Below, piece by piece: positions 1-64,000 of a DNA stretch of 64,000 bases (positions within the stretch are counted from its first letter, which is position 1; every line of letters starts with the position of its first letter). This DNA is from Synechococcus sp. CC9616 (GTDB taxonomy: Bacteria > Cyanobacteriota > Cyanobacteriia > PCC-6307 > Cyanobiaceae): positions 1,959,466-2,023,465 of the forward strand of contig NZ_KI911558.1 of assembly GCF_000515235.1 (NCBI RefSeq), given 5' to 3'. A program made the translations under genes and the position numbers. Below the pieces are notes generated by a model. That model saw only the letters and a list, made by a program, of their open reading frames with translations, was not told the DNA's origin and searched no databases.

Positions 1-467
1 ACCATGGGAGCCAAATCAATCTTGTTGATGACCAGCAGATCGGATTTGGTGATTCCCGGTCCACCTTTTCGGGGAATCTTGTCACCGGCAGCCACGTCAA
101 TGACGTAAATGCACAAATCCACCAGCTCTGGACTGAAGCTGGCGGCGAGATTGTCGCCACCGCTTTCCACTAACACCACATCCAGGTGGGGGAACTGTGT
201 TTCGAGTTCCGCCACGGCGGCACGATTAATAGAACAGTCCTCGCGAATCGCGGTGTGAGGACAACCACCTGTCTCCACGCCTCGGATGCGATCCGGCTCC
301 AGAGCACCGGCTCGCGTCAAAAAGAGGGCATCCTCCTGGGTGTAGATGTCGTTGGTGACAACGGCGAGCTGAAGCTGGTTTCGCAAGCGGCGGCAAAGAG
401 CCTCCACAAGAGCCGTCTTTCCAGATCCCACAGGACCAGCCACACCGAGACGCAGCTTGCTGCTCAT
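1..467 (-). CDS. ureG: Urease accessory GTPase UreG (3' end outside window)
   Basis: UreG is the GTPase that drives nickel delivery into apo-urease together with UreD, UreF and UreE. About 155 codons are visible, and the C-terminus lies beyond base 1. The P-loop GPVGSGKT is at residues 11-18, and the family motif ESGGDN lies near residue 105 (bases about 140-180). The ATG at 467-465 overlaps the TGA of ureF by one base (TGATG), which indicates translational coupling. The gene is the last of a leftward ureE-ureF-ureG operon, divergent from ureDABC. The in-window part shows no defect. Confidence 0.95.
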
Positions 468-1138
468 CAACTTCGAAACAAACGTGAGTACAACTCAGCA
501 TGGGCAAGCTGAGCCATCGATGCACCGACCCCGTGGCTCCAGAGCTGCCTGGGGTCCTGCAACTGCAGCCAGACAGCCTGCTCAGAGATGAGCGGCAGCA
601 GGCGTTGCTGCACGACCTGCGCCCTGGAGGGACCCAGTGGCAGCAACCGCACCGCCGCACTGAGCTGATTGGCCACCCATCCGTAGAGATAACCCTCAAC
701 CATGTCGGACTGGGAGACGTCCAGCGCGACTGCGGACCAGGCCCATGCTGATGGCCAGCTCAGCGGCGTCGCCTGGGGCAGCGGATGCCCCATCTCCTTG
801 ATCAGCTGAAACAGCGATGCACCCATCTGGGTCTGCTGCGAGCGCACCTCAGAAGACTCACGGTTCGCCAGCAACCAGGAGTCCTGATCGATCAGCCACT
901 GCCGTGCTTGCTGATCACCGTGAGCCCTCCATTGCCGCAGGGCATCCGACAGGCCCTTAAGCGCTGCCGCCTCGAGGCGAAGCGCCCCATGCCGCAGTTC
1001 AGCTTCCAGCCAGTCCTGAATCTGACGCTCATCGCTGAGAGTGGCGGCCTGAATCAGTACCTCCAGACCTTCGGAGTAACTGAAGGCACCAACCGGCAAG
1101 GCCGGACTCACAAGCTGCAGCAGGGACAGTGCCGACAT
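467..1138 (-). CDS. ureF: Urease accessory protein UreF
   Basis: UreF acts with UreD and UreG in the complex that activates urease, probably gating GTP hydrolysis by UreG. The protein has 223 residues, a normal family length. It opens with the typical segment [20 protein letters not shown] and is otherwise helix-rich. Its ATG at 1138 overlaps the stop codon of ureE by one base, and its own stop overlaps the start of ureG. The three accessory genes therefore form one coupled transcription unit. Assignment rests on the N-terminal motif plus operon position. Confidence 0.95.
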
Positions 1139-1590
1139 CAGTGATAGTGCTGTTCATAGGCTCCGCCCTCCGGCTGGAATGGCTGCTCACAGGAGCGCAC
1201 TTGCAGGCCTCGTCCCAGCAGCATCGACGCCAGTACGGGATCATCCAGAAGCAGCAGTCGATCCGGCTGCAGGTCCAGCGCCACGTGGCGATTGCCCAGG
1301 TGATAGGCAGCTTGAAGCAATTGCAGAGGCGACTCCGCCCTCACCTCCAGAAGCTTCTCCTTCGCAGCCATCACACGAACAAGATTGAAATCCTGACTGT
1401 CGGAAAGAAGATCACCGGGAGCCAAAGGGCCCTGCCTTGGCAATTGCAACAACACCTCCTGACCACAGAGCGTGCGACGACGACCTCGCAACGACGTGCG
1501 CTGCTCAGCCGTAAGCGGCAGCTGCATGCCATGTGCAGCGCCCGAGCGCTGACCGTGACACCGCTCAAGCACAATCACCGTCTCGCCCAT
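1138..1590 (-). CDS. ureE: Urease nickel metallochaperone UreE
   Basis: UreE binds nickel and hands it to the urease activation complex. The 150-residue protein has the beta-rich N-terminal half of the family (MGETVIVLERCHGQ, then LTAEQRTSLRGRRR) and a ferredoxin-like C-terminal half with GNRHVALDL. The C-terminus ends in EQHYH, so the terminal metal-binding tail is short compared with the long His-rich tails of enterobacterial UreE. It is the first gene of the leftward accessory operon. Its ATG at 1590 faces ureD across about 113 bases that contain the NtcA-type site. Confidence 0.93.
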   Translation of the reverse strand: MGETVIVLERCHGQRSGAAHGMQLPLTAEQRTSLRGRRRTLCGQEVLLQLPRQGPLAPGDLLSDSQDFNLVRVMAAKEKLLEVRAESPLQLLQAAYHLGNRHVALDLQPDRLLLLDDPVLASMLLGRGLQVRSCEQPFQPEGGAYEQHYH

Positions 1591-1640
1591 TCCCGTCGAT
1601 CCAGGTTCCGTGAGCCTGCCCAGCTCGACCCTCTCATTTG

Positions 1641-1654
1641 GTATGGATCGCTAC
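1641..1654. promoter_or_regulatory. Perfect NtcA-type palindrome GTA-N8-TAC between divergent urease operons
   Basis: The bases read GTA at 1641-1643, eight spacer bases, then TAC at 1652-1654, an exact match to the NtcA consensus of cyanobacteria. The site lies 50 bases before the ureE start on one strand and 49 bases before the preferred ureD start on the other. NtcA activates nitrogen-scavenging genes under 2-oxoglutarate control, so regulation of urease by nitrogen status is a reasonable inference. No convincing TAN3T -10 box at the ideal spacing was found for either direction. Confidence 0.6.
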
Positions 1655-1703
1655 CGATTGGTGCGATCGACCGTGCCGAATGTGGTCTCCACACAACACG
1701 TCG

Positions 1704-2639
1704 ATGAACGGCCCTGACCCGTGGCATGGCTCCTGCCAGCTGCAGTTCCTCAGAACAGAGCATGGAACCATCCACCAAGGTGGCTGCAGCGCACCTTTCA
1801 AGTTGCTCAGGTCAGATCAGGGGGACGATGGCCGCTGCGAACTGCCGTTGCTCCACACGGCCGGCGGACTGGTCGGCGGTGATCGTCTCAACATCGATCT
1901 GACGCTCAGGCCCAACAGCCGAGCACTGATCACCAGCGTTGCCGCTCAAAAGGTGTACGGCTCAGTGGGACGCAGCCAGCTGCATCCGCAAGGCGCTTGG
2001 TCTTACCAGAGCGTGACGGGCTCACTACAACCCGGCAGCGACCTGGAGTGGTTACCCCAGGAACTTGTGCTCTACGCCGACGCACTGCTGGAGCAGCAAC
2101 TCAGGGTGACATTGCCTCTGGATGCCTCATTTCTCAGTGCAGAGATCGTGCGCCTGGGACGGACCGCGGCGGGCGAGAGCCTCGAGCGAGGCTGCTGGAG
2201 ATCCAGCCTGGCCTTGCAGCGCAGTGATGGCGATGACCACCACTGGGAGATGGTTGATCGACTGGAGCTGGGCGGCAGCAGTCTCGAGAGCGTGCACGGC
2301 CTTGCCGGTGCACCGGTCTTCGGAACCCTGGTTTGGGCAGCACCGATGCATCTCGACAAAACAACGATGACCTCCTTGCTCGAAGGGGCCCGGGAGGATC
2401 GCTGCGGCCTCGCAGGAGTGATGCACTGCGGTGCACTGCGACAGGGATTGGTCGCCCGGTACACCGGCCACTCCAGCCGTGATGCACGATTCTGGTTCAG
2501 CCGGATCTGGTCCCGAACCAGATCCCTGCGAGGACTTCAGCCAGCCCGAATTCCACGTGTCTGGCCTTTGCAGGAAGAGCCGTTACGACGACAAACGTTC
2601 ACATCAAACGCTCAAACGGCAACAGCAGGGACAAACTGA
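1704..2639 (+). CDS. ureD: Urease accessory protein UreD
   Basis: UreD (UreH) is the scaffold that binds apo-urease and recruits UreF and UreG for nickel insertion. Characteristic segments are LLHTAGGLVGGDRL near residue 50 and SVAAQKVYGS near residue 80. The frame is open from 1638. The ATG at 1704 (MNGPDPWHGS) is preferred because it gives a 311-residue protein of family length and leaves the NtcA-type site in non-coding DNA. It is the first gene of ureDABC, 18 bases before ureA. Confidence 0.93.
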   Translation: MNGPDPWHGSCQLQFLRTEHGTIHQGGCSAPFKLLRSDQGDDGRCELPLLHTAGGLVGGDRLNIDLTLRPNSRALITSVAAQKVYGSVGRSQLHPQGAWSYQSVTGSLQPGSDLEWLPQELVLYADALLEQQLRVTLPLDASFLSAEIVRLGRTAAGESLERGCWRSSLALQRSDGDDHHWEMVDRLELGGSSLESVHGLAGAPVFGTLVWAAPMHLDKTTMTSLLEGAREDRCGLAGVMHCGALRQGLVARYTGHSSRDARFWFSRIWSRTRSLRGLQPARIPRVWPLQEEPLRRQTFTSNAQTATAGTN

Positions 2640-2657
2640 AAAAGAGCGAGGCTCTCC

Positions 2658-2960
2658 ATGTATCTCAGTCCGCAGGAAAAGGACAAGCTCCTGATCGTGA
2701 CCGCTGCACTACTGGCGGAACGCCGCCTTGGCAGGGGCCTAAAGCTCAACCATCCCGAAGCTGTGGCCTGGCTCAGCTTTCTTGTTCTCGAAGGTGCCCG
2801 TGATGGCCGAACCGTTGCCGAACTGATGCAGGACGGCAGCACCTGGCTGAGCAAGAACCAGGTGATGGAGGGGGTCTCCGAACTGGTGCACGAGGTGCAG
2901 ATCGAAGCGGTCTTCCCGGACGGCACCAAGCTCGTCACCCTGCACGATCCGATTCGCTGA
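2658..2960 (+). CDS. ureA: Urease gamma subunit UreA
   Basis: Small structural subunit of the nickel urease that hydrolyses urea to ammonia and carbon dioxide. The 100-residue length is exactly that of separate bacterial gamma subunits. It opens [20 protein letters not shown] and contains [21 protein letters not shown]. It is followed after 11 bases by ureB. The ammonia enters the same pool as that made by the nitrate reduction genes in the second quarter of the window. Confidence 0.98.
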
Positions 2961-2971
2961 GGCACTACTCA

Positions 2972-3292
2972 ATGTCACCCTTGACTCCCGGCGAACTGCT
3001 CGCTGAACCAGGCGAACTCGAACTCAATGCGGGACGCCCTGTCACCACCATCCACGTCGCCAACAGCGGCGACCGTCCGGTGCAGGTGGGATCCCACTTC
3101 CATTTCTTTGAAGCCAACGCTGCCCTGCAGTTCGATCGTGCAGCCGCTCGCGGACAGCGGCTCGACATTCCAGCCGGAACGGCGATTCGATTTGAACCGG
3201 GTGACAGCCGTGACGTGAATCTGATCCCCTTCGCCGGCGATCGGCGTGCCATCGGCTTCAACGGCCAAATCAACGGACCCCTCGACGCCTGA
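2972..3292 (+). CDS. ureB: Urease beta subunit UreB
   Basis: Beta subunit of urease, 106 residues, the normal length for the unfused form. The segment [17 protein letters not shown] and the C-terminal [13 protein letters not shown] are typical of the family. It lies between ureA (11-base gap) and ureC (3-base gap), so the three structural subunits are co-translated in equal amounts. Confidence 0.98.
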
Positions 3293-3295
3293 TCC

Positions 3296-5005
3296 ATGCC
3301 TTTCCGCATCTCCCGCCAGGCCTACGCCGAAACCTATGGACCCACCACCGGGGATCGGCTTCGACTCGCCGACACCGAGTTGATCCTCGAAGTGGAAAAG
3401 GACTTCACCGTCTACGGCGATGAAGTGAAATTCGGCGGCGGCAAGGTGATCCGTGACGGCATGGGCCAGGCCCAGACCTCACGAGCTGACGGTGCCGTCG
3501 ACACCGTGATCACCAATGCCCTGATCCTCGATTGGTGGGGCATTGTGAAAGCCGATGTCGGCCTCAAAGACGGCCGCATCGTCGGCATCGGAAAAGCTGG
3601 AAACCCCGATACCCAGGAGGGGGTCACTGTTGTTGTGGGCCCTGGAACCGAGGCAATCGCTGGAGAAGGTCACATCCTGACTGCCGGCGGCATCGACACT
3701 CACATCCATTTCATCTGCCCCCAGCAGATCGAAACCGCCCTCGCCAGTGGCGTCACCACTCTGATGGGCGGCGGCACCGGTCCAGCCACCGGCACGAACG
3801 CCACGACCTGTACACCCGGCGCCTTCCACATCGGCCGCATGCTTCAGGCGGCTGAGGGTCTGCCGGTGAACCTCGGATTCTTTGGGAAAGGCAACGCCAG
3901 CACAGCAGAGGCTCTGGAAGAACAGGTTCGAGCCGGTGCCTGTGGCCTGAAGCTGCATGAGGACTGGGGCACCACGCCAGCAGCAATCGATGCTTGTTTG
4001 TCCGTGGCTGATCGAATGGATGTGCAGGTGTGCATTCACACCGACACCCTGAATGAAGCCGGCTTCGTCGAAGACACGATCGCCGCCATCAAGGGACGGA
4101 CGATCCACACCTTCCACACCGAAGGGGCTGGCGGTGGCCATGCCCCGGACATCATCAAGATCTGCGGGGAAGCGAACGTTCTTCCCAGCAGCACCAATCC
4201 CACCAGGCCCTACACCCGCAACACACTCGAGGAGCACCTCGACATGCTGATGGTGTGCCACCACCTCGACCCGAAGATTCCCGAGGACGTGGCCTTTGCT
4301 GAATCACGGATCCGCCGCGAAACCATTGCCGCCGAGGACATCCTCCATGACCTGGGAGCGTTCTCGATCATTGCCAGCGACTCACAGGCGATGGGCCGGG
4401 TGGGTGAGGTGATCACCCGCACCTTCCAGACCGCTCACAAGATGAAGGTTCAGCGCGGCGCGCTTCCGGAAGACAACGCACGCAACGACAACCATCGCCT
4501 CAAGCGCTACATCGCCAAGGTGACGATCAATCCAGCCCTGGCCCATGGCATCAGCAGCCAGGTGGGGTCCGTCGAAACCGGCAAGCTGGCGGATCTTGTG
4601 CTCTGGAAACCAGGCTTTTTCGGGATCCGACCGGACCTGGTCCTCAAGGGCGGCTCGATCGTCTGGGCTCAGATGGGCGATGCCAATGCCTCCATTCCCA
4701 CGCCGGGGCCAGTCCACGGGCGTCCCATGTTCGGCGCCTTCGGCAAAGCCCTGGCCTCCAGTTGTCTCACCTTTGTGAGCCAGGCAGCGATGGACCAGGA
4801 CATCCAACGTCAACTCGGGCTTGAACGGACCTGCATGGCGGTGCAGGACACACGGAGCATCGGGAAAAACGGCCTGAAACTTAATTCAGCATTGCCTTCC
4901 GTGAGTGTGGACCCGCAGACCTATGAGGTCTTCGCTGACGGAACGCTGCTCACCTGTGATCCCGCGGAGGAACTTCCGATGGCCCAGCGCTATCTGCTGC
5001 TTTGA
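3296..5005 (+). CDS. ureC: Urease alpha (catalytic) subunit UreC
   Basis: Catalytic subunit of urease, 569 residues, full family length. The nickel and catalytic residues are all present: DTHIHF near residue 135, the lysine that is carbamylated in GLKLHEDWG near 218, [15 protein letters not shown] near 270, the flap cysteine in MVCHHLDP near 320, and the aspartate in IASDSQAMG near 360. It is the last gene of ureDABC. It ends two bases before the stop codon of the convergent hydrolase gene, with no room for a separate terminator. Confidence 0.99.
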
Positions 5006-5007
5006 CC

Positions 5008-6591
5008 TCAAGGCACCTCTTTCAGGCCCGGCTCCACTTGCTCTAGCTGCTCCATGGTCAGGACGGAACGGAGCAGCAGCGTTAAGGGGTCGGAGCCGAC
5101 ACTGAAACTGCCGTTACCAGAAGGAGCCAGGGATGGTGTCGACGTGCGGCCGGCCAGATGTTTGTCGAAAAACAGCTTTGCCATTCCCCTGAGCTCAGTG
5201 CGAGCCAACGGCTGATCAGGTCCGGTGATCACTGGCGGCAGAGATGACGTGGCATCCAGAAACGAGAGATGGGTGCCGTTGTTCTGAACAGCCAAAACGG
5301 AACCCGGCTGTCGAATCGCGGTGAAAGGACTGAGCTGCTGCGACACCGGCGGTGCAAACACATCGTTCATGCCGGCGATGACCAACATCGGAACCTCCAA
5401 CTGAGCCATGGAGGCACTGCTGAAGATGGGATTGGTCACCGGGTTCACCGCAACAGCCGCCTTGACGCGAGAGTCTCGAAAACTCGTGCGCTCCACCACC
5501 CGATTGGGAGCGGTGCACTGCCAGACGATCGCTGGATTCAGCACCACCGTGTTCGGATCATCGAGCTGACGGCATCCCTGCACGAGGTGTGGCCAATCGA
5601 GCGATGCCCCAGCCAGGGCGGTCACGGTGTATCCACCGAGGGACTGACCGAGAACACCAACGCGCTTGGTATCCACACGGGTTCCCCAGCGCAGCTCTAC
5701 CTGATCAATCAGTTCGCTGACGGTGGTTGGTTGGCGATACCAGGCATTCGCAGGGGGAATGGCTCCTTTTCCCTCGATCGCTGCAGTCACCGTGTCTGCA
5801 CTGGTGAAAGGCAAGTTGAGAGCTGCTACGGCATAGCCGTGACTGGCAAGCGTCTCACCGACGTACAGCAGCGCATTCATGTCGGTGTTCAAACCAGGAA
5901 CGAGAACCACCAAGGGCGCCTTGCTGTCAGCCGTTGCGGTGGTTGGCAGATAAAGCGCGGACTTGATGCTCTTGGCGACACGACCCGCGAACGTGAACGG
6001 CAGCTGCTGAAATCCGATGCTTCCTTTCACAGCCGCCAAGTTGAGATCAGGTCCGCTGGCAGGTGATCCAGACAGTCCCGACAACCGCTCAAAGAGCTTG
6101 TTCTGAAGGTTGTAATCCTGCCTGAGTGTGCGCAGAAGAGAGGTCAATGCGCCAACCTTGATCGGGAGGTTCGGTAAGGGATAGGCCTCCAGCACAGGGA
6201 TGATGCGAAGGCTTCCAGATGTTGAGGCTCCGAGAATCAAGGCGGAGGTGAGCGCATTCTCCGCAACCTTCGATGGCTGATTGATCAGCTTCGCAAGTTG
6301 CTGGATGGTTCGTTGACCCAGCGCTGTTCCGAGGTAATCCGAAGCCATCACGGCATTCACCGGAGCTGACTGGTTCAGGGCCCCGCGCAGCGCCTTTTGC
6401 TCGGATGGCTTCAGTAAACGGAGGGCCTCGCGCAGTTCAGGAGCGGGAGGATCACCCGCTGCAAAAACGGCAAGCTCTGAAATCGATAGGGACCGTTCGA
6501 ATTCACCCAACTGGAAACTGATTCGCTCTGCACACAGGGCAGGTGCAGCGAGTGCAAACAGGCCAATCACTGCCAGAAATGAACGCTTCAT
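5008..6591 (-). CDS. Exported alpha/beta hydrolase with DUF1400-type N-terminal domain
   Basis: The 527-residue protein starts with a signal peptide (MKRSFLAVIGLFALAAPALCA). Next comes a helical region of about 110 residues of the cyanobacterial DUF1400 type (ISFQLGEFERSLSISELAVFA). An alpha/beta-hydrolase fold occupies about residues 220-500: PLVVLVPGLNTD (oxyanion region), GQSLGG nucleophile elbow, VIAGMNDVFAPP (likely acid Asp) and NGTHLSF (likely His). Substrate is unknown; these enzymes are usually annotated as dienelactone-hydrolase or lipase-like. It stands alone on its strand. A diverged relative is at 59091-60602. Confidence 0.85.
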   Translation of the reverse strand: MKRSFLAVIGLFALAAPALCAERISFQLGEFERSLSISELAVFAAGDPPAPELREALRLLKPSEQKALRGALNQSAPVNAVMASDYLGTALGQRTIQQLAKLINQPSKVAENALTSALILGASTSGSLRIIPVLEAYPLPNLPIKVGALTSLLRTLRQDYNLQNKLFERLSGLSGSPASGPDLNLAAVKGSIGFQQLPFTFAGRVAKSIKSALYLPTTATADSKAPLVVLVPGLNTDMNALLYVGETLASHGYAVAALNLPFTSADTVTAAIEGKGAIPPANAWYRQPTTVSELIDQVELRWGTRVDTKRVGVLGQSLGGYTVTALAGASLDWPHLVQGCRQLDDPNTVVLNPAIVWQCTAPNRVVERTSFRDSRVKAAVAVNPVTNPIFSSASMAQLEVPMLVIAGMNDVFAPPVSQQLSPFTAIRQPGSVLAVQNNGTHLSFLDATSSLPPVITGPDQPLARTELRGMAKLFFDKHLAGRTSTPSLAPSGNGSFSVGSDPLTLLLRSVLTMEQLEQVEPGLKEVP

Positions 6592-6758
6592 GACATCGAC
6601 ACAGTTGTGGGGACCCTAAAAACAGCTCGCGAATGTGTCATCCGACTGTGAGAGGACTCCATGCCGTCGACGGTTCAAGCGACTGATCAGCCGTTCGGTA
6701 GCTGTTGCAACCTGCAACTATCGTTCAGCACTTTTTGATGTGATCGAGACTTCGACTG

Positions 6759-8216
6759 GTGATGTTCACTCAGTACCGGCCGACACAGGGATATGACGAA
6801 TACTTTTGTCGAAAACGCTTGGCACCCCGGGCCGATCTGGAGCCGCTGCTCTCCACCCTCGGCCAACTCGGTCTGTCGGAACTGAATCGATCCCATGCAT
6901 CCGCCAGCCATCTTCTGCGCCGGCTGGGCGCAACTTTTCGACTGAATGACAGCGGGCGACTGGGCGGAGAACGAATCCTTCCGTTCGATCCTTTGCCACG
7001 GCTGATTCATCGCAACGACTGGTCAACGCTCGAGCAAGGCCTGTTTCAACGCCTCGAAGCCATTGACCTGTTTCTGAACGACGTCTACGGAGACCAACAC
7101 ATCCTCAATGACGGCGTCATCCCCCGTGAAGACGTGGAAAGTTCCCAAGGATGGCGACCCCAGATGAAGGGCATCCAGTTACCGCTTAATCGCTGGTGTC
7201 ATATCTCAGGCCTGGATCTTATTCGCGATGGCGAGGGCACATGGAGGGTTCTGGAGGACAACCTTCGATGCCCATCGGGCGTCGCCTACTTCCTCGAGAA
7301 CCGACGGGTGATGAAACGGCTGTTTCCAAGTCTGTTTCGAACGCGAACGGTTCAACCGATCGACGACTACCCCTCACACCTCCTGAGAACTCTGCAGGAC
7401 CTCGCACCATGGAGTGATGCACCCAAGGTTGTCTTGCTGACCCCTGGGGTCTTCAATAGTGCCTATTTCGAACACAGTTATCTCGCTCAACAGATGGGGA
7501 TCAGCCTCGTCGAAGGCAGAGATTTGATGTGTGAAAACGGCCGTGTCTGGATGCGCAGCACAGCTGGACTGGAAGCAGTGGATGTGATCTACAGACGGAT
7601 CGACGATGACTTCCTCGATCCAACTGTGTTTCGCCGTGACTCAATGCTGGGTGTTCCGGGAATGATGGAGATCATGCGAAACGGACGGCTTGCCATCGCC
7701 AACGCTCCTGGAACAGGCGTTGCCGACGACAAACTGATCTATGCCTATCTACCGACAATCATTCGTTATTACATGGATCAAGAACCAATTATCGAAAATG
7801 TTCCAACATACTTATGTTCAAAACAAGATGATCGGAATTACGTCCTCGAGCATTTAAAGGAACTTGTGGTCAAATCCGTAGCAGAAGCGGGTGGCTATGG
7901 CATGTTGATTGGCCCACATGCATCATCAGAAGAAATCGAGAGCTTTGTCGCAAAGATAAAAGCTAATCCTCGTAATTTCATTGCACAGCCCACATTGCAA
8001 TTATCCACTGTTCCCTCACTTAGCAATGGTGAATTGTATCCCTGCCATGTTGATCTACGACCCTATGTCTTACGCGGACGCAACAACTGGGTGAGCCCGG
8101 GCGGCTTGACGCGTGTCGCTTTGAAACGTGGATCCTTGGTTGTTAACTCCTCTCAGGGTGGTGGCTGTAAAGACACCTGGGTCGTCAGCGACAGTCAAGA
8201 GGCCGCATTGTGCTGA
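6759..8216 (+). CDS. Circularly permuted ATP-grasp family protein
   Basis: The 485-residue protein matches the circularly permuted ATP-grasp family (former DUF404/DUF407). Markers are the N-terminal YDEYFCRKRLAPR, ERILPFDPLPRLI, FLNDVYGDQHILNDGVIPREDV, WRVLEDNLRCPSGVAYFLENR, KSVAEAGGYGMLIGP and PCHVDLRPYVL. Members are predicted peptide- or amide-bond-forming ligases; no substrate is established here. The frame starts GTG-ATG at 6759/6762. Its stop overlaps the next gene by seven bases, so it is the first gene of a coupled three-gene operon. GC content falls near residues 330-440 but the frame stays intact. Confidence 0.88.
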   Translation: MMFTQYRPTQGYDEYFCRKRLAPRADLEPLLSTLGQLGLSELNRSHASASHLLRRLGATFRLNDSGRLGGERILPFDPLPRLIHRNDWSTLEQGLFQRLEAIDLFLNDVYGDQHILNDGVIPREDVESSQGWRPQMKGIQLPLNRWCHISGLDLIRDGEGTWRVLEDNLRCPSGVAYFLENRRVMKRLFPSLFRTRTVQPIDDYPSHLLRTLQDLAPWSDAPKVVLLTPGVFNSAYFEHSYLAQQMGISLVEGRDLMCENGRVWMRSTAGLEAVDVIYRRIDDDFLDPTVFRRDSMLGVPGMMEIMRNGRLAIANAPGTGVADDKLIYAYLPTIIRYYMDQEPIIENVPTYLCSKQDDRNYVLEHLKELVVKSVAEAGGYGMLIGPHASSEEIESFVAKIKANPRNFIAQPTLQLSTVPSLSNGELYPCHVDLRPYVLRGRNNWVSPGGLTRVALKRGSLVVNSSQGGGCKDTWVVSDSQEAALC

Positions 8217-9193
8217 GCCGAGTTGCGGACTCTTTGTATTGGATCAATCGTTACGTTGAAAGAGCGGAAAACATCTCGCGTTTTCTTGAAGTCAGTGAGT
8301 CAATGGCTCTGGACTGTCCACCAGGAAGTGCCGAACCATGGTTGCCCTTGATCGATGCCAATGGAGATCGAGATTTTTTTGACCAACGCTATCCCAATGG
8401 TTCACCAGGTGATGTGATGACATTTCTGCTCTTGGATCGGGATAATTCCAACAGCATTGTGAGTTGCATCGACAATGCCAGAGAAAACGCAAGACAAATC
8501 CGAGATGTGATCACCACGGAGATGTGGGAACAGCTCAACGATCTCTACTGGACTGTTCAAGATGGTGAAGCCTTGTGGCAGGAGCCAGATCAAGAACAGT
8601 TGCGGATCATTCGGCGCGGTTGTCAGCTTTTTTATGGGATTACAGATGTCACGCTGAGCCGAGATCAGGCCTGGCTATTCAGTCAACTTGGTCGCCTCAT
8701 TGAGCGAGCCGACAAAACATCCAGAATCCTCGATGTGAAGTATTTCTTGCTTCTCCCAACACCAACAGAGGTTGGTGGTGTTCTGGACGAGCTGCAGTGG
8801 ATTTCACTTCTGCGCACAGCAGATGCTTATCAGATGTACCGGCAGAGCGTGCAGCAATCAATCACACCAGCGTCCGTCGCTCGATTTCTACTTTTAGACC
8901 CTATTTTCCCAAGATCTGTGCGCTTCTGTCTTCAGGAGATCAACGACACATTGCGACAGATTCAACAACAGCCACGATCAGGTCCCCCAGATGATCTGGA
9001 ATGCTTGCACGGTCAGCTGCTGGCGAAGTGGAGTTATGTACGCATCGATCTGTTGATCAAAAATGGGCTGCATGAAGCGATCGACCAACTTCAGAGCGAT
9101 CTCAACCAACTCCACCAACTGATTCACGACAACTACTTCGTTGTCACGGATTTCGGCTCCGTTCCCAGTGATCCCTCATGCGCGCTCAGCTAG
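8210..9193 (+). CDS. Alpha-E domain protein (DUF403)
   Basis: All-helical 327-residue protein of the alpha-E family, opening LSRVADSLYWINRYVERAENISRFLEV, split here as the motifs SLYWINRYVERAEN and ISRFLEV. Later segments are MWEQLNDLYW and QLGRLIERADKTSRILDVKY. Alpha-E proteins nearly always accompany permuted ATP-grasp proteins; their biochemical role is not known. The GTG start at 8210 lies inside the end of the ATP-grasp gene. The 3' end overlaps the transglutaminase start by 16 bases, so all three products are probably made in fixed ratio. Confidence 0.88.
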   Translation: MLSRVADSLYWINRYVERAENISRFLEVSESMALDCPPGSAEPWLPLIDANGDRDFFDQRYPNGSPGDVMTFLLLDRDNSNSIVSCIDNARENARQIRDVITTEMWEQLNDLYWTVQDGEALWQEPDQEQLRIIRRGCQLFYGITDVTLSRDQAWLFSQLGRLIERADKTSRILDVKYFLLLPTPTEVGGVLDELQWISLLRTADAYQMYRQSVQQSITPASVARFLLLDPIFPRSVRFCLQEINDTLRQIQQQPRSGPPDDLECLHGQLLAKWSYVRIDLLIKNGLHEAIDQLQSDLNQLHQLIHDNYFVVTDFGSVPSDPSCALS

Positions 9194-10077
9194 TCCATCG
9201 CCTGACCTACACCTATGACGCCCATGTGAGCCTTGGTGAACAGCGGCTGTGTTTACGTCCAAGAGGACAAGGCCATCAGCGCTTGATTGAGCATCGCCTG
9301 ACAGTCACTCCACAACCGTCCCACAGTCATGACCTTCTTGCTGCGAGTGGCGATGCCATCCAGCGTGTGCGGTTTCTTGCTACCACCGATCAACTCAAGA
9401 TCGAGGCCAGCAGCCTGGTGGAAACCATCTCATCAGCACCCCTGCTGGACTGCTTCAACGGATTGGAACCTCCGCTTCCCTATCCAAAAGGTCAACTGAA
9501 TTCAGATCTACAAGGAGCTTTGGCGGGCTGGCTTCCGAACGGACAGCACGACCCATCTGCCGTTGAGTTAGCGCAGGACGCACTGATGGGAAGCAACCAA
9601 CAGGCCATTCCCTTCCTGCAACAGCTGATGGAGATGATTCAGGATCGCGTCAAGTACACCAAACGCCATGTTGGCCCAGCATGGCCAGCAGGTCGAACGC
9701 TGAGGGAGCGCGTGGGCTCATGCAGGGATTTGGCATGGCTCATGGTCGAGTCCTGCAGAACCGTGGGATTACCGGCTCGCTTCGTCAGCGGATATCACCT
9801 GGCCGATCCAGCACCGGACAACTACGACCTGCATGCCTGGGCTGAGGTTTATCTCCCGGGCGCTGGATGGCGGGGATTTGATCCGAGCGCAGGCCAGGAA
9901 ATCAACGATCGTTACATCGTCTTGGCGACATCATCAAAACCAGTCTTAACAGCAGCTGTCAGTGGGACATTCAGTGGGCCCCCTGGTACAAAAAGTGAGC
10001 TGATCTGGTCGATCAAGGCAACGGTTGATGGTGGCCAAGCAACGCCATCGTTAACTACAACCGCTCAAGCCGCTTGA
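9178..10077 (+). CDS. Transglutaminase-like cysteine peptidase family protein
   Basis: The 299-residue protein has an N-terminal beta region (RLTYTYDAHVSLGEQRLCLRPR) and a transglutaminase-like core. The catalytic triad is visible: Cys in RVGSCRDLAW, His in DLHAWAEVYLPGAGW, and Asp in GFDPSAG. There is no signal peptide, so it should act in the cytoplasm. Related proteins in such operons are thought to cleave or rearrange peptide or amide bonds made by the ATP-grasp partner; this is inference. It is the third gene of the operon and its end overlaps the convergent cupin gene by 13 bases. Confidence 0.88.
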   Translation: MRAQLVHRLTYTYDAHVSLGEQRLCLRPRGQGHQRLIEHRLTVTPQPSHSHDLLAASGDAIQRVRFLATTDQLKIEASSLVETISSAPLLDCFNGLEPPLPYPKGQLNSDLQGALAGWLPNGQHDPSAVELAQDALMGSNQQAIPFLQQLMEMIQDRVKYTKRHVGPAWPAGRTLRERVGSCRDLAWLMVESCRTVGLPARFVSGYHLADPAPDNYDLHAWAEVYLPGAGWRGFDPSAGQEINDRYIVLATSSKPVLTAAVSGTFSGPPGTKSELIWSIKATVDGGQATPSLTTTAQAA

Positions 10078-10592
10078 AGCTCAGGCCAGAGCTGTGGCTT
10101 TGGAGCTGATACAGATGTAACGGCCATCAGCGCAGGAATATCGGCACTGTTGTAAACACGGAATTCATCAACCAATGACACCCCAGGCTCACGCACGGCT
10201 TGATTGAGAACGACAGAGCCATCGGGATCAGAGATCGAACGATGAAAAGTGCCGGGTGGGATGCGAAGAATATCTCCACCGCTGTCCAAACGGACGATAT
10301 GAAACGGGTCGGACCAGGCCAGATTCACCAGATAAAACGTGCGACCCCCACTTGCAGCCAGAAGATTGTCTTCTTGGTGCGGATGAAGATAGAACTGCCA
10401 AGCTCCAGTCTTGGGGTCGTCAGGAGGGCTGACTGCGGGCCCGGAGTGCACAACAAGGTCCCTGGCGTTGGATGAACCCACCGTCACATCGAAAAATCTG
10501 ACGGCTGGAGTATCCCGGAAACGCTTGCATGGCAAACGTTCAAACATTGATTTAACCCGTAAAACCAGAACCGAAAACTCTTTAGAGAACAA
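10065..10592 (-). CDS. Predicted cupin-fold protein of unknown function
   Basis: The frame encodes up to 175 residues; a start at 10547 (MFERLPCKRF) would give 160. Two cupin-like motifs are visible: FYLHPHQEDNLLAASGG with paired histidines, and ILRIPPGTFHRS. This suggests a small double-stranded beta-helix that may hold a metal. No pathway can be named. It converges on the transglutaminase gene and is divergent from the carbonic anhydrase gene, with 65 bases between the two starts. Confidence 0.6.
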   Translation of the reverse strand: MFSKEFSVLVLRVKSMFERLPCKRFRDTPAVRFFDVTVGSSNARDLVVHSGPAVSPPDDPKTGAWQFYLHPHQEDNLLAASGGRTFYLVNLAWSDPFHIVRLDSGGDILRIPPGTFHRSISDPDGSVVLNQAVREPGVSLVDEFRVYNSADIPALMAVTSVSAPKPQLWPELQAA

Positions 10593-10657
10593 TCCTCAAG
10601 AAGGCCGTCGTCGTTGCGACGGTTTTCACACGAAACTGGTCTGATGACATTTCAAAG

Positions 10658-11392
10658 ATGCCCGAGCGACCCGTGACCATCAGGCGACGCTCCTTTTTGC
10701 TCGGCACAGGACTGACAGCCCTAGGCCTGACTGGCGACAACCTCGGGGCATCCCCTGCCGAAGCGCAGGAAACGCCACGGTCGTGTCGTCCTGAGGATCC
10801 CCTGCAAGCGTTGAAACAGGGCAACGAACGCTTTGCTGCCGTTTGGCAAAGCAAGAACAGGGCTTCAACAGCAGACGAGAGGGCCAAGGTGATGGCCAGC
10901 ATGTGGCTCCACAACTGCTTTCTGCCATCAAGCGTTTTAGACGAAGGGCAGGCACCTTGGGCCACGATCCTCACCTGCGCGGATTCACGCGTCTCTCCGG
11001 AATGGGTTTTCGACGCTGCCCCCTCTGATCTGTTCGTCATCCGCAGCGCAGGCAACACGGCGTTTGACGAAGCCATTGCCTCGATGGAATACAGCGTTGA
11101 TGTTCTTGAGACCCCGCTGATCATGGTGATGGGCCACAGTTCGTGTGGCGCAGTGGGTGCTGCTCGGAGCAACAGACCCCTGAGCCCACTGCTGGAGCGG
11201 CTCGTGGATCCAATCCGACGCTGTCTCAACCCGGAGGAAGACCTGGAGGCGTCGGTGAAACGCAATGCCTTAAATACGGCTCAGCAATTGACCAGGAAGA
11301 GTGAACTACTAAGAAAGGCAGTGTCCGAAAACAAACTCCGGATCGTTGTCAGTTATTTCAATATTGGCGATGGCATCGTGAACCTGGTCTGA
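10658..11392 (+). CDS. Beta-class carbonic anhydrase with Tat signal
   Basis: Zinc enzyme interconverting carbon dioxide and bicarbonate. The 244-residue protein begins with a twin-arginine leader (IRRRSFLLGTGLTALGLTG), so it is probably exported folded to the periplasm. The zinc and catalytic residues are in CADSRVSPEWVFD (Cys, Asp, Arg) and GHSSCGAV (His, Cys). The core LFVIRSAGNTA is typical of beta-class enzymes. External carbonic anhydrase in a cyanobacterium would serve inorganic carbon uptake. It has its own divergent promoter region, and the AT-rich decayed region follows. Confidence 0.9.
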   Translation: MPERPVTIRRRSFLLGTGLTALGLTGDNLGASPAEAQETPRSCRPEDPLQALKQGNERFAAVWQSKNRASTADERAKVMASMWLHNCFLPSSVLDEGQAPWATILTCADSRVSPEWVFDAAPSDLFVIRSAGNTAFDEAIASMEYSVDVLETPLIMVMGHSSCGAVGAARSNRPLSPLLERLVDPIRRCLNPEEDLEASVKRNALNTAQQLTRKSELLRKAVSENKLRIVVSYFNIGDGIVNLV

Positions 11393-11444
11393 GAGGATGG
11401 CCTTACTCTTACGAACACGATGCGGCAAATGTGATGACTTAATT

Positions 11445-12003
11445 CAATACCAAACGAGCATCAAAAAAACACTCTGGATTCATGCATGCCCTCACAAAAC
11501 AGCAAGCACATACATCATTAAAAACCTCAGACGAAACAAGTCATTGCTATAGAAATATGGCACTCTTATTGCGCAAAACAACATAAAAAACTCGCATCAT
11601 CTTATTCACAAAGACTGGAACTACTTCGATCAGCAACTCAAAAATATTCCCCGAAAATTCATCAGTGCCTACTAAGCAGAGAAACTCTGCTTACACGAAT
11701 AGTAAAGCCAAGTTTTTTGAACCCTTGATCGACCTTGCTTCGCAGAATGGTTTTCGATTGAGTCTGATCGTTGTCCTCCGGGATCAGGCAGATTGGATTC
11801 ATTCAACGTCGCGCATCAAATACACCGCTTTCAGGAAAAGGGCTCATTCAGTCAGTACAGAAAATCCATTCAAAAACGCAACCGTTTCAGCGGCGTCGAT
11901 TACACCAACAAGTTTGAGGCGATCACATGCAGCCCTGAGATCCAAACAGTTTTTATTCCATTAAGTAGCAGAGCCAGGATTACAGATCCGAATCACATCT
12001 GAA
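11445..12003 (+). pseudogene. Decayed sulfotransferase-like gene
   Basis: Pieces of one protein appear in two frames. Bases 11475-11516 encode WIHACPHKTASTY, close to the HxGxHKTGTT nucleotide-binding motif of sulfotransferase-like proteins. That frame is stopped by TAG at 11550 and TAA at 11673. From about 11700 the next frame reads FRLSLIVVLRDQADWIHS, a typical 3'-phosphate-binding strand. From about 11810 the first frame resumes with EKGSFSQYRKSIQKRN, FSGVDYTNKFEAI and VFIPLS. At least two frameshifts plus stops make a functional product unlikely. The region is AT-rich compared with both neighbours. Boundaries are approximate. Confidence 0.6.
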
Positions 12004-12006
12004 CAG

Positions 12007-13050
12007 TCAGCCACCTAAGTAAGCCATTTCTTGACGACGTTGTCCGTGGCTTGAGCAACCTCGTTCCTCGCTGTAGCGATCCTCGCGAGCGATCCAGAGG
12101 TCACGAATTGCATTCATTAATCCGTCCTCATCAATCAGAGGCTGAAGCCAGGGACGCAGATCCTTTCCCTGAGTTGCAAAGAGGCAAGTGAAGGCCATCC
12201 CATCGGCAGCCACCCTGAGCCGGTTGCAATCACCGCAAAACGGTTCACTAATCGAGGCGATCGTGGCGACCTGACCTTTCCCGTCGCTGAAACGCCAGCG
12301 GTTGGCGGTGCTGCCAACGGCTCGTCCCATGGGTTGAATAGCCCAATGTTGACGGACCCTGGCCAGCATCTCGGAAGCCGTGAGCACCTGGTCCTGATGC
12401 CAGTCGTTGCGATGCCCAACATCCATAAATTCGATGAACCGCAACTCGATGCCATAACGCCGGGCCAAACGAGCCAACGGAATCAGCTGATCCTCGTTGT
12501 GGTGTCGCTGGATCACGCTGTTGATCTTGAGTGCACCCTGGCTGGGGTCAAAACCTGCATCCAACGCGGCATCTAAACCCGACAGCACCCGATCAAACAA
12601 ATGGGCCGCGGTGTCCGGCATTCCTGCCATACGAACGAACCCATCGCTGTCGGCCGCATCGAGACTCAGGGTGATGCGATCCAAACCCGATTGACGAAGA
12701 GCGAAGGCTCTCTCTCGGCTGAGCAGGACTCCGTTGCTGGTGAGGGCCACCTCCTGGAGACGAGACAAGGGATCCTGTGGATCAGAACGGCCAAGTGTGA
12801 TCGCTTGCAGCAGGGGTTCCAGCTGATGGCTCAACAAGGGCTCCCCGCCGGTTAAGCGCAGAGACTGCAGCCCCAGCCGGCATGCAGCGCGGATCACAGC
12901 AATCTGCGCCTGGAGATTCAACCGATTCGACGGTTCATCATCAGAGGGACAGCAATAGGTGCAAGACAGGTTGCAGCGAGCTGTCAGCGACAGGCGCAAC
13001 ACGCCCAGCGGACGCCCAAAACGGTCCTGACTCTGACTACACGTGCTCAT
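12007..13050 (-). CDS. moaA: GTP 3',8-cyclase MoaA
   Basis: Radical SAM enzyme for the first step of molybdenum cofactor synthesis, converting GTP to 3',8-cyclo-GTP. The N-terminal cluster motif is in ARCNLSCTYCC (CxxxCxxC), followed by LTGGEPLL. The C-terminal cluster cysteines are in EPFCGDCNRLRVAADG and FTCLFA. The ATG at 13050 (MSTCSQSQDRFGRPL, 347 residues) is preferred over the longer frame to 13086. It overlaps the end of mobA by 14 bases. The final GG pair common in MoaA is visible as YLGG at the end. Confidence 0.96.
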   Translation of the reverse strand: MSTCSQSQDRFGRPLGVLRLSLTARCNLSCTYCCPSDDEPSNRLNLQAQIAVIRAACRLGLQSLRLTGGEPLLSHQLEPLLQAITLGRSDPQDPLSRLQEVALTSNGVLLSRERAFALRQSGLDRITLSLDAADSDGFVRMAGMPDTAAHLFDRVLSGLDAALDAGFDPSQGALKINSVIQRHHNEDQLIPLARLARRYGIELRFIEFMDVGHRNDWHQDQVLTASEMLARVRQHWAIQPMGRAVGSTANRWRFSDGKGQVATIASISEPFCGDCNRLRVAADGMAFTCLFATQGKDLRPWLQPLIDEDGLMNAIRDLWIAREDRYSEERGCSSHGQRRQEMAYLGG

Positions 13051-13654
13051 CAGACAAGGCTGCCAAATCCTCCGGACAGTTGGCATTGAGAAGTGCTTGA
13101 GCAGGCAGCGACACGGGTCGGTACGGGATGCAGTTCAACCAGGCATGCCAACTCCATTCTTCTCCTTTCAATTGAGAAACAAGTGTCGACTGGAAAGGCG
13201 AACCGGACGGGTAAATCCCCAGAAGAGGCTGCAATTGCTCTCCGTCATGGGCCACAGCCGCAACTTGAGGTTCCATCGCCCAAACCTTGATCAGACATCG
13301 CAGAACCTCCGTGGTGAGTCTTGGCATGTCGACGGGCAACACCATCACAGGTTGATTCATGTCCGGCGACAGAACCTGAGCCATTGCCTGCAAAGGGCCG
13401 TTGCAGGAACGCGGATCCTGGAGAAATGAGACCCCATCGCGACAACGAACCATCTCTGCATGATCTGCATGACCGCTGACAACCACAACAGGCAAGGCAA
13501 GGGCGGAGAGCTGATCCAGAAGAACTGTCAACCAAACGCCGCCTCGTGGATGCGGCATCAGAGCCTTATCCCTACCCATCCTCCGGCTCATCCCACCACA
13601 AAGAAGACAGGCTGAAAGGCGAACTTCGCGTCGATGTTTTGGAATAACAACCAT
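13037..13654 (-). CDS. mobA: Molybdenum cofactor guanylyltransferase MobA
   Basis: MobA adds GMP to molybdopterin, making the guanine dinucleotide form. The 205-residue protein has the nucleotidyltransferase signature LLCGGMSRRMGRDKAL near residues 17-32, then VVVSGHADHAEM and VLPVDMPRLT with the metal-binding Asp. It is transcribed leftward ahead of moaA with a short overlap. The start at 13654 fits the family length. Both genes serve NarB just downstream on the other strand. Confidence 0.92.
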   Translation of the reverse strand: MVVIPKHRREVRLSACLLCGGMSRRMGRDKALMPHPRGGVWLTVLLDQLSALALPVVVVSGHADHAEMVRCRDGVSFLQDPRSCNGPLQAMAQVLSPDMNQPVMVLPVDMPRLTTEVLRCLIKVWAMEPQVAAVAHDGEQLQPLLGIYPSGSPFQSTLVSQLKGEEWSWHAWLNCIPYRPVSLPAQALLNANCPEDLAALSDEHV

Positions 13655-13752
13655 TGAAGTAGCAACCGCAACAAAAACAGGGTCGACAAAGAATGCTGAT
13701 CAACAGAATTAGCAAGGCAAATGTTTGAACTGAACCTGAGCGAAGGCATTCA

Positions 13753-13794
13753 GTAACAAAGGCCACATTTCAAGAGCCTCCGGAATTGTTTACT
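13753..13794 (+). promoter_or_regulatory. Possible NtcA-activated promoter of nrtP (degenerate site)
   Basis: A degenerate NtcA-type half-conserved palindrome GT-N10-AC lies at 13753-13766 (GTAACAAAGGCCAC). Exactly 22 bases further is TTTACT at 13789-13794, a 4-of-6 match to a -10 box. That arrangement fits a class II NtcA promoter for nrtP, whose ATG is at 13887. The site lacks the full GTA-N8-TAC, so this is a weak call. A second GT-N10-AC match occurs near 13663. Confidence 0.3.
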
Positions 13795-13886
13795 ACTCAA
13801 CGTTGGGCGGACAATTTTTCAGGACCGTCTCGTCAAACCACGGGTGCTGCACTTTTGAAACCCGGGGCTCAAAGTATCTTTTACCC

Positions 13887-15428
13887 ATGCTTGGCGACCT
13901 CTGGTCATTCCAGGGGAGATATAGAACTCTTCATCTCACCTGGTTCGCCTTTTTTCTGACGTTCGTCGTCTGGTTCAATCTCGCCCCTCTCGCGACAACA
14001 GTTCGAGCCGATCTGAACCTTGATATCGGTCAGATCCGCACCGTTGCCATCTGCAACGTGGCCCTCACCATCCCGGCCCGCGTGCTGATCGGGATGCTCC
14101 TAGACAAATTCGGACCCCGGATCACCTATTCCTCGATCCTGGTCTTCTCTGCAATTCCCTGTCTGCTGTTTGCTTCAGCGCAGGATTTCAACCAGCTCGT
14201 CGTCGCTCGACTGCTGTTGTCCATCGTTGGTGCCGGCTTCGTGATCGGCATCCGCATGGTGGCCGAATGGTTCCCGCCAAAAGAGATTGGATTGGCCGAA
14301 GGCATCTATGGCGGCTGGGGCAACTTCGGCTCCGCTTTCTCGGCCCTCACCATGGTGGCCCTCGCTGGCTTCCTCTCCTTTTCAGGGGGATTCACACTTC
14401 CCACAGGCGACATTCTGAATTGGCGCGGTGCCATCGCACTCAGCGGCATTGTTTCAGCCGTGTACGGCGTCTTCTACTTCTTCAGTGTTACTGATACGCC
14501 ACCAGGCAAAAGCTATCAACGTCCAGCAAGAACAGCAGGCCTGGAAGTCACCTCCATTCGTGATTTCTGGGGTCTCATCGGAATGAATGTGCCCTTCGCA
14601 GCCATTCTCTGTGTGCTGTGTTGGCGTCTAAAAAAGGTCGGTTTTCTCACCGAATCCACCTATCCCCTGGCTCTTGCAGCCGTGGGTCTGTGGTTTGCTT
14701 TTCAGACGTGGGGAATCATTCGCACCAACCGCGAATTGCTCAGCGGATCCAAGATCTATCCGAAAGAAGACCGCTACGAGTTTCGACAGGTCGCCATTCT
14801 CGAGCTCACTTACATCGTGAACTTCGGCTCCGAACTGGCCGTGGTCTCGATGCTGCCGACCTTCTTTGAAACCACCTTCGATCTGCCGAAGGCCACTGCC
14901 GGCATCCTGGCCTCCTGCTTCGCCTTCGTGAACCTGGTGGCCCGCCCTGCCGGTGGTCTGATCTCCGACAGCGTTGGCAGTCGCAAGAACACCATGGGCT
15001 TCCTCACCGCCGGTCTCGGCGTGGGTTACCTGGTGATGAGCATGATCAAGCCGGGCACCTTCAGCGGCACCACCGGCATCATCGTGGCCGTGTTGATCAC
15101 CATGCTCGCGTCGTTCTTCGTGCAGTCCGGTGAAGGCGCAACCTTCGCGCTTGTGCCCCTGGTGAAGCGTCGTGTCACCGGACAGGTGGCTGGCCTGGTG
15201 GGCGCTTACGGCAACGTTGGTGCTGTGACTTACCTGACCATTTTCAGCCTCCTGCCGATGTGGATGGGCGGCGGCGGTGAACCCACGCCTGAGGTGATCG
15301 CAGCCTCCAACAGCGCCTTCTTCCAGGTGCTGGGCGTTGCCGGTTTGATCGTTGCTTTCTTCTGCTTCTTCTTCCTCAAGGAGCCAAAAGGATCCTTCGC
15401 AGAGCTGCACGAAGGCGAAACGGCCTGA
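13887..15428 (+). CDS. nrtP: MFS nitrate/nitrite permease NrtP
   Basis: Inner-membrane nitrate/nitrite transporter of the major facilitator superfamily, 513 residues, about twelve membrane helices. The nitrate porter signatures are visible: GWGNFGSAFSALTM near residues 145-160 and FVNLVARPAGGLISDS near 350. MFS family loop motifs such as LDKFGPRITYSS are present. The ATG at 13887 (MLGDLWSFQGRYRTLHL) is preferred over the longer frame from 13803. Marine cyanobacteria typically use this permease rather than the NrtABCD ABC system. narB follows after 82 bases that contain a hairpin. Confidence 0.95.
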   Translation: MLGDLWSFQGRYRTLHLTWFAFFLTFVVWFNLAPLATTVRADLNLDIGQIRTVAICNVALTIPARVLIGMLLDKFGPRITYSSILVFSAIPCLLFASAQDFNQLVVARLLLSIVGAGFVIGIRMVAEWFPPKEIGLAEGIYGGWGNFGSAFSALTMVALAGFLSFSGGFTLPTGDILNWRGAIALSGIVSAVYGVFYFFSVTDTPPGKSYQRPARTAGLEVTSIRDFWGLIGMNVPFAAILCVLCWRLKKVGFLTESTYPLALAAVGLWFAFQTWGIIRTNRELLSGSKIYPKEDRYEFRQVAILELTYIVNFGSELAVVSMLPTFFETTFDLPKATAGILASCFAFVNLVARPAGGLISDSVGSRKNTMGFLTAGLGVGYLVMSMIKPGTFSGTTGIIVAVLITMLASFFVQSGEGATFALVPLVKRRVTGQVAGLVGAYGNVGAVTYLTIFSLLPMWMGGGGEPTPEVIAASNSAFFQVLGVAGLIVAFFCFFFLKEPKGSFAELHEGETA

Positions 15429-15465
15429 ACCATCTCTTTCCGCAACATGCTGATGTTGCTCAACG

Positions 15466-15500
15466 ACCCGGAGCTTCGGCTCCGGGTTTTGTTCTTGTTT
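15466..15500 (+). terminator. Rho-independent terminator between nrtP and narB
   Basis: A 9-base-pair stem ACCCGGAGC / GCTCCGGGT closed by the stable TTCG tetraloop occupies 15466-15487. It is followed by a T-rich run (TTTGTTCTTGTTT). It lies 38 bases after the nrtP stop and ends about 10 bases before the narB ATG. It may terminate most nrtP transcripts or attenuate read-through into narB. Confidence 0.8.
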
Positions 15501-15510
15501 CAGTCCCCGC

Positions 15511-17742
15511 ATGTCGAACTCACCCCGCAGCGTGCGCAGCCAATGCCCTTACTGCGGAGTGGGCTGCGGTCTTGAGTTGATGCCTCCAGCGGTCAAAGGC
15601 CAGGCCGTGAAACGGGACGCTGAAGGCAATCCGATGTGGACAGCCCGGGGAGATCGGCAGCATCCCTCCAATCTCGGGCAGGTTTGCATCAAAGGGGCCA
15701 CCGTCGGCGAAACCCTGGCCCCTGGAAGGCTGCGCCAACCTCTGTTCCGCAAAAAGCTCGAGGACGACTTCGCACCGATCAGCTGGAACGAGGCCCTCGA
15801 AACAATCACCGGACACATTCAGGCGAGCGTGACCAAGCGCGGCAACGCCGATGGCATCGCCATGTACGGCTCCGGTCAGTTCCACACAGAGGACTACTAC
15901 CTGGCCCAGAAACTGCTGAAAGGCGCACTGGGCACCAACAATTTCGATGCCAACTCGCGCCTCTGCATGAGCTCAGCGGTGGCGGGCTATACCCGCAGCC
16001 TGGGATCCGATGGTCCTCCCTGTAGCTACGAGGACCTCGACCACTGCACGGTGGCGTTTCTGATCGGCACCAACACCGCCGAGTGCCATCCGGTGCTGTT
16101 CCAGCGCCTGCTGAAGCGAAAACGAAAAAACCCAGGCAGCGTGAAGATTGTGGTGGTGGATCCACGCCGCACCGACACCGCCAAAGCCGCCGACATCCAT
16201 CTCCCGATTGCACCGGGCAGCGACCTGGCTCTGCTGCATGGCATCGCCCACCTGGTGCTGCGGGAGAACGGCCAGGATCCGGCCTTCATCGACGACCACA
16301 CCGAGAATTACGACGCCTTTTTTGACGTCGCCGCCCGCTGGACCCCAAGGCGGGTTGCCCTGCACTGCAATATCCCCGAAAAACGCCTGCGGGACGTAGC
16401 GCAGCTGTTTCATCGACGCGAGAAGCTTCTCAGCCTCTGGTCGATGGGGGTGAACCAACGCCGTGAAGGAACGGCGGTGGTGCAGGGATTGATCAACCTG
16501 CATCTACTCACCGGCCAGATCGGCAAGGAAGGGGCCGGCCCTTTTTCCCTCACCGGCCAGCCGAATGCCATGGGCGGGCGCGAGGCCGGAGGGTTGTCTC
16601 ATCTGTTGCCGGGCTACCGGTTGATTACCGATGCGGATGATCGTGCCGAGGTTGAGCAGGCCTGGCAGCTGCCCAAAGGATGGATCAATCCAAAACCAGG
16701 CTTGGCGGCATGGCAGCAGATCGAGGCGATGGAACAGGGCGCACTGGATCTGTGGTGGGTGGCTGCCACCAACCCCCTGGTCAGCCTCCCCGATCTCGAG
16801 CGGGTGAAGTCAGCCATGCACAGGTGCCCACTGGTGGTGGTGAGCGAGGCCTACGCCGACTCGGAAACCTCGCATTACGCCCACCTGCTGCTGCCAGCGG
16901 CCCAGTGGAGTGAGAAGGCCGGTGCCATGACCAATTCCGAACGACGGGTGACCTATTGCCCTGCCTATCGACGCCGATTCGGCGAAAGCCGGCCCGACTG
17001 GGAGGTTTTTGCTGACGTGGGGCGCCGCTTGGGCTATGGCGAACATTTCAGCTTCGATTCAGCGGCCGCGGTCTACGCCGAATTCACCGCGCTGACCCGA
17101 GGACGCCTCTGTGACGTCAGTGGACTGAGCCACGAGCTGCTTGAACAGGACGGACCCCAGCAGTGGCCTTACCCCCATGGCAGCACCCCAAGCACAGTGG
17201 CGAAACGCCTCTACGAAGACCATCAGTTCGCCACCCCCAGCAAACGCGCCCGCTTCAGCACCGATCAACCGCTCGGGCTGGCGGAACCCCCCTGCGAGAC
17301 CTACCCACTGGTGCTGACGGTGGGCCGCTACCTGGAGCAGTGGCACACGATGACGCGCACCGGCAAGGTTGAGCGGCTGATGAAACAGCATCCCGAACCG
17401 CTGCTGGAGATTCACCCAGGTGACGCGCAGGATCTGAAGCTGATCAACGGCGAACTGGCGGCGATCAGCTCGCGCCGCGGCCACCTCACCGCCACTGTGA
17501 AAGTGACTGATCGCATTCGGCGTGGATCGGTCTTCTTGCCGATGCACTGGGGATTCACCCAGGAGAAGGCCTGCGAGGCCAACACCCTGATGCACGACGA
17601 GGCCTGCCCGGTGTCGAAGCAGCCAGAACTCAAAGCCTGTGCAGTGATCGTGGCACCGGCCGTTTCGGTGGTGAAGCCCGTTGAGCAGCAGAAAGGCAGG
17701 CTGGAGGCTCTGCGGCGGCTGATTACACCAGCACTTCGCTGA
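15511..17742 (+). CDS. narB: Ferredoxin-nitrate reductase NarB
   Basis: Cytoplasmic assimilatory nitrate reductase, reducing nitrate to nitrite with electrons from ferredoxin. The 743-residue length is normal. The [4Fe-4S] cysteines are in CPYCGVGC (residues 12-19) and VCIKG near 50. The molybdenum ligand Cys is in SRLCMSSAVAGY near 155. LTGQPNAMGGREAGG and the C-terminal LPMHWGF are typical of molybdopterin-binding domains. Its 3' end overlaps narM on the opposite strand by 20 bases. Cofactor genes surround it on both sides. Confidence 0.98.
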   Translation: MSNSPRSVRSQCPYCGVGCGLELMPPAVKGQAVKRDAEGNPMWTARGDRQHPSNLGQVCIKGATVGETLAPGRLRQPLFRKKLEDDFAPISWNEALETITGHIQASVTKRGNADGIAMYGSGQFHTEDYYLAQKLLKGALGTNNFDANSRLCMSSAVAGYTRSLGSDGPPCSYEDLDHCTVAFLIGTNTAECHPVLFQRLLKRKRKNPGSVKIVVVDPRRTDTAKAADIHLPIAPGSDLALLHGIAHLVLRENGQDPAFIDDHTENYDAFFDVAARWTPRRVALHCNIPEKRLRDVAQLFHRREKLLSLWSMGVNQRREGTAVVQGLINLHLLTGQIGKEGAGPFSLTGQPNAMGGREAGGLSHLLPGYRLITDADDRAEVEQAWQLPKGWINPKPGLAAWQQIEAMEQGALDLWWVAATNPLVSLPDLERVKSAMHRCPLVVVSEAYADSETSHYAHLLLPAAQWSEKAGAMTNSERRVTYCPAYRRRFGESRPDWEVFADVGRRLGYGEHFSFDSAAAVYAEFTALTRGRLCDVSGLSHELLEQDGPQQWPYPHGSTPSTVAKRLYEDHQFATPSKRARFSTDQPLGLAEPPCETYPLVLTVGRYLEQWHTMTRTGKVERLMKQHPEPLLEIHPGDAQDLKLINGELAAISSRRGHLTATVKVTDRIRRGSVFLPMHWGFTQEKACEANTLMHDEACPVSKQPELKACAVIVAPAVSVVKPVEQQKGRLEALRRLITPALR

Positions 17743-18193
17743 AGGCCGCCTCAAGGTTGTGGTGATCGTGCCCCGGCCTGGCCAACTTGCACAACGCAAA
17801 GCGATCCAACTCACTGAGCAGGGCCCATTGCTTCAGCGACAGCTGCACACCCCGAGCCGTGGCCGCCTCTTGCACCGCAGCAGGCAACTCCTTGACCTGT
17901 TGCCAGGGGGCGCTGCTAACGAGTGGCAGATCCCTAGCCATGCCATCGGCCATGGTGCGCGTGCAATCGCGCAGGTGTTGGCGAAGCTGCTCAAGAGCAT
18001 CGGCCCCGTCCGGCCAATCCACAAGGGTTTGGCGTTGATCCTGGGAGAGTTGCAGCCAGTGACTGAGCTTTAACTTCACCCCACAGAGATCGAGTTTGCG
18101 ACGCACACACAGCGGGATACAGCGCCAGTTGCCGATGAAATCCTGCTCAAAGGCAAAGCAATGATTGGCGGAATCACATCGGCTGGACATCAA
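17723..18193 (-). CDS. narM: Nitrate reductase-associated protein NarM
   Basis: NarM-type proteins are small cyanobacterial factors needed for active NarB. This 156-residue product carries the family signature CFAFEQDFIGNWRCIPLCVR followed by KLDLCGVKLKLSHW. The C-terminal QWALLSELDRFALCKL is also typical. It is encoded opposite narB, with a 20-base overlap of the two 3' ends. The frame starts with two adjacent ATGs at 18193 and 18190. How it helps NarB (cluster or cofactor insertion) is not shown by the sequence. Confidence 0.85.
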   Translation of the reverse strand: MMSSRCDSANHCFAFEQDFIGNWRCIPLCVRRKLDLCGVKLKLSHWLQLSQDQRQTLVDWPDGADALEQLRQHLRDCTRTMADGMARDLPLVSSAPWQQVKELPAAVQEAATARGVQLSLKQWALLSELDRFALCKLARPGHDHHNLEAAFSEVLV

Positions 18194-18201
18194 GCAAAGC
18201 C

Positions 18202-18444
18202 TTGATTGGTGTCAATGATGACAACGGCAGACCAGGAAAACAGGGAAGTTTGAATCGATACAAATCAAGGTCAGTGCGCTTCGCAATCTCCCTCGGAATG
18301 CTGCTGGGAATGTCCCATGGATGGGTCACAGCTGAAGCGTTCCAGCATCAGCCCAACCCGGCGCTTAATTTTTTAGAGACTGTTAAAACTAATACACAAT
18401 TTGAGCCATTTGGTAGTCCAAAACACCAACTTTTTCCATACTGA
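18202..18444 (+). CDS. Possible small exported protein, unrecognised
   Basis: An open frame of up to 80 residues lies between narM and the next small gene. It contains a signal-like stretch (RFAISLGMLLGMSHGWVTAEA) followed by a short Gln/Pro/Phe-containing tail. A start at the TTG near 18250 would place the hydrophobic part close to the N-terminus. No family is recognised and no clear ribosome-binding site was seen, so it may be chance. It fills most of the 275-base gap after narM. Confidence 0.25.
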   Translation: MIGVNDDNGRPGKQGSLNRYKSRSVRFAISLGMLLGMSHGWVTAEAFQHQPNPALNFLETVKTNTQFEPFGSPKHQLFPY

Positions 18445-18468
18445 GATTCTCCTTTGAGAATTTCTGCC

Positions 18469-18792
18469 GTGACCAGCAGCATCTCGTCCGCTTCCGGCCG
18501 CAGTCCCATTACCCTGGCAGCCGGCTTCCTGGGTGCATTCATCGTTGGCTCGCTCGCCGTTCAGTTGGTTCGCAGCCAGTCGGCTTTCGTCCAGGCCGGT
18601 ACAGCTGCCGTGGAACCCGTGATCGCCGGGCCTGCTGCTGTTTGGGCTCCTCTGGCCGAACGCGACATCGCCGCAGTGAAGACAGAAGTGAACGCAGAAG
18701 CCAGTGCAAAACCTGCTGCCGTCATCCAACCGTCCGTGGAACCCGTGGTCGGATCGGAAGCAACCCTCTGGTCTGCTCTCAGCCAACGCTGA
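18469..18792 (+). CDS. Small single-pass membrane protein of unknown function
   Basis: The frame gives 107 residues from GTG at 18469 (112 from TTG at 18454). After a Ser-rich start it has one hydrophobic segment, ITLAAGFLGAFIVGSLAVQL, followed by an Ala/Val/Pro-rich tail with repeated acidic residues, probably outside the membrane. Codon use resembles that of neighbouring GC-rich genes, which supports coding. It lies 100 bases upstream of moaC. Function is unknown; its place in the nitrate cluster is only suggestive. Confidence 0.5.
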   Translation: MTSSISSASGRSPITLAAGFLGAFIVGSLAVQLVRSQSAFVQAGTAAVEPVIAGPAAVWAPLAERDIAAVKTEVNAEASAKPAAVIQPSVEPVVGSEATLWSALSQR

Positions 18793-18892
18793 TCCAACAC
18801 GGCACGGTCTTGGCCCAGACGACGGTCAGCGGTGACCCGAAACTGGTGCTGGGTGATCTCGAATTCAGCAGCCATGCCGTGCCCTTGATCGA

Positions 18893-19369
18893 ATGACGAA
18901 AGACCTGAGTCATCTGAACCAGCAAGGTGAGGTTCACATGGTGGATGTGGGAGATCGGCCTGCCACCAACCGTGAAGCCCATGCCAGTGGGGCTATTCGC
19001 ATGAAGCGCTCAACCCTGACCATGGTTCAGCGGGGAGAGACGCCCAAGGGAGATCTGCTGGCGGTGGCCCGGGTCGCTGCCATCCAGGCCGCGAAACGCA
19101 CCTGGGAATTGATACCCCTGTGCCACCCACTGCCGCTGAGCGGCATGGATGTGACGATCGACGTTGACGATGCTCTACCAGGACTCGTCATCCACTGCCG
19201 TTGCCGCACCACAGGCCAAACGGGTGTGGAAATGGAAGCGATGACAGCCGTTTCCGTGGGGCTGCTGACCCTTTACGACATGCTCAAGTCGGTCGATCCA
19301 GCCATGACGATCGAGACCATCCAGCTTCAGTTCAAAGAAGGGGGGCGACATGGGGTCTGGAAGCGCTGA
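18893..19369 (+). CDS. moaC: Cyclic pyranopterin monophosphate synthase MoaC
   Basis: Second enzyme of molybdenum cofactor synthesis, converting the MoaA product to cyclic pyranopterin monophosphate. The 158-residue length is standard. Recognisable segments are [53 protein letters not shown] and LKSVD, which contain the catalytic Lys and Asp. It overlaps moeA by 20 bases. Confidence 0.97.
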
Positions 19370-20603
19370 ACCTTACGGACGCGAAGGGCTACCCCTGAAC
19401 GAGGCGCGCCGACGGGTTCTGGCGGCGATTGATCCCTTGCACCGCACCGAAGAGCTACAGCTGAGCGATGCCCTGGGTCGTGTGAGTGCAGCTGCAGTGC
19501 TGGCCCCAGACGCCGTCCCTGGGTTTCGGGCCTCCATCATGGATGGCTACGCCCTGGGGCAGTCCAGCCAGCCGTCCGTCGGAGACCACTGGATATTGAA
19601 GGGCCGCTCGGCAGCTGGCGACCCTTTTCACGGAACACTGGTCGCAGGTGAAGCCATCAGGATCCTCACGGGCGCACCCCTGCCAGAAGGCGGTGACTGG
19701 GTGCTTCCCCAGGAACTGGTGACCCTTGCGGACAACACCATTCATCTGAACAAGGAGCCCTCAGACCGGCCCTGGATCCGATCCGCAGATGAAGAATGCC
19801 GTCCTGGAGAGCAGTTGCTGGCTGCTGGCCTGCGTCTTGGCCCAGCCGATCTTGGACGCCTCAGCGGCTGCGGCATCGCTCAACTGACCGTGCAGCAGCA
19901 ACCCCGCATTGGCCTCTTGATCAGCGGCGATGAACTGGTGCCGCCTGGACAAGCCAGACCGCCAGGGGGGATCTGGGAAAGCAACGGCACCTTGTTGGAG
20001 ACGATGCTCCGCGCTCTTGGGCAACGGGTTGATCAACGCCAGGTGGTCGCGGATCAGCCTGAAAGCCTGCGAAAAGCTCTGAGCGATCTGGCCAGGAGCT
20101 GTGATGTGGTTGTGAGCACCGGTGGCGTGTCAGCCGGTGACAGTGACTGGATCCGACCCCTGGTGGCCGAACTGGGTGCCGTTGAATTCTGGAAATTGTT
20201 CCTGCGTCCTGGCAGACCCTTCGCCTTCGGAACACTCGGCACAAAGGTGCCGTTCTTCGGGCTGCCCGGCAACCCTGTGGCCGCAGCCATCACAGCATTG
20301 CAACTGCTCTGGCCAGCCCTCCAGGCCCTGGAAGGGCAGACACAACCCGAGCTGTTCCCAAGATTTGAGGTGCAACTGAAGGATCCGCTGCCGAGACGTC
20401 CAGGACGCCCGGAACTCGCCCGGGCCCGCCTCGAGACGAACGACAAGGGTGACCTGCTGGCTCGGATAGACGGCTCCCAGGCGTCATCGCGCATCGGTTC
20501 CCTACAGGGGGCCGACCTGCTGCTGGAGCTTCCCGCCTCAGCCGGCAGCCTGGAGCCAGGCACACGTGTTTGGGCGCAACTGATCCGCCGGCGACTTTTC
20601 TAG
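19350..20603 (+). CDS. moeA: Molybdopterin molybdenumtransferase MoeA
   Basis: MoeA inserts molybdenum into adenylated molybdopterin. The 417-residue protein shows the family marks [14 protein letters not shown] near residue 65, [47 protein letters not shown] and [11 protein letters not shown]. Its ATG lies within the last 20 bases of moaC, so the two genes are co-translated. Its 3' end overlaps the next, convergent gene by four bases. Confidence 0.97.
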
Positions 20604-21442
20604 GCAGACTCCGGTTGAAAGCGTCGCCGCTCCCAGGCCTGGAGCCGACCCAAGGAATCAAAAACGATGCTGATCTGCTGAAACAAACCAGAACCCAGCA
20701 AGCCACCGATGTGCAGCTGGAACGTCTGATCGGGCAACTGCTCAGGCACAGCAAACACCAGACCATCAGGCATCACAGCAGAGCAGCTCTGGTGCAGGAC
20801 TTGCTCCGGATCAAACACCGCCGGAACGGGAGCCGTGATCCGGCCGCTCACGCCAGGCAGAGGTTGCAAGGTTTCGCACTGGCCCTGCCAACCCCGCAAA
20901 GGCTCCAGCAACGCTTCAGGTGTCCCGCACGTGGGACGTTCAGCCTCCAGGCTGGATGCATGGCGGCAACGGAACGCCACAGCGCCGACTGTTTGCAGCA
21001 ACCACCGCGCATCAAGCCACTCCCAGATCAGCACCAGCATCGAACGGGACCGACCCCGGAACAGATTGATCTCATGGCCGAAGCGGCTCCGCTCCGGATC
21101 GAGATGCAGGCTGGATTGTCCGCCAGCACCTGAAAACTGCCAGCAACCGCCACCAGCGTTGTACGTCTGCCGGCTGATCGCATAGGTGGCCTGACCCCCC
21201 GGCGCAAAAAACAAGCCAGAACCATCCCAAGTGCCTGTGTCGGGATCACTGAAAGAGATCGCGTAGGTCGTGGGATCCAAAACGCGCACGGGTTGATCAA
21301 GGTCCAGAACACCATCGGCATTGCGGGCGAACCACAAACCGGGTCCCTGCCAATGCCCCTCGAAATTGCCGCGATTGAGAGTCCATTGGTCGGTCGTCAC
21401 TGACAACGCTGCATGGGAAATGCTGCTCAGGGTCCCAGACAT
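20600..21442 (-). CDS. DUF3598-like protein, cyanobacterial, unknown function
   Basis: A 280-residue protein rich in Trp, Gly and Ser with beta-strand-like segments (NRGNFEGHWQGPGLWFAR, GTWDGSGLFFAPGG, VMPDGLVFAVP). This pattern resembles DUF3598 proteins, predicted lipocalin-like beta-barrels found in cyanobacteria. No signal peptide or catalytic motif is visible. It lies upstream of moaE on the same strand, with a four-base gap, but nothing shows a cofactor role. Its end overlaps moeA by four bases. Confidence 0.6.
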   Translation of the reverse strand: MSGTLSSISHAALSVTTDQWTLNRGNFEGHWQGPGLWFARNADGVLDLDQPVRVLDPTTYAISFSDPDTGTWDGSGLFFAPGGQATYAISRQTYNAGGGCWQFSGAGGQSSLHLDPERSRFGHEINLFRGRSRSMLVLIWEWLDARWLLQTVGAVAFRCRHASSLEAERPTCGTPEALLEPLRGWQGQCETLQPLPGVSGRITAPVPAVFDPEQVLHQSCSAVMPDGLVFAVPEQLPDQTFQLHIGGLLGSGLFQQISIVFDSLGRLQAWERRRFQPESA

Positions 21443-21446
21443 GGTC

Positions 21447-21875
21447 TTAGAGGGACGTGTTCTCCGTTAACCAGGTGCCCTGATCACCACACCATTCGCG
21501 CTTCCAGAACGGGGCGTGATGCTTGAGCTCCTCCAGCAAGGCCGCAGCGCAGCGCTGCGCTGCACCGCGACGATCCGCCTGCACGGCGACCAGAACGATC
21601 GGATCACGCGGCAGCAACCGCCCCACCCGATGCAACACCAGAATCGACGCCACCTTGTGCTCCTGCCGCAGGCGCTGCGCCATGGCCGTGATCTGACGTT
21701 CGCAAAGACCTGGACAATGCTCCAGCTCAAGCGCCTGAAGAGGCCTTCCATCCATGCTGATGGAACGAACCCGACCGATGAAGATCGCCTCGGCCGCTGC
21801 ATCTCCAGTCCAGGTGGCGAGCTGGTGCCATGGATCAAAGGGTTCAGGACACACCTCAACACGACAACTGGTCAT
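21447..21875 (-). CDS. moaE: Molybdopterin synthase catalytic subunit MoaE
   Basis: Large subunit of molybdopterin synthase, which adds two sulfurs to cyclic pyranopterin monophosphate using the MoaD thiocarboxylate. The 142-residue protein shows EAIFIGRVRSISMDG, LELEHCPGLCERQITAMA and LHRVGRLLPRDPIVLVAV. The near C-terminal APFWKREW supplies the conserved lysine region. It starts three bases after moaD ends; the pair form one leftward unit. Confidence 0.95.
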   Translation of the reverse strand: MTSCRVEVCPEPFDPWHQLATWTGDAAAEAIFIGRVRSISMDGRPLQALELEHCPGLCERQITAMAQRLRQEHKVASILVLHRVGRLLPRDPIVLVAVQADRRGAAQRCAAALLEELKHHAPFWKREWCGDQGTWLTENTSL

Positions 21876-21878
21876 GCT

Positions 21879-22106
21879 TCATCCACCCGTGAATGGTGGA
21901 AGAAACGCCAATTCGTCTCCAGCCTGCAACAGCTGATTAGGACCGACCAACTCCTGATTGACCGCAATGCTGATCCCTTTTAGTGGGCCAAGATCCAACT
22001 GGTCCCATACCGCACCAGCCGTCGACAGTCCCGGCGTGAACGGAAGAGAACGCTCACCCCAACCAGCCCGTTCTCGCAATGAGGCGAACAGCAGCACCTT
22101 CAACAC
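21879..22106 (-). CDS. moaD: Molybdopterin synthase sulfur carrier MoaD
   Basis: Ubiquitin-like sulfur carrier of molybdopterin synthase. The frame gives 75 residues from GTG at 22106 (VLKVLLFASLRERAG) to the diagnostic C-terminal FLPPFTGG, whose final Gly is thiocarboxylated. The same frame is open far upstream, opposite moaB, but only the last 75 codons match MoaD. No ATG is available near the start, so GTG is chosen. It lies 54 bases from the divergent moaB start and is immediately followed by moaE. Confidence 0.9.
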   Translation of the reverse strand: MLKVLLFASLRERAGWGERSLPFTPGLSTAGAVWDQLDLGPLKGISIAVNQELVGPNQLLQAGDELAFLPPFTGG

Positions 22107-22160
22107 CGTGTCCAAAGCAGCTGGAGCGGTTCTAGCGTCCAACGCCTCTGCCGCTGTGCC

Positions 22161-22658
22161 ATGGGTCTTGCCATCGCCCTGCTGACCATCTCCGACACGC
22201 GCACACTGGCGGACGACGCCAGTGGAGATCAACTGCGACGCAACCTGGAAGCCGCCGACCATCAGCTTTACGAGCGGAAACTCTGCCCTGATGATCGCTA
22301 TCAGATCCGCGCTGAGCTGAGCCGCTGGATCGCCGATCCGATGGTGGATGTGGTGATTACAAGCGGCGGCACCGGTCTGACCGGTCGCGATGGCACTCCC
22401 GAAGCCGTCGCACCTCTCCTGGACAAAACAATCGAAGGATTTGGTGAACTGTTTCGCGTGCTCTCGTTCGAAAGCATCGGCACCAGCACCCTGCAAAGCC
22501 GTTGCCTTGCCGGCGTAGCCAACGGCACGTTCGTGTTTGTCCTGCCGGGATCTCTGGATGCGGTGACCACAGCTTGGAACCGGCTCATCCATCCCCAACT
22601 CAATCCCGACACCCGCCCTTGCAACCTGGCCCAACTCAAAGACCGATTGAAGGAATAG
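22161..22658 (+). CDS. moaB: Molybdopterin-binding protein MoaB
   Basis: MogA/MoaB-type protein, thought to adenylate molybdopterin before MoeA. The 165-residue protein shows LLTISDTRTLADDASGD near the start, DVVITSGGTGLTGRDGTPEA (molybdopterin-binding region) and FVLPGSLDAVTTAW. It is divergent from moaD-moaE across 54 bases and ends 12 bases before the convergent cobA stop. Confidence 0.95.
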   Translation: MGLAIALLTISDTRTLADDASGDQLRRNLEAADHQLYERKLCPDDRYQIRAELSRWIADPMVDVVITSGGTGLTGRDGTPEAVAPLLDKTIEGFGELFRVLSFESIGTSTLQSRCLAGVANGTFVFVLPGSLDAVTTAWNRLIHPQLNPDTRPCNLAQLKDRLKE

Positions 22659-22670
22659 AAAATACGTGCC

Positions 22671-23456
22671 TCAGAACGGAATCGGCATCGTGACTGACGC
22701 TGGCGGTGGCATGCATGCCTCAACCTGCTGATCAATCACATCACCAACCACAACAATCGAAGGGGACTTGAAGGCCTGGGATCGGCATTCAGCCGCTACA
22801 CCAGCCAGGTTCGCCTTCAGACAGCGTTGACCCGCAACCGTGCCCTGCTGAATCACCGCGACAGGAGTCTCTGACGGCAAGCCACCCGCCATAAGCTCTT
22901 CCGCGATCCGAGGCAGATTGTGCAGTCCCATGTAAATCACCAATCCGTCACTGGCTGCGGCCAAGGCACGCCAGTTCACAGAAGGACGACGCTTATCGAT
23001 TTCCTCGTGACCGGTGACGAAGGTCACCGATGAACCCACCCGTCGATGTGTGACCGGAATCCCGGCGTAGGCCGGTGCAGCGATGCCGGCCGTGACACCA
23101 GGAACAATCTGAACAGGAATGTTGCGCCCAGCTAGGTAAGCCGCTTCTTCGCCTCCCCGACCGAACAGGAAAGGATCACCTCCCTTCAACCGCACCACCG
23201 TGGCGTGTTTATGGGCCATTTCAACAAGCACCGCATTGGTGCTCGGTTGTGGCACCGAGTGATGCCCGCGACGCTTGCCGACGAAGTGTCGTTCACAGGC
23301 CTCAGGCACAAGATCCAACACCTCTTCGGGCACGAGCGAGTCATACACAAGGGCATCGCAGCGGCTCAGCAGCCGATGGGCCTTAAGCGTCAGCAACTCG
23401 GGATCACCGGGACCAGCTCCCACCAGAAACACGGTTCCAATCAACGTCTGATTCAC
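22671..23456 (-). CDS. cobA: Uroporphyrinogen-III C-methyltransferase
   Basis: SAM-dependent methyltransferase that makes precorrin-2, the branch point to siroheme and cobalamin. The 261-residue protein carries the full set of motifs: VFLVGAGPGDPELLTLKA, DALVYDSLV, VRLKGGDPFLFGRGGEE and VPGVTAGIAAPAYAGIPVTHR. It is a stand-alone methyltransferase without the CysG oxidase/chelatase domain. Its start overlaps the upstream CbiX-like gene by four bases. Siroheme is required by NirA, encoded nearby. Confidence 0.95.
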   Translation of the reverse strand: MNQTLIGTVFLVGAGPGDPELLTLKAHRLLSRCDALVYDSLVPEEVLDLVPEACERHFVGKRRGHHSVPQPSTNAVLVEMAHKHATVVRLKGGDPFLFGRGGEEAAYLAGRNIPVQIVPGVTAGIAAPAYAGIPVTHRRVGSSVTFVTGHEEIDKRRPSVNWRALAAASDGLVIYMGLHNLPRIAEELMAGGLPSETPVAVIQQGTVAGQRCLKANLAGVAAECRSQAFKSPSIVVVGDVIDQQVEACMPPPASVTMPIPF

Positions 23457-24121
23457 GGCAGTGCTGCTAGCAAATCGATCAAGCCATCACGAAGCAGAGG
23501 GCGTTCCAGTAACGGAACCGTGACTGAAGGTGGCGACATCTCAGCAGACAAACGGTTGGGGGCAAGCACAAGTGGAAACGGACTGGCTTCTGGATGGAGA
23601 GCCCGGTAGTCCGGCCAGTCTTCGAAGGACGTCAACGGACAGCCAAGACGACGGGACAACGACGACAGGAAGCGATCGGCAACTCCAGAGCGAAGGGGGT
23701 GGTGGATCAGCGTGGTGTTGGGACCGAATCGGGCCTGCTGAAGATCTTGCGACACCAACGTCCACCAAGCCGGCCAGGCACCAAGAAAAGGCAGAAGGGT
23801 CACACGGGAATAGCTCTGGATCAGCCGGCGGCGGATCAGGGGAAGGTCGATCCGTACATGGCTGCCAGGCAGCAGCAACAGAGGAATCAGCCAAAGCGAG
23901 CCTGAAGATGACGCCGAGCTGTGGTCAGCCGTCAACACCTCAAGTTCAACAGGTGCCTCGCGTCGTCTCTGCAGACGAGCGACGAATTCGGTGATGCAGG
24001 CAGAAACAAGACCCTCAGAACGACCATGGACAACCAAACGGATCGCGTCGTGACCAGACCACGCCTTAGAACGCAGAAACGCCCACGGATCCTGTGGCGA
24101 CTCAGCAAGAGACATCGTCAA
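23453..24121 (-). CDS. CbiX/sirohydrochlorin chelatase-like protein
   Basis: A 222-residue protein (or 220 from the ATG at 24115). Its N-terminal LVVHGRSEG resembles the chelatase HGS motif, and LLLLPGSHVRIDLPLI resembles the metal-site region of CbiX/SirB. A second-half duplicate-like segment (ASPFPLVLAPNRLSAEM) is also present. It overlaps cobA by four bases and is divergent from nirA, which fits insertion of ferrous iron into sirohydrochlorin for NirA. The second catalytic histidine seen in classic CbiX is not obvious, so activity is uncertain. Confidence 0.65.
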   Translation of the reverse strand: MTMSLAESPQDPWAFLRSKAWSGHDAIRLVVHGRSEGLVSACITEFVARLQRRREAPVELEVLTADHSSASSSGSLWLIPLLLLPGSHVRIDLPLIRRRLIQSYSRVTLLPFLGAWPAWWTLVSQDLQQARFGPNTTLIHHPLRSGVADRFLSSLSRRLGCPLTSFEDWPDYRALHPEASPFPLVLAPNRLSAEMSPPSVTVPLLERPLLRDGLIDLLAALP

Positions 24122-24412
24122 TCAATGACTGTCCAGGATCGATTTCAAGCACACTGGCCCGGTTCAAGCTTACCCTCGGACGTCTGTGAAACCAGTGACT
24201 GACACATCACGCAGGACTGGAGCGTTCAATCAACAATCATCAACGGAACCCCATTCTTGGTAACAACCCAGCCTTTTTGTATTCGATGCGGCGAGTCATA
24301 CCAGAAGTTGTACTAAGGTGAAGTTGGCGTACAAACCTTCGTGAAACGCCGATTCAGCACTGGGACGGAGCACAGATTCAGTCAATCCGTTACAGGGCTA
24401 GAAAACTCATTT

Positions 24413-25963
24413 ATGTCAACAAATACTTCTCCATCTCAATTTTATTTAGATGGAAAAAAGTTAAACAAAATTGAACAGCAAAAAGCCGAGAAAGATGGTC
24501 TGGCTATTGGTTCAGAGCTTGACCATTTCGCCAAAATTGGCTGGGAAAAAATGGAAAAATCTGATCTTGAGCTGCGCTTGAAATGGTACGGGATGTTCTG
24601 GAGGCCTAAAACTCCCGGAAAATTTATGCTAAGGCTGCGGATCCCGAATGGAATCCTTTACCCACAACAAACGCGCGTAATCGCCACAATTGTTGAGCGG
24701 TATGGAGATAATGGCAGCTGCGACATTACAACCAGACAGAATTTACAGCTCAGAGGAGTACTAATTAATGATCTACCTAATATTATTAAGCAACTCAAGG
24801 ATGTAGGCCTACAGACACTTCAATCAGGATTTGATAATCCAAGAAACGTCACGGGAAATCCACTGGCTGGCATTGATCCGCAAGAAATTATCGATACACG
24901 CCCCTTCACGATAGAACTACAAAACTTCTTAACCAATAAAGGAGAAGGAAATCATGAATTCTCAAATTTGCCACGCAAATGGAATACAGCAGTTGCAGGC
25001 TCGAAAGATAATTTCCTACTGCACAATGATATTGTCTTTCACCCAGTCTCCAACAATGGAATCCTTGGCTTTGGAGTTTGGGTAGGTGGAATCTTATCCC
25101 CTCAAATGAATTCCTATGCAATTCCACTGAATGCATGGATTCCCCAAGACGATATTTGCCGGATGACAGATTGTGTGATCAGAGTTTGGAGGGACAATGG
25201 AGAACGAAACATCAGGTCTAAAGGACGATTTAGAGCCTATGTTGAAGCCGTTGGCTTTGATACTGTACGGCAACAAATTGAAGAACTGTATGGACCCTTA
25301 ACACCGGATCCCGGCTCAATCTTTGATGAGAAACCGAGAAGCCATTATGGTATTCATCAACAAAAGCAGGAGGGACTTTACTATGTTGGTCTTCATGTTC
25401 CTGTCGGGCGTTTAACAGCCGAAGACTTGCATGATTTGGCAACTGCAGCAAATTCATACGGTGAAGGCGACGGTGAAATACGTTTGACCGAAGATCAAAA
25501 CCTTATTCTTGCCAACATTCATCAGGCACAAGTTAGCAATTTGCAGAATGATCCCTTGTTGACGCGGTTCCCATCGAATCCAGGAACTGTGGCATCAGGA
25601 ACAGTGTCATGCACCGGCAGCGCGTATTGCAGCTTTGCCATGGTTAATACAAAAGATCGAGCCAAAACAATTGCGGACGAACTTGATCAAGAACTCAATC
25701 TTCCCGACGAAGTGAAAATTCATTGGACGGGTTGTCCAAACACATGCGGGCAAGCCTATATGGGTGCCATTGGCCTCACAGGTAAAAAAGCCAAAAACAG
25801 TGAAGGGATCATCGGCGAAGGATTCCAGATCACTGTTGGTGGTTCTCAGGGACCTGACCCCACGGTTGGGGACATTTATATGAAGACAGTTCCTGCAGAA
25901 GATGTTAAATCGGTTGTAAAAGATCTTTTGATTGAAAAATTCGGAGCAACCTGCAAAAGCTAA
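24413..25963 (+). CDS. nirA: Ferredoxin-nitrite reductase NirA
   Basis: Reduces nitrite to ammonium with six ferredoxin electrons, using siroheme and a [4Fe-4S] cluster. The 516-residue protein from ATG 24413 has normal length; the frame is open from 24341. Cluster cysteines are in CTGSAYCSFA and CPNTCGQAYMGAIG. Siroheme-binding segments include DITTRQNLQLRG and NVTGNPLAGIDP. The gene is AT-rich with many A/T third positions, unlike its neighbours. It is divergent from the siroheme genes across about 290 bases, and the next gene starts directly after its stop. Confidence 0.97.
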   Translation: MSTNTSPSQFYLDGKKLNKIEQQKAEKDGLAIGSELDHFAKIGWEKMEKSDLELRLKWYGMFWRPKTPGKFMLRLRIPNGILYPQQTRVIATIVERYGDNGSCDITTRQNLQLRGVLINDLPNIIKQLKDVGLQTLQSGFDNPRNVTGNPLAGIDPQEIIDTRPFTIELQNFLTNKGEGNHEFSNLPRKWNTAVAGSKDNFLLHNDIVFHPVSNNGILGFGVWVGGILSPQMNSYAIPLNAWIPQDDICRMTDCVIRVWRDNGERNIRSKGRFRAYVEAVGFDTVRQQIEELYGPLTPDPGSIFDEKPRSHYGIHQQKQEGLYYVGLHVPVGRLTAEDLHDLATAANSYGEGDGEIRLTEDQNLILANIHQAQVSNLQNDPLLTRFPSNPGTVASGTVSCTGSAYCSFAMVNTKDRAKTIADELDQELNLPDEVKIHWTGCPNTCGQAYMGAIGLTGKKAKNSEGIIGEGFQITVGGSQGPDPTVGDIYMKTVPAEDVKSVVKDLLIEKFGATCKS

Positions 25964-26725
25964 ATGAGAATAAAATACCAACTTGACACTGTGATTTCCA
26001 AAGAAACGGAAATCTGGAACCATCTGCACACAAAGCGTCGTCAGCCCATTGACCCACAATGGTTACTTGATCATTATTCAATGGATATCAGCCAAGAGCT
26101 GAAGATTATAATTTGCGAGAAATTAGGCCATCAAGAAGACAAAGGGTGGGAAAAAGTAAAAGTTTTGATTAAAACCTTTGGCGTCCAACCTGAACTCATT
26201 CACGCTGCCGGTCTCTGCCACCAAAAAGAAGCCTATCACTGGCTTTTGTCATTAATCGTTGATGAAAAGGAAGAACAATATTATTGCAACGTTGCTGAAT
26301 CTCTTGCGTGCTGGGGCGCGGAGATTCCGGAGCAAGTGTTAATGACATGCATGATGCATAAAAGCCCATCGATAAAACTGGCTGGATTATCAATGTTGAA
26401 CTTTCGTTCTTATCAAATTTCAGCAAAAGAACTTATAAGATATTGCGAATTAGCCCTCATCGAAAATTATGATGCTCTCAATCTGGAAGTTATACGGATT
26501 CTTCAAAAAAGAGACGAACCTGTCATCTCAGAACGATTATTCAAACTTTGCTCTGGAGGTACAGATGCAACTGCAAAGTCTGCATTGAAAGCTTTGGGAT
26601 GCATCAATACTGCAAAGAGTCGGGAATGCCTCCAACGTCTTACCAAGACACTTCCAGACAGTGAAAAAAAGAATTTTGCTAAAAAACAGTTGTCCCAGCA
26701 ATGTGTATCAATTAGCCAACATTGA
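25964..26725 (+). CDS. Helical-repeat (HEAT-like) protein linked to nirA
   Basis: A 253-residue, largely helical protein. Repeating helix pairs such as YYCNVAESLACWGAEIP, SPSIKLAGLSMLNFR and TDATAKSALKALGCINTAKS suggest HEAT or PBS-lyase-type repeats. Its ATG follows the nirA TAA with no base between, so it is expressed with nirA. Some cyanobacteria have a nirA-linked gene, nirB, needed for full nitrite reductase activity; an equivalent role here is inference from position only. Composition is AT-rich like nirA. Confidence 0.7.
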   Translation: MRIKYQLDTVISKETEIWNHLHTKRRQPIDPQWLLDHYSMDISQELKIIICEKLGHQEDKGWEKVKVLIKTFGVQPELIHAAGLCHQKEAYHWLLSLIVDEKEEQYYCNVAESLACWGAEIPEQVLMTCMMHKSPSIKLAGLSMLNFRSYQISAKELIRYCELALIENYDALNLEVIRILQKRDEPVISERLFKLCSGGTDATAKSALKALGCINTAKSRECLQRLTKTLPDSEKKNFAKKQLSQQCVSISQH

Positions 26726-27080
26726 TAAAAATCGAAGCAATCTAGCCCTCATAAAATTTTTAACAATTCCCACTGAAACAATTATCAGAACTACCATTGT
26801 TTCAAGACCCCCTAAACACAATCGACTTGAAGTTAGTTCTGACTTCGCATGCATCGCCGATCGTGATTTCTTGAAAGTTCAGCTTTTCGAAATTTTTTGA
26901 TTTCAAAAAAACCTGTTTTATCCGTTCTTTGTTCGAAACCATCAATCAGGCAGATGTCAATGCTTTGAAGAATCTTATTAAAAGCCCCGAGGGATGATCC
27001 ATCAATAAAATGGCTATTTGGCAATCCGATAAAACAAATTTAAATTATTTACAGCAGACAATTTTTTGCAATCATCCACG
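26726..27080. other. AT-rich intergenic stretch without supported gene
   Basis: These 355 bases follow the nirA-linked gene. They are strongly AT-rich, with runs of A and T near 26890-26910 and 27010-27065. Short frames exist on both strands, but none has a convincing start, ribosome-binding site or recognisable motif. No hairpin with a clear U-tract was found after 26725. Confidence 0.6.
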
Positions 27081-27233
27081 CTAACGATTCAGCTGCTCAA
27101 GACTGATTCCAAGATAAGTTGCTTCTTTAAAAAGTTGTTGTGTCGCATCGCGATCACCGCGCTCAAAAGCTTTGCGATATCGCAGCTGAAGCGACTTGAG
27201 AATTGCAAGATCCCGTTGATTGGAGACGTCCAT
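27081..27233 (-). CDS. Small conserved-looking protein, unknown function
   Basis: A 50-residue frame from ATG at 27233 (MDVSNQRDLAILKSLQ) to AFERGDRDATQQLF and YLGISLEQLNR at the end. The charged, amphipathic helical pattern and balanced composition look like real protein despite the AT-rich surroundings. The overlapping frames on the other strand look random. It stands alone, antisense to the flanking genes. Function is unknown. Confidence 0.45.
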   Translation of the reverse strand: MDVSNQRDLAILKSLQLRYRKAFERGDRDATQQLFKEATYLGISLEQLNR

Positions 27234-27445
27234 CGGCCCAGATCGATCGCAATAGTGTATCAAGCAATACAAAATTTGCCAATCAATGCGGTCTTTTCAG
27301 ATGCGACAGCCTTTTTGGCCGGCCTTCGCTGGCCCATGCCCAGAACAACGCACTGGATCAAGCCACTGGATCAAGCCGGCTCATACAGCAAAACAACAAG
27401 ATTCCATCGCAGTCCGGAGTTTGATCAGAAACTTTTTAGGCCACT

Positions 27446-27664
27446 ATGTTTCATGCAAAAACACTCATAACTCTCTTGCAATTGCATTGGGAGGCGACCG
27501 ATCAGTCAAATGGTGATGACTTTCCTGAGCATTATTTTCCAAGCACTGACGAGTGCACTCCACCTCACTCATGTCGTGATCTAGTGTCGTGGCTTCACGA
27601 ATCCACCAGCCCTCTGTTGAGCAGGTCCAATCGTGATCTTGCCCTGACGGTTGGTTCCGGATAA
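27446..27664 (+). CDS. Possible 72-residue protein upstream of trpD2-like gene
   Basis: An ATG-started frame of 72 residues ends four bases before the preferred GTG of the TrpD2-like gene. It contains LITLLQLHWEATDQS and an acidic/Pro-rich middle, then HSCRDLVSWLHEST. No family is recognised. The spacing to the next gene would fit an operon, but coding is unproven. Bases 27234-27445 hold nothing else that can be supported. Confidence 0.25.
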   Translation: MFHAKTLITLLQLHWEATDQSNGDDFPEHYFPSTDECTPPHSCRDLVSWLHESTSPLLSRSNRDLALTVGSG

Positions 27665-27668
27665 TCCA

Positions 27669-28739
27669 GTGACCAGACCTTCAACCGCCGTTTCCACACG
27701 ATTCAAGACGTACCTGCAAAAGGTCGGCAGTGGCGAACACACGAGTCAAGGCCTGAGTCGTGACGAAGCTGCTGACGCCCTCTCCTTGATGTTGCATCAG
27801 GAAGCGACTCCTGCACAAATCGGGGCGTTCCTGATCGCGCATCGCATCCGTCGTCCAGAACCCCAGGAACTCGCCGGCATGCTCGATACCTATCGAGAGC
27901 TTGGCCCTGTCCTGACATCCGACAGGAACGCCGTAGCTCCGATCTGCTTCGGCATGCCCTTCGACGGGCGGACACGCACCGCACCGATTTACCCGCTCAC
28001 TGTGCTTGTGCTGTTGGCCGCGCTTCAGCCCGTGGTGCTGCAGGGCGGAGACAGGATGCCGATCAAATACGGCGTCACCGCCCTTGAGTTGTTCAAAGCT
28101 CTTGGCCTTGATCTGTCCGGCTTGGATCTGACCTCAGTCCAGGAAGGATTTAACCGCCACGGTTTCGCACTGATCCACCAACCTGAACACTTCCCGATCG
28201 CTGAAAGCCTGGTCGGTTATCGAGAAGAGCTTGGAAAACGTCCCCCAGTCGCCAGCCTTGAACTGCTGTGGACTCCACATCAAGGCCCACACCTTCTGGT
28301 GAGCGGCTTTGTTCATCCCCCAACCGAAAGTCGTGCCTGGGATGCACTGAATCAGGCAGAGGAAACAGATCTCGTCACCGTAAAAGGCCTGGAGGGTGGC
28401 ACCGATCTGCCCATTGGACGAGCCTGCATCACGGCAACCATGCAAGATGGACATGTCGAGCGGCTGATCCTTCATCCTCGCGACCATGGCTGTCACGAGA
28501 AGGATGTCGTGTGGCATGACCTCGACACCTGGACCGTGCAGGCGCGTCAGGCTCTCGGCAATCAGGGCCCGCTCAGCAAAGCTCTGCGCTGGAACGCCGG
28601 AAGTTACCTCTGGTTTTGCGGCATGGCCGATGACATTCAGACAGGACTCAGCAAAGCCAATGCGCTGCTTGAGGACGGTGCCGCTCTTTCAACTCTGGAT
28701 CAGCTGTGCTCATGGCGGAATGAAATCGCCATCCGATAA
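27669..28739 (+). CDS. Anthranilate phosphoribosyltransferase-like protein (TrpD2 type)
   Basis: A 356-residue member of the TrpD/YbiB nucleoside-phosphorylase fold. Helical N-terminal part: LSRDEAADALSLMLHQEATPAQIGAFLIAHRIR. The core has VVLQGGDRMPIKYGVTALELFKALGL, and later VTVKGLEGGTDLPIG. The phosphoribosyl loop is altered compared with true TrpD, so it probably does not make tryptophan; relatives of this type bind nucleic acid or remain uncharacterised. GTG at 27669 or TTG at 27651 can start it. It overlaps the convergent acetyltransferase gene by 40 bases. Confidence 0.8.
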   Translation: MTRPSTAVSTRFKTYLQKVGSGEHTSQGLSRDEAADALSLMLHQEATPAQIGAFLIAHRIRRPEPQELAGMLDTYRELGPVLTSDRNAVAPICFGMPFDGRTRTAPIYPLTVLVLLAALQPVVLQGGDRMPIKYGVTALELFKALGLDLSGLDLTSVQEGFNRHGFALIHQPEHFPIAESLVGYREELGKRPPVASLELLWTPHQGPHLLVSGFVHPPTESRAWDALNQAEETDLVTVKGLEGGTDLPIGRACITATMQDGHVERLILHPRDHGCHEKDVVWHDLDTWTVQARQALGNQGPLSKALRWNAGSYLWFCGMADDIQTGLSKANALLEDGAALSTLDQLCSWRNEIAIR

Positions 28740-29167
28740 CGCTCAAACGACACTCCTGCAATCGTGATGAACTCCGGAGCAACCAGTCGCCATCCACGTC
28801 GTTCAAGCAATGGACGACTGAGCTGACTTGCCTCGGTGTGAAGAACAGGAATGTGCTGCAAGGCAGCTTCCGCTTCCACGCGATTCAAAAGAGCTGTGGC
28901 ATGTCCGCGTCCGGCAGAACGACCGCGGCAATACAACAAGGCCAGCCGATCGGAGGGATATCGGACAGCAAAAGCCTCGCCGTCACCGCTAAGCCAGCCA
29001 GAGCCTTCGGCGAAGGTTCGATCTAAAACTCCCGGAAGCCACGCCAAGGAAGCCCAGGCACGCACCTGGGCTGGAGAGTAAGAACCAGGCGCCTGAGTCT
29101 CAACGGCATCGGCATAAATCTCACGCAACAGAGGGTGATCCCGCTCATGGATTGAACGCAGAGCCAT
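28700..29167 (-). CDS. GNAT-family N-acetyltransferase
   Basis: The 155-residue product from ATG 29167 (MALRSIHERDHPLLREIYADAV) follows the GNAT pattern. LALLYCRGRSAGRGHATALLN contains the acetyl-CoA loop (R-S-A-G-R-G-H-A), and the last part has SRPLLERRGWRLV. The frame is open to 29332, but the extra N-terminus is basic and lies opposite the MFS gene. Substrate is unknown. It is divergent from, and its start abuts, the MFS gene. Confidence 0.8.
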   Translation of the reverse strand: MALRSIHERDHPLLREIYADAVETQAPGSYSPAQVRAWASLAWLPGVLDRTFAEGSGWLSGDGEAFAVRYPSDRLALLYCRGRSAGRGHATALLNRVEAEAALQHIPVLHTEASQLSRPLLERRGWRLVAPEFITIAGVSFERYRMAISFRHEHS

Positions 29168-30428
29168 GCTCATGAGCCTGTGGGAATGTGAATGTCCTCC
29201 AGCAGCCAGTGCCGTGAAGCGCTTTCGGATACCGATCCTCCTGAGCGCCTTCCTGACTCTGCTCAACGATCGTTTGAGCGAAAGCATCGTCTTTCCGCTG
29301 CTCCCGTTTCTGCTGGCACAATTCACCCCCAACGGACGGACCCTTGGACTGCTGGCCGGCAGCTATGCCCTGGCCCAGTTCCTGGTAACCCCTCTCATCG
29401 GCACACTCAGCGATCGTCATGGGCGTCGACCGGTGATTGCCATCTGCGTTTGCGGATCGATTGTCGGACTCGGGCTCTTCGCCACCACGGTGAGCTTGCC
29501 TTGGCAACAAGCGGCCGGCCTGCCACTGCTGCTTCTGTTCACTGCACGCATCATCGATGGCATCAGCGGCGGAACCGCTGCCACCGCGGGAGCTGTGCTG
29601 GCCGACATCAGTCCTCCGGAAGGTCGGGCACGGGCCTTCGGGCTGATCGGGGTGGCCTTCGGACTGGGGTTCATTCTTGGTCCTGGCCTGGGTGGCTGGT
29701 TAGCGACCTTCAACATCGCTCTGCCTGTCTGGGTCGCCACGGGTTTTGCCGTTGTGAATCTGCTCGTAGTGGTGACGATGCTGCCGGAGACCCATCCTCC
29801 TGAAGCACGCCTGACCTCCCTGAAACAGCGCGCCCTCAACCCGTTCACCAGGATCGGCAGCCTAATGAGCGGTAACAGCATCGGACGGCTTTCCGGAGGC
29901 TTCTTTCTGTTCTTCCTCGCCTTCAACGGCTTCACGGCCATTCTGGTTCTCTACTTCAAGCAGCGATTTGACTGGGGGCCGGACCTAGCCACAACAGCAT
30001 TTCTGATTGTCGGACTCGTGGCCACTCTGGTTCAGGGCGTGCTGATCGGACCGCTCGTGAAACGCTTTGGAGAATGGCGCCTCACATTGGTTGGATTGGG
30101 ACTGGTGATCGTGGGATGTCTCTTGATCCCTGCGATCGGGACCGCCAACCGCATTACAAGCGTCTATCTCGCCGTTGGGATGCTGGCGTTCGGAACCGGA
30201 CTCGTCACTCCAAGTCTGCGCAGCCTGGTTTCGAGACGTCTGGGAGACAACGGTCAGGGAGCTGCTCTTGGAAGTCTGCAATCTCTTCAAAGCCTGGGAA
30301 GTTTCCTTGGCCCTCCGCTAGCGGGCTTGAGCTACGACGTGGTGGGCCCCGCCAGTCCATTTGCAGGAGCTGCATTTCTGCTCATCATCGTGATTGCCCT
30401 CGTCGCAGGCAGTTCCACGCGCGTGTGA
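29166..30428 (+). CDS. MFS transporter (TetA-like drug exporter family)
   Basis: A 420-residue membrane protein with about twelve helices. The loop 2-3 signature is TLSDRHGRRPVIA near residue 80, and an antiporter-type motif GLGFILGPGLGGWL is near 170. Similarity of pattern is to TetA/multidrug exporters; the substrate is unknown. Starts at 29166, 29172 and GTG 29214 are possible; the last places the first helix nearest the N-terminus. The gene begins next to the acetyltransferase start on the other strand and precedes ppk by 25 bases. Confidence 0.85.
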   Translation: MLMSLWECECPPAASAVKRFRIPILLSAFLTLLNDRLSESIVFPLLPFLLAQFTPNGRTLGLLAGSYALAQFLVTPLIGTLSDRHGRRPVIAICVCGSIVGLGLFATTVSLPWQQAAGLPLLLLFTARIIDGISGGTAATAGAVLADISPPEGRARAFGLIGVAFGLGFILGPGLGGWLATFNIALPVWVATGFAVVNLLVVVTMLPETHPPEARLTSLKQRALNPFTRIGSLMSGNSIGRLSGGFFLFFLAFNGFTAILVLYFKQRFDWGPDLATTAFLIVGLVATLVQGVLIGPLVKRFGEWRLTLVGLGLVIVGCLLIPAIGTANRITSVYLAVGMLAFGTGLVTPSLRSLVSRRLGDNGQGAALGSLQSLQSLGSFLGPPLAGLSYDVVGPASPFAGAAFLLIIVIALVAGSSTRV

Positions 30429-30453
30429 TTGCTACGTTGCAGGCGACGAGGCC

Positions 30454-32607
30454 ATGCCGTTTGCAACCGTCATGCCCACAAACGCTCTGTCCCCTGACCG
30501 CTACATCAACCGGGAGCTGAGCTGGATCTCCTTCAACGAACGGGTGTTGTCCCAGGCGTTCGACAAACGCACGCCTCTTCTGGATCAGGCGAAATTCAGT
30601 GCCATTTTCAGCAACAATCTCGATGAATTTTTCATGGTGAGGGTGGCCTCGCTCAAATCACAGGTTGAAGCAGGCATCACCACGCCAAGCGAAGACGGCA
30701 AAACACCACTGGAGCAATTGCTAACGATCCGGGAGCGTCTGATCCCCCTGCTTCAACGTCAACAGAAGCACTACAGCCACAACCTCAGATCAAGCCTCCA
30801 CGATCACGGTGTTCAGCTGCTTGATTACCAGCAGTTGAACAATCCCCAGCGCGAGTGGGTTGACGAATACTTCAAAGCTTCGATTTTCCCGGTTTTAACC
30901 CCATTGGCGGTTGATCCGGCACATCCATTCCCATTTGTGAGCAACCTGAGCCTCAATGTGGCAGCCGTGATCAGGGATCCGGAGACAGGTCAACAACAGT
31001 TCGCAAGGGTGAAGGTGCCGCAAAAGAATCTTCCTCGCTTCATTGCGATTCCCAAAGAGCACAGCTCATCCGAGCCAACTCCGATCCATACCGCCGTACC
31101 GCTCGAACAGTTGATCGCATTCAACCTCGAGGTGTTGTTTCCAGGAATGACGGTCGAAAGCCACTACTTCTTCCGCGTGACCCGCGACGCCGATCTCGAG
31201 TTAAGGGATCTCGAAGCGGACGATCTGATGCTTGCCCTTGAACAGGGACTTCGTAAACGACGCGTTGGCGGAGAAGTGGTGCGACTTGAAGTTCCCAGTG
31301 AGATGCCGGACAACGTTGTGGAGATGCTGATGACGGGGTTGGCTGTTGAAGAAGAGGATCTCTACCGAATCGATGGTCCGCTGGGACTGGACGATCTGTT
31401 CGGGCTGATTGGGCTTCCGTTATCCCACCTCAAGGACAAACTCCATAAAGGATCGACACCGGCGGTACTGGCAAGAACCCAACAGCATCTTGTCGAAGAA
31501 GGGTCAATCAAACCCGAAGAATTCGAAAGCATCTTTTCCGTGATGAGACAGCAGGACGTCCTGTTGCATCACCCCTATGAACTCTTCTCAACATCCGTTG
31601 AGGAATTCATCAACCAAGCTGCCGATGATCCACAGGTGATGGGAATCAAAATGACTCTTTACCGGACATCGAAGGATTCACCAATCATCGATGCTCTGAT
31701 CAGAGCGTCAGAAAATGGCAAACAGGTTATGGCACTGGTTGAACTGAAAGCCCGTTTTGACGAAGACAATAATATCCAGTGGGCCCGCCAGCTTGAGCGA
31801 TGTGGAGTCCATGTGATCTATGGCGTACTTGGCTTAAAAACGCACACAAAGATCGTGCTCGTGGTCCGCAAAGAACAAGAGAGATTACGCAGTTATGTCC
31901 ACATCGGGACGGGCAACTACAACTCCAAGACCTCGAAGCTTTACACGGATCTCGGCTTACTCTCATCACGACCAGAGCTGGGGCAGGACCTCGTTGAACT
32001 TTTCAACTATCTGACGGGGTTCTCAAAACAGCAAAGTTTTCGCAAGCTTCTCGTCGCTCCTGTGACCCTGCGCAAGGGAATGGAATCCCTGATCAGGCGT
32101 GAAATCGAACATGCCCGTGAGGGACGACAAGGGCAAATCCGAGCCAAGATGAATTCCTTGGTGGATCCAGACATCATTGCGCTGCTTTATGAAGCCTCGA
32201 ACGCAGGCGTAAAAATTGATTTGATCATTCGAGGGATGTGCAGCCTGTACCCAGGTTGCGCCGATCTCAGCGAAAACATCAGCGTTGTCAGCATCATCGG
32301 GCAGTTTCTGGAGCACTCCAGGATTTTTTGGTTTGGCAATGGAGGATCGCCTGAGGCATACATCGGAAGTGCCGACTGGATGCGACGCAACCTGGATCGA
32401 CGTGTAGAGGCAGTAACACCGGTTGAGGCACCAGAGCTGCTCAGAAAGCTCGAACAATTGCTCGAGCTTTACCTACAGGACAACCGAGGAGCCTGGGATA
32501 TGAAAAGTGATGGAAGCTTTGTACAGAGGCATCCAGGAGAATGCGAAGAACGCAATTCCCAGATTCAGTTGATCGATTTATGGAGCAAAGGCCTTCCGAT
32601 ATCTTGA
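30454..32607 (+). CDS. ppk: Polyphosphate kinase
   Basis: Makes polyphosphate from ATP. The 717-residue protein shows the PPK1 features: YINRELSWISFNERVL near the start, SNNLDEFFMVRVASL, HPYELFSTSVEEFI, KMTLYRTSKDSPII, VELKARFDEDNNI, and the catalytic His region GLKTHTKIVLVVRKE with HIGTGNYN. The second histidine domain holds GSADWMRRNLDRRVE. ATG at 30454 is preferred (30472 possible); an upstream frame start at 30394 would overlap the MFS gene. Polyphosphate storage fits with PstS elsewhere in the window. Confidence 0.97.
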   Translation: MPFATVMPTNALSPDRYINRELSWISFNERVLSQAFDKRTPLLDQAKFSAIFSNNLDEFFMVRVASLKSQVEAGITTPSEDGKTPLEQLLTIRERLIPLLQRQQKHYSHNLRSSLHDHGVQLLDYQQLNNPQREWVDEYFKASIFPVLTPLAVDPAHPFPFVSNLSLNVAAVIRDPETGQQQFARVKVPQKNLPRFIAIPKEHSSSEPTPIHTAVPLEQLIAFNLEVLFPGMTVESHYFFRVTRDADLELRDLEADDLMLALEQGLRKRRVGGEVVRLEVPSEMPDNVVEMLMTGLAVEEEDLYRIDGPLGLDDLFGLIGLPLSHLKDKLHKGSTPAVLARTQQHLVEEGSIKPEEFESIFSVMRQQDVLLHHPYELFSTSVEEFINQAADDPQVMGIKMTLYRTSKDSPIIDALIRASENGKQVMALVELKARFDEDNNIQWARQLERCGVHVIYGVLGLKTHTKIVLVVRKEQERLRSYVHIGTGNYNSKTSKLYTDLGLLSSRPELGQDLVELFNYLTGFSKQQSFRKLLVAPVTLRKGMESLIRREIEHAREGRQGQIRAKMNSLVDPDIIALLYEASNAGVKIDLIIRGMCSLYPGCADLSENISVVSIIGQFLEHSRIFWFGNGGSPEAYIGSADWMRRNLDRRVEAVTPVEAPELLRKLEQLLELYLQDNRGAWDMKSDGSFVQRHPGECEERNSQIQLIDLWSKGLPIS

Positions 32608-32810
32608 TTTTTCGACATGAAGTAATTAAAAGCGACTGTCAGGATTGCTACACCATCCCGGGCGGATTCATTCAACGACTGAGCTCGAATGCACTGTCGA
32701 GTTAATTGCAAAGCTCACGCGATGAGCTCCTGAATGTTTTCGGTTTTCTCGCTGTTACAACCGTTCCACGGTGCTACATTCAGCCCAAATTCATTCAGGA
32801 GACCAGGGTG

Positions 32811-33797
32811 ATGGGGATCCCTCTGGAATCTTCTGGTTCGGCTGCCAAGTCGAACCGGAAGGAACCTGCTTTGCCGTCATCGACAAGGCGTTCAACTGGC
32901 CGTTCAAGCGGCCGTCTTGCGACCGATTCGATCGGCTTTTATCTCAGCAGCATCGGCCGCATTCCTTTGCTGACCGCAGCTGAAGAAATTGAGCTTGCCC
33001 ATCATGTGCAAGCAATGAAGCAACTCAAGGAGTTGCCGCCGCTCGAACTGACTGCCCGTCAGAAACACCAGATCCGCATGGGCAAACGGGCCAGGGATCG
33101 GATGATGGCCGCCAATCTTCGGCTTGTTGTCAGTGTTGCAAAAAAGTACCAGAACCAGGGCTTAGAACTTCTCGATCTCGTTCAAGAGGGAGCGATCGGC
33201 CTCGAACGCGCTGTCGATAAATTCGACCCTGCCATGGGATATAAATTCTCGACCTATGCCTACTGGTGGATCCGCCAGGGAATGACCCGCGCGATCGATA
33301 ACAGCGCACGCACGATCCGACTGCCGATTCATATCAGCGAAAAACTTTCCAAGATGCGACGCATCTCCCGGGAACTATCCCATCGCTTCGGACGACAGCC
33401 CAACCGTCTTGAACTGGCTAGTGCCATGGGCATCGAACCTCGGGAGCTTGAGGATCTCATTTCGCAAAGTGCTCCTTGTGCCTCACTCGACGCGCACGCC
33501 CGCGGTGAAGAAGACCGCAGCACACTGGGCGAACTCATCCCCGACCCGAACGGGGATGAACCGATGGAGGGCATGGATCGCAGCATTCAGAAGGAACATC
33601 TGGGCGGATGGCTCTCTCAACTCAATGAACGGGAACAAAAAATCTTGAGACTACGCTTCGGACTTGACGGAGAAGAGCCGCTGACACTTGCTGAGATTGG
33701 ACGCCAGATCAACGTCTCCAGAGAAAGGGTTCGGCAGCTCGAGGCCAAGGCCATCCTGAAACTGAGAAACATGACTAATCAGCAGCAGGCAGCCTGA
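32811..33797 (+). CDS. Group 2 RNA polymerase sigma-70 factor
   Basis: A 328-residue sigma factor. Region 1.2: DSIGFYLSSIGRIPLLTAAEE. Region 2: LVQEGAIGLERAVDKFDP and KFSTYAYWWIRQGMTRAID. Region 3: RLPIHISEKLSKMRRISREL. Region 4 helix-turn-helix: LTLAEIGRQINVSRERVRQLE. The acidic region 1.1 of the primary sigma is absent, which points to a group 2 (alternative, non-essential) factor. ATG 32811 follows an AGGAG-like site and is preferred over the frame start at 32706. The 203-base upstream gap shows no gene. The exact paralog cannot be assigned. Confidence 0.93.
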   Translation: MGIPLESSGSAAKSNRKEPALPSSTRRSTGRSSGRLATDSIGFYLSSIGRIPLLTAAEEIELAHHVQAMKQLKELPPLELTARQKHQIRMGKRARDRMMAANLRLVVSVAKKYQNQGLELLDLVQEGAIGLERAVDKFDPAMGYKFSTYAYWWIRQGMTRAIDNSARTIRLPIHISEKLSKMRRISRELSHRFGRQPNRLELASAMGIEPRELEDLISQSAPCASLDAHARGEEDRSTLGELIPDPNGDEPMEGMDRSIQKEHLGGWLSQLNEREQKILRLRFGLDGEEPLTLAEIGRQINVSRERVRQLEAKAILKLRNMTNQQQAA

Positions 33798-33803
33798 TCA
33801 ATC

Positions 33804-34469
33804 TTGTTAATCGCAGGACAACTTGCGGTGCTCGGTTTCGTGATCGGGCTTTTGGTTTTATTGGCCGTATGGATTCGTTCACAATGGCCTGAAGCCAGAG
33901 AGCTTTCACGAAAAGTAATCCACATCGGCTGTGGACTCTTACTGCCTTTGTCATGGTCTTTGGGACTTCCCAAACTTTTGGCACTTGGAGCGGCGGTGTG
34001 CGCAACAGCCATCGTTTGCATCAATCATCGGACGCACTGGTTCGCTTTAATCGAGGACGTTGAACGTAAAACCTACGGAACCATCTTTTACTGCTTATCA
34101 ATCTGTTGTTTAATCTTTTTTTTCTGGAGCTCCTGTCCAGGAGCCATGCTGGCTGGAGCATTGGTCATGGCAATCTCGGATGGATTAGCAAGCTTGATAG
34201 GACGATTCGTGCAATCACCGAAATGGCATTTATACGGCCAGACAAAGTCGCTTGCAGGCACATCAGCCATGCTTCTGTCGACTCTAGGAATCATTTCTAT
34301 CGTTCAACTTTCAATAGGGCCAGGTTTATCGACGCCGCAGATTTTGACAATCAGCATCGTCATTACAGGGCTCGAACAATTAAGTGGCTATGGAATTGAC
34401 AATTTAAGTGTTCCTGTTGCAACAGCATCAATGATTGGCTTGATTTCTGAATGGCCAAAGACAACCTAG
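33804..34469 (+). CDS. Diacylglycerol/polyprenol kinase family protein (phytol kinase-like)
   Basis: A 221-residue integral membrane protein with about six to seven helices. The family motifs are ELSRKVIHIGCGLLLP near residue 35 and MAISDGLASLIGR near 120, followed by YGQTKSLAGTSAM. These fit the phytol/farnesol kinase group that salvages phytol for tocopherol or chlorophyll synthesis. The start is TTG at 33804, six bases after the sigma factor gene. The 3' half becomes AT-rich and ends in a four-base overlap with the convergent glycosyltransferase gene. Confidence 0.8.
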   Translation: MLIAGQLAVLGFVIGLLVLLAVWIRSQWPEARELSRKVIHIGCGLLLPLSWSLGLPKLLALGAAVCATAIVCINHRTHWFALIEDVERKTYGTIFYCLSICCLIFFFWSSCPGAMLAGALVMAISDGLASLIGRFVQSPKWHLYGQTKSLAGTSAMLLSTLGIISIVQLSIGPGLSTPQILTISIVITGLEQLSGYGIDNLSVPVATASMIGLISEWPKTT

Positions 34470-35500
34470 CGTTCGAAAACTGTACCCTTGAAGACCTCAC
34501 TATATTGCTTGAGAAGATTGGGTTTTTGAGCAACAAGCTGCTCTAAATCTTTATACTTTTGCCTCACAAAATTCTGACCATTTAATACCTCACTGCCCAA
34601 ATTACACTTATTAATAAAGTTCTCAAAGTTACGGTAATAGTTGGAATTTTGTCGCTGATTTATCTTGTATTGCATTGGAATACCCACAGTCATTTTAGAT
34701 GGCTCCATGGCAATAAAACCACTACGATTGTCCTTGATTGGAGCATCATTTGAACGATGCTTTCTCCCACGCATCAGACTTGCACAATATTCATCATGAC
34801 TCCTGAAAATCCTGTGAAAAACAAACCAAGGCTCGCACTTCCCGATCAATGATGTACAAAAATTCGGGTCAATTCGCTTACCTGAAAACTTCTTGGCAGC
34901 GGCGTACTTTATAGTTTTTCCATTACTCATTAGAGCATTAATGTCCGACCTATTACGCGTTATTCCATTAAAATTATGAACAATTGGTATGCCTATTTTT
35001 GATTTTAATCGACCAATTGACTTCACTATAGACATCTTTTGAAGCATCTGAGATTCTTCAAAAACGCGTGAAAAAGGCTCTGCATTTCCAGGTAAATCTG
35101 AGTACCACAGGTTCGAAAGAATATCAAAATTGCCTGCCGCTCTAAACATTGAATCAATGTTCTGGCCAAAAGACGAAGAAACCAGATATTCATCTATATC
35201 TAAAAAAGCAAGATGAGATAATTTTCTTCTCCGTCGTTCAGTAGACCAGGCGAAATGATAAATAATTTGCTGGAATGACTTATTAGCACGCACACTGGTT
35301 CCCATCAACCGATCAGCGTCGTAGAAATTGACATTGGCATACTTATCATTTATTAAACGCATTACTTGGTAACTATTGTCAGTTATTCCATTCAGATAAA
35401 TATCAATTTCATCAATTCCTATGCTGAGATGATGATAAACCCACTCAGCCAAGTAAGCAGCTTCATCTTTTGCGATGGCAACCAATTTAATTGAAGCCAT
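34466..35500 (-). CDS. Family 2/92-type glycosyltransferase-like protein
   Basis: A 344-residue protein opening IKLVAIAKDEAAYLAEWVYHH, the typical start of glycosyltransferases of the GT2_4/GT92 group. A DXD-type metal site is in LAFLDIDEYLV near residue 105. No membrane segment is seen, so it is cytoplasmic. The acceptor is unknown. DNA is strongly AT-rich, unlike its neighbours, suggesting acquisition by transfer. It is divergent from a sulfotransferase-like gene, and the two may decorate the same surface glycan. Confidence 0.8.
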   Translation of the reverse strand: MASIKLVAIAKDEAAYLAEWVYHHLSIGIDEIDIYLNGITDNSYQVMRLINDKYANVNFYDADRLMGTSVRANKSFQQIIYHFAWSTERRRRKLSHLAFLDIDEYLVSSSFGQNIDSMFRAAGNFDILSNLWYSDLPGNAEPFSRVFEESQMLQKMSIVKSIGRLKSKIGIPIVHNFNGITRNRSDINALMSNGKTIKYAAAKKFSGKRIDPNFCTSLIGKCEPWFVFHRIFRSHDEYCASLMRGRKHRSNDAPIKDNRSGFIAMEPSKMTVGIPMQYKINQRQNSNYYRNFENFINKCNLGSEVLNGQNFVRQKYKDLEQLVAQKPNLLKQYSEVFKGTVFER

Positions 35501-35532
35501 TTAAAAAAATCTATTAATTCAAATTTATCACA

Positions 35533-36321
35533 TTGGCAAGGGCCCACCCAAGCCTTAACCAAATTACCGAAAAAAATTGGAAACCTACGCATGGAGGCTT
35601 ATCATCATCAAAGATTGGCGATCAAATGCATGATAAACTGTTGATAACAAACCTTTTAAGGATGCAAGACACGAGTTTGCCCAAGGTATTTGTTATTGGA
35701 CATCACAAAATTGCTACCCGTAGTATTCATCAGCTTTTCAAAGTAGATGGCTACAAATCAATCCATTGGAAAGGAGGTCATATTGCTGAAACGATGCTGC
35801 ACAACATGAGAATGTCGCAGCCGCTGCTTCAAGGCATCGACAATGCTTTGGTCTACTCAGATATGGAATATGTCCACGATGATGGAGAATTTTTTTATGG
35901 ACATCGACTGTTTCCAATTCTAGATCTCCAATATCCAGGTTCGATATTTATTTTCAATACTAGAAATTTAGAGTCCTGGATCAAGTCCCAGCTTGCCCAT
36001 AAATCAAAAAAATCAGGGCTTTACGTCAGGCGAATCAGGAAAGGCCTGAGAACCACATTTCCCGATCGCAAAATCAACAACAATGACGTCATTAAGATGT
36101 GGCGTCGTACTTGGCAGCAACATGAGGACGAGGTCAACAGATACTTTTCAGGAAAAAATAATTTATTAAGAGTCGATATAGAAAGCACAGAGAGCAAAAA
36201 ACAACTCATTACCTCCCTGAGACATTACGGTTATCAACTCACGAGTGACGATCTTCCATATGTTGGCGCCACTCCAAAAAAAAGAAAAATCTCAGACCGT
36301 CAAAGCAAGTCCCCTAACTGA
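35533..36321 (+). CDS. Sulfotransferase-like protein
   Basis: Up to 262 residues; a start at 35626 (MHDKLLITNLLR) would give 231. The 5'-phosphosulfate loop resembles VFVIGHHKIATRSIHQLF, and the 3'-phosphate strand is IFIFNTRNLESWIKSQL, with conserved Arg and Ser. This pattern fits PAPS-dependent sulfotransferase-like proteins; the acceptor is unknown. It is AT-rich like the divergent glycosyltransferase gene. The last 30 bases overlap the DAHP synthase gene on the opposite strand, so the C-terminus uses recently recruited sequence. Confidence 0.7.
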   Translation: MARAHPSLNQITEKNWKPTHGGLSSSKIGDQMHDKLLITNLLRMQDTSLPKVFVIGHHKIATRSIHQLFKVDGYKSIHWKGGHIAETMLHNMRMSQPLLQGIDNALVYSDMEYVHDDGEFFYGHRLFPILDLQYPGSIFIFNTRNLESWIKSQLAHKSKKSGLYVRRIRKGLRTTFPDRKINNNDVIKMWRRTWQQHEDEVNRYFSGKNNLLRVDIESTESKKQLITSLRHYGYQLTSDDLPYVGATPKKRKISDRQSKSPN

Positions 36322-37353
36322 GCCCGCCAACTCTTTTAAAAGCGTACGAGTGGTGTCGATACTGATGCAGGCATCCGTGATGCTCTGGCCGTAAGACAGC
36401 ATTGAAAGATCGGACGTCAATTTCTGGCTACCTTCCACAAGATGACTTTCAAGCATCACGCCCATGAGTGATGTGGAACCACTGCTGACCTGTTCAGTGA
36501 CTGCTTTCAGAACATCCGCCTGACGCCGATAGTCCTTGTTGGAATTGCCGTGGCTGCAGTCCACCATCAATCGATCAGGTAATCCGGCCGCGGCCAGCTC
36601 ACTGGACGCAGCCTGAACAGCTTCATGGTGGTAATTGGTGCCCCTATTGCCACCTCTCAAAACAAGATGTCCATTGGGATTACCGGTGGTGCTGACGATC
36701 GATGCGTGACCTTCGTGGTTAATACCCAGAAAATGGTGCGGTTTGGAGGCCGCCTGCATCGCATTGATCGCGATGGTGGCACTCCCATCCGTACTGTTTT
36801 TGTACCCAATCGGCATGGACAACCCGGATGCCATCTCCCGATGAGTCTGACTTTCCGTGGTGCGGGCTCCGATCGCTGTCCAGCTGATCAAATCGGCGAT
36901 GTACTGCGGCACAACCGGATCCAGTAGTTCCGTGGCAGTCGGCATCCCCTTCCTGGCCAGATCAAGCAGCAATCCCCGGGCACGGCGCAACCCGGTGTTG
37001 ATGTCGTACGACCCATCCAGATGTGGATCATTAATCAACCCCTTCCAGCCAACTGTTGTGCGGGGTTTCTCGAAATACACCCTCATCACAATCTCTAATT
37101 CAGCAGCGTGTTGTTGACGAATTGGTGCCAGATGTTTGGCGTACTCCCTCGCCGCATCAACATCATGGATAGAACAAGGACCGACGATGACCAGCAGTCG
37201 ATGATCCTCGCCACGAAGGATGGCTTGGATACGACGACGAGCGGCAGCAACCGTTTCGATGGCCTTCGCGTCAATCGGCAAATCACCGTGAAGCAGGGCC
37301 GGCGCGACCAACGGTCGCGTTTCCACCACATGGAGATCGGAGGTGGTGGCCAT
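36292..37353 (-). CDS. 3-deoxy-7-phosphoheptulonate (DAHP) synthase, class I
   Basis: First enzyme of the shikimate pathway, condensing phosphoenolpyruvate and erythrose 4-phosphate. Motifs: LLVIVGPCSIHD near residue 60, RVYFEKPRTTVGWKG near 95, GIGARTTESQTHREMASGL region (IGARTTESQTHREMASG), IGYKNSTDGS and MVDCSHGNSNKD. ATG at 37353 gives 353 residues, the AroG/AroF-type length. The frame extends to 37485 but would run through a tandem repeat. It is divergent from acnB. aroE of the same pathway is at 50.0 kb. Confidence 0.95.
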   Translation of the reverse strand: MATTSDLHVVETRPLVAPALLHGDLPIDAKAIETVAAARRRIQAILRGEDHRLLVIVGPCSIHDVDAAREYAKHLAPIRQQHAAELEIVMRVYFEKPRTTVGWKGLINDPHLDGSYDINTGLRRARGLLLDLARKGMPTATELLDPVVPQYIADLISWTAIGARTTESQTHREMASGLSMPIGYKNSTDGSATIAINAMQAASKPHHFLGINHEGHASIVSTTGNPNGHLVLRGGNRGTNYHHEAVQAASSELAAAGLPDRLMVDCSHGNSNKDYRRQADVLKAVTEQVSSGSTSLMGVMLESHLVEGSQKLTSDLSMLSYGQSITDACISIDTTRTLLKELAGSVRGLALTV

Positions 37354-37401
37354 TGAGCATTGGAAAGACTGCTCAAGGCTACGCACCCCTGCACGATGGG
37401 C

Positions 37402-37446
37402 CCGGACCATTCCCATCCGGACCTTTCCCATCCGGACCGTGCCAAT
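37402..37446. repeat. Three tandem 15-base repeats between DAHP synthase and acnB starts
   Basis: CCGGACC occurs at 37402, 37417 and 37432, each followed by an A/T-variable spacer and CCCAT or CCAAT, so the period is exactly 15 bases. The array lies about 50 bases upstream of the DAHP synthase start and about 40 bases before acnB. It could be an operator array or a slipped-strand expansion. No known regulator consensus was recognised. Confidence 0.55.
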
Positions 37447-37483
37447 GAAGAATGGTTTTCTGTTCCGTTGATATCCCGTCTTC

Positions 37484-40066
37484 ATGCTGAGCGCTTACCG
37501 CACGCTGGCCGCCGACCGGGAAGCCCAAGGCATCCCGGCACTACCGCTCAATGCTGAGCAAGCAAAAGGCCTGACTGAGCTGCTGGAGAAGCCACCGGCT
37601 GGCGAAGACGAGGCGTTGTTGCATCTGCTCAGCGAGCGCATTCCGCCCGGGGTCGACGAAGCGGCCTATGTGAAGGCGAGCTGGCTGAGCGCTATCGCTC
37701 AGAGTGAGGTGACATCACCTCTGGTTTCCCCACTCGAGGCCACAGAGCTGCTTGGGACCATGGTGGGGGGCTACAACGTGGCGGCGCTGATCGAACTGCT
37801 CGGTCACACGGATGACAGCCTGGCCGGCTGTGCTGCCGAGGGGCTCAGCCGCAACCTGCTGGTGTACGACGCCTTCAACGAGGTGATGGAGCTGGCGTCG
37901 AGCAACCGTTTTGCCAAGCAAGTGGTCGACAGCTGGGCATCGGCGGAATGGTTCACATCCAGACCTGAGCTGGCCAGCGAAATCACCGTCACCGTCTTCA
38001 AGGTGGACGGGGAGACCAACACAGACGACCTCTCGCCGGCCACCCACGCCACCACCCGTCCGGATATCCCACTGCATGCCCTGGCGATGCTGGAAACCAG
38101 GGATCCCGAAGGCCTGGACACAATCGCCGCTCTCAGGCAGAAGGGACATCCCGTGGCCTACGTGGGCGATGTGGTGGGCACGGGAAGCTCACGCAAAAGC
38201 GCCATTAATTCGGTTCTCTGGCATACGGGCAACGACATCCCTCACGTCCCGAACAAACGAGCGGGTGGCGTGATCCTCGGCGGGAAAATCGCCCCGATCT
38301 TCTTCAACACCGCCGAGGACTCCGGCGCATTACCAATCGAATGCGACGTCACGGTTCTAAACACCGGAGACGTGATCACTATCCGGCCCCGCGCCGGCAC
38401 GATTGAATGCAACGGAACGGTTGTGAGCCGCTTTGAGCTGAGGCCCACCACGATCAGTGATGAAGTGCGTGCCGGAGGTCGCATCCCTCTGATGATCGGC
38501 CGGGCCTTGACCGACAAGGTGCGTGCCCAACTGGGACTGCCTCCGTCGGACCTGTTCATTCGCCCCACCGCTCCAAAGGACACCGGCAAAGGCTTCACCC
38601 TGGCCCAGAAAATGGTGGGCAAAGCCTGCGGTCTGCCAGGAGTTCGCCCTGGGACAAGCTGCGAACCGCTGATGACCACCGTCGGCAGCCAGGACACCAC
38701 CGGGCCGATGACGCGGGATGAAATGAAGGAACTGGCTTGCCTGGGCTTCTCCTCGGACTTGGTGATGCAGAGCTTCTGCCACACCGCCGCTTACCCCAAA
38801 CCGGTGGATCTGCAGACGCAGAAGGACTTGCCGGATTTCTTTGCCCAACGTGGCGGCGTCGCCCTACGTCCCGGCGACGGCATCATCCACAGCTGGCTGA
38901 ACCGAATGCTGCTGCCAGACACGGTGGGGACCGGTGGTGACAGCCACACCCGCTTCCCACTGGGCATCTCCTTCCCAGGTGGATCAGGCGTGGTGGCTTT
39001 CGCTGCGGCCATCGGCGCCATGCCGCTGGACATGCCCGAATCGGTGCTGGTGCGGTTCAGCGGCTCGCTTCAGCCCGGTGTCACCCTGCGCGACGTGGTG
39101 AATGCCATCCCCTGGGTGGCAATTCAGAAGGGGTTGCTCACGGTGGAGAAATCCAACAAGAAAAATGTGTTCAATGGTCGGATCATGGAAATCGAAGGGC
39201 TTCCGGATCTGAAACTCGAGCAGGCCTTTGAGCTCACCGATGCCAGCGCCGAGCGATCCTGTGCCGGCTGCACCATCAAACTCTCGGAAGAGACCGTTGC
39301 TGAATATTTGCGCAGCAATGTTTCGCTGCTGAAGAACATGATTGCCCGTGGTTACAGCGACGCCCGCACCCTGGCTCGTCGGGTTCATGCGATGGAGGCA
39401 TGGCTTGCTGACCCCCACCTCATGGAAGCGGATCAGGACGCCGACTACGCGGAAGTGATCGAGATCAATTTGGATGAACTGACCGAACCGGTGCTGGCTT
39501 GTCCGAATGACCCTGACAACGTGAAATTGCTCAGCGAAGTGAGTGGCGAGCCAATCCAGGAGGTCTTCATCGGCTCCTGCATGACCAACATCGGTCACTA
39601 CCGGGCCGCCGCCAAAGTGCTTGAGGGGTCGGGAACAAACAAGGCACGACTCTGGGTTTGCCCACCCACCCGGATGGATGAGGACACACTCAAAACCGAG
39701 GGCTACTACGCGACCTTTGAAGCTGCCGGCTCTCGGATGGAGATGCCGGGTTGTTCACTCTGCATGGGTAATCAGGCTCGCGTGGACGACAACACGACTG
39801 TGTTCTCAACCAGCACACGCAATTTCAACAACCGGCTCGGCAAAGGCGCGCAGGTGTACCTGGGCAGCGCTGAGCTGGCAGCGGTCTGCGCTCTGCTGGG
39901 GAAAATTCCAACACCTGAGGATTACCGCAGCATCGCCGCAGCGAAGATTGATCCGATCTCGAGCGAGCTCTACCGGTACCTGAACTTCGATCAGATTCAA
40001 GGATTTGAGGATCAAGGACGGGTGATGAGCCCGGATGAGGAAGCCGCTGTACTCGCCGAAGCCTGA
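37484..40066 (+). CDS. acnB: Aconitate hydratase B
   Basis: Isomerises citrate and isocitrate in the citric acid cycle. The 860-residue protein is AcnB-type, with an N-terminal HEAT-like domain (residues 1-160) and the swivel domain ahead of the catalytic domains. Motifs include [45 protein letters not shown], and cluster cysteines in SCAGCTIK-type sequence and [14 protein letters not shown]. The ATG at 37484 is used. The 3' end lies close to the ClC gene and may overlap it. Confidence 0.97.
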
Positions 40067-40079
40067 TCCAACACACCAG

Positions 40080-41528
40080 GTGCCTTCTCTGAGCGAACCG
40101 AAGCAACGACGCCATCATCTCGGCTCAAGCAGAAGCATCAGGAACCTGCTTGAGCGCCGCTGGCTGGTGGTCGTTCTTGCGCTGGCGCTCACAGGCCTGG
40201 GTGCTGCGATCACCGGGATGCTGTTCAAAGGCGGCATCAATCTCCTGCGAGATTGGCGCCTGGCCCTGCTGGATGACTTCCCTGCATGGGTGGTCCTGCC
40301 GGCACTCGGAGCCCTCGGAGGACTGGTGTCCGGTTGGTTGGTTACCAACTTCGCTCCAGCAGCAGGCGGTGCTGGCGTGACCCACATCATGGGATTCCTG
40401 CGTCACCGCTCGGTGCCCATGGGGCTGCGGGTGGGCCTGGTCAAACTGGTTGCCGGAATCATTGCCATCGGCAGCGGTTTTCCGCTGGGACCGGAAGGCC
40501 CCGCTGTCCAGATGGGAGGGTCCGTGGCCTGGCAGATGTCCCGCTGGTTGAAGGCCCCCGTGGCCTTTCGGCGCGTGATCGTGGCCGCTGGCAGCGGCGC
40601 CGGAATCGCCGCCGTTTTCAGTGCTCCGATCGGTGGTTTCATCTACGCGATCGAAGAACTGCTCCACTCAGCCAGGCCGGTGGTTCTGCTGCTGGTGATC
40701 ATCACCACCTTCTCCGCCGATACCTGGGCAGATGTGATCGGCTTCCTGGGACTCAACCCCGGCGGCAGTGGCCTGCATCAAACCCTGGGTTTTCAGCTGC
40801 AACGTGAATTCACGCCGATGGTGGACTTTCTGCCGATCGACCTGGCCTATCTGATCGCGCTCGGAGCCGTCATCGGCGTTCTGGCAGAGCTTTACTGCCG
40901 TTACGTGCTTGTGATGCAGCGCCAGGGCAACCACTGGTTCGGCAATCGGTTGATTCTTCGCATGACCCTCTGCGGACTGGTTCTGGGAGGCACCTACGCC
41001 GTGTTGCCCGACATCTTCCACAACACAACAGAGCTCAAGGTGTTGATCGCTGAAGGGAATGCAGGAATCCCACTGGCACTGGGTGGATTTTTGGTGATGT
41101 TCTTCACCACAGGACTGGCCGCCGCCTCAGGAGCACCTGGAGGGTTATTCATGCCGATGCTCACCCTTGGTGGAGCGATCGGTCTGGCCTGCGGCGGCTG
41201 GGTGGAAACGCTCACCGGTCACGTTCCCAGCACATACGTCTTTGCCGGCATGGGCGCCTTCGTCGCGGGCTGTTCGCGAACACCGATTTCGGCAATGTTC
41301 CTGGCCTTCGCTCTCACCAAGGATCTGCTCATCCTGAAACCGATCCTCGTGGCCTGTCTGATGAGCTTCGTCGTGGCAAGGCTGTTCCACCCACAATCAA
41401 TCTATGAGCGCCAGATGGGAATGGAACTGGAAGTCGAGGAGGCACTGCAGATGAGGCTGGACCGACATCGGCGCCCATTCACGCCACCACCGCTGCCGGA
41501 AAGCGGGCGGGAAGGAGGCAACCTCTGA
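40080..41528 (+). CDS. ClC-family chloride transporter
   Basis: Membrane chloride channel or proton/chloride antiporter with about 18 helical segments. The selectivity motifs are GSGFPLGPEGPAVQMGG (with the gating Glu) and GAPGGLFMPMLTLGG. The Glu pair in AIEELLH corresponds to the proton-path glutamate of antiporters. The conserved features therefore favour an antiporter. GTG at 40080 (482 residues) leaves acnB intact; ATG at 40035 would overlap acnB by 32 bases. Its stop lies within the CTG start codon of the next gene. Confidence 0.9.
   Translation: MPSLSEPKQRRHHLGSSRSIRNLLERRWLVVVLALALTGLGAAITGMLFKGGINLLRDWRLALLDDFPAWVVLPALGALGGLVSGWLVTNFAPAAGGAGVTHIMGFLRHRSVPMGLRVGLVKLVAGIIAIGSGFPLGPEGPAVQMGGSVAWQMSRWLKAPVAFRRVIVAAGSGAGIAAVFSAPIGGFIYAIEELLHSARPVVLLLVIITTFSADTWADVIGFLGLNPGGSGLHQTLGFQLQREFTPMVDFLPIDLAYLIALGAVIGVLAELYCRYVLVMQRQGNHWFGNRLILRMTLCGLVLGGTYAVLPDIFHNTTELKVLIAEGNAGIPLALGGFLVMFFTTGLAAASGAPGGLFMPMLTLGGAIGLACGGWVETLTGHVPSTYVFAGMGAFVAGCSRTPISAMFLAFALTKDLLILKPILVACLMSFVVARLFHPQSIYERQMGMELEVEEALQMRLDRHRRPFTPPPLPESGREGGNL
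41512..41518 (+). promoter_or_regulatory. Perfect Shine-Dalgarno AAGGAGG ahead of CTG start
   Basis: AAGGAGG at 41512-41518 is fully complementary to the 16S rRNA tail. Six bases separate it from CTG at 41525, which is ideal spacing. No other in-frame start follows for 60 bases. This site decides the start of the radical SAM gene. It lies inside the last codons of the ClC gene. Confidence 0.8.
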
Positions 41529-43204
41529 ACCAGGAAACACTGCTGTTTGATCCGGCAGTACCGGAACCGAATGCTCTTCGGGCTGTGCTGGCTTTCCCGA
41601 GCACCTACTCGATTGGGATCACCAGCCTGGGATATCAGGTGGTCTGGGCCACCCTCGCCCAACGCCGAGACGTGGATGTTCGACGTCTGTTCACCGATCA
41701 AGGCGACCCCCTGCACCGTCGCTGCGACCTGTTTGGACTCTCCCTGAGCTGGGAACTGGATGGACCCGTGTTGCCGGACATGCTCAACCGTCAACGGATT
41801 CCGATCTGGTCCGCAGAGCGGGGCGACAAGGATCCAATCGTGTTCGGCGGCGGTCCGGTGCTCACGGCCAACCCCGAACCTCTCGCCCCGTTCTTTGATG
41901 CCGTGCTTCTAGGAGATGGCGAACAGCTGCTGCCGGCATTCATCAACGCCCTGCAGAGCTGCCGGTCCGCCCCTCGAGAGGAACGACTGCGGTTGTTGTC
42001 GAAAGTGCCAGGTGTTTACGTCCCGGCGCTGTATATCCCCCGCTACGACAACAGCGGCCAGCTGGTGGGCGTGGATCCGATCGACGCCGATGTCCCGGCG
42101 ACCGTTGAAAAGCAAACCTGGCGAGGAAACACGCTCAGCCACTCCGCGGTGATCACCCCTGACGCTGCCTGGCCCGACATCCACATGGTGGAAGTGGTGC
42201 GCAGCTGTCCGGAACTCTGTCGCTTCTGCCTGGCCAGCTATCTAACCCTGCCCTTCCGAACGGCTTCTCTGGATGACGGCCTGATTCCTGCGGTTGAAAA
42301 AGGCCTCATGGCCACCCGGAGGCTGGGTCTGCTTGGGGCATCGGTCACCCAGCATCCGCAATTCAATGATCTGCTCCACTGGCTGGATCAGGATCGCTTT
42401 GATGACACACGCGTCAGTGTGAGTTCGGTGAGAGCCGCCACGGTGACGCCAGAGCTGGGTCGAATCCTGGCGAAACGAGGCAGTCGCTCCCTCACCATTG
42501 CGATCGAAAGCGGCAGCCAGCGCATGCGGGAGCTGGTGAACAAGAAACTCAGCGGCGAAGAGATCCAGGCGGCGGCCAGCCATGCCCATCAAGGAGGACT
42601 CAAGGGTCTGAAGCTGTACGGGATGGTGGGACTGCCCAGCGAAACCGACGACGATGTGGACGCAACAGCTGAGCTGTTGCTCAACCTGAAAACATCAACC
42701 AAGGGATTGCGCTTCACGCTTGGTGTGAGCACATTCGTGCCCAAGGCCCAGACCCCGTTTCAGTGGCAAGGTGTGCGACCGGAAGCGGAGAAACGGCTGA
42801 AACGACTGGCCAAACGTCTCAAGCCGAAAGGCATTGAATTCCGTCCGGAAAGCTATGGCTGGAGTGTGATCCAGGCCATTCTCTCCAGGGGAGATCGTCG
42901 TCTGGCCCCGGTGATTGCCGCCGTTGGTGAATCGCGAGAAAGCATCGGTGGCTGGAAGAAGGCCTACAGAGCTGCTCTCAACCATGAGCTGGACCCCATG
43001 CCAGGCCCGGAACTGCCAGCACCATCTCCCTGGAGTGATCTGGTTCAGGACACCTGGGAAGCATCAAGAATTCTTCCCTGGACCCATCTCAGAGGTCCGC
43101 TGAGTGAAGAGACACTGCGGAACCATCGTGATCTCGCTCTCGAGCGCCATGGTTCTGAAGAAAACCGCAGAGTCCGGCCAGCAGGATCCAGCCCAGAAGA
43201 TTGA
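41525..43204 (+). CDS. B12-binding-type radical SAM protein with probable CTG start
   Basis: A 559-residue radical SAM protein. The N-terminal region (LAFPSTYSIGITSLGYQVVW) is of the type before a B12-binding domain. The iron-sulfur motif is RSCPELCRFC (CxxxCxxC). KLYGMVGLPSETDDD and TLGVSTFVPKAQTPFQW are typical of the family. Substrate is unknown. The first in-frame ATG/GTG/TTG is GTG 41585, inside the conserved N-terminus. CTG at 41525 has a perfect AAGGAGG six bases ahead (41512-41518) and overlaps the ClC stop as CTGA. Its 3' end overlaps the next gene by 116 bases. Confidence 0.85.
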   Translation: MNQETLLFDPAVPEPNALRAVLAFPSTYSIGITSLGYQVVWATLAQRRDVDVRRLFTDQGDPLHRRCDLFGLSLSWELDGPVLPDMLNRQRIPIWSAERGDKDPIVFGGGPVLTANPEPLAPFFDAVLLGDGEQLLPAFINALQSCRSAPREERLRLLSKVPGVYVPALYIPRYDNSGQLVGVDPIDADVPATVEKQTWRGNTLSHSAVITPDAAWPDIHMVEVVRSCPELCRFCLASYLTLPFRTASLDDGLIPAVEKGLMATRRLGLLGASVTQHPQFNDLLHWLDQDRFDDTRVSVSSVRAATVTPELGRILAKRGSRSLTIAIESGSQRMRELVNKKLSGEEIQAAASHAHQGGLKGLKLYGMVGLPSETDDDVDATAELLLNLKTSTKGLRFTLGVSTFVPKAQTPFQWQGVRPEAEKRLKRLAKRLKPKGIEFRPESYGWSVIQAILSRGDRRLAPVIAAVGESRESIGGWKKAYRAALNHELDPMPGPELPAPSPWSDLVQDTWEASRILPWTHLRGPLSEETLRNHRDLALERHGSEENRRVRPAGSSPED

Positions 43205-44369
43205 GACGACTATCGAAAAAAGGCAGATCCGTGGCATGCATGCCAACCAGAACAAGGCACGCCGCCCACCAAGCCCGATCCATCGGACCACTTCTGAGCA
43301 TGCCCCGTTGCAGAGCCATCACCAGCAGAAGCAGCACCATGCCCACCACCAGAAAAGCAACGGGCCATCCGTGGCTCACGCCAAGCTCGATCGGAAGGTT
43401 GTGGGAATGGCCGTGCCACTTCCGCTGAGCGTGGATCGGATACAGAACGCTGAAGGCCGCGGCACCCCATCCAAACCAGGGTCTCTGACTGATCAACTGC
43501 AGGCCGAATCGCCACTGTGCCAAGCGGGTGAGGCTGTCCGTGGACTGTCCTTCCAGGAGACGCTGACGCAAGCTGCTTGGCAGCAGAGCCTCGGCCCACT
43601 GCTGAATCGCTGAGGGCACGCCAGGCAGGACAGCCAGCAGCAAAGGTGCTGATAGCAGAAGAAACAGAGGGAGCAGCCACCACCACTGGGCAGGGCCCAG
43701 CACCCAGGGCACAGCCAGTGGCAAAGACGCCATGGCGTTCCTTGAGCGGGTAAGCACCACAGCCACAACGATTGCCACGGACAGCAGGAACGCCAGAGCG
43801 CGACACCAGGGGGGGTCCCGACGCGCCAACACCGCCGCCAAGGCAAACGACCAGACCACGGCCAGCCAAGCACCAGCGATGTTGGCGTAATCAAACAAAC
43901 CGGACAAACGACCCTCTGGCTGGCCACCGGGAGCGAGAAACCAGATGATTGCTCCGCCGAACAATTGCCATGGGCCCGTCCAACCCAGCTGCATCTGGCC
44001 AAAACCAGTGATCAGAACCGGCACTGTGCCCGCCAACAACAAGCGAGCCGCTCGCTGACGGCGCGAGGCTGTGAGCAGGAAGGGACGAAACGCCCAGAAA
44101 CCCCAGAAGAAAGGAATCCAGTTCGCGAGTCCGGCCCAGGCCAGGCCAGCGTCCGCCGCCAACAACGCACTGATCAGCATCAGAACCGTTGCCAGCAGCA
44201 GGGGACTCATCCAGGGGTCGGTCAGTGGAGTCTCGGACCGACCACAACTGCCAGCCAGACAGGTCACGAACAGACAAACACCAGCGAGCAAAGCGCTCGA
44301 TGGCAACAGAAACAAACCCAGCTGAAAAGCCAGCCAACCCGGTGATTTGATCTGGAACAAACCCCTCAC
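43089..44369 (-). CDS. O-antigen ligase/polymerase-like membrane protein
   Basis: A 426-residue protein with about ten or more membrane helices. The Wzy/WaaL-type motif is RLSGLFDYANIAGAWLA, and a later loop has QRPWFGWGAAAFSVLYP and GHSHNLPIELGVSHGWP. Such proteins join or polymerise surface glycans, and some relatives were once linked to bicarbonate transport; neither is proved here. The start overlaps the purU stop by four bases (ATGA). Its 3' end overlaps the radical SAM gene by 116 bases, encoding the hydrophilic tail LQNHGARERDHDG. Confidence 0.85.
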   Translation of the reverse strand: MRGLFQIKSPGWLAFQLGLFLLPSSALLAGVCLFVTCLAGSCGRSETPLTDPWMSPLLLATVLMLISALLAADAGLAWAGLANWIPFFWGFWAFRPFLLTASRRQRAARLLLAGTVPVLITGFGQMQLGWTGPWQLFGGAIIWFLAPGGQPEGRLSGLFDYANIAGAWLAVVWSFALAAVLARRDPPWCRALAFLLSVAIVVAVVLTRSRNAMASLPLAVPWVLGPAQWWWLLPLFLLLSAPLLLAVLPGVPSAIQQWAEALLPSSLRQRLLEGQSTDSLTRLAQWRFGLQLISQRPWFGWGAAAFSVLYPIHAQRKWHGHSHNLPIELGVSHGWPVAFLVVGMVLLLLVMALQRGMLRSGPMDRAWWAACLVLVGMHATDLPFFDSRLNLLGWILLAGLCGFLQNHGARERDHDGSAVSLHSADL

Positions 44370-45220
44370 GCGAAGACAGCTGTACGTCCGCGATAAACGA
44401 TCACCTGCCGTCGTAGATGCAACCGCAGTGCACGTGCCAAGGCCATGCGCTCGGTGTCGCGTCCTTTACGAATCAGATCCGCCACCTCATCGCGGTGACC
44501 GACAGGAACGGTTGTCTGCTCAATGATCGGACCATCGTCCAACTCCTCCGTCACATAGTGCGCCGTGGCGCCGATCAGCTTGACGCCACGGTCCCAGGCC
44601 CGCTGGTAGGGCTGAGCCCCTTTGAACGCCGGCAAAAAAGAATGGTGGATATTGATCACATCGGGGAATCGGGCCAGGAATTCCCCGCTCAACACCTGCA
44701 TGTATTTGGCAAGAACAGCCAGCTCGATCTGGTTGTCCTCCAGTAATCCGAGAATGCGTCGCTCCACCTCAGGCTTGTTCTCCCGGCTGGAGGGTATGCA
44801 AACAAAGCGAACGCCGAATCCTGAACAGAGAGCCTCCAGATCCGGGTGGTTGGCAATCACCAACGGCACCTGCATCGGCAGCTCGCCACTCTGGACACGC
44901 CAGAGCAGATCCACCAGACAGTGACTCTGTTTGCTCGCAAAGATGGCGACCTTCGGCCAGGCATCTGAAAAGTGGAGCTTTGCCTGCCCAGACAGGCGGT
45001 CAGCCAAAGCCTGTGCGGCTGCAGGCAGAGCCTGGCGAGGAATCCCAAATCCCTCCAGCTCCCATTCGATCCGGCTGAGAAACACGCCAGCGCCGGCATC
45101 GGTGTGGTGGTCTGCATGACGAATGTTGCCACCGTTGGCTGCCACCCAGCCGGCAAGCTCACTCACCAGTCCAGGCCGATCCGGACAGATCAGCTGCAGG
45201 ATCACAGTGGCTACCGACAC
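44366..45220 (-). CDS. purU: Formyltetrahydrofolate deformylase PurU
   Basis: Hydrolyses 10-formyl-tetrahydrofolate to formate and tetrahydrofolate. The 284-residue protein has an N-terminal ACT domain (LICPDRPGLVSELAGWVAAN) and a formyltransferase-like domain with NIHHSFLPAFKGAQPYQ, GATAHYVTEELDDGPIIEQ. The catalytic Asn/His/Asp region is intact. PurT, which consumes formate, is encoded 12 kb away. The gene is followed by the membrane protein with a four-base overlap and is divergent from psbQ. Confidence 0.95.
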   Translation of the reverse strand: MSVATVILQLICPDRPGLVSELAGWVAANGGNIRHADHHTDAGAGVFLSRIEWELEGFGIPRQALPAAAQALADRLSGQAKLHFSDAWPKVAIFASKQSHCLVDLLWRVQSGELPMQVPLVIANHPDLEALCSGFGVRFVCIPSSRENKPEVERRILGLLEDNQIELAVLAKYMQVLSGEFLARFPDVINIHHSFLPAFKGAQPYQRAWDRGVKLIGATAHYVTEELDDGPIIEQTTVPVGHRDEVADLIRKGRDTERMALARALRLHLRRQVIVYRGRTAVFA

Positions 45221-45292
45221 GGAAACGCTTTGAAAAGCTGATTCTCCCGTGGCGGAGGAGCTGGTTAAAGTCCTTCAACCCTTGAATTTCCA

Positions 45293-45742
45293 ATGCTGAA
45301 CGCCCTGCGCCGTTTCGCTGCGTTCTGCCTCTGCATCGCCCTCTCTCTGGGAGTCCTCGCGCCGGCAGAAAGCCATGCGGACACCGCCAAACCCGAAGAC
45401 ATGGCCGTGATCCGTCGCCAGGCGGAAGCGTTCATGAGTGCCGAAAAACGTCTGCCGGAACTGGCCAAGCTGGTGAGCGACGAGAACTGGGTTTTCACGC
45501 GCAACCTCATCCACGGTCCTTTGCAGGAAGTGGGGAGAGAAATGCTGTACATCAATCAGCGTTTGAACCGATCGGAGCGCAAACAGGCAGACAAGCTGGC
45601 CCGATCCCTGAAGACAGCGCTCGCCGAACTCGATGAAGCATCCCGGCTTCAGGATCCAGCCAGGATGCAGCGGGCCTACAGCGCTGTGGCGGCAGGCTTC
45701 GATGCCTATTCCGATGTGATTCCTGAAGAGGCGCTCAGCTGA
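45293..45742 (+). CDS. psbQ: Photosystem II PsbQ-like protein
   Basis: Lumenal extrinsic subunit of photosystem II that stabilises the oxygen-evolving complex. The 149-residue product has an N-terminal signal (FAAFCLCIALSLGVLAPAESHA), then a four-helix protein with NWVFTRNLIHGPLQEVGREM and RMQRAYSAVAAGFDAYSDVIPE, both typical of CyanoQ. There is no lipobox cysteine near the cleavage site, unlike many cyanobacterial PsbQ lipoproteins, so it is probably soluble in the lumen. Its stop codon overlaps the CTG of the next gene. Confidence 0.9.
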   Translation: MLNALRRFAAFCLCIALSLGVLAPAESHADTAKPEDMAVIRRQAEAFMSAEKRLPELAKLVSDENWVFTRNLIHGPLQEVGREMLYINQRLNRSERKQADKLARSLKTALAELDEASRLQDPARMQRAYSAVAAGFDAYSDVIPEEALS

Positions 45743-46830
45743 ACCAGTCGATCGCCGTTGTCGGTGCCGGTGTCGTTGGCGCCGGCACCGCCTGGCATCT
45801 CGCCCAATGCGGCTATTCGGTCTGTCTTTACGACCCAAGACTTGGTGCGGCGGTCGATTCAGACCAGATCAACGGGAATCGGAACGGAACCAGTGCCTCC
45901 CTAGGGGTGCTGATGGGTCACGTTTACCGACGACACAGCGGTCGTGGCTGGCGATTGAGACAGCGAAGCATGGCCCTTTGGCCGCAATGGATCAAAGCCC
46001 TGCAGACCTTTGAACCTGATCTGCGGCTTCAGAGCCCCCTGATCCAGCTGGCCGATGACGACGACGTTCTGAAACGGATGCAAGGCCTGGTTGAGCGTCG
46101 CAAGGGCCTTGGCCTGCAGCTGATTCCAGCAATGGATAATCCCGTGCCCTGCCTCGGTGGGTTGAGCTCCTTACGGGACGGCCGGCTCGAACCATTGATG
46201 CTGCAACGTGCCCTTCGTCTGGCCATGGCCACTGTTTCCGTCCAGCAACACCCAGCAAAGGTGCGAAACCTGAAACGAACCGGAACGAACGGTGACCCAC
46301 GCTGGCGTGTCGAAACCGGTGAAGAGAGTTGCCAGGACTACGAGGCCGTTGTGATCTGCACGGCTCTCAACAGCGATGGGTTGCTGGCTCCATTGGGCCA
46401 CGAGCGACCCATGACCCCGGTGCTTGGCCAGGTCATCGATCTTGAGCTCAAGGATGGGCCTTCGAACTGGAAGAACTGGCCGGCGGTGCTGAGCGTCCAG
46501 GGCTTCAACCTTGTTCCAAAGCAACCGGGTCGTCTGCTGCTTGGAGCCACCTTGGAGCCTGGAGCCGAAGCCGACCCAAGTGCTCTCAAGCTGATGCTCG
46601 ATCGCCTTGGTTCGACGCTGCCATGGCTCAAGTCAGCCACCCCAGTCGAGCATTGGTGGGGCCTGCGGGCAAGGCCTGTCGATCGGCCTGCACCTCTCCT
46701 TGAACAGCTGGAACCAGGCCTGCTACTGGCGTCTGGCCACTACCGCAATGGTGTGTTGTTGGCGCCAGCCACGGCGGAATGGGTACAGAAAGGCCTGAAT
46801 CGTTCATCCGCGATGTTTACCAGTTCTTAA
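45739..46830 (+). CDS. FAD-dependent (DAO-type) oxidoreductase with probable CTG start
   Basis: A 363-residue flavoprotein of the D-amino-acid-oxidase type. The FAD motif is VVGAGVVGAGTAWHLA at residues 7-22 of the CTG-started frame, and the C-terminal marker is HYRNGVLLAPATAEW. Substrate is unknown. Upstream stop TGA is at 45724, and no ATG, GTG or TTG lies before the GxGxxG motif; the first ATG is at 45907, past it. CTG at 45739 is preceded by GAAGAGG and overlaps the psbQ stop as CTGA. Start calls at 45907 would remove the FAD-binding site. Confidence 0.8.
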   Translation: MNQSIAVVGAGVVGAGTAWHLAQCGYSVCLYDPRLGAAVDSDQINGNRNGTSASLGVLMGHVYRRHSGRGWRLRQRSMALWPQWIKALQTFEPDLRLQSPLIQLADDDDVLKRMQGLVERRKGLGLQLIPAMDNPVPCLGGLSSLRDGRLEPLMLQRALRLAMATVSVQQHPAKVRNLKRTGTNGDPRWRVETGEESCQDYEAVVICTALNSDGLLAPLGHERPMTPVLGQVIDLELKDGPSNWKNWPAVLSVQGFNLVPKQPGRLLLGATLEPGAEADPSALKLMLDRLGSTLPWLKSATPVEHWWGLRARPVDRPAPLLEQLEPGLLLASGHYRNGVLLAPATAEWVQKGLNRSSAMFTSS

Positions 46831-46879
46831 ATCAACACTGAACGCTCTTAACTAATGTCCGCGTGGAAAATGTTCACCA

Positions 46880-47887
46880 GTGACCAAATTCATGCGTCGT
46901 GTCCACGCCCATCGGGCCCTGATGGCCATCGCTGGTGTCTCGACAAGCCTGACCCTTGCATCCTGTGGCGGAGGCGGTGAGCAAATCAAAGGTTCACTCA
47001 ACGCTGCCGGCGCATCATTTCCAGCTGCGATCTACCAGCGCTGGTTTCAGGAATTCGCTCCTGAAGGCGTCAGCGTGAATTATCAGTCGGTGGGCTCCGG
47101 TGCAGGGGTGCGTCAGTTCACCGCCGGCACTGTTGATTTCGGTGCGTCCGACAAACCGATGAAGGACGAAGCCATCGCCAAGGTGAGTCGCGGTGTTGTG
47201 CAAATCCCAATGACAGCCGGTGCGATCGCCGTGGCTTACAACAACCCTGACTGCGATCTTTCACTCACCCAAAAACAACTAGCGGGCATCTTTCTCGGAC
47301 AGATTGAGAACTACAGCGAACTCGGTTGTGCCGACAAGGCGATCAATGTGGTTCACCGGTCCGATGGCTCCGGAACCACCTACAACTTCACGAAACATCT
47401 GGGAGCCATCAGCCCTGAGTGGAAAAAGAATGTTGGTTCAGACAAGTCGGTCAAATGGCCAACCGGTGTTGGAGCCAAAGGCAATGAGGGTGTGGCTGCC
47501 CAGCTGAACCAGATCGCTGGAGGCATCGGCTATGTGGAATTGGCCTACGTGAAGGGTGATCTTCAGGCGGCTGCCGTGCAGAACGCCTCTGGTGAACAAG
47601 TGAAGCCCACCAATGCCACTGCCAGCGAAGCGCTGGGTTCCATTGACCTAGGCCCCGATCTGATCGGAGGCAATCCAAATCCGGAAGGGGGCTATCCGAT
47701 CGTCACCTTCACCTGGGTGCTGGCCTACGAAACAGGCAATGGTGACAAAACAGCTGCCCTGAAGAAAACGTTTGAGTTCATGCTCTCCGACAAGGCTCAA
47801 AGCCAGGCCCCCGACCTTGGTTATGTGAGTCTGCCGGCAGAAGTCGTCGAAAAATCCCTGGCTGCCACGCAGAAGATCAGTGATTGA
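46880..47887 (+). CDS. pstS: Phosphate ABC transporter substrate-binding protein PstS
   Basis: Periplasmic phosphate-binding lipoprotein, 335 residues from GTG 46880 (ATG 46892 possible). The lipobox is LTLASC near residue 28. Phosphate-binding segments are AAGASFPAAIYQRW, GSGAGVRQFTAGTVDFGASDKPM and HRSDGSGTTYNFTKHL. No pstCAB genes follow, so it is a stand-alone copy as is common in marine picocyanobacteria. The 49 bases upstream contain CTTAAA/CTTAAC-like repeats that could be a PhoB box, but the spacing is irregular. Confidence 0.96.
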   Translation: MTKFMRRVHAHRALMAIAGVSTSLTLASCGGGGEQIKGSLNAAGASFPAAIYQRWFQEFAPEGVSVNYQSVGSGAGVRQFTAGTVDFGASDKPMKDEAIAKVSRGVVQIPMTAGAIAVAYNNPDCDLSLTQKQLAGIFLGQIENYSELGCADKAINVVHRSDGSGTTYNFTKHLGAISPEWKKNVGSDKSVKWPTGVGAKGNEGVAAQLNQIAGGIGYVELAYVKGDLQAAAVQNASGEQVKPTNATASEALGSIDLGPDLIGGNPNPEGGYPIVTFTWVLAYETGNGDKTAALKKTFEFMLSDKAQSQAPDLGYVSLPAEVVEKSLAATQKISD

Positions 47888-47942
47888 TCTCTGATCTGAA
47901 TTCAACGGACTGAATGCAACGTCCAGAGGATCAGGACAAGAA

Positions 47943-47965
47943 AAAGGGGCCCAATGGGCCCCTTT
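47943..47965. terminator. Bidirectional terminator between pstS and dnaK
   Basis: A perfect 10-base-pair stem AAAGGGGCCC / GGGCCCCTTT with an AAT loop lies between the convergent pstS and dnaK stops. The A run on the left serves as the U-tract for the leftward transcript and the T run on the right for the rightward one. Confidence 0.85.
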
Positions 47966-48002
47966 CCATTCGCTGAGATCAACCGATTTCAAGCTCAGGC
48001 GA

Positions 48003-49922
48003 TCACTTGGACTCGGTGAATTCGGCATCGATGACGTCATCGGCGGAAGGACCGGAACCGTTACCAGCCGCCGCTCCATCTCCAGCATCGCCACCCGGTG
48101 CAGCGCCACCTGCTTCAGCTCCAGCTTGCTGATAAACAGAGGCCCCGACGGTGTAGAGCTCCTGCTGAAGTTCCTCCAGCAGAGTCTTCATCGCGTCGTA
48201 GTCATCCTTATCGACGGCCTCTTTGAGCTTGAGGCGCTTCTCCTCAAGCTTGGCTTTGGCATCGGCATCGACCTTGTCACCCAGCTCACCCATCTGCTTC
48301 TCAGCCTGATAGACAAGCGTTTCAGCCTGATTCTTCAGGTCGATCTTTTCGCGCTTCTCCTTGTCAGCGCTGGCGTTGGCCTCGGCATCCTTGACCATCT
48401 TGTCGACCTCGGAATCCGAGAGGGTCGACGCGCCGGTGATGGAGATCGACTGCTCCTTGCCGCTGCCCTTGTCCTTGGCGGTGACGCTGAGGATGCCGTT
48501 GGCATCAATGTCGAAGGTCACCTCGATCTGGGGCACCCCCCGTGGAGCCGGAGGGATGCCATCAAGACGGAAGGTTCCGAGCGACTTGTTGTCGGATGCC
48601 ATCTCGCGCTCACCTTGGAGCACATGGATTTCGACATTGGTCTGACCATCCACCGCGGTTGAGTAGGTCTCCGACTTCTTGGTCGGCACCGTGGTGTTGC
48701 GGCTGATCATCTTGGTCATCACACCGCCGAGGGTTTCGACACCCAAGGACAGGGGAGTGACGTCCAGCAGCAGGATGTCCTTGACCTCACCGGCCAGCAC
48801 ACCGCCCTGAATGGCAGCACCAACGGCGACCACTTCGTCGGGGTTGACGGTCTGGTTGGGATCTTTACCGGTGATGCGCTTGACCAGCTCAAGCACGGCC
48901 GGGATGCGGGTGGAGCCACCCACCATCACGATTTCGTCCAGCTCACCGGAGGAGAGCTTGGCGTCCTTGAGCGCCTGCTCAACAGGCATGGCGCAACGGT
49001 CGATCAGCTTGGAGGCCAGTTCCTCGAACTTGGCGCGGGTGAGGGTGAGATCCAGGTGCTTGGGACCCTCAGGGGTTGCCGTAATGAACGGCAGGTTGAT
49101 CTCGCTCTGTGTGGCGTTGGACAGCTCAACCTTGGCCTTCTCAGCAGCCTCAGTCAGACGTTGCAGAGCCTGCTTGTCCTGACGCAGGTCGATGCCTTCG
49201 TTGGACTTGAACGTTTCAGCCAGATGATCAACGATCACCTTGTCGAAATCGTCACCGCCGAGGTGGGTGTCACCGGCGGTTGAGAGCACCTCAAACACGC
49301 CGTCACCGACTTCCAGAACGGAGACGTCAAACGTGCCGCCGCCGAGGTCGAAAACCAGGATGCGCTCGTTGCTCTTCTTGTCGAGGCCGTAGGCCAGAGC
49401 TGCCGCGGTGGGCTCGTTGATGATGCGCAGAACCTCAAGACCGGCGATCTTGCCGGCGTCCTTGGTGGCCTGACGCTGGGAGTCGTTGAAGTAGGCGGGA
49501 ACGGTGATCACCGCCTGGGTGACGGTTTCGCCGAGGTACTTGCCGGCGTCTTCCGCCAGCTTTCGCAGCACCTGGGCTGAGACCTCTTCAGGGGCGAACT
49601 GCTTGTCGAGAACCGGGCACTTCACCTTGACGTTGGAGCCGGCCTTCTCGACGCCGTAGCTCACTTCCTTGGACTCCTCATTCACCTCATCAACCCGACG
49701 GCCGATGAAGCGCTTGACGGAATAAAAGGTGTTGTCGGGATTCATCACCGCCTGACGTTTGGCGATCTGTCCGACCAACTGGTCCTGGTTCTTGGTGTAA
49801 GCAACCACGGAGGGCGTCGTACGGAAGCCCTCGGCGTTGGCGATGACGGTGGGCTTGCCACCCTCCATCACGGATACGCAACTGTTCGTGGTGCCAAGGT
49901 CAATGCCGACAACCTTGCCCAT
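48003..49922 (-). CDS. dnaK: Chaperone DnaK (Hsp70)
   Basis: ATP-dependent Hsp70 chaperone. ATG 49922 ([16 protein letters not shown]) gives 639 residues, the normal length. Nucleotide-binding motifs include [17 protein letters not shown] and [13 protein letters not shown]. The C-terminal substrate-binding part ends in an acidic tail with DDVIDAEF. The frame is open to 50036, but those codons are upstream of the conserved start. It is divergent from aroE, and its type resembles cyanobacterial DnaK2. No CIRCE element was seen in the short upstream region. Confidence 0.98.
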
Positions 49923-50038
49923 CGGTGCCCACCTCCTGAAAATGCGGTTCTGAACCACGTCATCTTCATCAGCAGAGCCCTGGACAGGCGAGGTGTGGTT
50001 CCCGAACAGGCAGGCTGGATAAGCGATCCGGCGCAAGA

Positions 50039-50911
50039 ATGATCAACGGTGGAACAGCTCTGCTGGGACTGCTCGGTGATCCGGTGCGGCATTCCCTATC
50101 GCCTGTGATGCAGAACGCTGCTCTGGAGAGGATGGGGTTGAACTGGTCGTACATCCCACTGCCCTGTGAGAGCCGGAATCTGCGGGAGGTTCTCCAGGGA
50201 CTGCACGCTGTCGGCTGTCGAGGCCTGAATGTCACCATTCCCCACAAGCAGAACGCGGCCGCGCTCTGCGACGAACTCAGCCCATTGGCGAAGCGCCTTG
50301 GTGCCGTGAACACCCTGATTCCTCTTGATTCCGGAGGGTGGCGTGGGACTAACACCGACGTCGAGGGATTTCTGGCCCCATTGGAAGAAGTGAGGGACTG
50401 GCAGGGCCGACGTGCACTGGTCATCGGCAACGGAGGATCGGCTCGGGCGGTGGTGGCAGGTCTGCAGACCCTTGGACTTCAAGCACTCACGGTGGTGGGC
50501 CGACGCAGTGAAGCCCTATCCAGCTTCATCTCGGAACTCTCGTTAGAGCAGTCTCCAGTGGATGGCTGCCTGGTCAGCGATCAAGAAGCGCTGCAGGATC
50601 AGATCAGATCAAGCGATCTGGTGATCAACACCACGCCGGTCGGCATGGCTGAACACGACGATGCCGATGGCTTACCCCTGGGGCTCGCGGTATGGAACAA
50701 CCTCTCGGACAACACAACGCTTTACGACCTGATCTACACACCGCGGCCGACACCATGGCTGGCGCTGGGGCAGAAGCAGGGGCTTCACTGCATCGACGGT
50801 CTGGAGATGTTGGTGCAGCAGGGAGCCGCTGCACTGAAGCTCTGGAGCGGACGTGACGATGTTCCCGTCGATGCCATGCGCGCCGCAGCCGTCTCGGTAC
50901 TGAAGCTCTAG
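50039..50911 (+). CDS. aroE: Shikimate dehydrogenase AroE
   Basis: NADP-dependent reduction of 3-dehydroshikimate to shikimate. The 290-residue protein shows [47 protein letters not shown], and the nucleotide site [15 protein letters not shown] with ID-type ending [15 protein letters not shown]. All catalytic Lys/Asp regions are present. It is divergent from dnaK and lies 24 bases before the Tic20 gene. Confidence 0.96.
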
Positions 50912-50935
50912 CTTCAACGCAGCTTTCGACGTGTT

Positions 50936-51409
50936 GTGGAGATTCCCCTTTGGCAGCGAGTTGTGGCTCCGCTGGTTTATCTGCTGCCCTGGAGCGATGC
51001 GATTCCGTTTGGAGGGCCCCTGTTTCAGCAGTACCCATGGCTGCAATGGTTCACCCTCCCCGTCCTTCCCCTGGCCCTGCTGGAGCGCAGCATTCCCTTC
51101 GGACTGGGAGGCCTGCTGCTGTTCTTCGTCCTCTTTCTGGCGGTGGTGCGCAACCCTTCGGTGCCCTATTTCCTGCGCTTCAACACGCTCCAGGCACTGC
51201 TGACTGACATCATCCTGGTCGTGCTCGGATTTGCCTTCACGATCCTGCTGCAACCCCTGGGAGGCAGCGGACTACTGATCCGAACGCTCTCCAGTACCGT
51301 CGTCATCGCCACTCTGGCGATCCTCGTGTTCGCCCTGGTGGAGTGCCTGCAGGGACGTGAACCAGACCTCCCGGGGATCAGCCAGGCCGCACGCATGCAG
51401 CTGTATTGA
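50936..51409 (+). CDS. Tic20-family membrane protein
   Basis: A 157-residue protein with about four membrane helices. Typical features are [22 protein letters not shown] near the start and [17 protein letters not shown] in the middle. Tic20 is a chloroplast protein import component; in cyanobacteria the homologues are of unknown role in the inner membrane. The start is GTG at 50936. It is close downstream of aroE and upstream of rpsF. Confidence 0.85.
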
Positions 51410-51450
51410 GAAGGAGGAGACTCGCCAGGGGATAAGGTGTTGGATTCGTC

Positions 51451-51480
51451 GCTCACTCAGTGAGCCTGAAGCCCCTTCGG
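51451..51480 (+). promoter_or_regulatory. Two adjacent hairpins in the rpsF leader
   Basis: GCTCAC-TCA-GTGAGC (51451-51465) and CTGAAG-CCC-CTTCGG (51466-51480) form two abutting hairpins. They end eight bases before the rpsF ATG, and the second includes the first bases of the GGAG ribosome-binding site. This could control S6 translation or be the end of the upstream transcript; there is no U-tract. Confidence 0.4.
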
Positions 51481-51488
51481 AGCAGTCC

Positions 51489-51863
51489 ATGACGCAAGAT
51501 CCCTACTACGAGACCATGTACATCCTTCGGCCGGATATTCCGGAGGAGGAAGTCGAAAGTCACGTCACCAAATACCGCGACATCCTCGTTGAGACGGGTG
51601 CCGAGGTGCTGGACAACCAGATGCGCGGCAAACGGCGCCTGGCCTATCCAATCAACAAGCACAAGGAAGGGATCTACGTCCAGCTCAGCCACAATGGCGA
51701 TGGACAGCACGTCGGCGTTCTTGAAAAAGCGATGCGGCTCAGTGAGGACGTGATTCGCTATCTCACCGTCAAACAGGAAGGTCCACTGCCCGCTCCCAGG
51801 GTGGTTCCAGGCAGTGAGCCTGCGCAGCAGACACAGGAAGCGGCAGCAGCCCCAGCGGGCTAA
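51489..51863 (+). CDS. rpsF: 30S ribosomal protein S6
   Basis: Small-subunit protein bS6. ATG 51489 ([22 protein letters not shown]) gives 124 residues; the frame is open from 51357 but the upstream part is not S6-like. [37 protein letters not shown], seen as [15 protein letters not shown] and [10 protein letters not shown], is diagnostic. A Pro/Gln/Ala-rich tail extends the C-terminus. A hairpin pair covers the ribosome-binding region. Confidence 0.97.
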
Positions 51864-51922
51864 CTGCAGGCTTCAGAGTGAACACGGTTGTGTGCTGGTT
51901 GGGCGGGCGATAGCGTCCGCTC

Positions 51923-52261
51923 ATGGATCCCGTCGACCCCTTCCATCAGGCACCAGAACCGGATTGGATGAAAACATCCAACCAGGGCTCCGATGTCGAA
52001 GCCCTGAAAAGCAGGATTGAGGACCTTGAAGATCAGGTGAGGGCCTATGAAGCCCTGCTGGACGACCTACCCGATCTGTTCGAGCGGAAATTCCAGCAAC
52101 GCCTTGAGCCACTGCTCGAGCGATACCGTTTGCTCGCTGAACAATCGACTGACCCTCACGCCGGCAATCCGCCAATGGTGACGGGTGGTCCAACAAATGT
52201 GGTGCGTTTGCCGATGCCGAACATTCCTGCGCTGCTTCGCCGACGCCAACGATCAGCCTGA
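51923..52261 (+). CDS. Small coiled-coil protein, unknown function
   Basis: A 112-residue protein with a heptad-rich segment at about residues 25-70 ([22 protein letters not shown] then [21 protein letters not shown]) that should form a coiled coil. The C-terminal [15 protein letters not shown] is basic. Codon use fits its neighbours. No function can be given. Its end overlaps argG on the other strand by nine bases. Confidence 0.65.
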
Positions 52262-53464
52262 CTTGCGCTTGTTGGCTGCCCAGAGACGGATAGGCAGGCC
52301 CCAGACGTAGATAAATCCCTCTGCAGCACGATGATCAAACTGATCGTCGCTGCCGTAGGAGGCCATCGACGGAACATAGAGGCTGCTCTCTGAGGAGCCG
52401 CGGCCGATCACGGTCGCATGACCCTTGTGCAGACGAAGCCGAACAATGCCGTTGACGTGTTGCTGCGTGCGATCCATGAAGCCATCCAGCGCATCTTTGA
52501 GCGGACCAAACCAAAGCCCCTGATAAACCAGGTCGGCCCATTGCATTTCCAACTGGCGTTTGCTGCGCAGCACATCAGCTGCCAGGGTCAGACTCTCCAG
52601 GTCCTGATGGGCCTGAATCAACAGCAGCAACCCAGGGGTTTCGTAAATCTCACGGGATTTGATTCCAACAACGCGGTTTTCGATCATGTCGAGACGCCCG
52701 ATCCCATGAATCCCAGCCAGACGGTTGGCTTCACGGATCATCGAGACCGGATTGAGAGGCTCTCCATTGATTGACACCGGATCACCGGCCTGAAAACGGA
52801 TTTCAATCTCCTCAGCGCGATCGGGTGCTTGATCAACAGAGGCCGTCATGGCGAACACTTCCTCTGGAGGAGCCACCATGGGATCTTCCAATGGACCGGC
52901 CTCAATGCTGCGCCCCAGCAAGTTGAGATCAATGGAGTAAGGCGATTTCTTGCTCACCGGAGCAGGGATTCCATAACGCTCGCCATAGGCGATCGTCTCC
53001 TCACGACTCATACCCCACTCCCGGGCCGGTGTTAACACCTTCAGATCCGGTGCCAACGCGGCGATCGCCACGTCAAAACGCACCTGGTCGTTGCCTTTGC
53101 CCGTACAGCCATGGGCAACGGCATCTGCACCCATCTCCCGTGCAACCTCAACAAGTCGTCTGGCGATCAGAGGGCGCGCCAGGGCTGTGGATAGGGGGTA
53201 ACGGCCCTCATACAACGCATTCGCACGGATCGCAGGAAAGGCGAATTCCTCAATAAAAGGCTGCACCAAATCACCAACAAGCGATTGACTCGCTCCTGCA
53301 TCGAGAGCTTTCTGGCGAATCGGCTCCAACTCATCGCCCTGACCGAGATCTGCAGCGAAGGTGATCACCTCCTCCACACCCCACTCCTGGATCAGATAGG
53401 GGATGCAGACACTGGTATCGACCCCGCCGGAATAGGCAAGCACAACTTTTTTGGCGCGGCCCAT
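52253..53464 (-). CDS. argG: Argininosuccinate synthase
   Basis: Condenses citrulline and aspartate with ATP in arginine synthesis. The 403-residue protein has the ATP loop [17 protein letters not shown] near the start, then [35 protein letters not shown] and [22 protein letters not shown]. It shares a TGATG overlap with a small upstream membrane-protein gene. It is convergent with the coiled-coil gene. Confidence 0.98.
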
Positions 53465-53676
53465 CAGAGGGACTCCTGTTCAAGGTCGACTGATTCTCCC
53501 TTCCCGGGGACCAGCAACCAGAGACCCAGCACAAGCGCTGGAGCAGCGATGAACAGCAGCACCAGCGGCAGCGGCGCGCTGAGAGGTTCCGGATGCGATG
53601 AACCCCATTGACGCAAAAGAAGACTGATCACCAGGGCTGATCCCCAGGTTCCAACCATCACAAAAGCCTTGTTCAA
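53464..53676 (-). CDS. Small membrane protein upstream of argG
   Basis: A 70-residue protein with two hydrophobic segments, [18 protein letters not shown] and [20 protein letters not shown], and an acidic end. Its stop overlaps the argG ATG by one base (TGATG), so the two are coupled. It is divergent from the DUF3134 gene. No function is recognised. Confidence 0.6.
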
Positions 53677-53728
53677 TGAAAGAAGGTTGGGCGTCGTCTA
53701 TGTTGAAGGATTGAAGGCGTGCGGCGGC

Positions 53729-53980
53729 ATGAGCGCTCTCGACAGCATCAACCCTTCTCTCACCCGCTACGGGCGCAGGGATCCGGCGCCGGTGCTTCCG
53801 CTGCGAGAGGAGCCCGATCTGCTCAGCTGGCTGGAAGCCAGCGGACGGCTTGTGGCTGATGAAGAATCAGGATCGCCGGAAGTGAGCACCGTTGAAGAGG
53901 AGGAACTCTCCGCTCTGATGGGTGAAAAAGAGGAATACAACAACGCAGACGAGCAGAACGAGGAGCAATGGGAAGACTGA
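53729..53980 (+). CDS. DUF3134-like protein
   Basis: An 83-residue acidic protein from ATG 53729 (MSALDSINPSLTRYGRRDPAPV). The opening and PLREEPDLLSWLEASGRLV match the cyanobacterial DUF3134 pattern. The C-terminal half is strongly acidic with many Glu. The frame is open from 53669 but the upstream part is not conserved-looking. Function unknown. Confidence 0.7.
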   Translation: MSALDSINPSLTRYGRRDPAPVLPLREEPDLLSWLEASGRLVADEESGSPEVSTVEEEELSALMGEKEEYNNADEQNEEQWED

Positions 53981-54052
53981 GGCATTGCCCGTTCACCAGG
54001 GTGGTCGAGGCCGGTCAGCTCACGTAAGTTTTCTGCGTCAGATCCGTCCTTT

Positions 54053-55174
54053 GTGAGCGATTCAGCCCGTCTCCCCTCATCGAGTCGGCCCATGCCGTGG
54101 TGGGAAAACGGATCCCTAAGTGCCGGACTGCTGATCCTGGTGGTGATTAGCAGCAGTTTTGCCTCTGACAAATGGATCCCCAATGCCCAGCTGAGCCTTC
54201 CTCTGCTGATCGCCACGTTGATGGCGTCCATTGCAGCAGCCGTAGGAATTCCGCGGCTGAGAGCTTTGAAAATGGGACAGGTCATTCGTGAGGAGGGACC
54301 ACAAGGCCACCGCAGCAAAGCCGGAACTCCCACGATGGGGGGACTCCTCGTCGTCCCCGTCGGCACGATTATCGGCAGCCTTGTGAGTGTGAGCGGCAGC
54401 GCCGCTCAGCAGTTGCTGGCCATAGCAGCCGTCACCCTGGCTTACATGGTGATCGGCGGATTCGACGACTGGCAAAGTCTCACGAAAAAGACCAATACAG
54501 GCTTAACTCCACGCGGAAAACTGCTGCTGCAGGCCTTAGCAGCAGTGATCTTTCTGGCGGTGGCTGCTTGGCAGGGATGGATCAGTGATCAGGTATCCCT
54601 GCCCTTCGGGATCACACTGCCACTGGGCTTGATGATCTGGCCTCTGGGATTGTTCGTTTTTCTGGCCGAAAGCAACGCCACCAATCTCACCGACGGACTC
54701 GATGGTTTGGCCAGCGGCTGCGGGGCCCTCGTCTTCATGGGCATGGCGGTCCAACTCATGCTCCGCGGCCACTCCGGCGATCCAGCCATCGCCGGTTTCT
54801 GCATGGCCATGGCAGGCGCCTGGCTCGGTTTTCTGATGCACAACCGCAATCCCGCCCGTGCCTTTATGGGCGACACGGGTTCTTTGGCCATGGGAGCCGC
54901 CCTCAGTGCCGTTGCGCTCCTCTCGGACAGTCTCTGGCCTCTGTTGCTGATGGGTGGTGTGTTCCTGGCGGAATCGCTCTCAGTGATTATTCAAGTGTGG
55001 GTGTTCAAAGCCACTAAAGGTGCAGACGGACAAGGCCGCCGGGTTTTCAGGATGGCGCCGTTACATCACCACTTTGAACTGGGTGGCACCAGCGAGCGCA
55101 CCGTGGTGCCATGCTTCTGGCTGGCCACACTCGGCATGGTGATTCTTGGCCTTGTGCTTCGACCAATCGGCTGA
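54053..55174 (+). CDS. mraY: Phospho-N-acetylmuramoyl-pentapeptide transferase MraY
   Basis: Makes lipid I in peptidoglycan synthesis, an integral membrane enzyme. The 373-residue protein has about ten helices. Catalytic aspartates are in [11 protein letters not shown] and [26 protein letters not shown] and the C-terminal [11 protein letters not shown] are diagnostic. The start is GTG at 54053. A small protein gene follows. Confidence 0.95.
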
Positions 55175-55178
55175 CCTG

Positions 55179-55427
55179 ATGACGTACTTCACCTGGAGAG
55201 AAAAAGGACTGACCGGCGATTGCGCCAGCCTTGAGGCCATGGCTGCTCGATTTGAGGAATCCGCCAGCTTGATGCGGCGGATGGCCGATGAAGGTTTTGT
55301 GTTGAACCGCAATGGAACTGAACAACGCATCACCCATCCAGATGCTGCTGTGTTCAAAGCATGGGGATTCATTAGCGAAGAATCCCCTGTGCGTCAGCTC
55401 ACATTGATGCCCGATTTAGACGATTAA
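55179..55427 (+). CDS. Small conserved-looking protein, unknown
   Basis: An 82-residue protein from ATG 55179 (MTYFTWREKGLTGDCASLEAM), four bases after mraY. A helical part, ARFEESASLMRRMADEGF, follows, then NGTEQRITHPDAAVFKAWGF. The frame is open to 55146 but that part lies in mraY. It is probably the second gene of an mraY transcript. No function recognised. Confidence 0.6.
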   Translation: MTYFTWREKGLTGDCASLEAMAARFEESASLMRRMADEGFVLNRNGTEQRITHPDAAVFKAWGFISEESPVRQLTLMPDLDD

Positions 55428-55595
55428 ATGGAACAATTGCTCTCAACCGTGGCCGATCTATTGTCCGCTGCAGCGTCAGACCCAGACAGGGTTTTGCGCT
55501 GGGGACTTGTTTATTTCGGAATCTCCTCAATTGGCTTTATCGCCGTTTGGTTAATTGGAGAAATTCGCAGCCAAAACAAAAATACTAACGGTTAA
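55428..55595 (+). CDS. 55-residue single-pass membrane protein
   Basis: ATG at 55428 directly follows the TAA of the previous gene, and the frame runs to TAA at 55593-55595. A Ser/Ala-rich start (MEQLLSTVADLLSAA) is followed by one membrane helix (GLVYFGISSIGFIAVWLIG) and a short polar tail EIRSQNKNTNG. The adjacency supports translation. Function is unknown. Confidence 0.5.
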   Translation: MEQLLSTVADLLSAAASDPDRVLRWGLVYFGISSIGFIAVWLIGEIRSQNKNTNG

Positions 55596-55598
55596 ATC

Positions 55599-56162
55599 TT
55601 AAATCTGACCATAATCCATCAAGAAATGGGCTGCAACATGATTTGTGCTTGTGATGGATGATGAGACTGTTACCCCAGGCACGTAATAAGAAGTATCTGT
55701 CGCTTCAGCTTCCCATGAATCCATGAAGAAATTTGCTGAATGAAGAGTGTCCTGATAATCAGGCCAATCAGAAGATGTCTCAGCTTTTATATGATACTTG
55801 CCATTTTTTTTCTTGACATTTTTAATTGTGACCGCATGATTATGCCATTCTCCATCGTCTTGATAACTGGTGATGACTCCCTCCGGTAAATCACTTTCTT
55901 CATAATATGTCTTGAATTGTTTGGCAAGCTTTTTCAGATTCATTGATCCAATAAAACGATCAGCTCGATCCGAAAAAGCGATGATATCGGTACCATCTTC
56001 TGGATCAAAAACAAAGGCTTTGTTGCCACTTTTTTTTGATTTTACCTCGGCATCTCCGGCGCCGAAACTAAATATCCATGAATATTGTGTTGTGCTATCT
56101 GGAATATATGATGTTGTTGTTTCTGTTGTAGTGGGATCCGTTGAGCCAGTCCACTGAGACAT
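55599..56162 (-). CDS. Unrecognised 187-residue protein
   Basis: A frame from ATG 56162 with a low-complexity start rich in Thr and Ser (STDPTTTETTTSYIPDSTTQ). The middle has AFVFDPEDGTDIIAFSDRADRFIGS, reminiscent of extracellular acidic repeat proteins, then KKKNGKYHIKAE. No signal peptide or cysteines are visible. DNA is more AT-rich than its neighbours. Function unknown; it may be a surface or secreted protein, which is speculation. Confidence 0.5.
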   Translation of the reverse strand: MSQWTGSTDPTTTETTTSYIPDSTTQYSWIFSFGAGDAEVKSKKSGNKAFVFDPEDGTDIIAFSDRADRFIGSMNLKKLAKQFKTYYEESDLPEGVITSYQDDGEWHNHAVTIKNVKKKNGKYHIKAETSSDWPDYQDTLHSANFFMDSWEAEATDTSYYVPGVTVSSSITSTNHVAAHFLMDYGQI

Positions 56163-56307
56163 GATGTGTTGAACGTCATTCTTCAGTAATAGCTCATTGG
56201 GCTGATGACGACAAAATTCAAATCAATCACTGGATGGATCAGTGATTGATTACAAGGGCTCCTTCCGGTGCTCTGGTTGATTGGTGTCACCGCCACAGAA
56301 GCCAGTC

Positions 56308-57474
56308 ATGAGCCTCTTTCCCCGCACCGTGATGCTTCTGGGAAGCGGAGAACTAGGAAAAGAGGTTGTCATTGCAGCCCAACGACTGGGATGCAGGGTC
56401 ATCGCCTGTGATCGCTATGGCGGTGCTCCAGCGATGCAAGTCGCCGATCTCGCAGAGGTTCTGGACATGACTGATGCCCAGGCTCTGCTGGAGGTCGTAC
56501 GGCGTCACCGCCCCGATGTGGTGATCCCAGAAATTGAAGCCCTCGCCGTCAGCGCCCTGGCGGAATTGGAGCAGGAAGGCATCACGATCATTCCCACAGC
56601 CAACGCCACGGCTGTGACGATGAACCGTGATCAGATCCGAGATTTAGCCGCAGGAGACCTCGCTCTGCGAACCGCTCGCTTCGCCTATGCCAGCAGTGTC
56701 GAAGAACTGATCCAGGCAGCAGAACCACTGGGGTGGCCTGTGGTGGTGAAACCTGTGATGAGTTCTTCAGGTAAAGGGCAAAGCATCGTTGAGGGTCCGG
56801 AAGGACTGGCGAATGCTTGGTCCAACGCCATGGATGGTGCGCGTGGCATCTCAACGCGCGTGATCGTGGAGGAATTTTTGCAGTTCAACCTGGAGATCAC
56901 CCTTCTCACCGTGCGTCAACACAGTGGCGAAACCCTTTTTTGCCCACCAATCGGACACGAACAAGAACGGGGCGACTATCAATGCAGCTGGCAACCAGCC
57001 GAGCTCAGCCCCCGGCAACTCAATCAGGCGCAGGCAATGGCCCGCACCGTGACAGACCATCTCGGTGGGGTTGGTCTGTTCGGCGTTGAGTTTTTCCTCT
57101 GCGATGAAGAGGTGATTTTCTCCGAACTTTCACCACGTCCTCACGACACGGGTCTGGTGACGCTGATCAGCCAAAACCTGAGTGAATTCGAGCTCCATCT
57201 ACGTGCGGTTCTCAATCTGCCAATTCCAAAACTGCGAACAGCGGACGCTGCGGCAAGCCGGGTGATTCTCGCTGAACAGGCTTTGCAATCCGTGAGCTAC
57301 GCGGGCGTGGAGGATGCCCTTGCAGAACCAGACACCAAGGTGCTCCTCTTCGGCAAACCGAGTGCCCGACCAGGCCGACGCATGGGTGTGGCGCTGGCCA
57401 GCGCTGAACAGTTGACTGAGGCCCGCTCAAAAGCAGACCGTGCAGCTGCCTGCATCAAGGTGCGATCGAACTGA
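56308..57474 (+). CDS. purT: Formate-dependent GAR transformylase PurT
   Basis: ATP-grasp enzyme that formylates glycinamide ribonucleotide using formate in purine synthesis. ATG 56308 (MSLFPRTVMLLGSGELGKEV) gives 388 residues, the normal length; TTG at 56281 is upstream. Motifs: VVKPVMSSSGKGQSIV, FGVEFFLC, FSELSPRPHDTG and VLLFGKPSARPGRRMG. The last 20 bases overlap the convergent sucrose-phosphate synthase gene. It complements PurU, which makes formate. Confidence 0.96.
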   Translation: MSLFPRTVMLLGSGELGKEVVIAAQRLGCRVIACDRYGGAPAMQVADLAEVLDMTDAQALLEVVRRHRPDVVIPEIEALAVSALAELEQEGITIIPTANATAVTMNRDQIRDLAAGDLALRTARFAYASSVEELIQAAEPLGWPVVVKPVMSSSGKGQSIVEGPEGLANAWSNAMDGARGISTRVIVEEFLQFNLEITLLTVRQHSGETLFCPPIGHEQERGDYQCSWQPAELSPRQLNQAQAMARTVTDHLGGVGLFGVEFFLCDEEVIFSELSPRPHDTGLVTLISQNLSEFELHLRAVLNLPIPKLRTADAAASRVILAEQALQSVSYAGVEDALAEPDTKVLLFGKPSARPGRRMGVALASAEQLTEARSKADRAAACIKVRSN

Positions 57475-58879
57475 CGAGGGAACGTTGATGCTTGGTCCAA
57501 GCGACTGGGACGGGAGCTGCCACAGAGCCCAGCGAGGAAACGTGGTGATGCTGCTGTTGCAGGAGAGCCAGATAGGAATCGACATGGGCATCCCAGCTGA
57601 AGTGACGATTGACGGAGTTCAGACCGTTTTCACTCCATCGAGTCCAACGCTCTGAATCAGCCGAAACCTGTTCCAGGGATGTCTGCAGATCGACGGGATT
57701 GGTCACATCAACAAGAAGACCGTTGTTGCAACGGGCGTGGATATCGCGCGGCCCTCCATCATTCGTGGCCACCATCGGCAAGCCGCAGGCTGCGGCCTCC
57801 AAGAGGGTGAGTCCAAAGGGTTCCGTCAAAGCCGGATTGACAAACATGCCCTTGCGGTGGGCCGCCCACCGATAAAGCGCTGGAATCTGGCCGCGACGAT
57901 GCCGTTTTGGATAAGCCACAATTCCATACAGCTCATAGCGGTCAACAAGGTCGAAGAGCTGCTGAAACACTCTGCGCTGCTGCGCTTCCTGCTGCTGAAG
58001 ATCATCGCGACAGCCAAGGATGAGCACCAGATTGTGACGCTCTCGAAGCTCTGTTGAACGTCCAAAGGCCTCAACGAGAGCGGGAATGTTTTTGCGGCGA
58101 ACGGCTCTCGAAATTGCCAAAAGTGGTGGTTTCTCGGGAACCCTCAGGAACGGACTCAGCAATGTCTCCACGCTCGCGCGCTCCTGAGGAGATCCATTGG
58201 GATGGAAACGGGTCGCATCAACTCCAGGTGGCACCACCACGGCACGATCTCGGCTGTACTGGCAATAACAGGAATATTGGTGATCAGCCTCCTGTCGCGT
58301 ACTGGTGATCACCAGATCAGCCTGAGCCAGGGCCCGCTCCTCGGCCTTGATACGAGAGCTCATTGCATACGACTGTTCAACTTGCTGGAGATCAAGCCCT
58401 GCTGCCAACAACCGTCGCCGCTTTTCACAGCCGAGGGAGTGACCTGTGAAGATCAGCGGAATTCCCAGTCGTCGACTGACAATCGCCCCCACGCATCCGG
58501 CATCGGCGTAGTGGGCATGCAACCAATCAACCCCTTGGCCAGGCCGGCGTAGATGCTGCACCAGCCGATCGGCTAGTTCCTGCAGATATGGCCAAAGCAA
58601 TTCCTTGCGGAGATAACCATCTGGGCCAAACGGAATCCGCAGAATGCGAGCACCTGGAACAATCAGCTCCTGGGGACAGCCATAGTCGCCCGCAACATTG
58701 GAATCCTTAACCAGGCGCGTCACGACGTCGACCTGTTCAACCTCAGGCCGTTTGGCCAGGCTGCGCACCAGATCCAGGACGTAAAGGGTCTGTCCACCGG
58801 TATCAGCATCACGACCAAGTTCCAGATCCCTGGACCGCAGAAGCCCATGCAGATGCAGATGCAACAGCCGGATGCCCAT
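57455..58879 (-). CDS. Sucrose-phosphate synthase-type glycosyltransferase (short form)
   Basis: Transfers glucose from a nucleotide sugar to fructose 6-phosphate in sucrose synthesis; a compatible solute route in marine cyanobacteria. Start candidates are 58879 (MGIRLLHLHLHGL, 474 residues) or 58921. Motifs: RDADTGGQTLYVLDLVR, DWLHAHYADAG, FTGHSLG, VPPGVDATRFHP, and FVNPALTEPFGLTLLEAAACGLP. It ends soon after the GT-B domain (about residue 440), so the C-terminal phosphatase-like domain of longer cyanobacterial enzymes is absent. The end overlaps purT by 20 bases. Confidence 0.85.
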   Translation of the reverse strand: MGIRLLHLHLHGLLRSRDLELGRDADTGGQTLYVLDLVRSLAKRPEVEQVDVVTRLVKDSNVAGDYGCPQELIVPGARILRIPFGPDGYLRKELLWPYLQELADRLVQHLRRPGQGVDWLHAHYADAGCVGAIVSRRLGIPLIFTGHSLGCEKRRRLLAAGLDLQQVEQSYAMSSRIKAEERALAQADLVITSTRQEADHQYSCYCQYSRDRAVVVPPGVDATRFHPNGSPQERASVETLLSPFLRVPEKPPLLAISRAVRRKNIPALVEAFGRSTELRERHNLVLILGCRDDLQQQEAQQRRVFQQLFDLVDRYELYGIVAYPKRHRRGQIPALYRWAAHRKGMFVNPALTEPFGLTLLEAAACGLPMVATNDGGPRDIHARCNNGLLVDVTNPVDLQTSLEQVSADSERWTRWSENGLNSVNRHFSWDAHVDSYLALLQQQHHHVSSLGSVAAPVPVAWTKHQRSLVSSIAP

Positions 58880-59090
58880 ATGCAAGACCTCCCAAACAGC
58901 CGAAAGCACAAGTGCCTTCATGTTTTTGTTTAGGGTCGAAAGAGGGCGTTAAAGATGAAAAAAATATTTGATGTCGAGAGGATAAACGTTGAGCATTCTC
59001 CAGAACTCGCTCCCAGACTGGGGTTCTGGAGGTCAATTGACTAGACGAAGCGATCGTTAGTGAGGCTGAATTTGTAACTGATCTGAAATG

Positions 59091-60602
59091 TCAGAGCGCA
59101 TCACTGATGTCAATTAAAGGCAATATTTGGTTTCCCCAGCCACCAGAGCTGAACCGCAACGAGCCAGATGGACCGGGGCTTTCAACACCCAACTGCTCAT
59201 TAACCCAGGCCAAAATCATTGGGGCCGCGATGGCCGGTTGTTTCTCATCGCGGAAGCTGCGCAGGCTGAAGTGATCCGCACCCTTCACCAGCACCAGCCT
59301 GTGACCTTCACGCACGGCACCTGACGTTCGCATCGGAGCAATCGCCTCGGGACCTGAAGGAACCACCCAGTCCCTGGTACCGCTGACAAGCAGCACCTTG
59401 GCACTGAGACGTGACGCACTGCCGGGGTCGAACAGGAGACGGAGCGGCGGGCTGACTGCCACCACGGCTTTGACCCGCGAATCAGACACAGCTGCCTGCT
59501 CAATTCCAGACAACCAGCTGCATTGCAACACCCAGCTGATGTTCCGCTCAGGGGCTGAGAGATCACTGCAGCGAGAGACCAACTTTCTCTCGATAGGGGC
59601 ACCGCCGGCCAGCTGAAGACTGGTGGTGGCACCCCAGGAATGTCCGACCACCGCCACGGATTGCGTGTTCAGGGACTGCCCAGAAAGCAGTTTTCCAGAC
59701 TCAACAGCATCCAGCAATGCAGAGATATCGCGAGGCCGCAAAAGAAGTTCCTTGGGACCTGGGGGTGGACGATCACCCGCCAGCATCGCCTTCTGTTGCG
59801 TGAAGTCACTGCCGGGATGATCCGGCATCAGGACGGTGTAGCCCGCTGTCGCCAGGAATTCACCCCAGCCCTCAAATGATTCCGGGTCATCCCAGAGACC
59901 ATGGGAAATGGCCACGAGGCGACCGTTAGCGGGGCCTTTCGGTGAGAGCAACAGCACCCGCAGTGGTTCTGGCCGATGGGAGACCGGCAGCATCAGCTGT
60001 GATCGAATCCAGCCTTGGCGAAGCTTGCCCTGAAGAGCGGAGCTCGTTGAGACGGCCGGGCCGGCTTTCGCCAGAGCCGCACCTTCCTGCATGTTCGTCA
60101 TGAGACGGTTCGCCATGGTCGCCAGCTGAGAGAGATCAACAGAGGCCTCCTGTCCTGGCATCTCGCGCAGAAATCCGAGCACGTTGGCTTGTCCCTTGCG
60201 CTCCGCACGGATGAGTGCATCCGTGAGAGTTCTGCCATCGGGAGGCAGATCCACCCCCTCAAGCTTCACGAGAGAGGCTGCTGCAAGCAGAGCCTGCTCA
60301 AGAAGGGGTTGACCGGATGACCCTTCCAGAAAAAGGCGGGTCTCCACTGGAAGGGGCGCCAGAAAGATCGTTTCAAGCAGCGAAAGAAGCTGGCCTCCAC
60401 TCGCCCTTTGCAGATCCTCAAGATCAGGGCTGGAGCGAATCAGCTGGGCCGCACTCTCCACCTCACCCAGATTGATGGTGATGCTGGTTTCCAGAATCGG
60501 CATCCTCAAAACCAGCCGCTCCAGCGCAGACACAGGTGCGCTCAAGAGAGTGAGAGAAAGACTGCTGAACAAAGCAGCCCAGTAGGAGCGGGAACGAACC
60601 AT
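59091..60602 (-). CDS. Exported alpha/beta hydrolase, diverged relative of 5008-6591
   Basis: A 503-residue protein with an N-terminal signal (SYWAALFSSLSLTLLSAPVSA), a DUF1400-like helical part, and a hydrolase core: AVVGHSWGATTSLQLA (Ser elbow), LLVSGTRDWVVPSG (likely Asp) and VKGADHFSLR (likely His). The order and spacing match the first hydrolase, so the two are paralogs. Substrate unknown. It follows uvrA with a TGATG overlap. The 169 bases before the SPS gene hold nothing. Confidence 0.8.
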   Translation of the reverse strand: MVRSRSYWAALFSSLSLTLLSAPVSALERLVLRMPILETSITINLGEVESAAQLIRSSPDLEDLQRASGGQLLSLLETIFLAPLPVETRLFLEGSSGQPLLEQALLAAASLVKLEGVDLPPDGRTLTDALIRAERKGQANVLGFLREMPGQEASVDLSQLATMANRLMTNMQEGAALAKAGPAVSTSSALQGKLRQGWIRSQLMLPVSHRPEPLRVLLLSPKGPANGRLVAISHGLWDDPESFEGWGEFLATAGYTVLMPDHPGSDFTQQKAMLAGDRPPPGPKELLLRPRDISALLDAVESGKLLSGQSLNTQSVAVVGHSWGATTSLQLAGGAPIERKLVSRCSDLSAPERNISWVLQCSWLSGIEQAAVSDSRVKAVVAVSPPLRLLFDPGSASRLSAKVLLVSGTRDWVVPSGPEAIAPMRTSGAVREGHRLVLVKGADHFSLRSFRDEKQPAIAAPMILAWVNEQLGVESPGPSGSLRFSSGGWGNQILPLIDISDAL

Positions 60603-63574
60603 CAGGCGGCGATTGAAGGAATCTCTGGCGGATGCTGCTCCAACACGCGGCTGAGATAGCGGCCCGTATGACTAGTCGGATGCTGGGCGACCTCTTCAGG
60701 CGTGCCAGTGACCAGAACCTCGCCGCCCTTATCACCCCCTTCAGGACCGAGATCAATGATCCAGTCGGAACAACGGATCACATCCAGATTGTGCTCAATG
60801 CAAATGATGGAATTTCCCTTATCGACCAACCGCTGCATCACCTCCATCAGCTTGTGCACGTCGTAAAAACTCAAACCTGTTGTGGGCTCGTCGATCAGAT
60901 AAAGCGTCTTACCGGTGGCTCGCCGTGAAAGCTCCGTCGCCAGCTTCACTCTCTGGGCTTCACCACCTGACAAGGTCGGCGCGGGCTGACCCAAGCGGAC
61001 ATATCCCAGTCCCACATCCACAAGGGTTCGCAAACGGTCAGCAGCCTGTGGAATCGCAGAAAACACATCTGCTGCCTGTTCCACCGTCATCTGCAGAACA
61101 TCAGCGATGGTGAAACCCTTGTAAGTGACCTGCAAGGTCTCCCGATTGAAACGGGCGCCCTTGCAGACGTCGCACTGGACGTAGACATCGGGAAGAAAAT
61201 TCATCTCGATCACATTCACCCCCTGACCGCGACAGGATTCGCAGCGCCCACCTTTGACGTTGAAGCTGAACTGGCCGACCTGATATCCACGGGCCTTGGC
61301 TTCCACGGTGGCCGCAAACACCTGACGGATCGGATCAAAGGCTCCGGTGTAAGTGGCCGGGTTGGATCGAGGCGTGCGACCGATCGGGCTCTGGTCGATC
61401 ACGATCACCTTGTCGATGGACTTGATGCCCCGAAGCTCGCCAAGACCATGGGGAAAGGGAACTTTCAGTCCAAGGCCATTTTCAAGAGCGGGATGCAGCA
61501 GCTCATTCACAAGCGTGCTCTTGCCACTACCGCTGACACCGGTCACCGCCACCAGGCGGCCTAAAGGAAATTCAACGGTGAGGTTGCGAAGGTTGTTGCG
61601 ATTGCAATCGATCAGCTGCAGTTTGCGCGTGGTGGTGTTGCGCCGTTCCGCTGGGGTTGGAATCGAACGGCGACCACTGAGATAGGCACCGGTGAGTGAG
61701 GCTTCACTGGACAGAAGATCATCCACAGACCCTTCCGCGACGATGTGACCTCCGTGAACACCGGCACCTGGACCGATGTCCACAAGGTGATCCGCAGCAC
61801 GAATCGTGTCTTCGTCGTGCTCGACGACCACAAGCGTGTTGCCCAGATCTCTCAGGCGCATCAGGGTGCTCAACAGGCGATCGTTATCGCGCTGGTGTAA
61901 GCCGATGCTGGGTTCATCGAGAACGTAAAGAACACCCGTCAGACCAGCACCAATCTGAGTCGCCAGGCGGATCCGCTGCGCTTCACCTCCGGACAGCGTC
62001 ATCGCCGGACGGTCAAGACTGAGGTAATCCAGCCCGACGTCCAGAAGAAAACGAAGCCGCAATCGAATTTCCCGCAGCACAAGATCCCCGATCTGGATCT
62101 GTCGAGGGTTGAGCAGAGGATCCTCATTCTCAAACGCTCCTACCCCCATGAGGCGTTCGATCCGCTCGAGGGTCTCGGAAACGCTGACAGATGTCAGTTC
62201 AGTGATCCGATACGGACCCACACGCACAGCCAACGCCTCCGGTCGCAGACGCTGACCGTTGCAGGATTCACAAGGAACCAGCTCGAGATACTTCTCAAGT
62301 TTTTGGCGAATCGCCTCACCGCTCGCATCCCTGAGCTGGCGTTCAAGAATCGGCAGGATCCCCTCAAATGGACGGGTGTATCCGCCCTTGCCTTTTCGAT
62401 AGCGACTGTCCGCCTGAATCAGAATCGGCTCGCGGCTGCCATTCAGCAGAACATCCCTCTGCTCATCGGTGAGCTCATTCCAGGGGGTTTTGATTTCGAA
62501 GCCGAAAGCCTCCCCCACGGAATAGAGGAGGGAGAAGTAATAGCTGTTGTCCTTGTCACTCCAGGGAGCCACGGCTGCATAGACGGGCTGCGTGGGATCG
62601 GGGATGACCCGTTCCTTGGTGAATCGACGTAGATGACCGATTCCATGGCAGGCCGGACAAGCGCCATAGGGGCTGTTGAACGAAAACAGGCGAGGAGACA
62701 GCTCCTCCATCACAGCGCCATGTTCCGGGCACGCGAAGTTTTCGGAATACAGCCGTTCGCGATCAATCCCCTCGGGCAGCTCTTCGCCTGTTTTGGGAAC
62801 AACCTCCACAAGCGCCAGACCATCCCCGCGCTTCAGAGCGGTTCGAAGCGAATCAGTCAGTCGTTCCTGGATCCCCTCTCGAGAAACCAATCGATCCACA
62901 ACCACCTCGATGTTGTGAATGTGGTTCTTGTCTAGTTCGATGTTGTCCGCCAGTTCACGCACATCGCCGTTGATCCGCACCCGAGCGAAACCCTCGGCCG
63001 CCAGACCACTGATCAACTTGCTGTGGGTTCCCTTCTTGCCACGCACCACTGGTGCCAGAAGCTGATAACGCGTTCCTTCGGGAAGCAAGAGGATCTGATC
63101 GACCATTTCGTCGATGCTCTGCGGCCGGATCGAGCGATCACATTTGGGACAGTGAGGTTCTCCCGCACGTCCGAACAGAAGGCGAAGGTAGTCCTGGATT
63201 TCGGTGACTGTCCCAACCGTGGATCGGGGGTTGTGGCTCGTGGATTTCTGATCGATCGAAATCGCCGGAGAGAGACCTTCAATCGCATCAACATCTGGCT
63301 TGTCCACCTGGCCGAGGAACTGGCGGGCATAGGCCGACAAACTTTCGACATAACGCCGTTGCCCCTCGGCAAAGATCGTGTCGAAAGCCAGAGAGCTCTT
63401 ACCGCTGCCGCTGACCCCTGTGAACACCACCATCCTGTTGCGGGGAATGGTGACGTCGACGTCCTTGAGGTTGTGCTGACGCGCCCCTCGAACCCGGATC
63501 ACATCGTCTGAATCACTGCTGATGTCATGGATCGGAACCGGACGATCAGCGCGATTGGCAGCGACTCGCCCCAT
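60602..63574 (-). CDS. uvrA: Excinuclease ABC subunit A (UvrA)
   Basis: DNA damage recognition ATPase of nucleotide excision repair, 990 residues, full length. The two Walker A loops are [14 protein letters not shown] and [14 protein letters not shown]. Zinc modules hold CPKC/CPACHG and [16 protein letters not shown] followed by CDVCKG. ABC signatures LSGGEAQRI and [12 protein letters not shown] are present. The N-terminus [14 protein letters not shown] is an extension before the conserved VRGARQHNL. It follows the recN end by 45 bases. Confidence 0.98.
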
Positions 63575-63619
63575 GACGCCTCGGTCGTAAGCGCTGAATC
63601 TTAAGAAGAACCTTCGACC

Positions 63620-64000
63620 TCAAGCCGCCTTTCGATCCAAAAGACTGGCTGCATACGCGTCAGCCTGATCTCCACCAGCCAGCTCTGCCAGCTCCTGCTG
63701 TCGTTGCTGAGTGTCCCGCAGTCGGGACACTCGTGACTGGGTCATGCCGTCAGAAACGTGCTTGCTGACTCGAAAATGATGTTCAGCCTTGGCAGCCACA
63801 AGCGGTTGATGGGTGACGCAGAACACCTGCCGGTGGCGAGCCATGGAATGCAGAAGATCACCAATGGCGCCACTGATCCGACCACTGACGCCGGTATCAA
63901 TCTCATCAAAGAGAAGCGTGCCGGATCCATCAACAGCAGCAAGGGTCGTCTTCAGCGCCAGCAGAAAACGGGACATCTCACCTCCGGATGCCACCTCTGC
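63620..64000 (-). CDS. recN: DNA repair ATPase RecN (5' end outside window)
   Basis: Only the C-terminal part lies in the window; the reading frame continues past base 64000. Visible are the ABC signature ASGGEMSRFLLALK, Walker B TLLFDEIDTGVSG and the H-loop CVTHQPLVAAKAEHH. RecN is an SMC-like ATPase in double-strand break repair. Its placement next to uvrA forms a small DNA-repair pair on the same strand. Confidence 0.95.
   Translation of the reverse strand, partial: AEVASGGEMSRFLLALKTTLAAVDGSGTLLFDEIDTGVSGRISGAIGDLLHSMARHRQVFCVTHQPLVAAKAEHHFRVSKHVSDGMTQSRVSRLRDTQQRQQELAELAGGDQADAYAASLLDRKAA

Follow-up and report, generated by a model that had tools for sequence, protein, structure and literature searches.

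Bacterial gene finding usually accepts only ATG, GTG and TTG as start codons. Among the departures from this set, the non-canonical AUU start of infC acts as an autoregulatory device, the product of the gene being IF3. Initiation at CUG is very rare in bacteria: figures quoted in PMC9845219 put it at 20 annotated ORFs, or 0.024 %, across the genomes of 69 model bacteria. Two sets of findings count against an easy use of this codon, namely that CUG complexes in E. coli are less stable than those formed on AUG, GUG or UUG, as reported in PMC11497404, and that the activity of CUG reporters was undetectable in tobacco chloroplasts and in E. coli in the assays described in PMC9845219. Stop-start overlaps of the ATGA and TGATG type, in turn, characterize termination-reinitiation pairs, and coupling has been reported to be strict in 13 of 14 overlapping gene pairs tested (PMC6728339).

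Here we analyze a start region in a window of 64,000 nucleotides (the whole stretch of DNA under analysis), in which a DAO-family FAD-dependent oxidoreductase (45739..46830, on the + strand, as are all window features given below) appears to start at CTG 45739..45741. We put at about 0.9 the probability that this CTG is the true start, that the same holds for CTG 41525 in a second gene of the window and probably for two further genes of the genome, and that these starts are old and have been kept by descent and selection. The arrangement resembles rare bacterial CUG initiation in its putative CUG start and in the ordinary initiator tRNA of the genome, and departs from it in that several such starts appear to be conserved over many genera of one family. 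With termination-reinitiation pairs it shares the four-base stop-start overlap, the -1 frame and a Shine-Dalgarno-like motif ahead of the start, whereas the start is here a CTG that persists in relatives lacking the overlap. As in infC, the start codon would be conserved and deliberately weak, but the infC product is IF3 itself, while the products here are enzymes, for which regulation of this kind would be hypothetical. Evolutionarily conserved non-AUG starts are also described for chloroplasts, and plastids are relatives of cyanobacteria; the native case tested there (psbC), however, uses GUG (PMC9845219). Among the open-licence papers retrieved, no title or abstract describes conserved CTG starts in Synechococcus or Prochlorococcus, though such a description may exist elsewhere.

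The gene upstream of the oxidoreductase is psbQ (45293..45742), encoding the photosystem II protein PsbQ (TIGR03042, 172.2 bits against a cut-off of 106.9; PF05757). Its TGA stop (45740..45742) overlaps the proposed start as CTGA (45739-45742), and the oxidoreductase lies in the -1 frame relative to psbQ. On its upstream side the oxidoreductase frame is closed by a TGA (45724..45726), after which the open frame reads AGA GGC GCT CAG CTG AAC CAG TCG ATC GCC GTT GTC up to the GxGxxG codons (45763..45780), which we take to be the dinucleotide-binding motif. No ATG, GTG or TTG stands in this frame between the TGA and the motif, and the genome scan described below likewise found no canonical start in frame at the right place for 45739; the first canonical codon is GTG 45907, 56 codons past the CTG, and a start there would cut off the FAD-binding motif. 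The sequence GAAGAGG (45725-45731) precedes the CTG with a spacer of 7 nt, its GAGG (45728..45731) resembling a Shine-Dalgarno sequence and at the same time encoding PsbQ residues. These readings bear out an earlier note on this DNA, which had proposed a start at CTG 45739 written as CTGA across the previous stop, preceded by GAAGAGG and with no ATG, GTG or TTG between the stop at 45724 and the FAD motif; the start itself receives strong support from conservation in relatives. The position given there for the GxGxxG motif, from 45760, needs correction, as the first GGT of the motif stands at 45763.

The predicted protein matches PF01266 over almost the full profile (E 1.2e-46, residues 5-349, profile positions 2-350 of 353). 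Its score against the glycine oxidase ThiO model (TIGR02352) is 118.9 bits, under the cut-off of 250.8, so that we name it only as a DAO-family FAD oxidoreductase. A search of genome contigs returned three distant relatives only. A strong GC-rich hairpin spans 45760-45795, about 20 nt past the psbQ stop and over the GxGxxG codons, and the predicted fold of 45690-45830 (z -2.47) consists mainly of this hairpin.

Conservation in relatives, including that of the CTG where no psbQ overlap exists, is what goes beyond chance in the comparison of these genomes. Among 34 genomes of the genus, two (G011, G016) have no clear orthologue and two (G019, G024) were not fetched, leaving 30 loci for examination, all of which carry CTG at the oxidoreductase start place. 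They comprise 29 loci (the window's own included) in which psbQ ends in CTGA, the oxidoreductase follows in the -1 frame and the CTG stands 8 codons before GxGxxG, together with the locus of G008; the CTGA overlap is present in 30 of 30. Mutation of C to T in the final psbQ codon (AGC or AAC), although silent, would turn the CTG into TTG, and it is seen in 0 of the 30. The single locus from another genus in this first set (G035) reads CTAA, that is, CTA at the place of the CTG.

That the protein starts further downstream instead, from a GTG close to GxGxxG or from an uncommon start such as ATT or ATC, with the CTG as a conserved second or third residue or a product of chance, seems to us quite unlikely. 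A GTG does stand two codons before GxGxxG in 11 of the 30 genus loci, and ATC and ATT are present nearby, but that GTG is absent from 19 of the 30 and from the window gene, and a downstream start would be expected to delete the first strand of the fold, the Pfam DAO match beginning at residue 5. The CTG is, moreover, kept in AT-rich genomes despite being a rare codon there.

The comparison outside the genus covers 141 oxidoreductase start regions from 38 genera (142 were prepared; L198 was dropped, its motif missing, and the short matches L107 and L108 were left out), drawn from genomes that gave a match; one search matched 282 of 300 family genomes, part of which were fetched. psbQ lies upstream with an in-frame CTGA at codon -8 in 54 loci and with an in-frame CTGA at another distance in 25; it ends in an out-of-frame CTGA in 16, is out of frame and accompanied by a separate CTG at -8 in 3, and ends in an out-of-frame TTGA in 2, an in-frame GTGA in 2 (one genus) and an in-frame CTAA in 1. 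The other loci are psbQ-less, in the sense that tblastn found no psbQ in about 700 bases upstream, the genome itself possibly still having one: 11 of them (9 genera) have CTG at -8, 25 have a canonical start and no CTG at -8, and 2 (G083, G132) have neither. The 3 separate and the 11 psbQ-less CTGs weigh most, because the codon there stands outside any psbQ stop. A CTG kept both in the absence of psbQ and at loci with a broken overlap needs more than the overlap to explain it, and these loci indicate that overlap with psbQ is not required everywhere.

The start CTG of the 11 psbQ-less genes is kept in coding sequence in which CTG makes up 12 of the 120 leucine codons of the fetched parts. Between codons -22 and -5, CTG alone is found in 9 of the 38 psbQ-less loci, a canonical codon alone in 25, both in 2 and neither in 2, indicating near mutual exclusion of CTG and canonical starts (Fisher p 1.6e-5; 7, 10, 2 and 0 when counted by genus and state, p 7e-4), in a test whose codon range was picked after the data had been seen and which still contains the relatedness between loci. 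The CTG is thus either kept or replaced by other start codons, with exceptions in G035, G083 and G132. At the level of sequence, the position of the CTG, its conservation, its replacement by other starts at or near the same place and its independence from the overlap can be regarded as established. The three exceptional oxidoreductases, L034 (G035), L064 (G083) and L194 (G132), lack CTG at the usual place as well as any canonical codon between -22 and -5, and it is possible that they use another unusual start codon.

The 141 start regions also bear on the idea that CTGA is kept only through a C-ending psbQ codon followed by TGA, the overlap being coincidental and the start lying elsewhere, which we consider very improbable. 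In the sampled genome C precedes 128 of 205 TGA stops, for which reason a conserved CTGA at loci with psbQ counts for little on its own, and psbQ also ends in CTGA out of frame (the 16 loci above); yet CTG occupies the place in 14 loci outside any psbQ stop, and parallel CTG starts are seen in other genes. Still harder to credit is that the oxidoreductase constitutes a C-terminal extension of PsbQ reached by -1 ribosomal frameshifting, with the CTG as one more codon of the fusion: none of the 30 genus loci departs from the exact -1 offset, as frameshifting would have it, but the CTG is kept as well in the 11 loci where no psbQ was found and in the 3 with psbQ in another frame relation, and no slippery heptamer was seen by eye at the psbQ end. 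Loss or misreading of an ATG, through sequencing error or decay into a pseudogene, has a negligible probability, for nothing specific to it was found beyond the missing start codon that is its usual sign, and the arrangement recurs with an open frame in 30 of 30 genus loci, where full-length matches are 54-80% identical and have no inner stop.

Under initiation at CTG 45739, translation would start with the initiator tRNA, and insertion of fMet is to be expected. Ribosomes finishing psbQ at its TGA would set on the overlapping CTG behind GAGG, and synthesis of the oxidoreductase would probably be partly coupled to that of PsbQ wherever psbQ lies upstream. Given the weakness of CUG initiation in the systems examined, output of the enzyme would likely be low and linked to psbQ.

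The second proposed CTG start of the window belongs to a B12-type radical SAM protein (41525..43204), which satisfies PF19864 and PF04055 and scores 264.6 bits against TIGR03960, under the cut-off of 462.3. Its CTG (41525..41527) overlaps the stop of an upstream CLC chloride-channel gene (40035..41528; PF00654, E 9.5e-70) as CTGA, AAGGAGG (41512..41518) lies 6 nt ahead of it as a Shine-Dalgarno-like sequence, and a GTG stands 20 codons past it. This case, the second of the two mentioned in the earlier note, draws strong support from conservation, the start position being CTG in 56 of 57 loci and TTG in one, across 23 genera. In 23 of the 57 loci (18 genera) no ORF of at least 60 codons ends in an overlapping TGA, a situation found for the CTG of the FAD gene in 14 loci, and in five AT-rich genomes an in-frame stop stands one or two codons above the radical SAM start. 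On our reading, 19 of 20 class-level relatives from other families show a canonical start a little ahead of where the CTG would lie, at 22 to 29 codons upstream of the anchor (in the exception, G042, the nearest upstream canonical start is an ATG at -38), and the CTG start therefore probably arose in the window's family. On these comparisons the radical SAM case is stronger than that of the oxidoreductase.

The two window starts share the 9-mer CTGAACCAG, which occurs 9 times in the window against 1.03 expected. Taken alone, this sharing means little; since seven of the 9 places lie outside the two starts, the excess probably reflects favoured codons.

Further candidates came from a scan of 464 kb (the window and 20 stretches of 20 kb), in which a crude gene caller predicted 276 genes, 43 of them lacking a canonical start codon where coding begins or close to it. 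Inspection covered those 30 of the 43 whose gap is longest, which include both window genes and two more with good family matches, a metallophosphatase (L174:8909-9766; G000:C1, about 658909) and an M16 peptidase (L176:9706); the remaining entries, judged by eye in this genome alone, appear to be spurious or to have a plausible canonical start slightly downstream. Searches for relatives matched 28 of 30 genomes in each case. At the metallophosphatase start position, 29 loci show CTG in 21, TTG in 4, ACG in 1 and other codons in 3. The locus with ACG (L324, in G104) has an open frame free of canonical starts up to the motif. For the M16 peptidase we read CTG at the start position in 20 of the 28 loci that could be anchored, out of 29 given, and an ATG seven codons upstream in 15; in 6 of these 15 (G000, G021, G107, G104, G090, G064) an in-frame TGA follows the ATG, which makes it unusable as a start there and leaves it usable in the other 9, so that the M16 peptidase appears to be the weaker and less clear case. 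Extrapolation to the genome of 2.65 Mb yields between about 13 (from two in 400 kb) and about 23 (from four in 464 kb) putative CTG-start genes, 13 being the fairer figure because the window was chosen for the finding itself, and itself resting on a small sample of two genes, the weaker M16 case among them.

As a control on codon usage we compared the start column with all conserved-leucine columns in relatives of low G+C (0.29-0.42, the other radical SAM loci ranging from 0.49 to 0.71). The control covers the radical SAM protein, the metallophosphatase and the M16 peptidase; for the FAD oxidoreductase, which stands outside it, about 300 bases of the gene were fetched. The start column reads CTG in 12 of 12 radical SAM, 9 of 11 metallophosphatase and 8 of 10 M16 rows, against 3/12, 2/11 and 3/12, respectively, in the next best leucine columns and a mean CTG share of 4.3 to 4.4% in the others. 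In a quick tree of the radical SAM protein, a rough one given its long branches and skewed composition, the terminal branches of the AT-rich rows are 0.2 to 0.8 changes per column long, and the start of the FAD gene requires 3 changes between CTG and canonical codons over the rows counted. The family comprises genomes of 1.4 to 4.1 Mb, with small AT-rich ones among its members, and CTG initiation looks like a stable feature of this cyanobacterial family.

The earlier note had read the two window cases as a genome-wide pattern of CTGA coupling. A wider pattern is supported as far as CTG starts as such are concerned, with two more conserved candidates in 400 kb; as a rule of coupling it finds no support in a search of the 464 kb for CTGA overlaps. 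Of the 17 CTGA junctions whose CTG is read in the frame of the following gene, 15 offer a canonical start within the range from 4 codons before to 19 codons after the CTG, and the exceptions are the two window genes, the radical SAM gene being counted as one with its GTG 20 codons after CTG 41525 taken as too far. The genome contains the pattern GGAGGN{4,8}CTGA 206 times and its reversed form 73 times. CTGA junctions were nonetheless set aside as a genome-wide signal, given that C before TGA is common and that 15 of the 17 junctions have a canonical start near them.

Shine-Dalgarno complementarity is good for the radical SAM gene within the genus, moderate there for the FAD gene and poor elsewhere, judging from the upstream regions compared. 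In all 30 genus loci the oxidoreductase match is 4-5 nt long, a length of 4 or more being attained by about 24% of random 15-nt stretches; among the other loci with the overlap it is 3 nt in 23 of 24. For the radical SAM gene, 23 of the 30 loci of the genus show a match of at least 5 nt, but beyond the genus 14 of 27 loci lack one of even 3 nt. The poor matches outside the genus led us to discard the Shine-Dalgarno sequence as the cause of CTG use. A relaxed initiator tRNA was discarded as well, the anticodon stem encoded at L276:1472-1548 being ordinary, with the usual GGG/CCC pairs. The base next to the start codon is A in all 57 radical SAM loci (the TTG locus included) and in 14 of 14 FAD loci with CTG outside the psbQ stop, as it does in 18 of 25 psbQ-less loci with a canonical start. 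Extended pairing of CUGA with the initiator tRNA was rejected on the grounds that the base after CTG varies in the metallophosphatase (T, A, C), and extended start-codon pairing of this kind is described as largely excluded in E. coli in PMC9841429.

Since the oddity recurs in three further genes and across many relatives, the CTG start of the oxidoreductase looks like a real, overlooked signal rather than an error. A broader reading, to which we assign somewhat less than even odds, is that CUG serves as a regular fourth start codon of the whole family, with perhaps 13 to 23 genes per genome held to it by selection, deliberately weak, maybe responding as a group to initiation fidelity (changes in IF3 level, for instance) or to termination upstream, and shortened in present annotation. 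If CTG starts are conserved family-wide, some predicted proteins would miss their N-termini, active-site motifs included. The genes concerned would also form a natural set for studying what makes selection retain a weak start codon and how CUG comes to be accepted by ribosomes that use an ordinary initiator tRNA.

One sign of such missed N-termini is the curated NCBIfam model TIGR04168, which lacks the GDxHG motif of metallophosphatases. Its position 1 aligns at residue 24 of the metallophosphatase read from CTG; that residue is encoded by a TTG, the earliest canonical start of the gene, 23 codons past the CTG. The motif (GDLHG) lies within the part that the model omits, and Pfam Metallophos covers the protein from residue 4, an alignment that suggests that TIGR04168 was built on shortened proteins. 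As a minor observation on the M16 peptidase, a stretch resembling AGAATGGAACTTTG precedes its CTG (L176:9680-9710) in many relatives (L288-L315); because its ATG runs into an in-frame TGA in six of these genomes, the stretch may be non-coding, acting as a regulatory leader or promoter.
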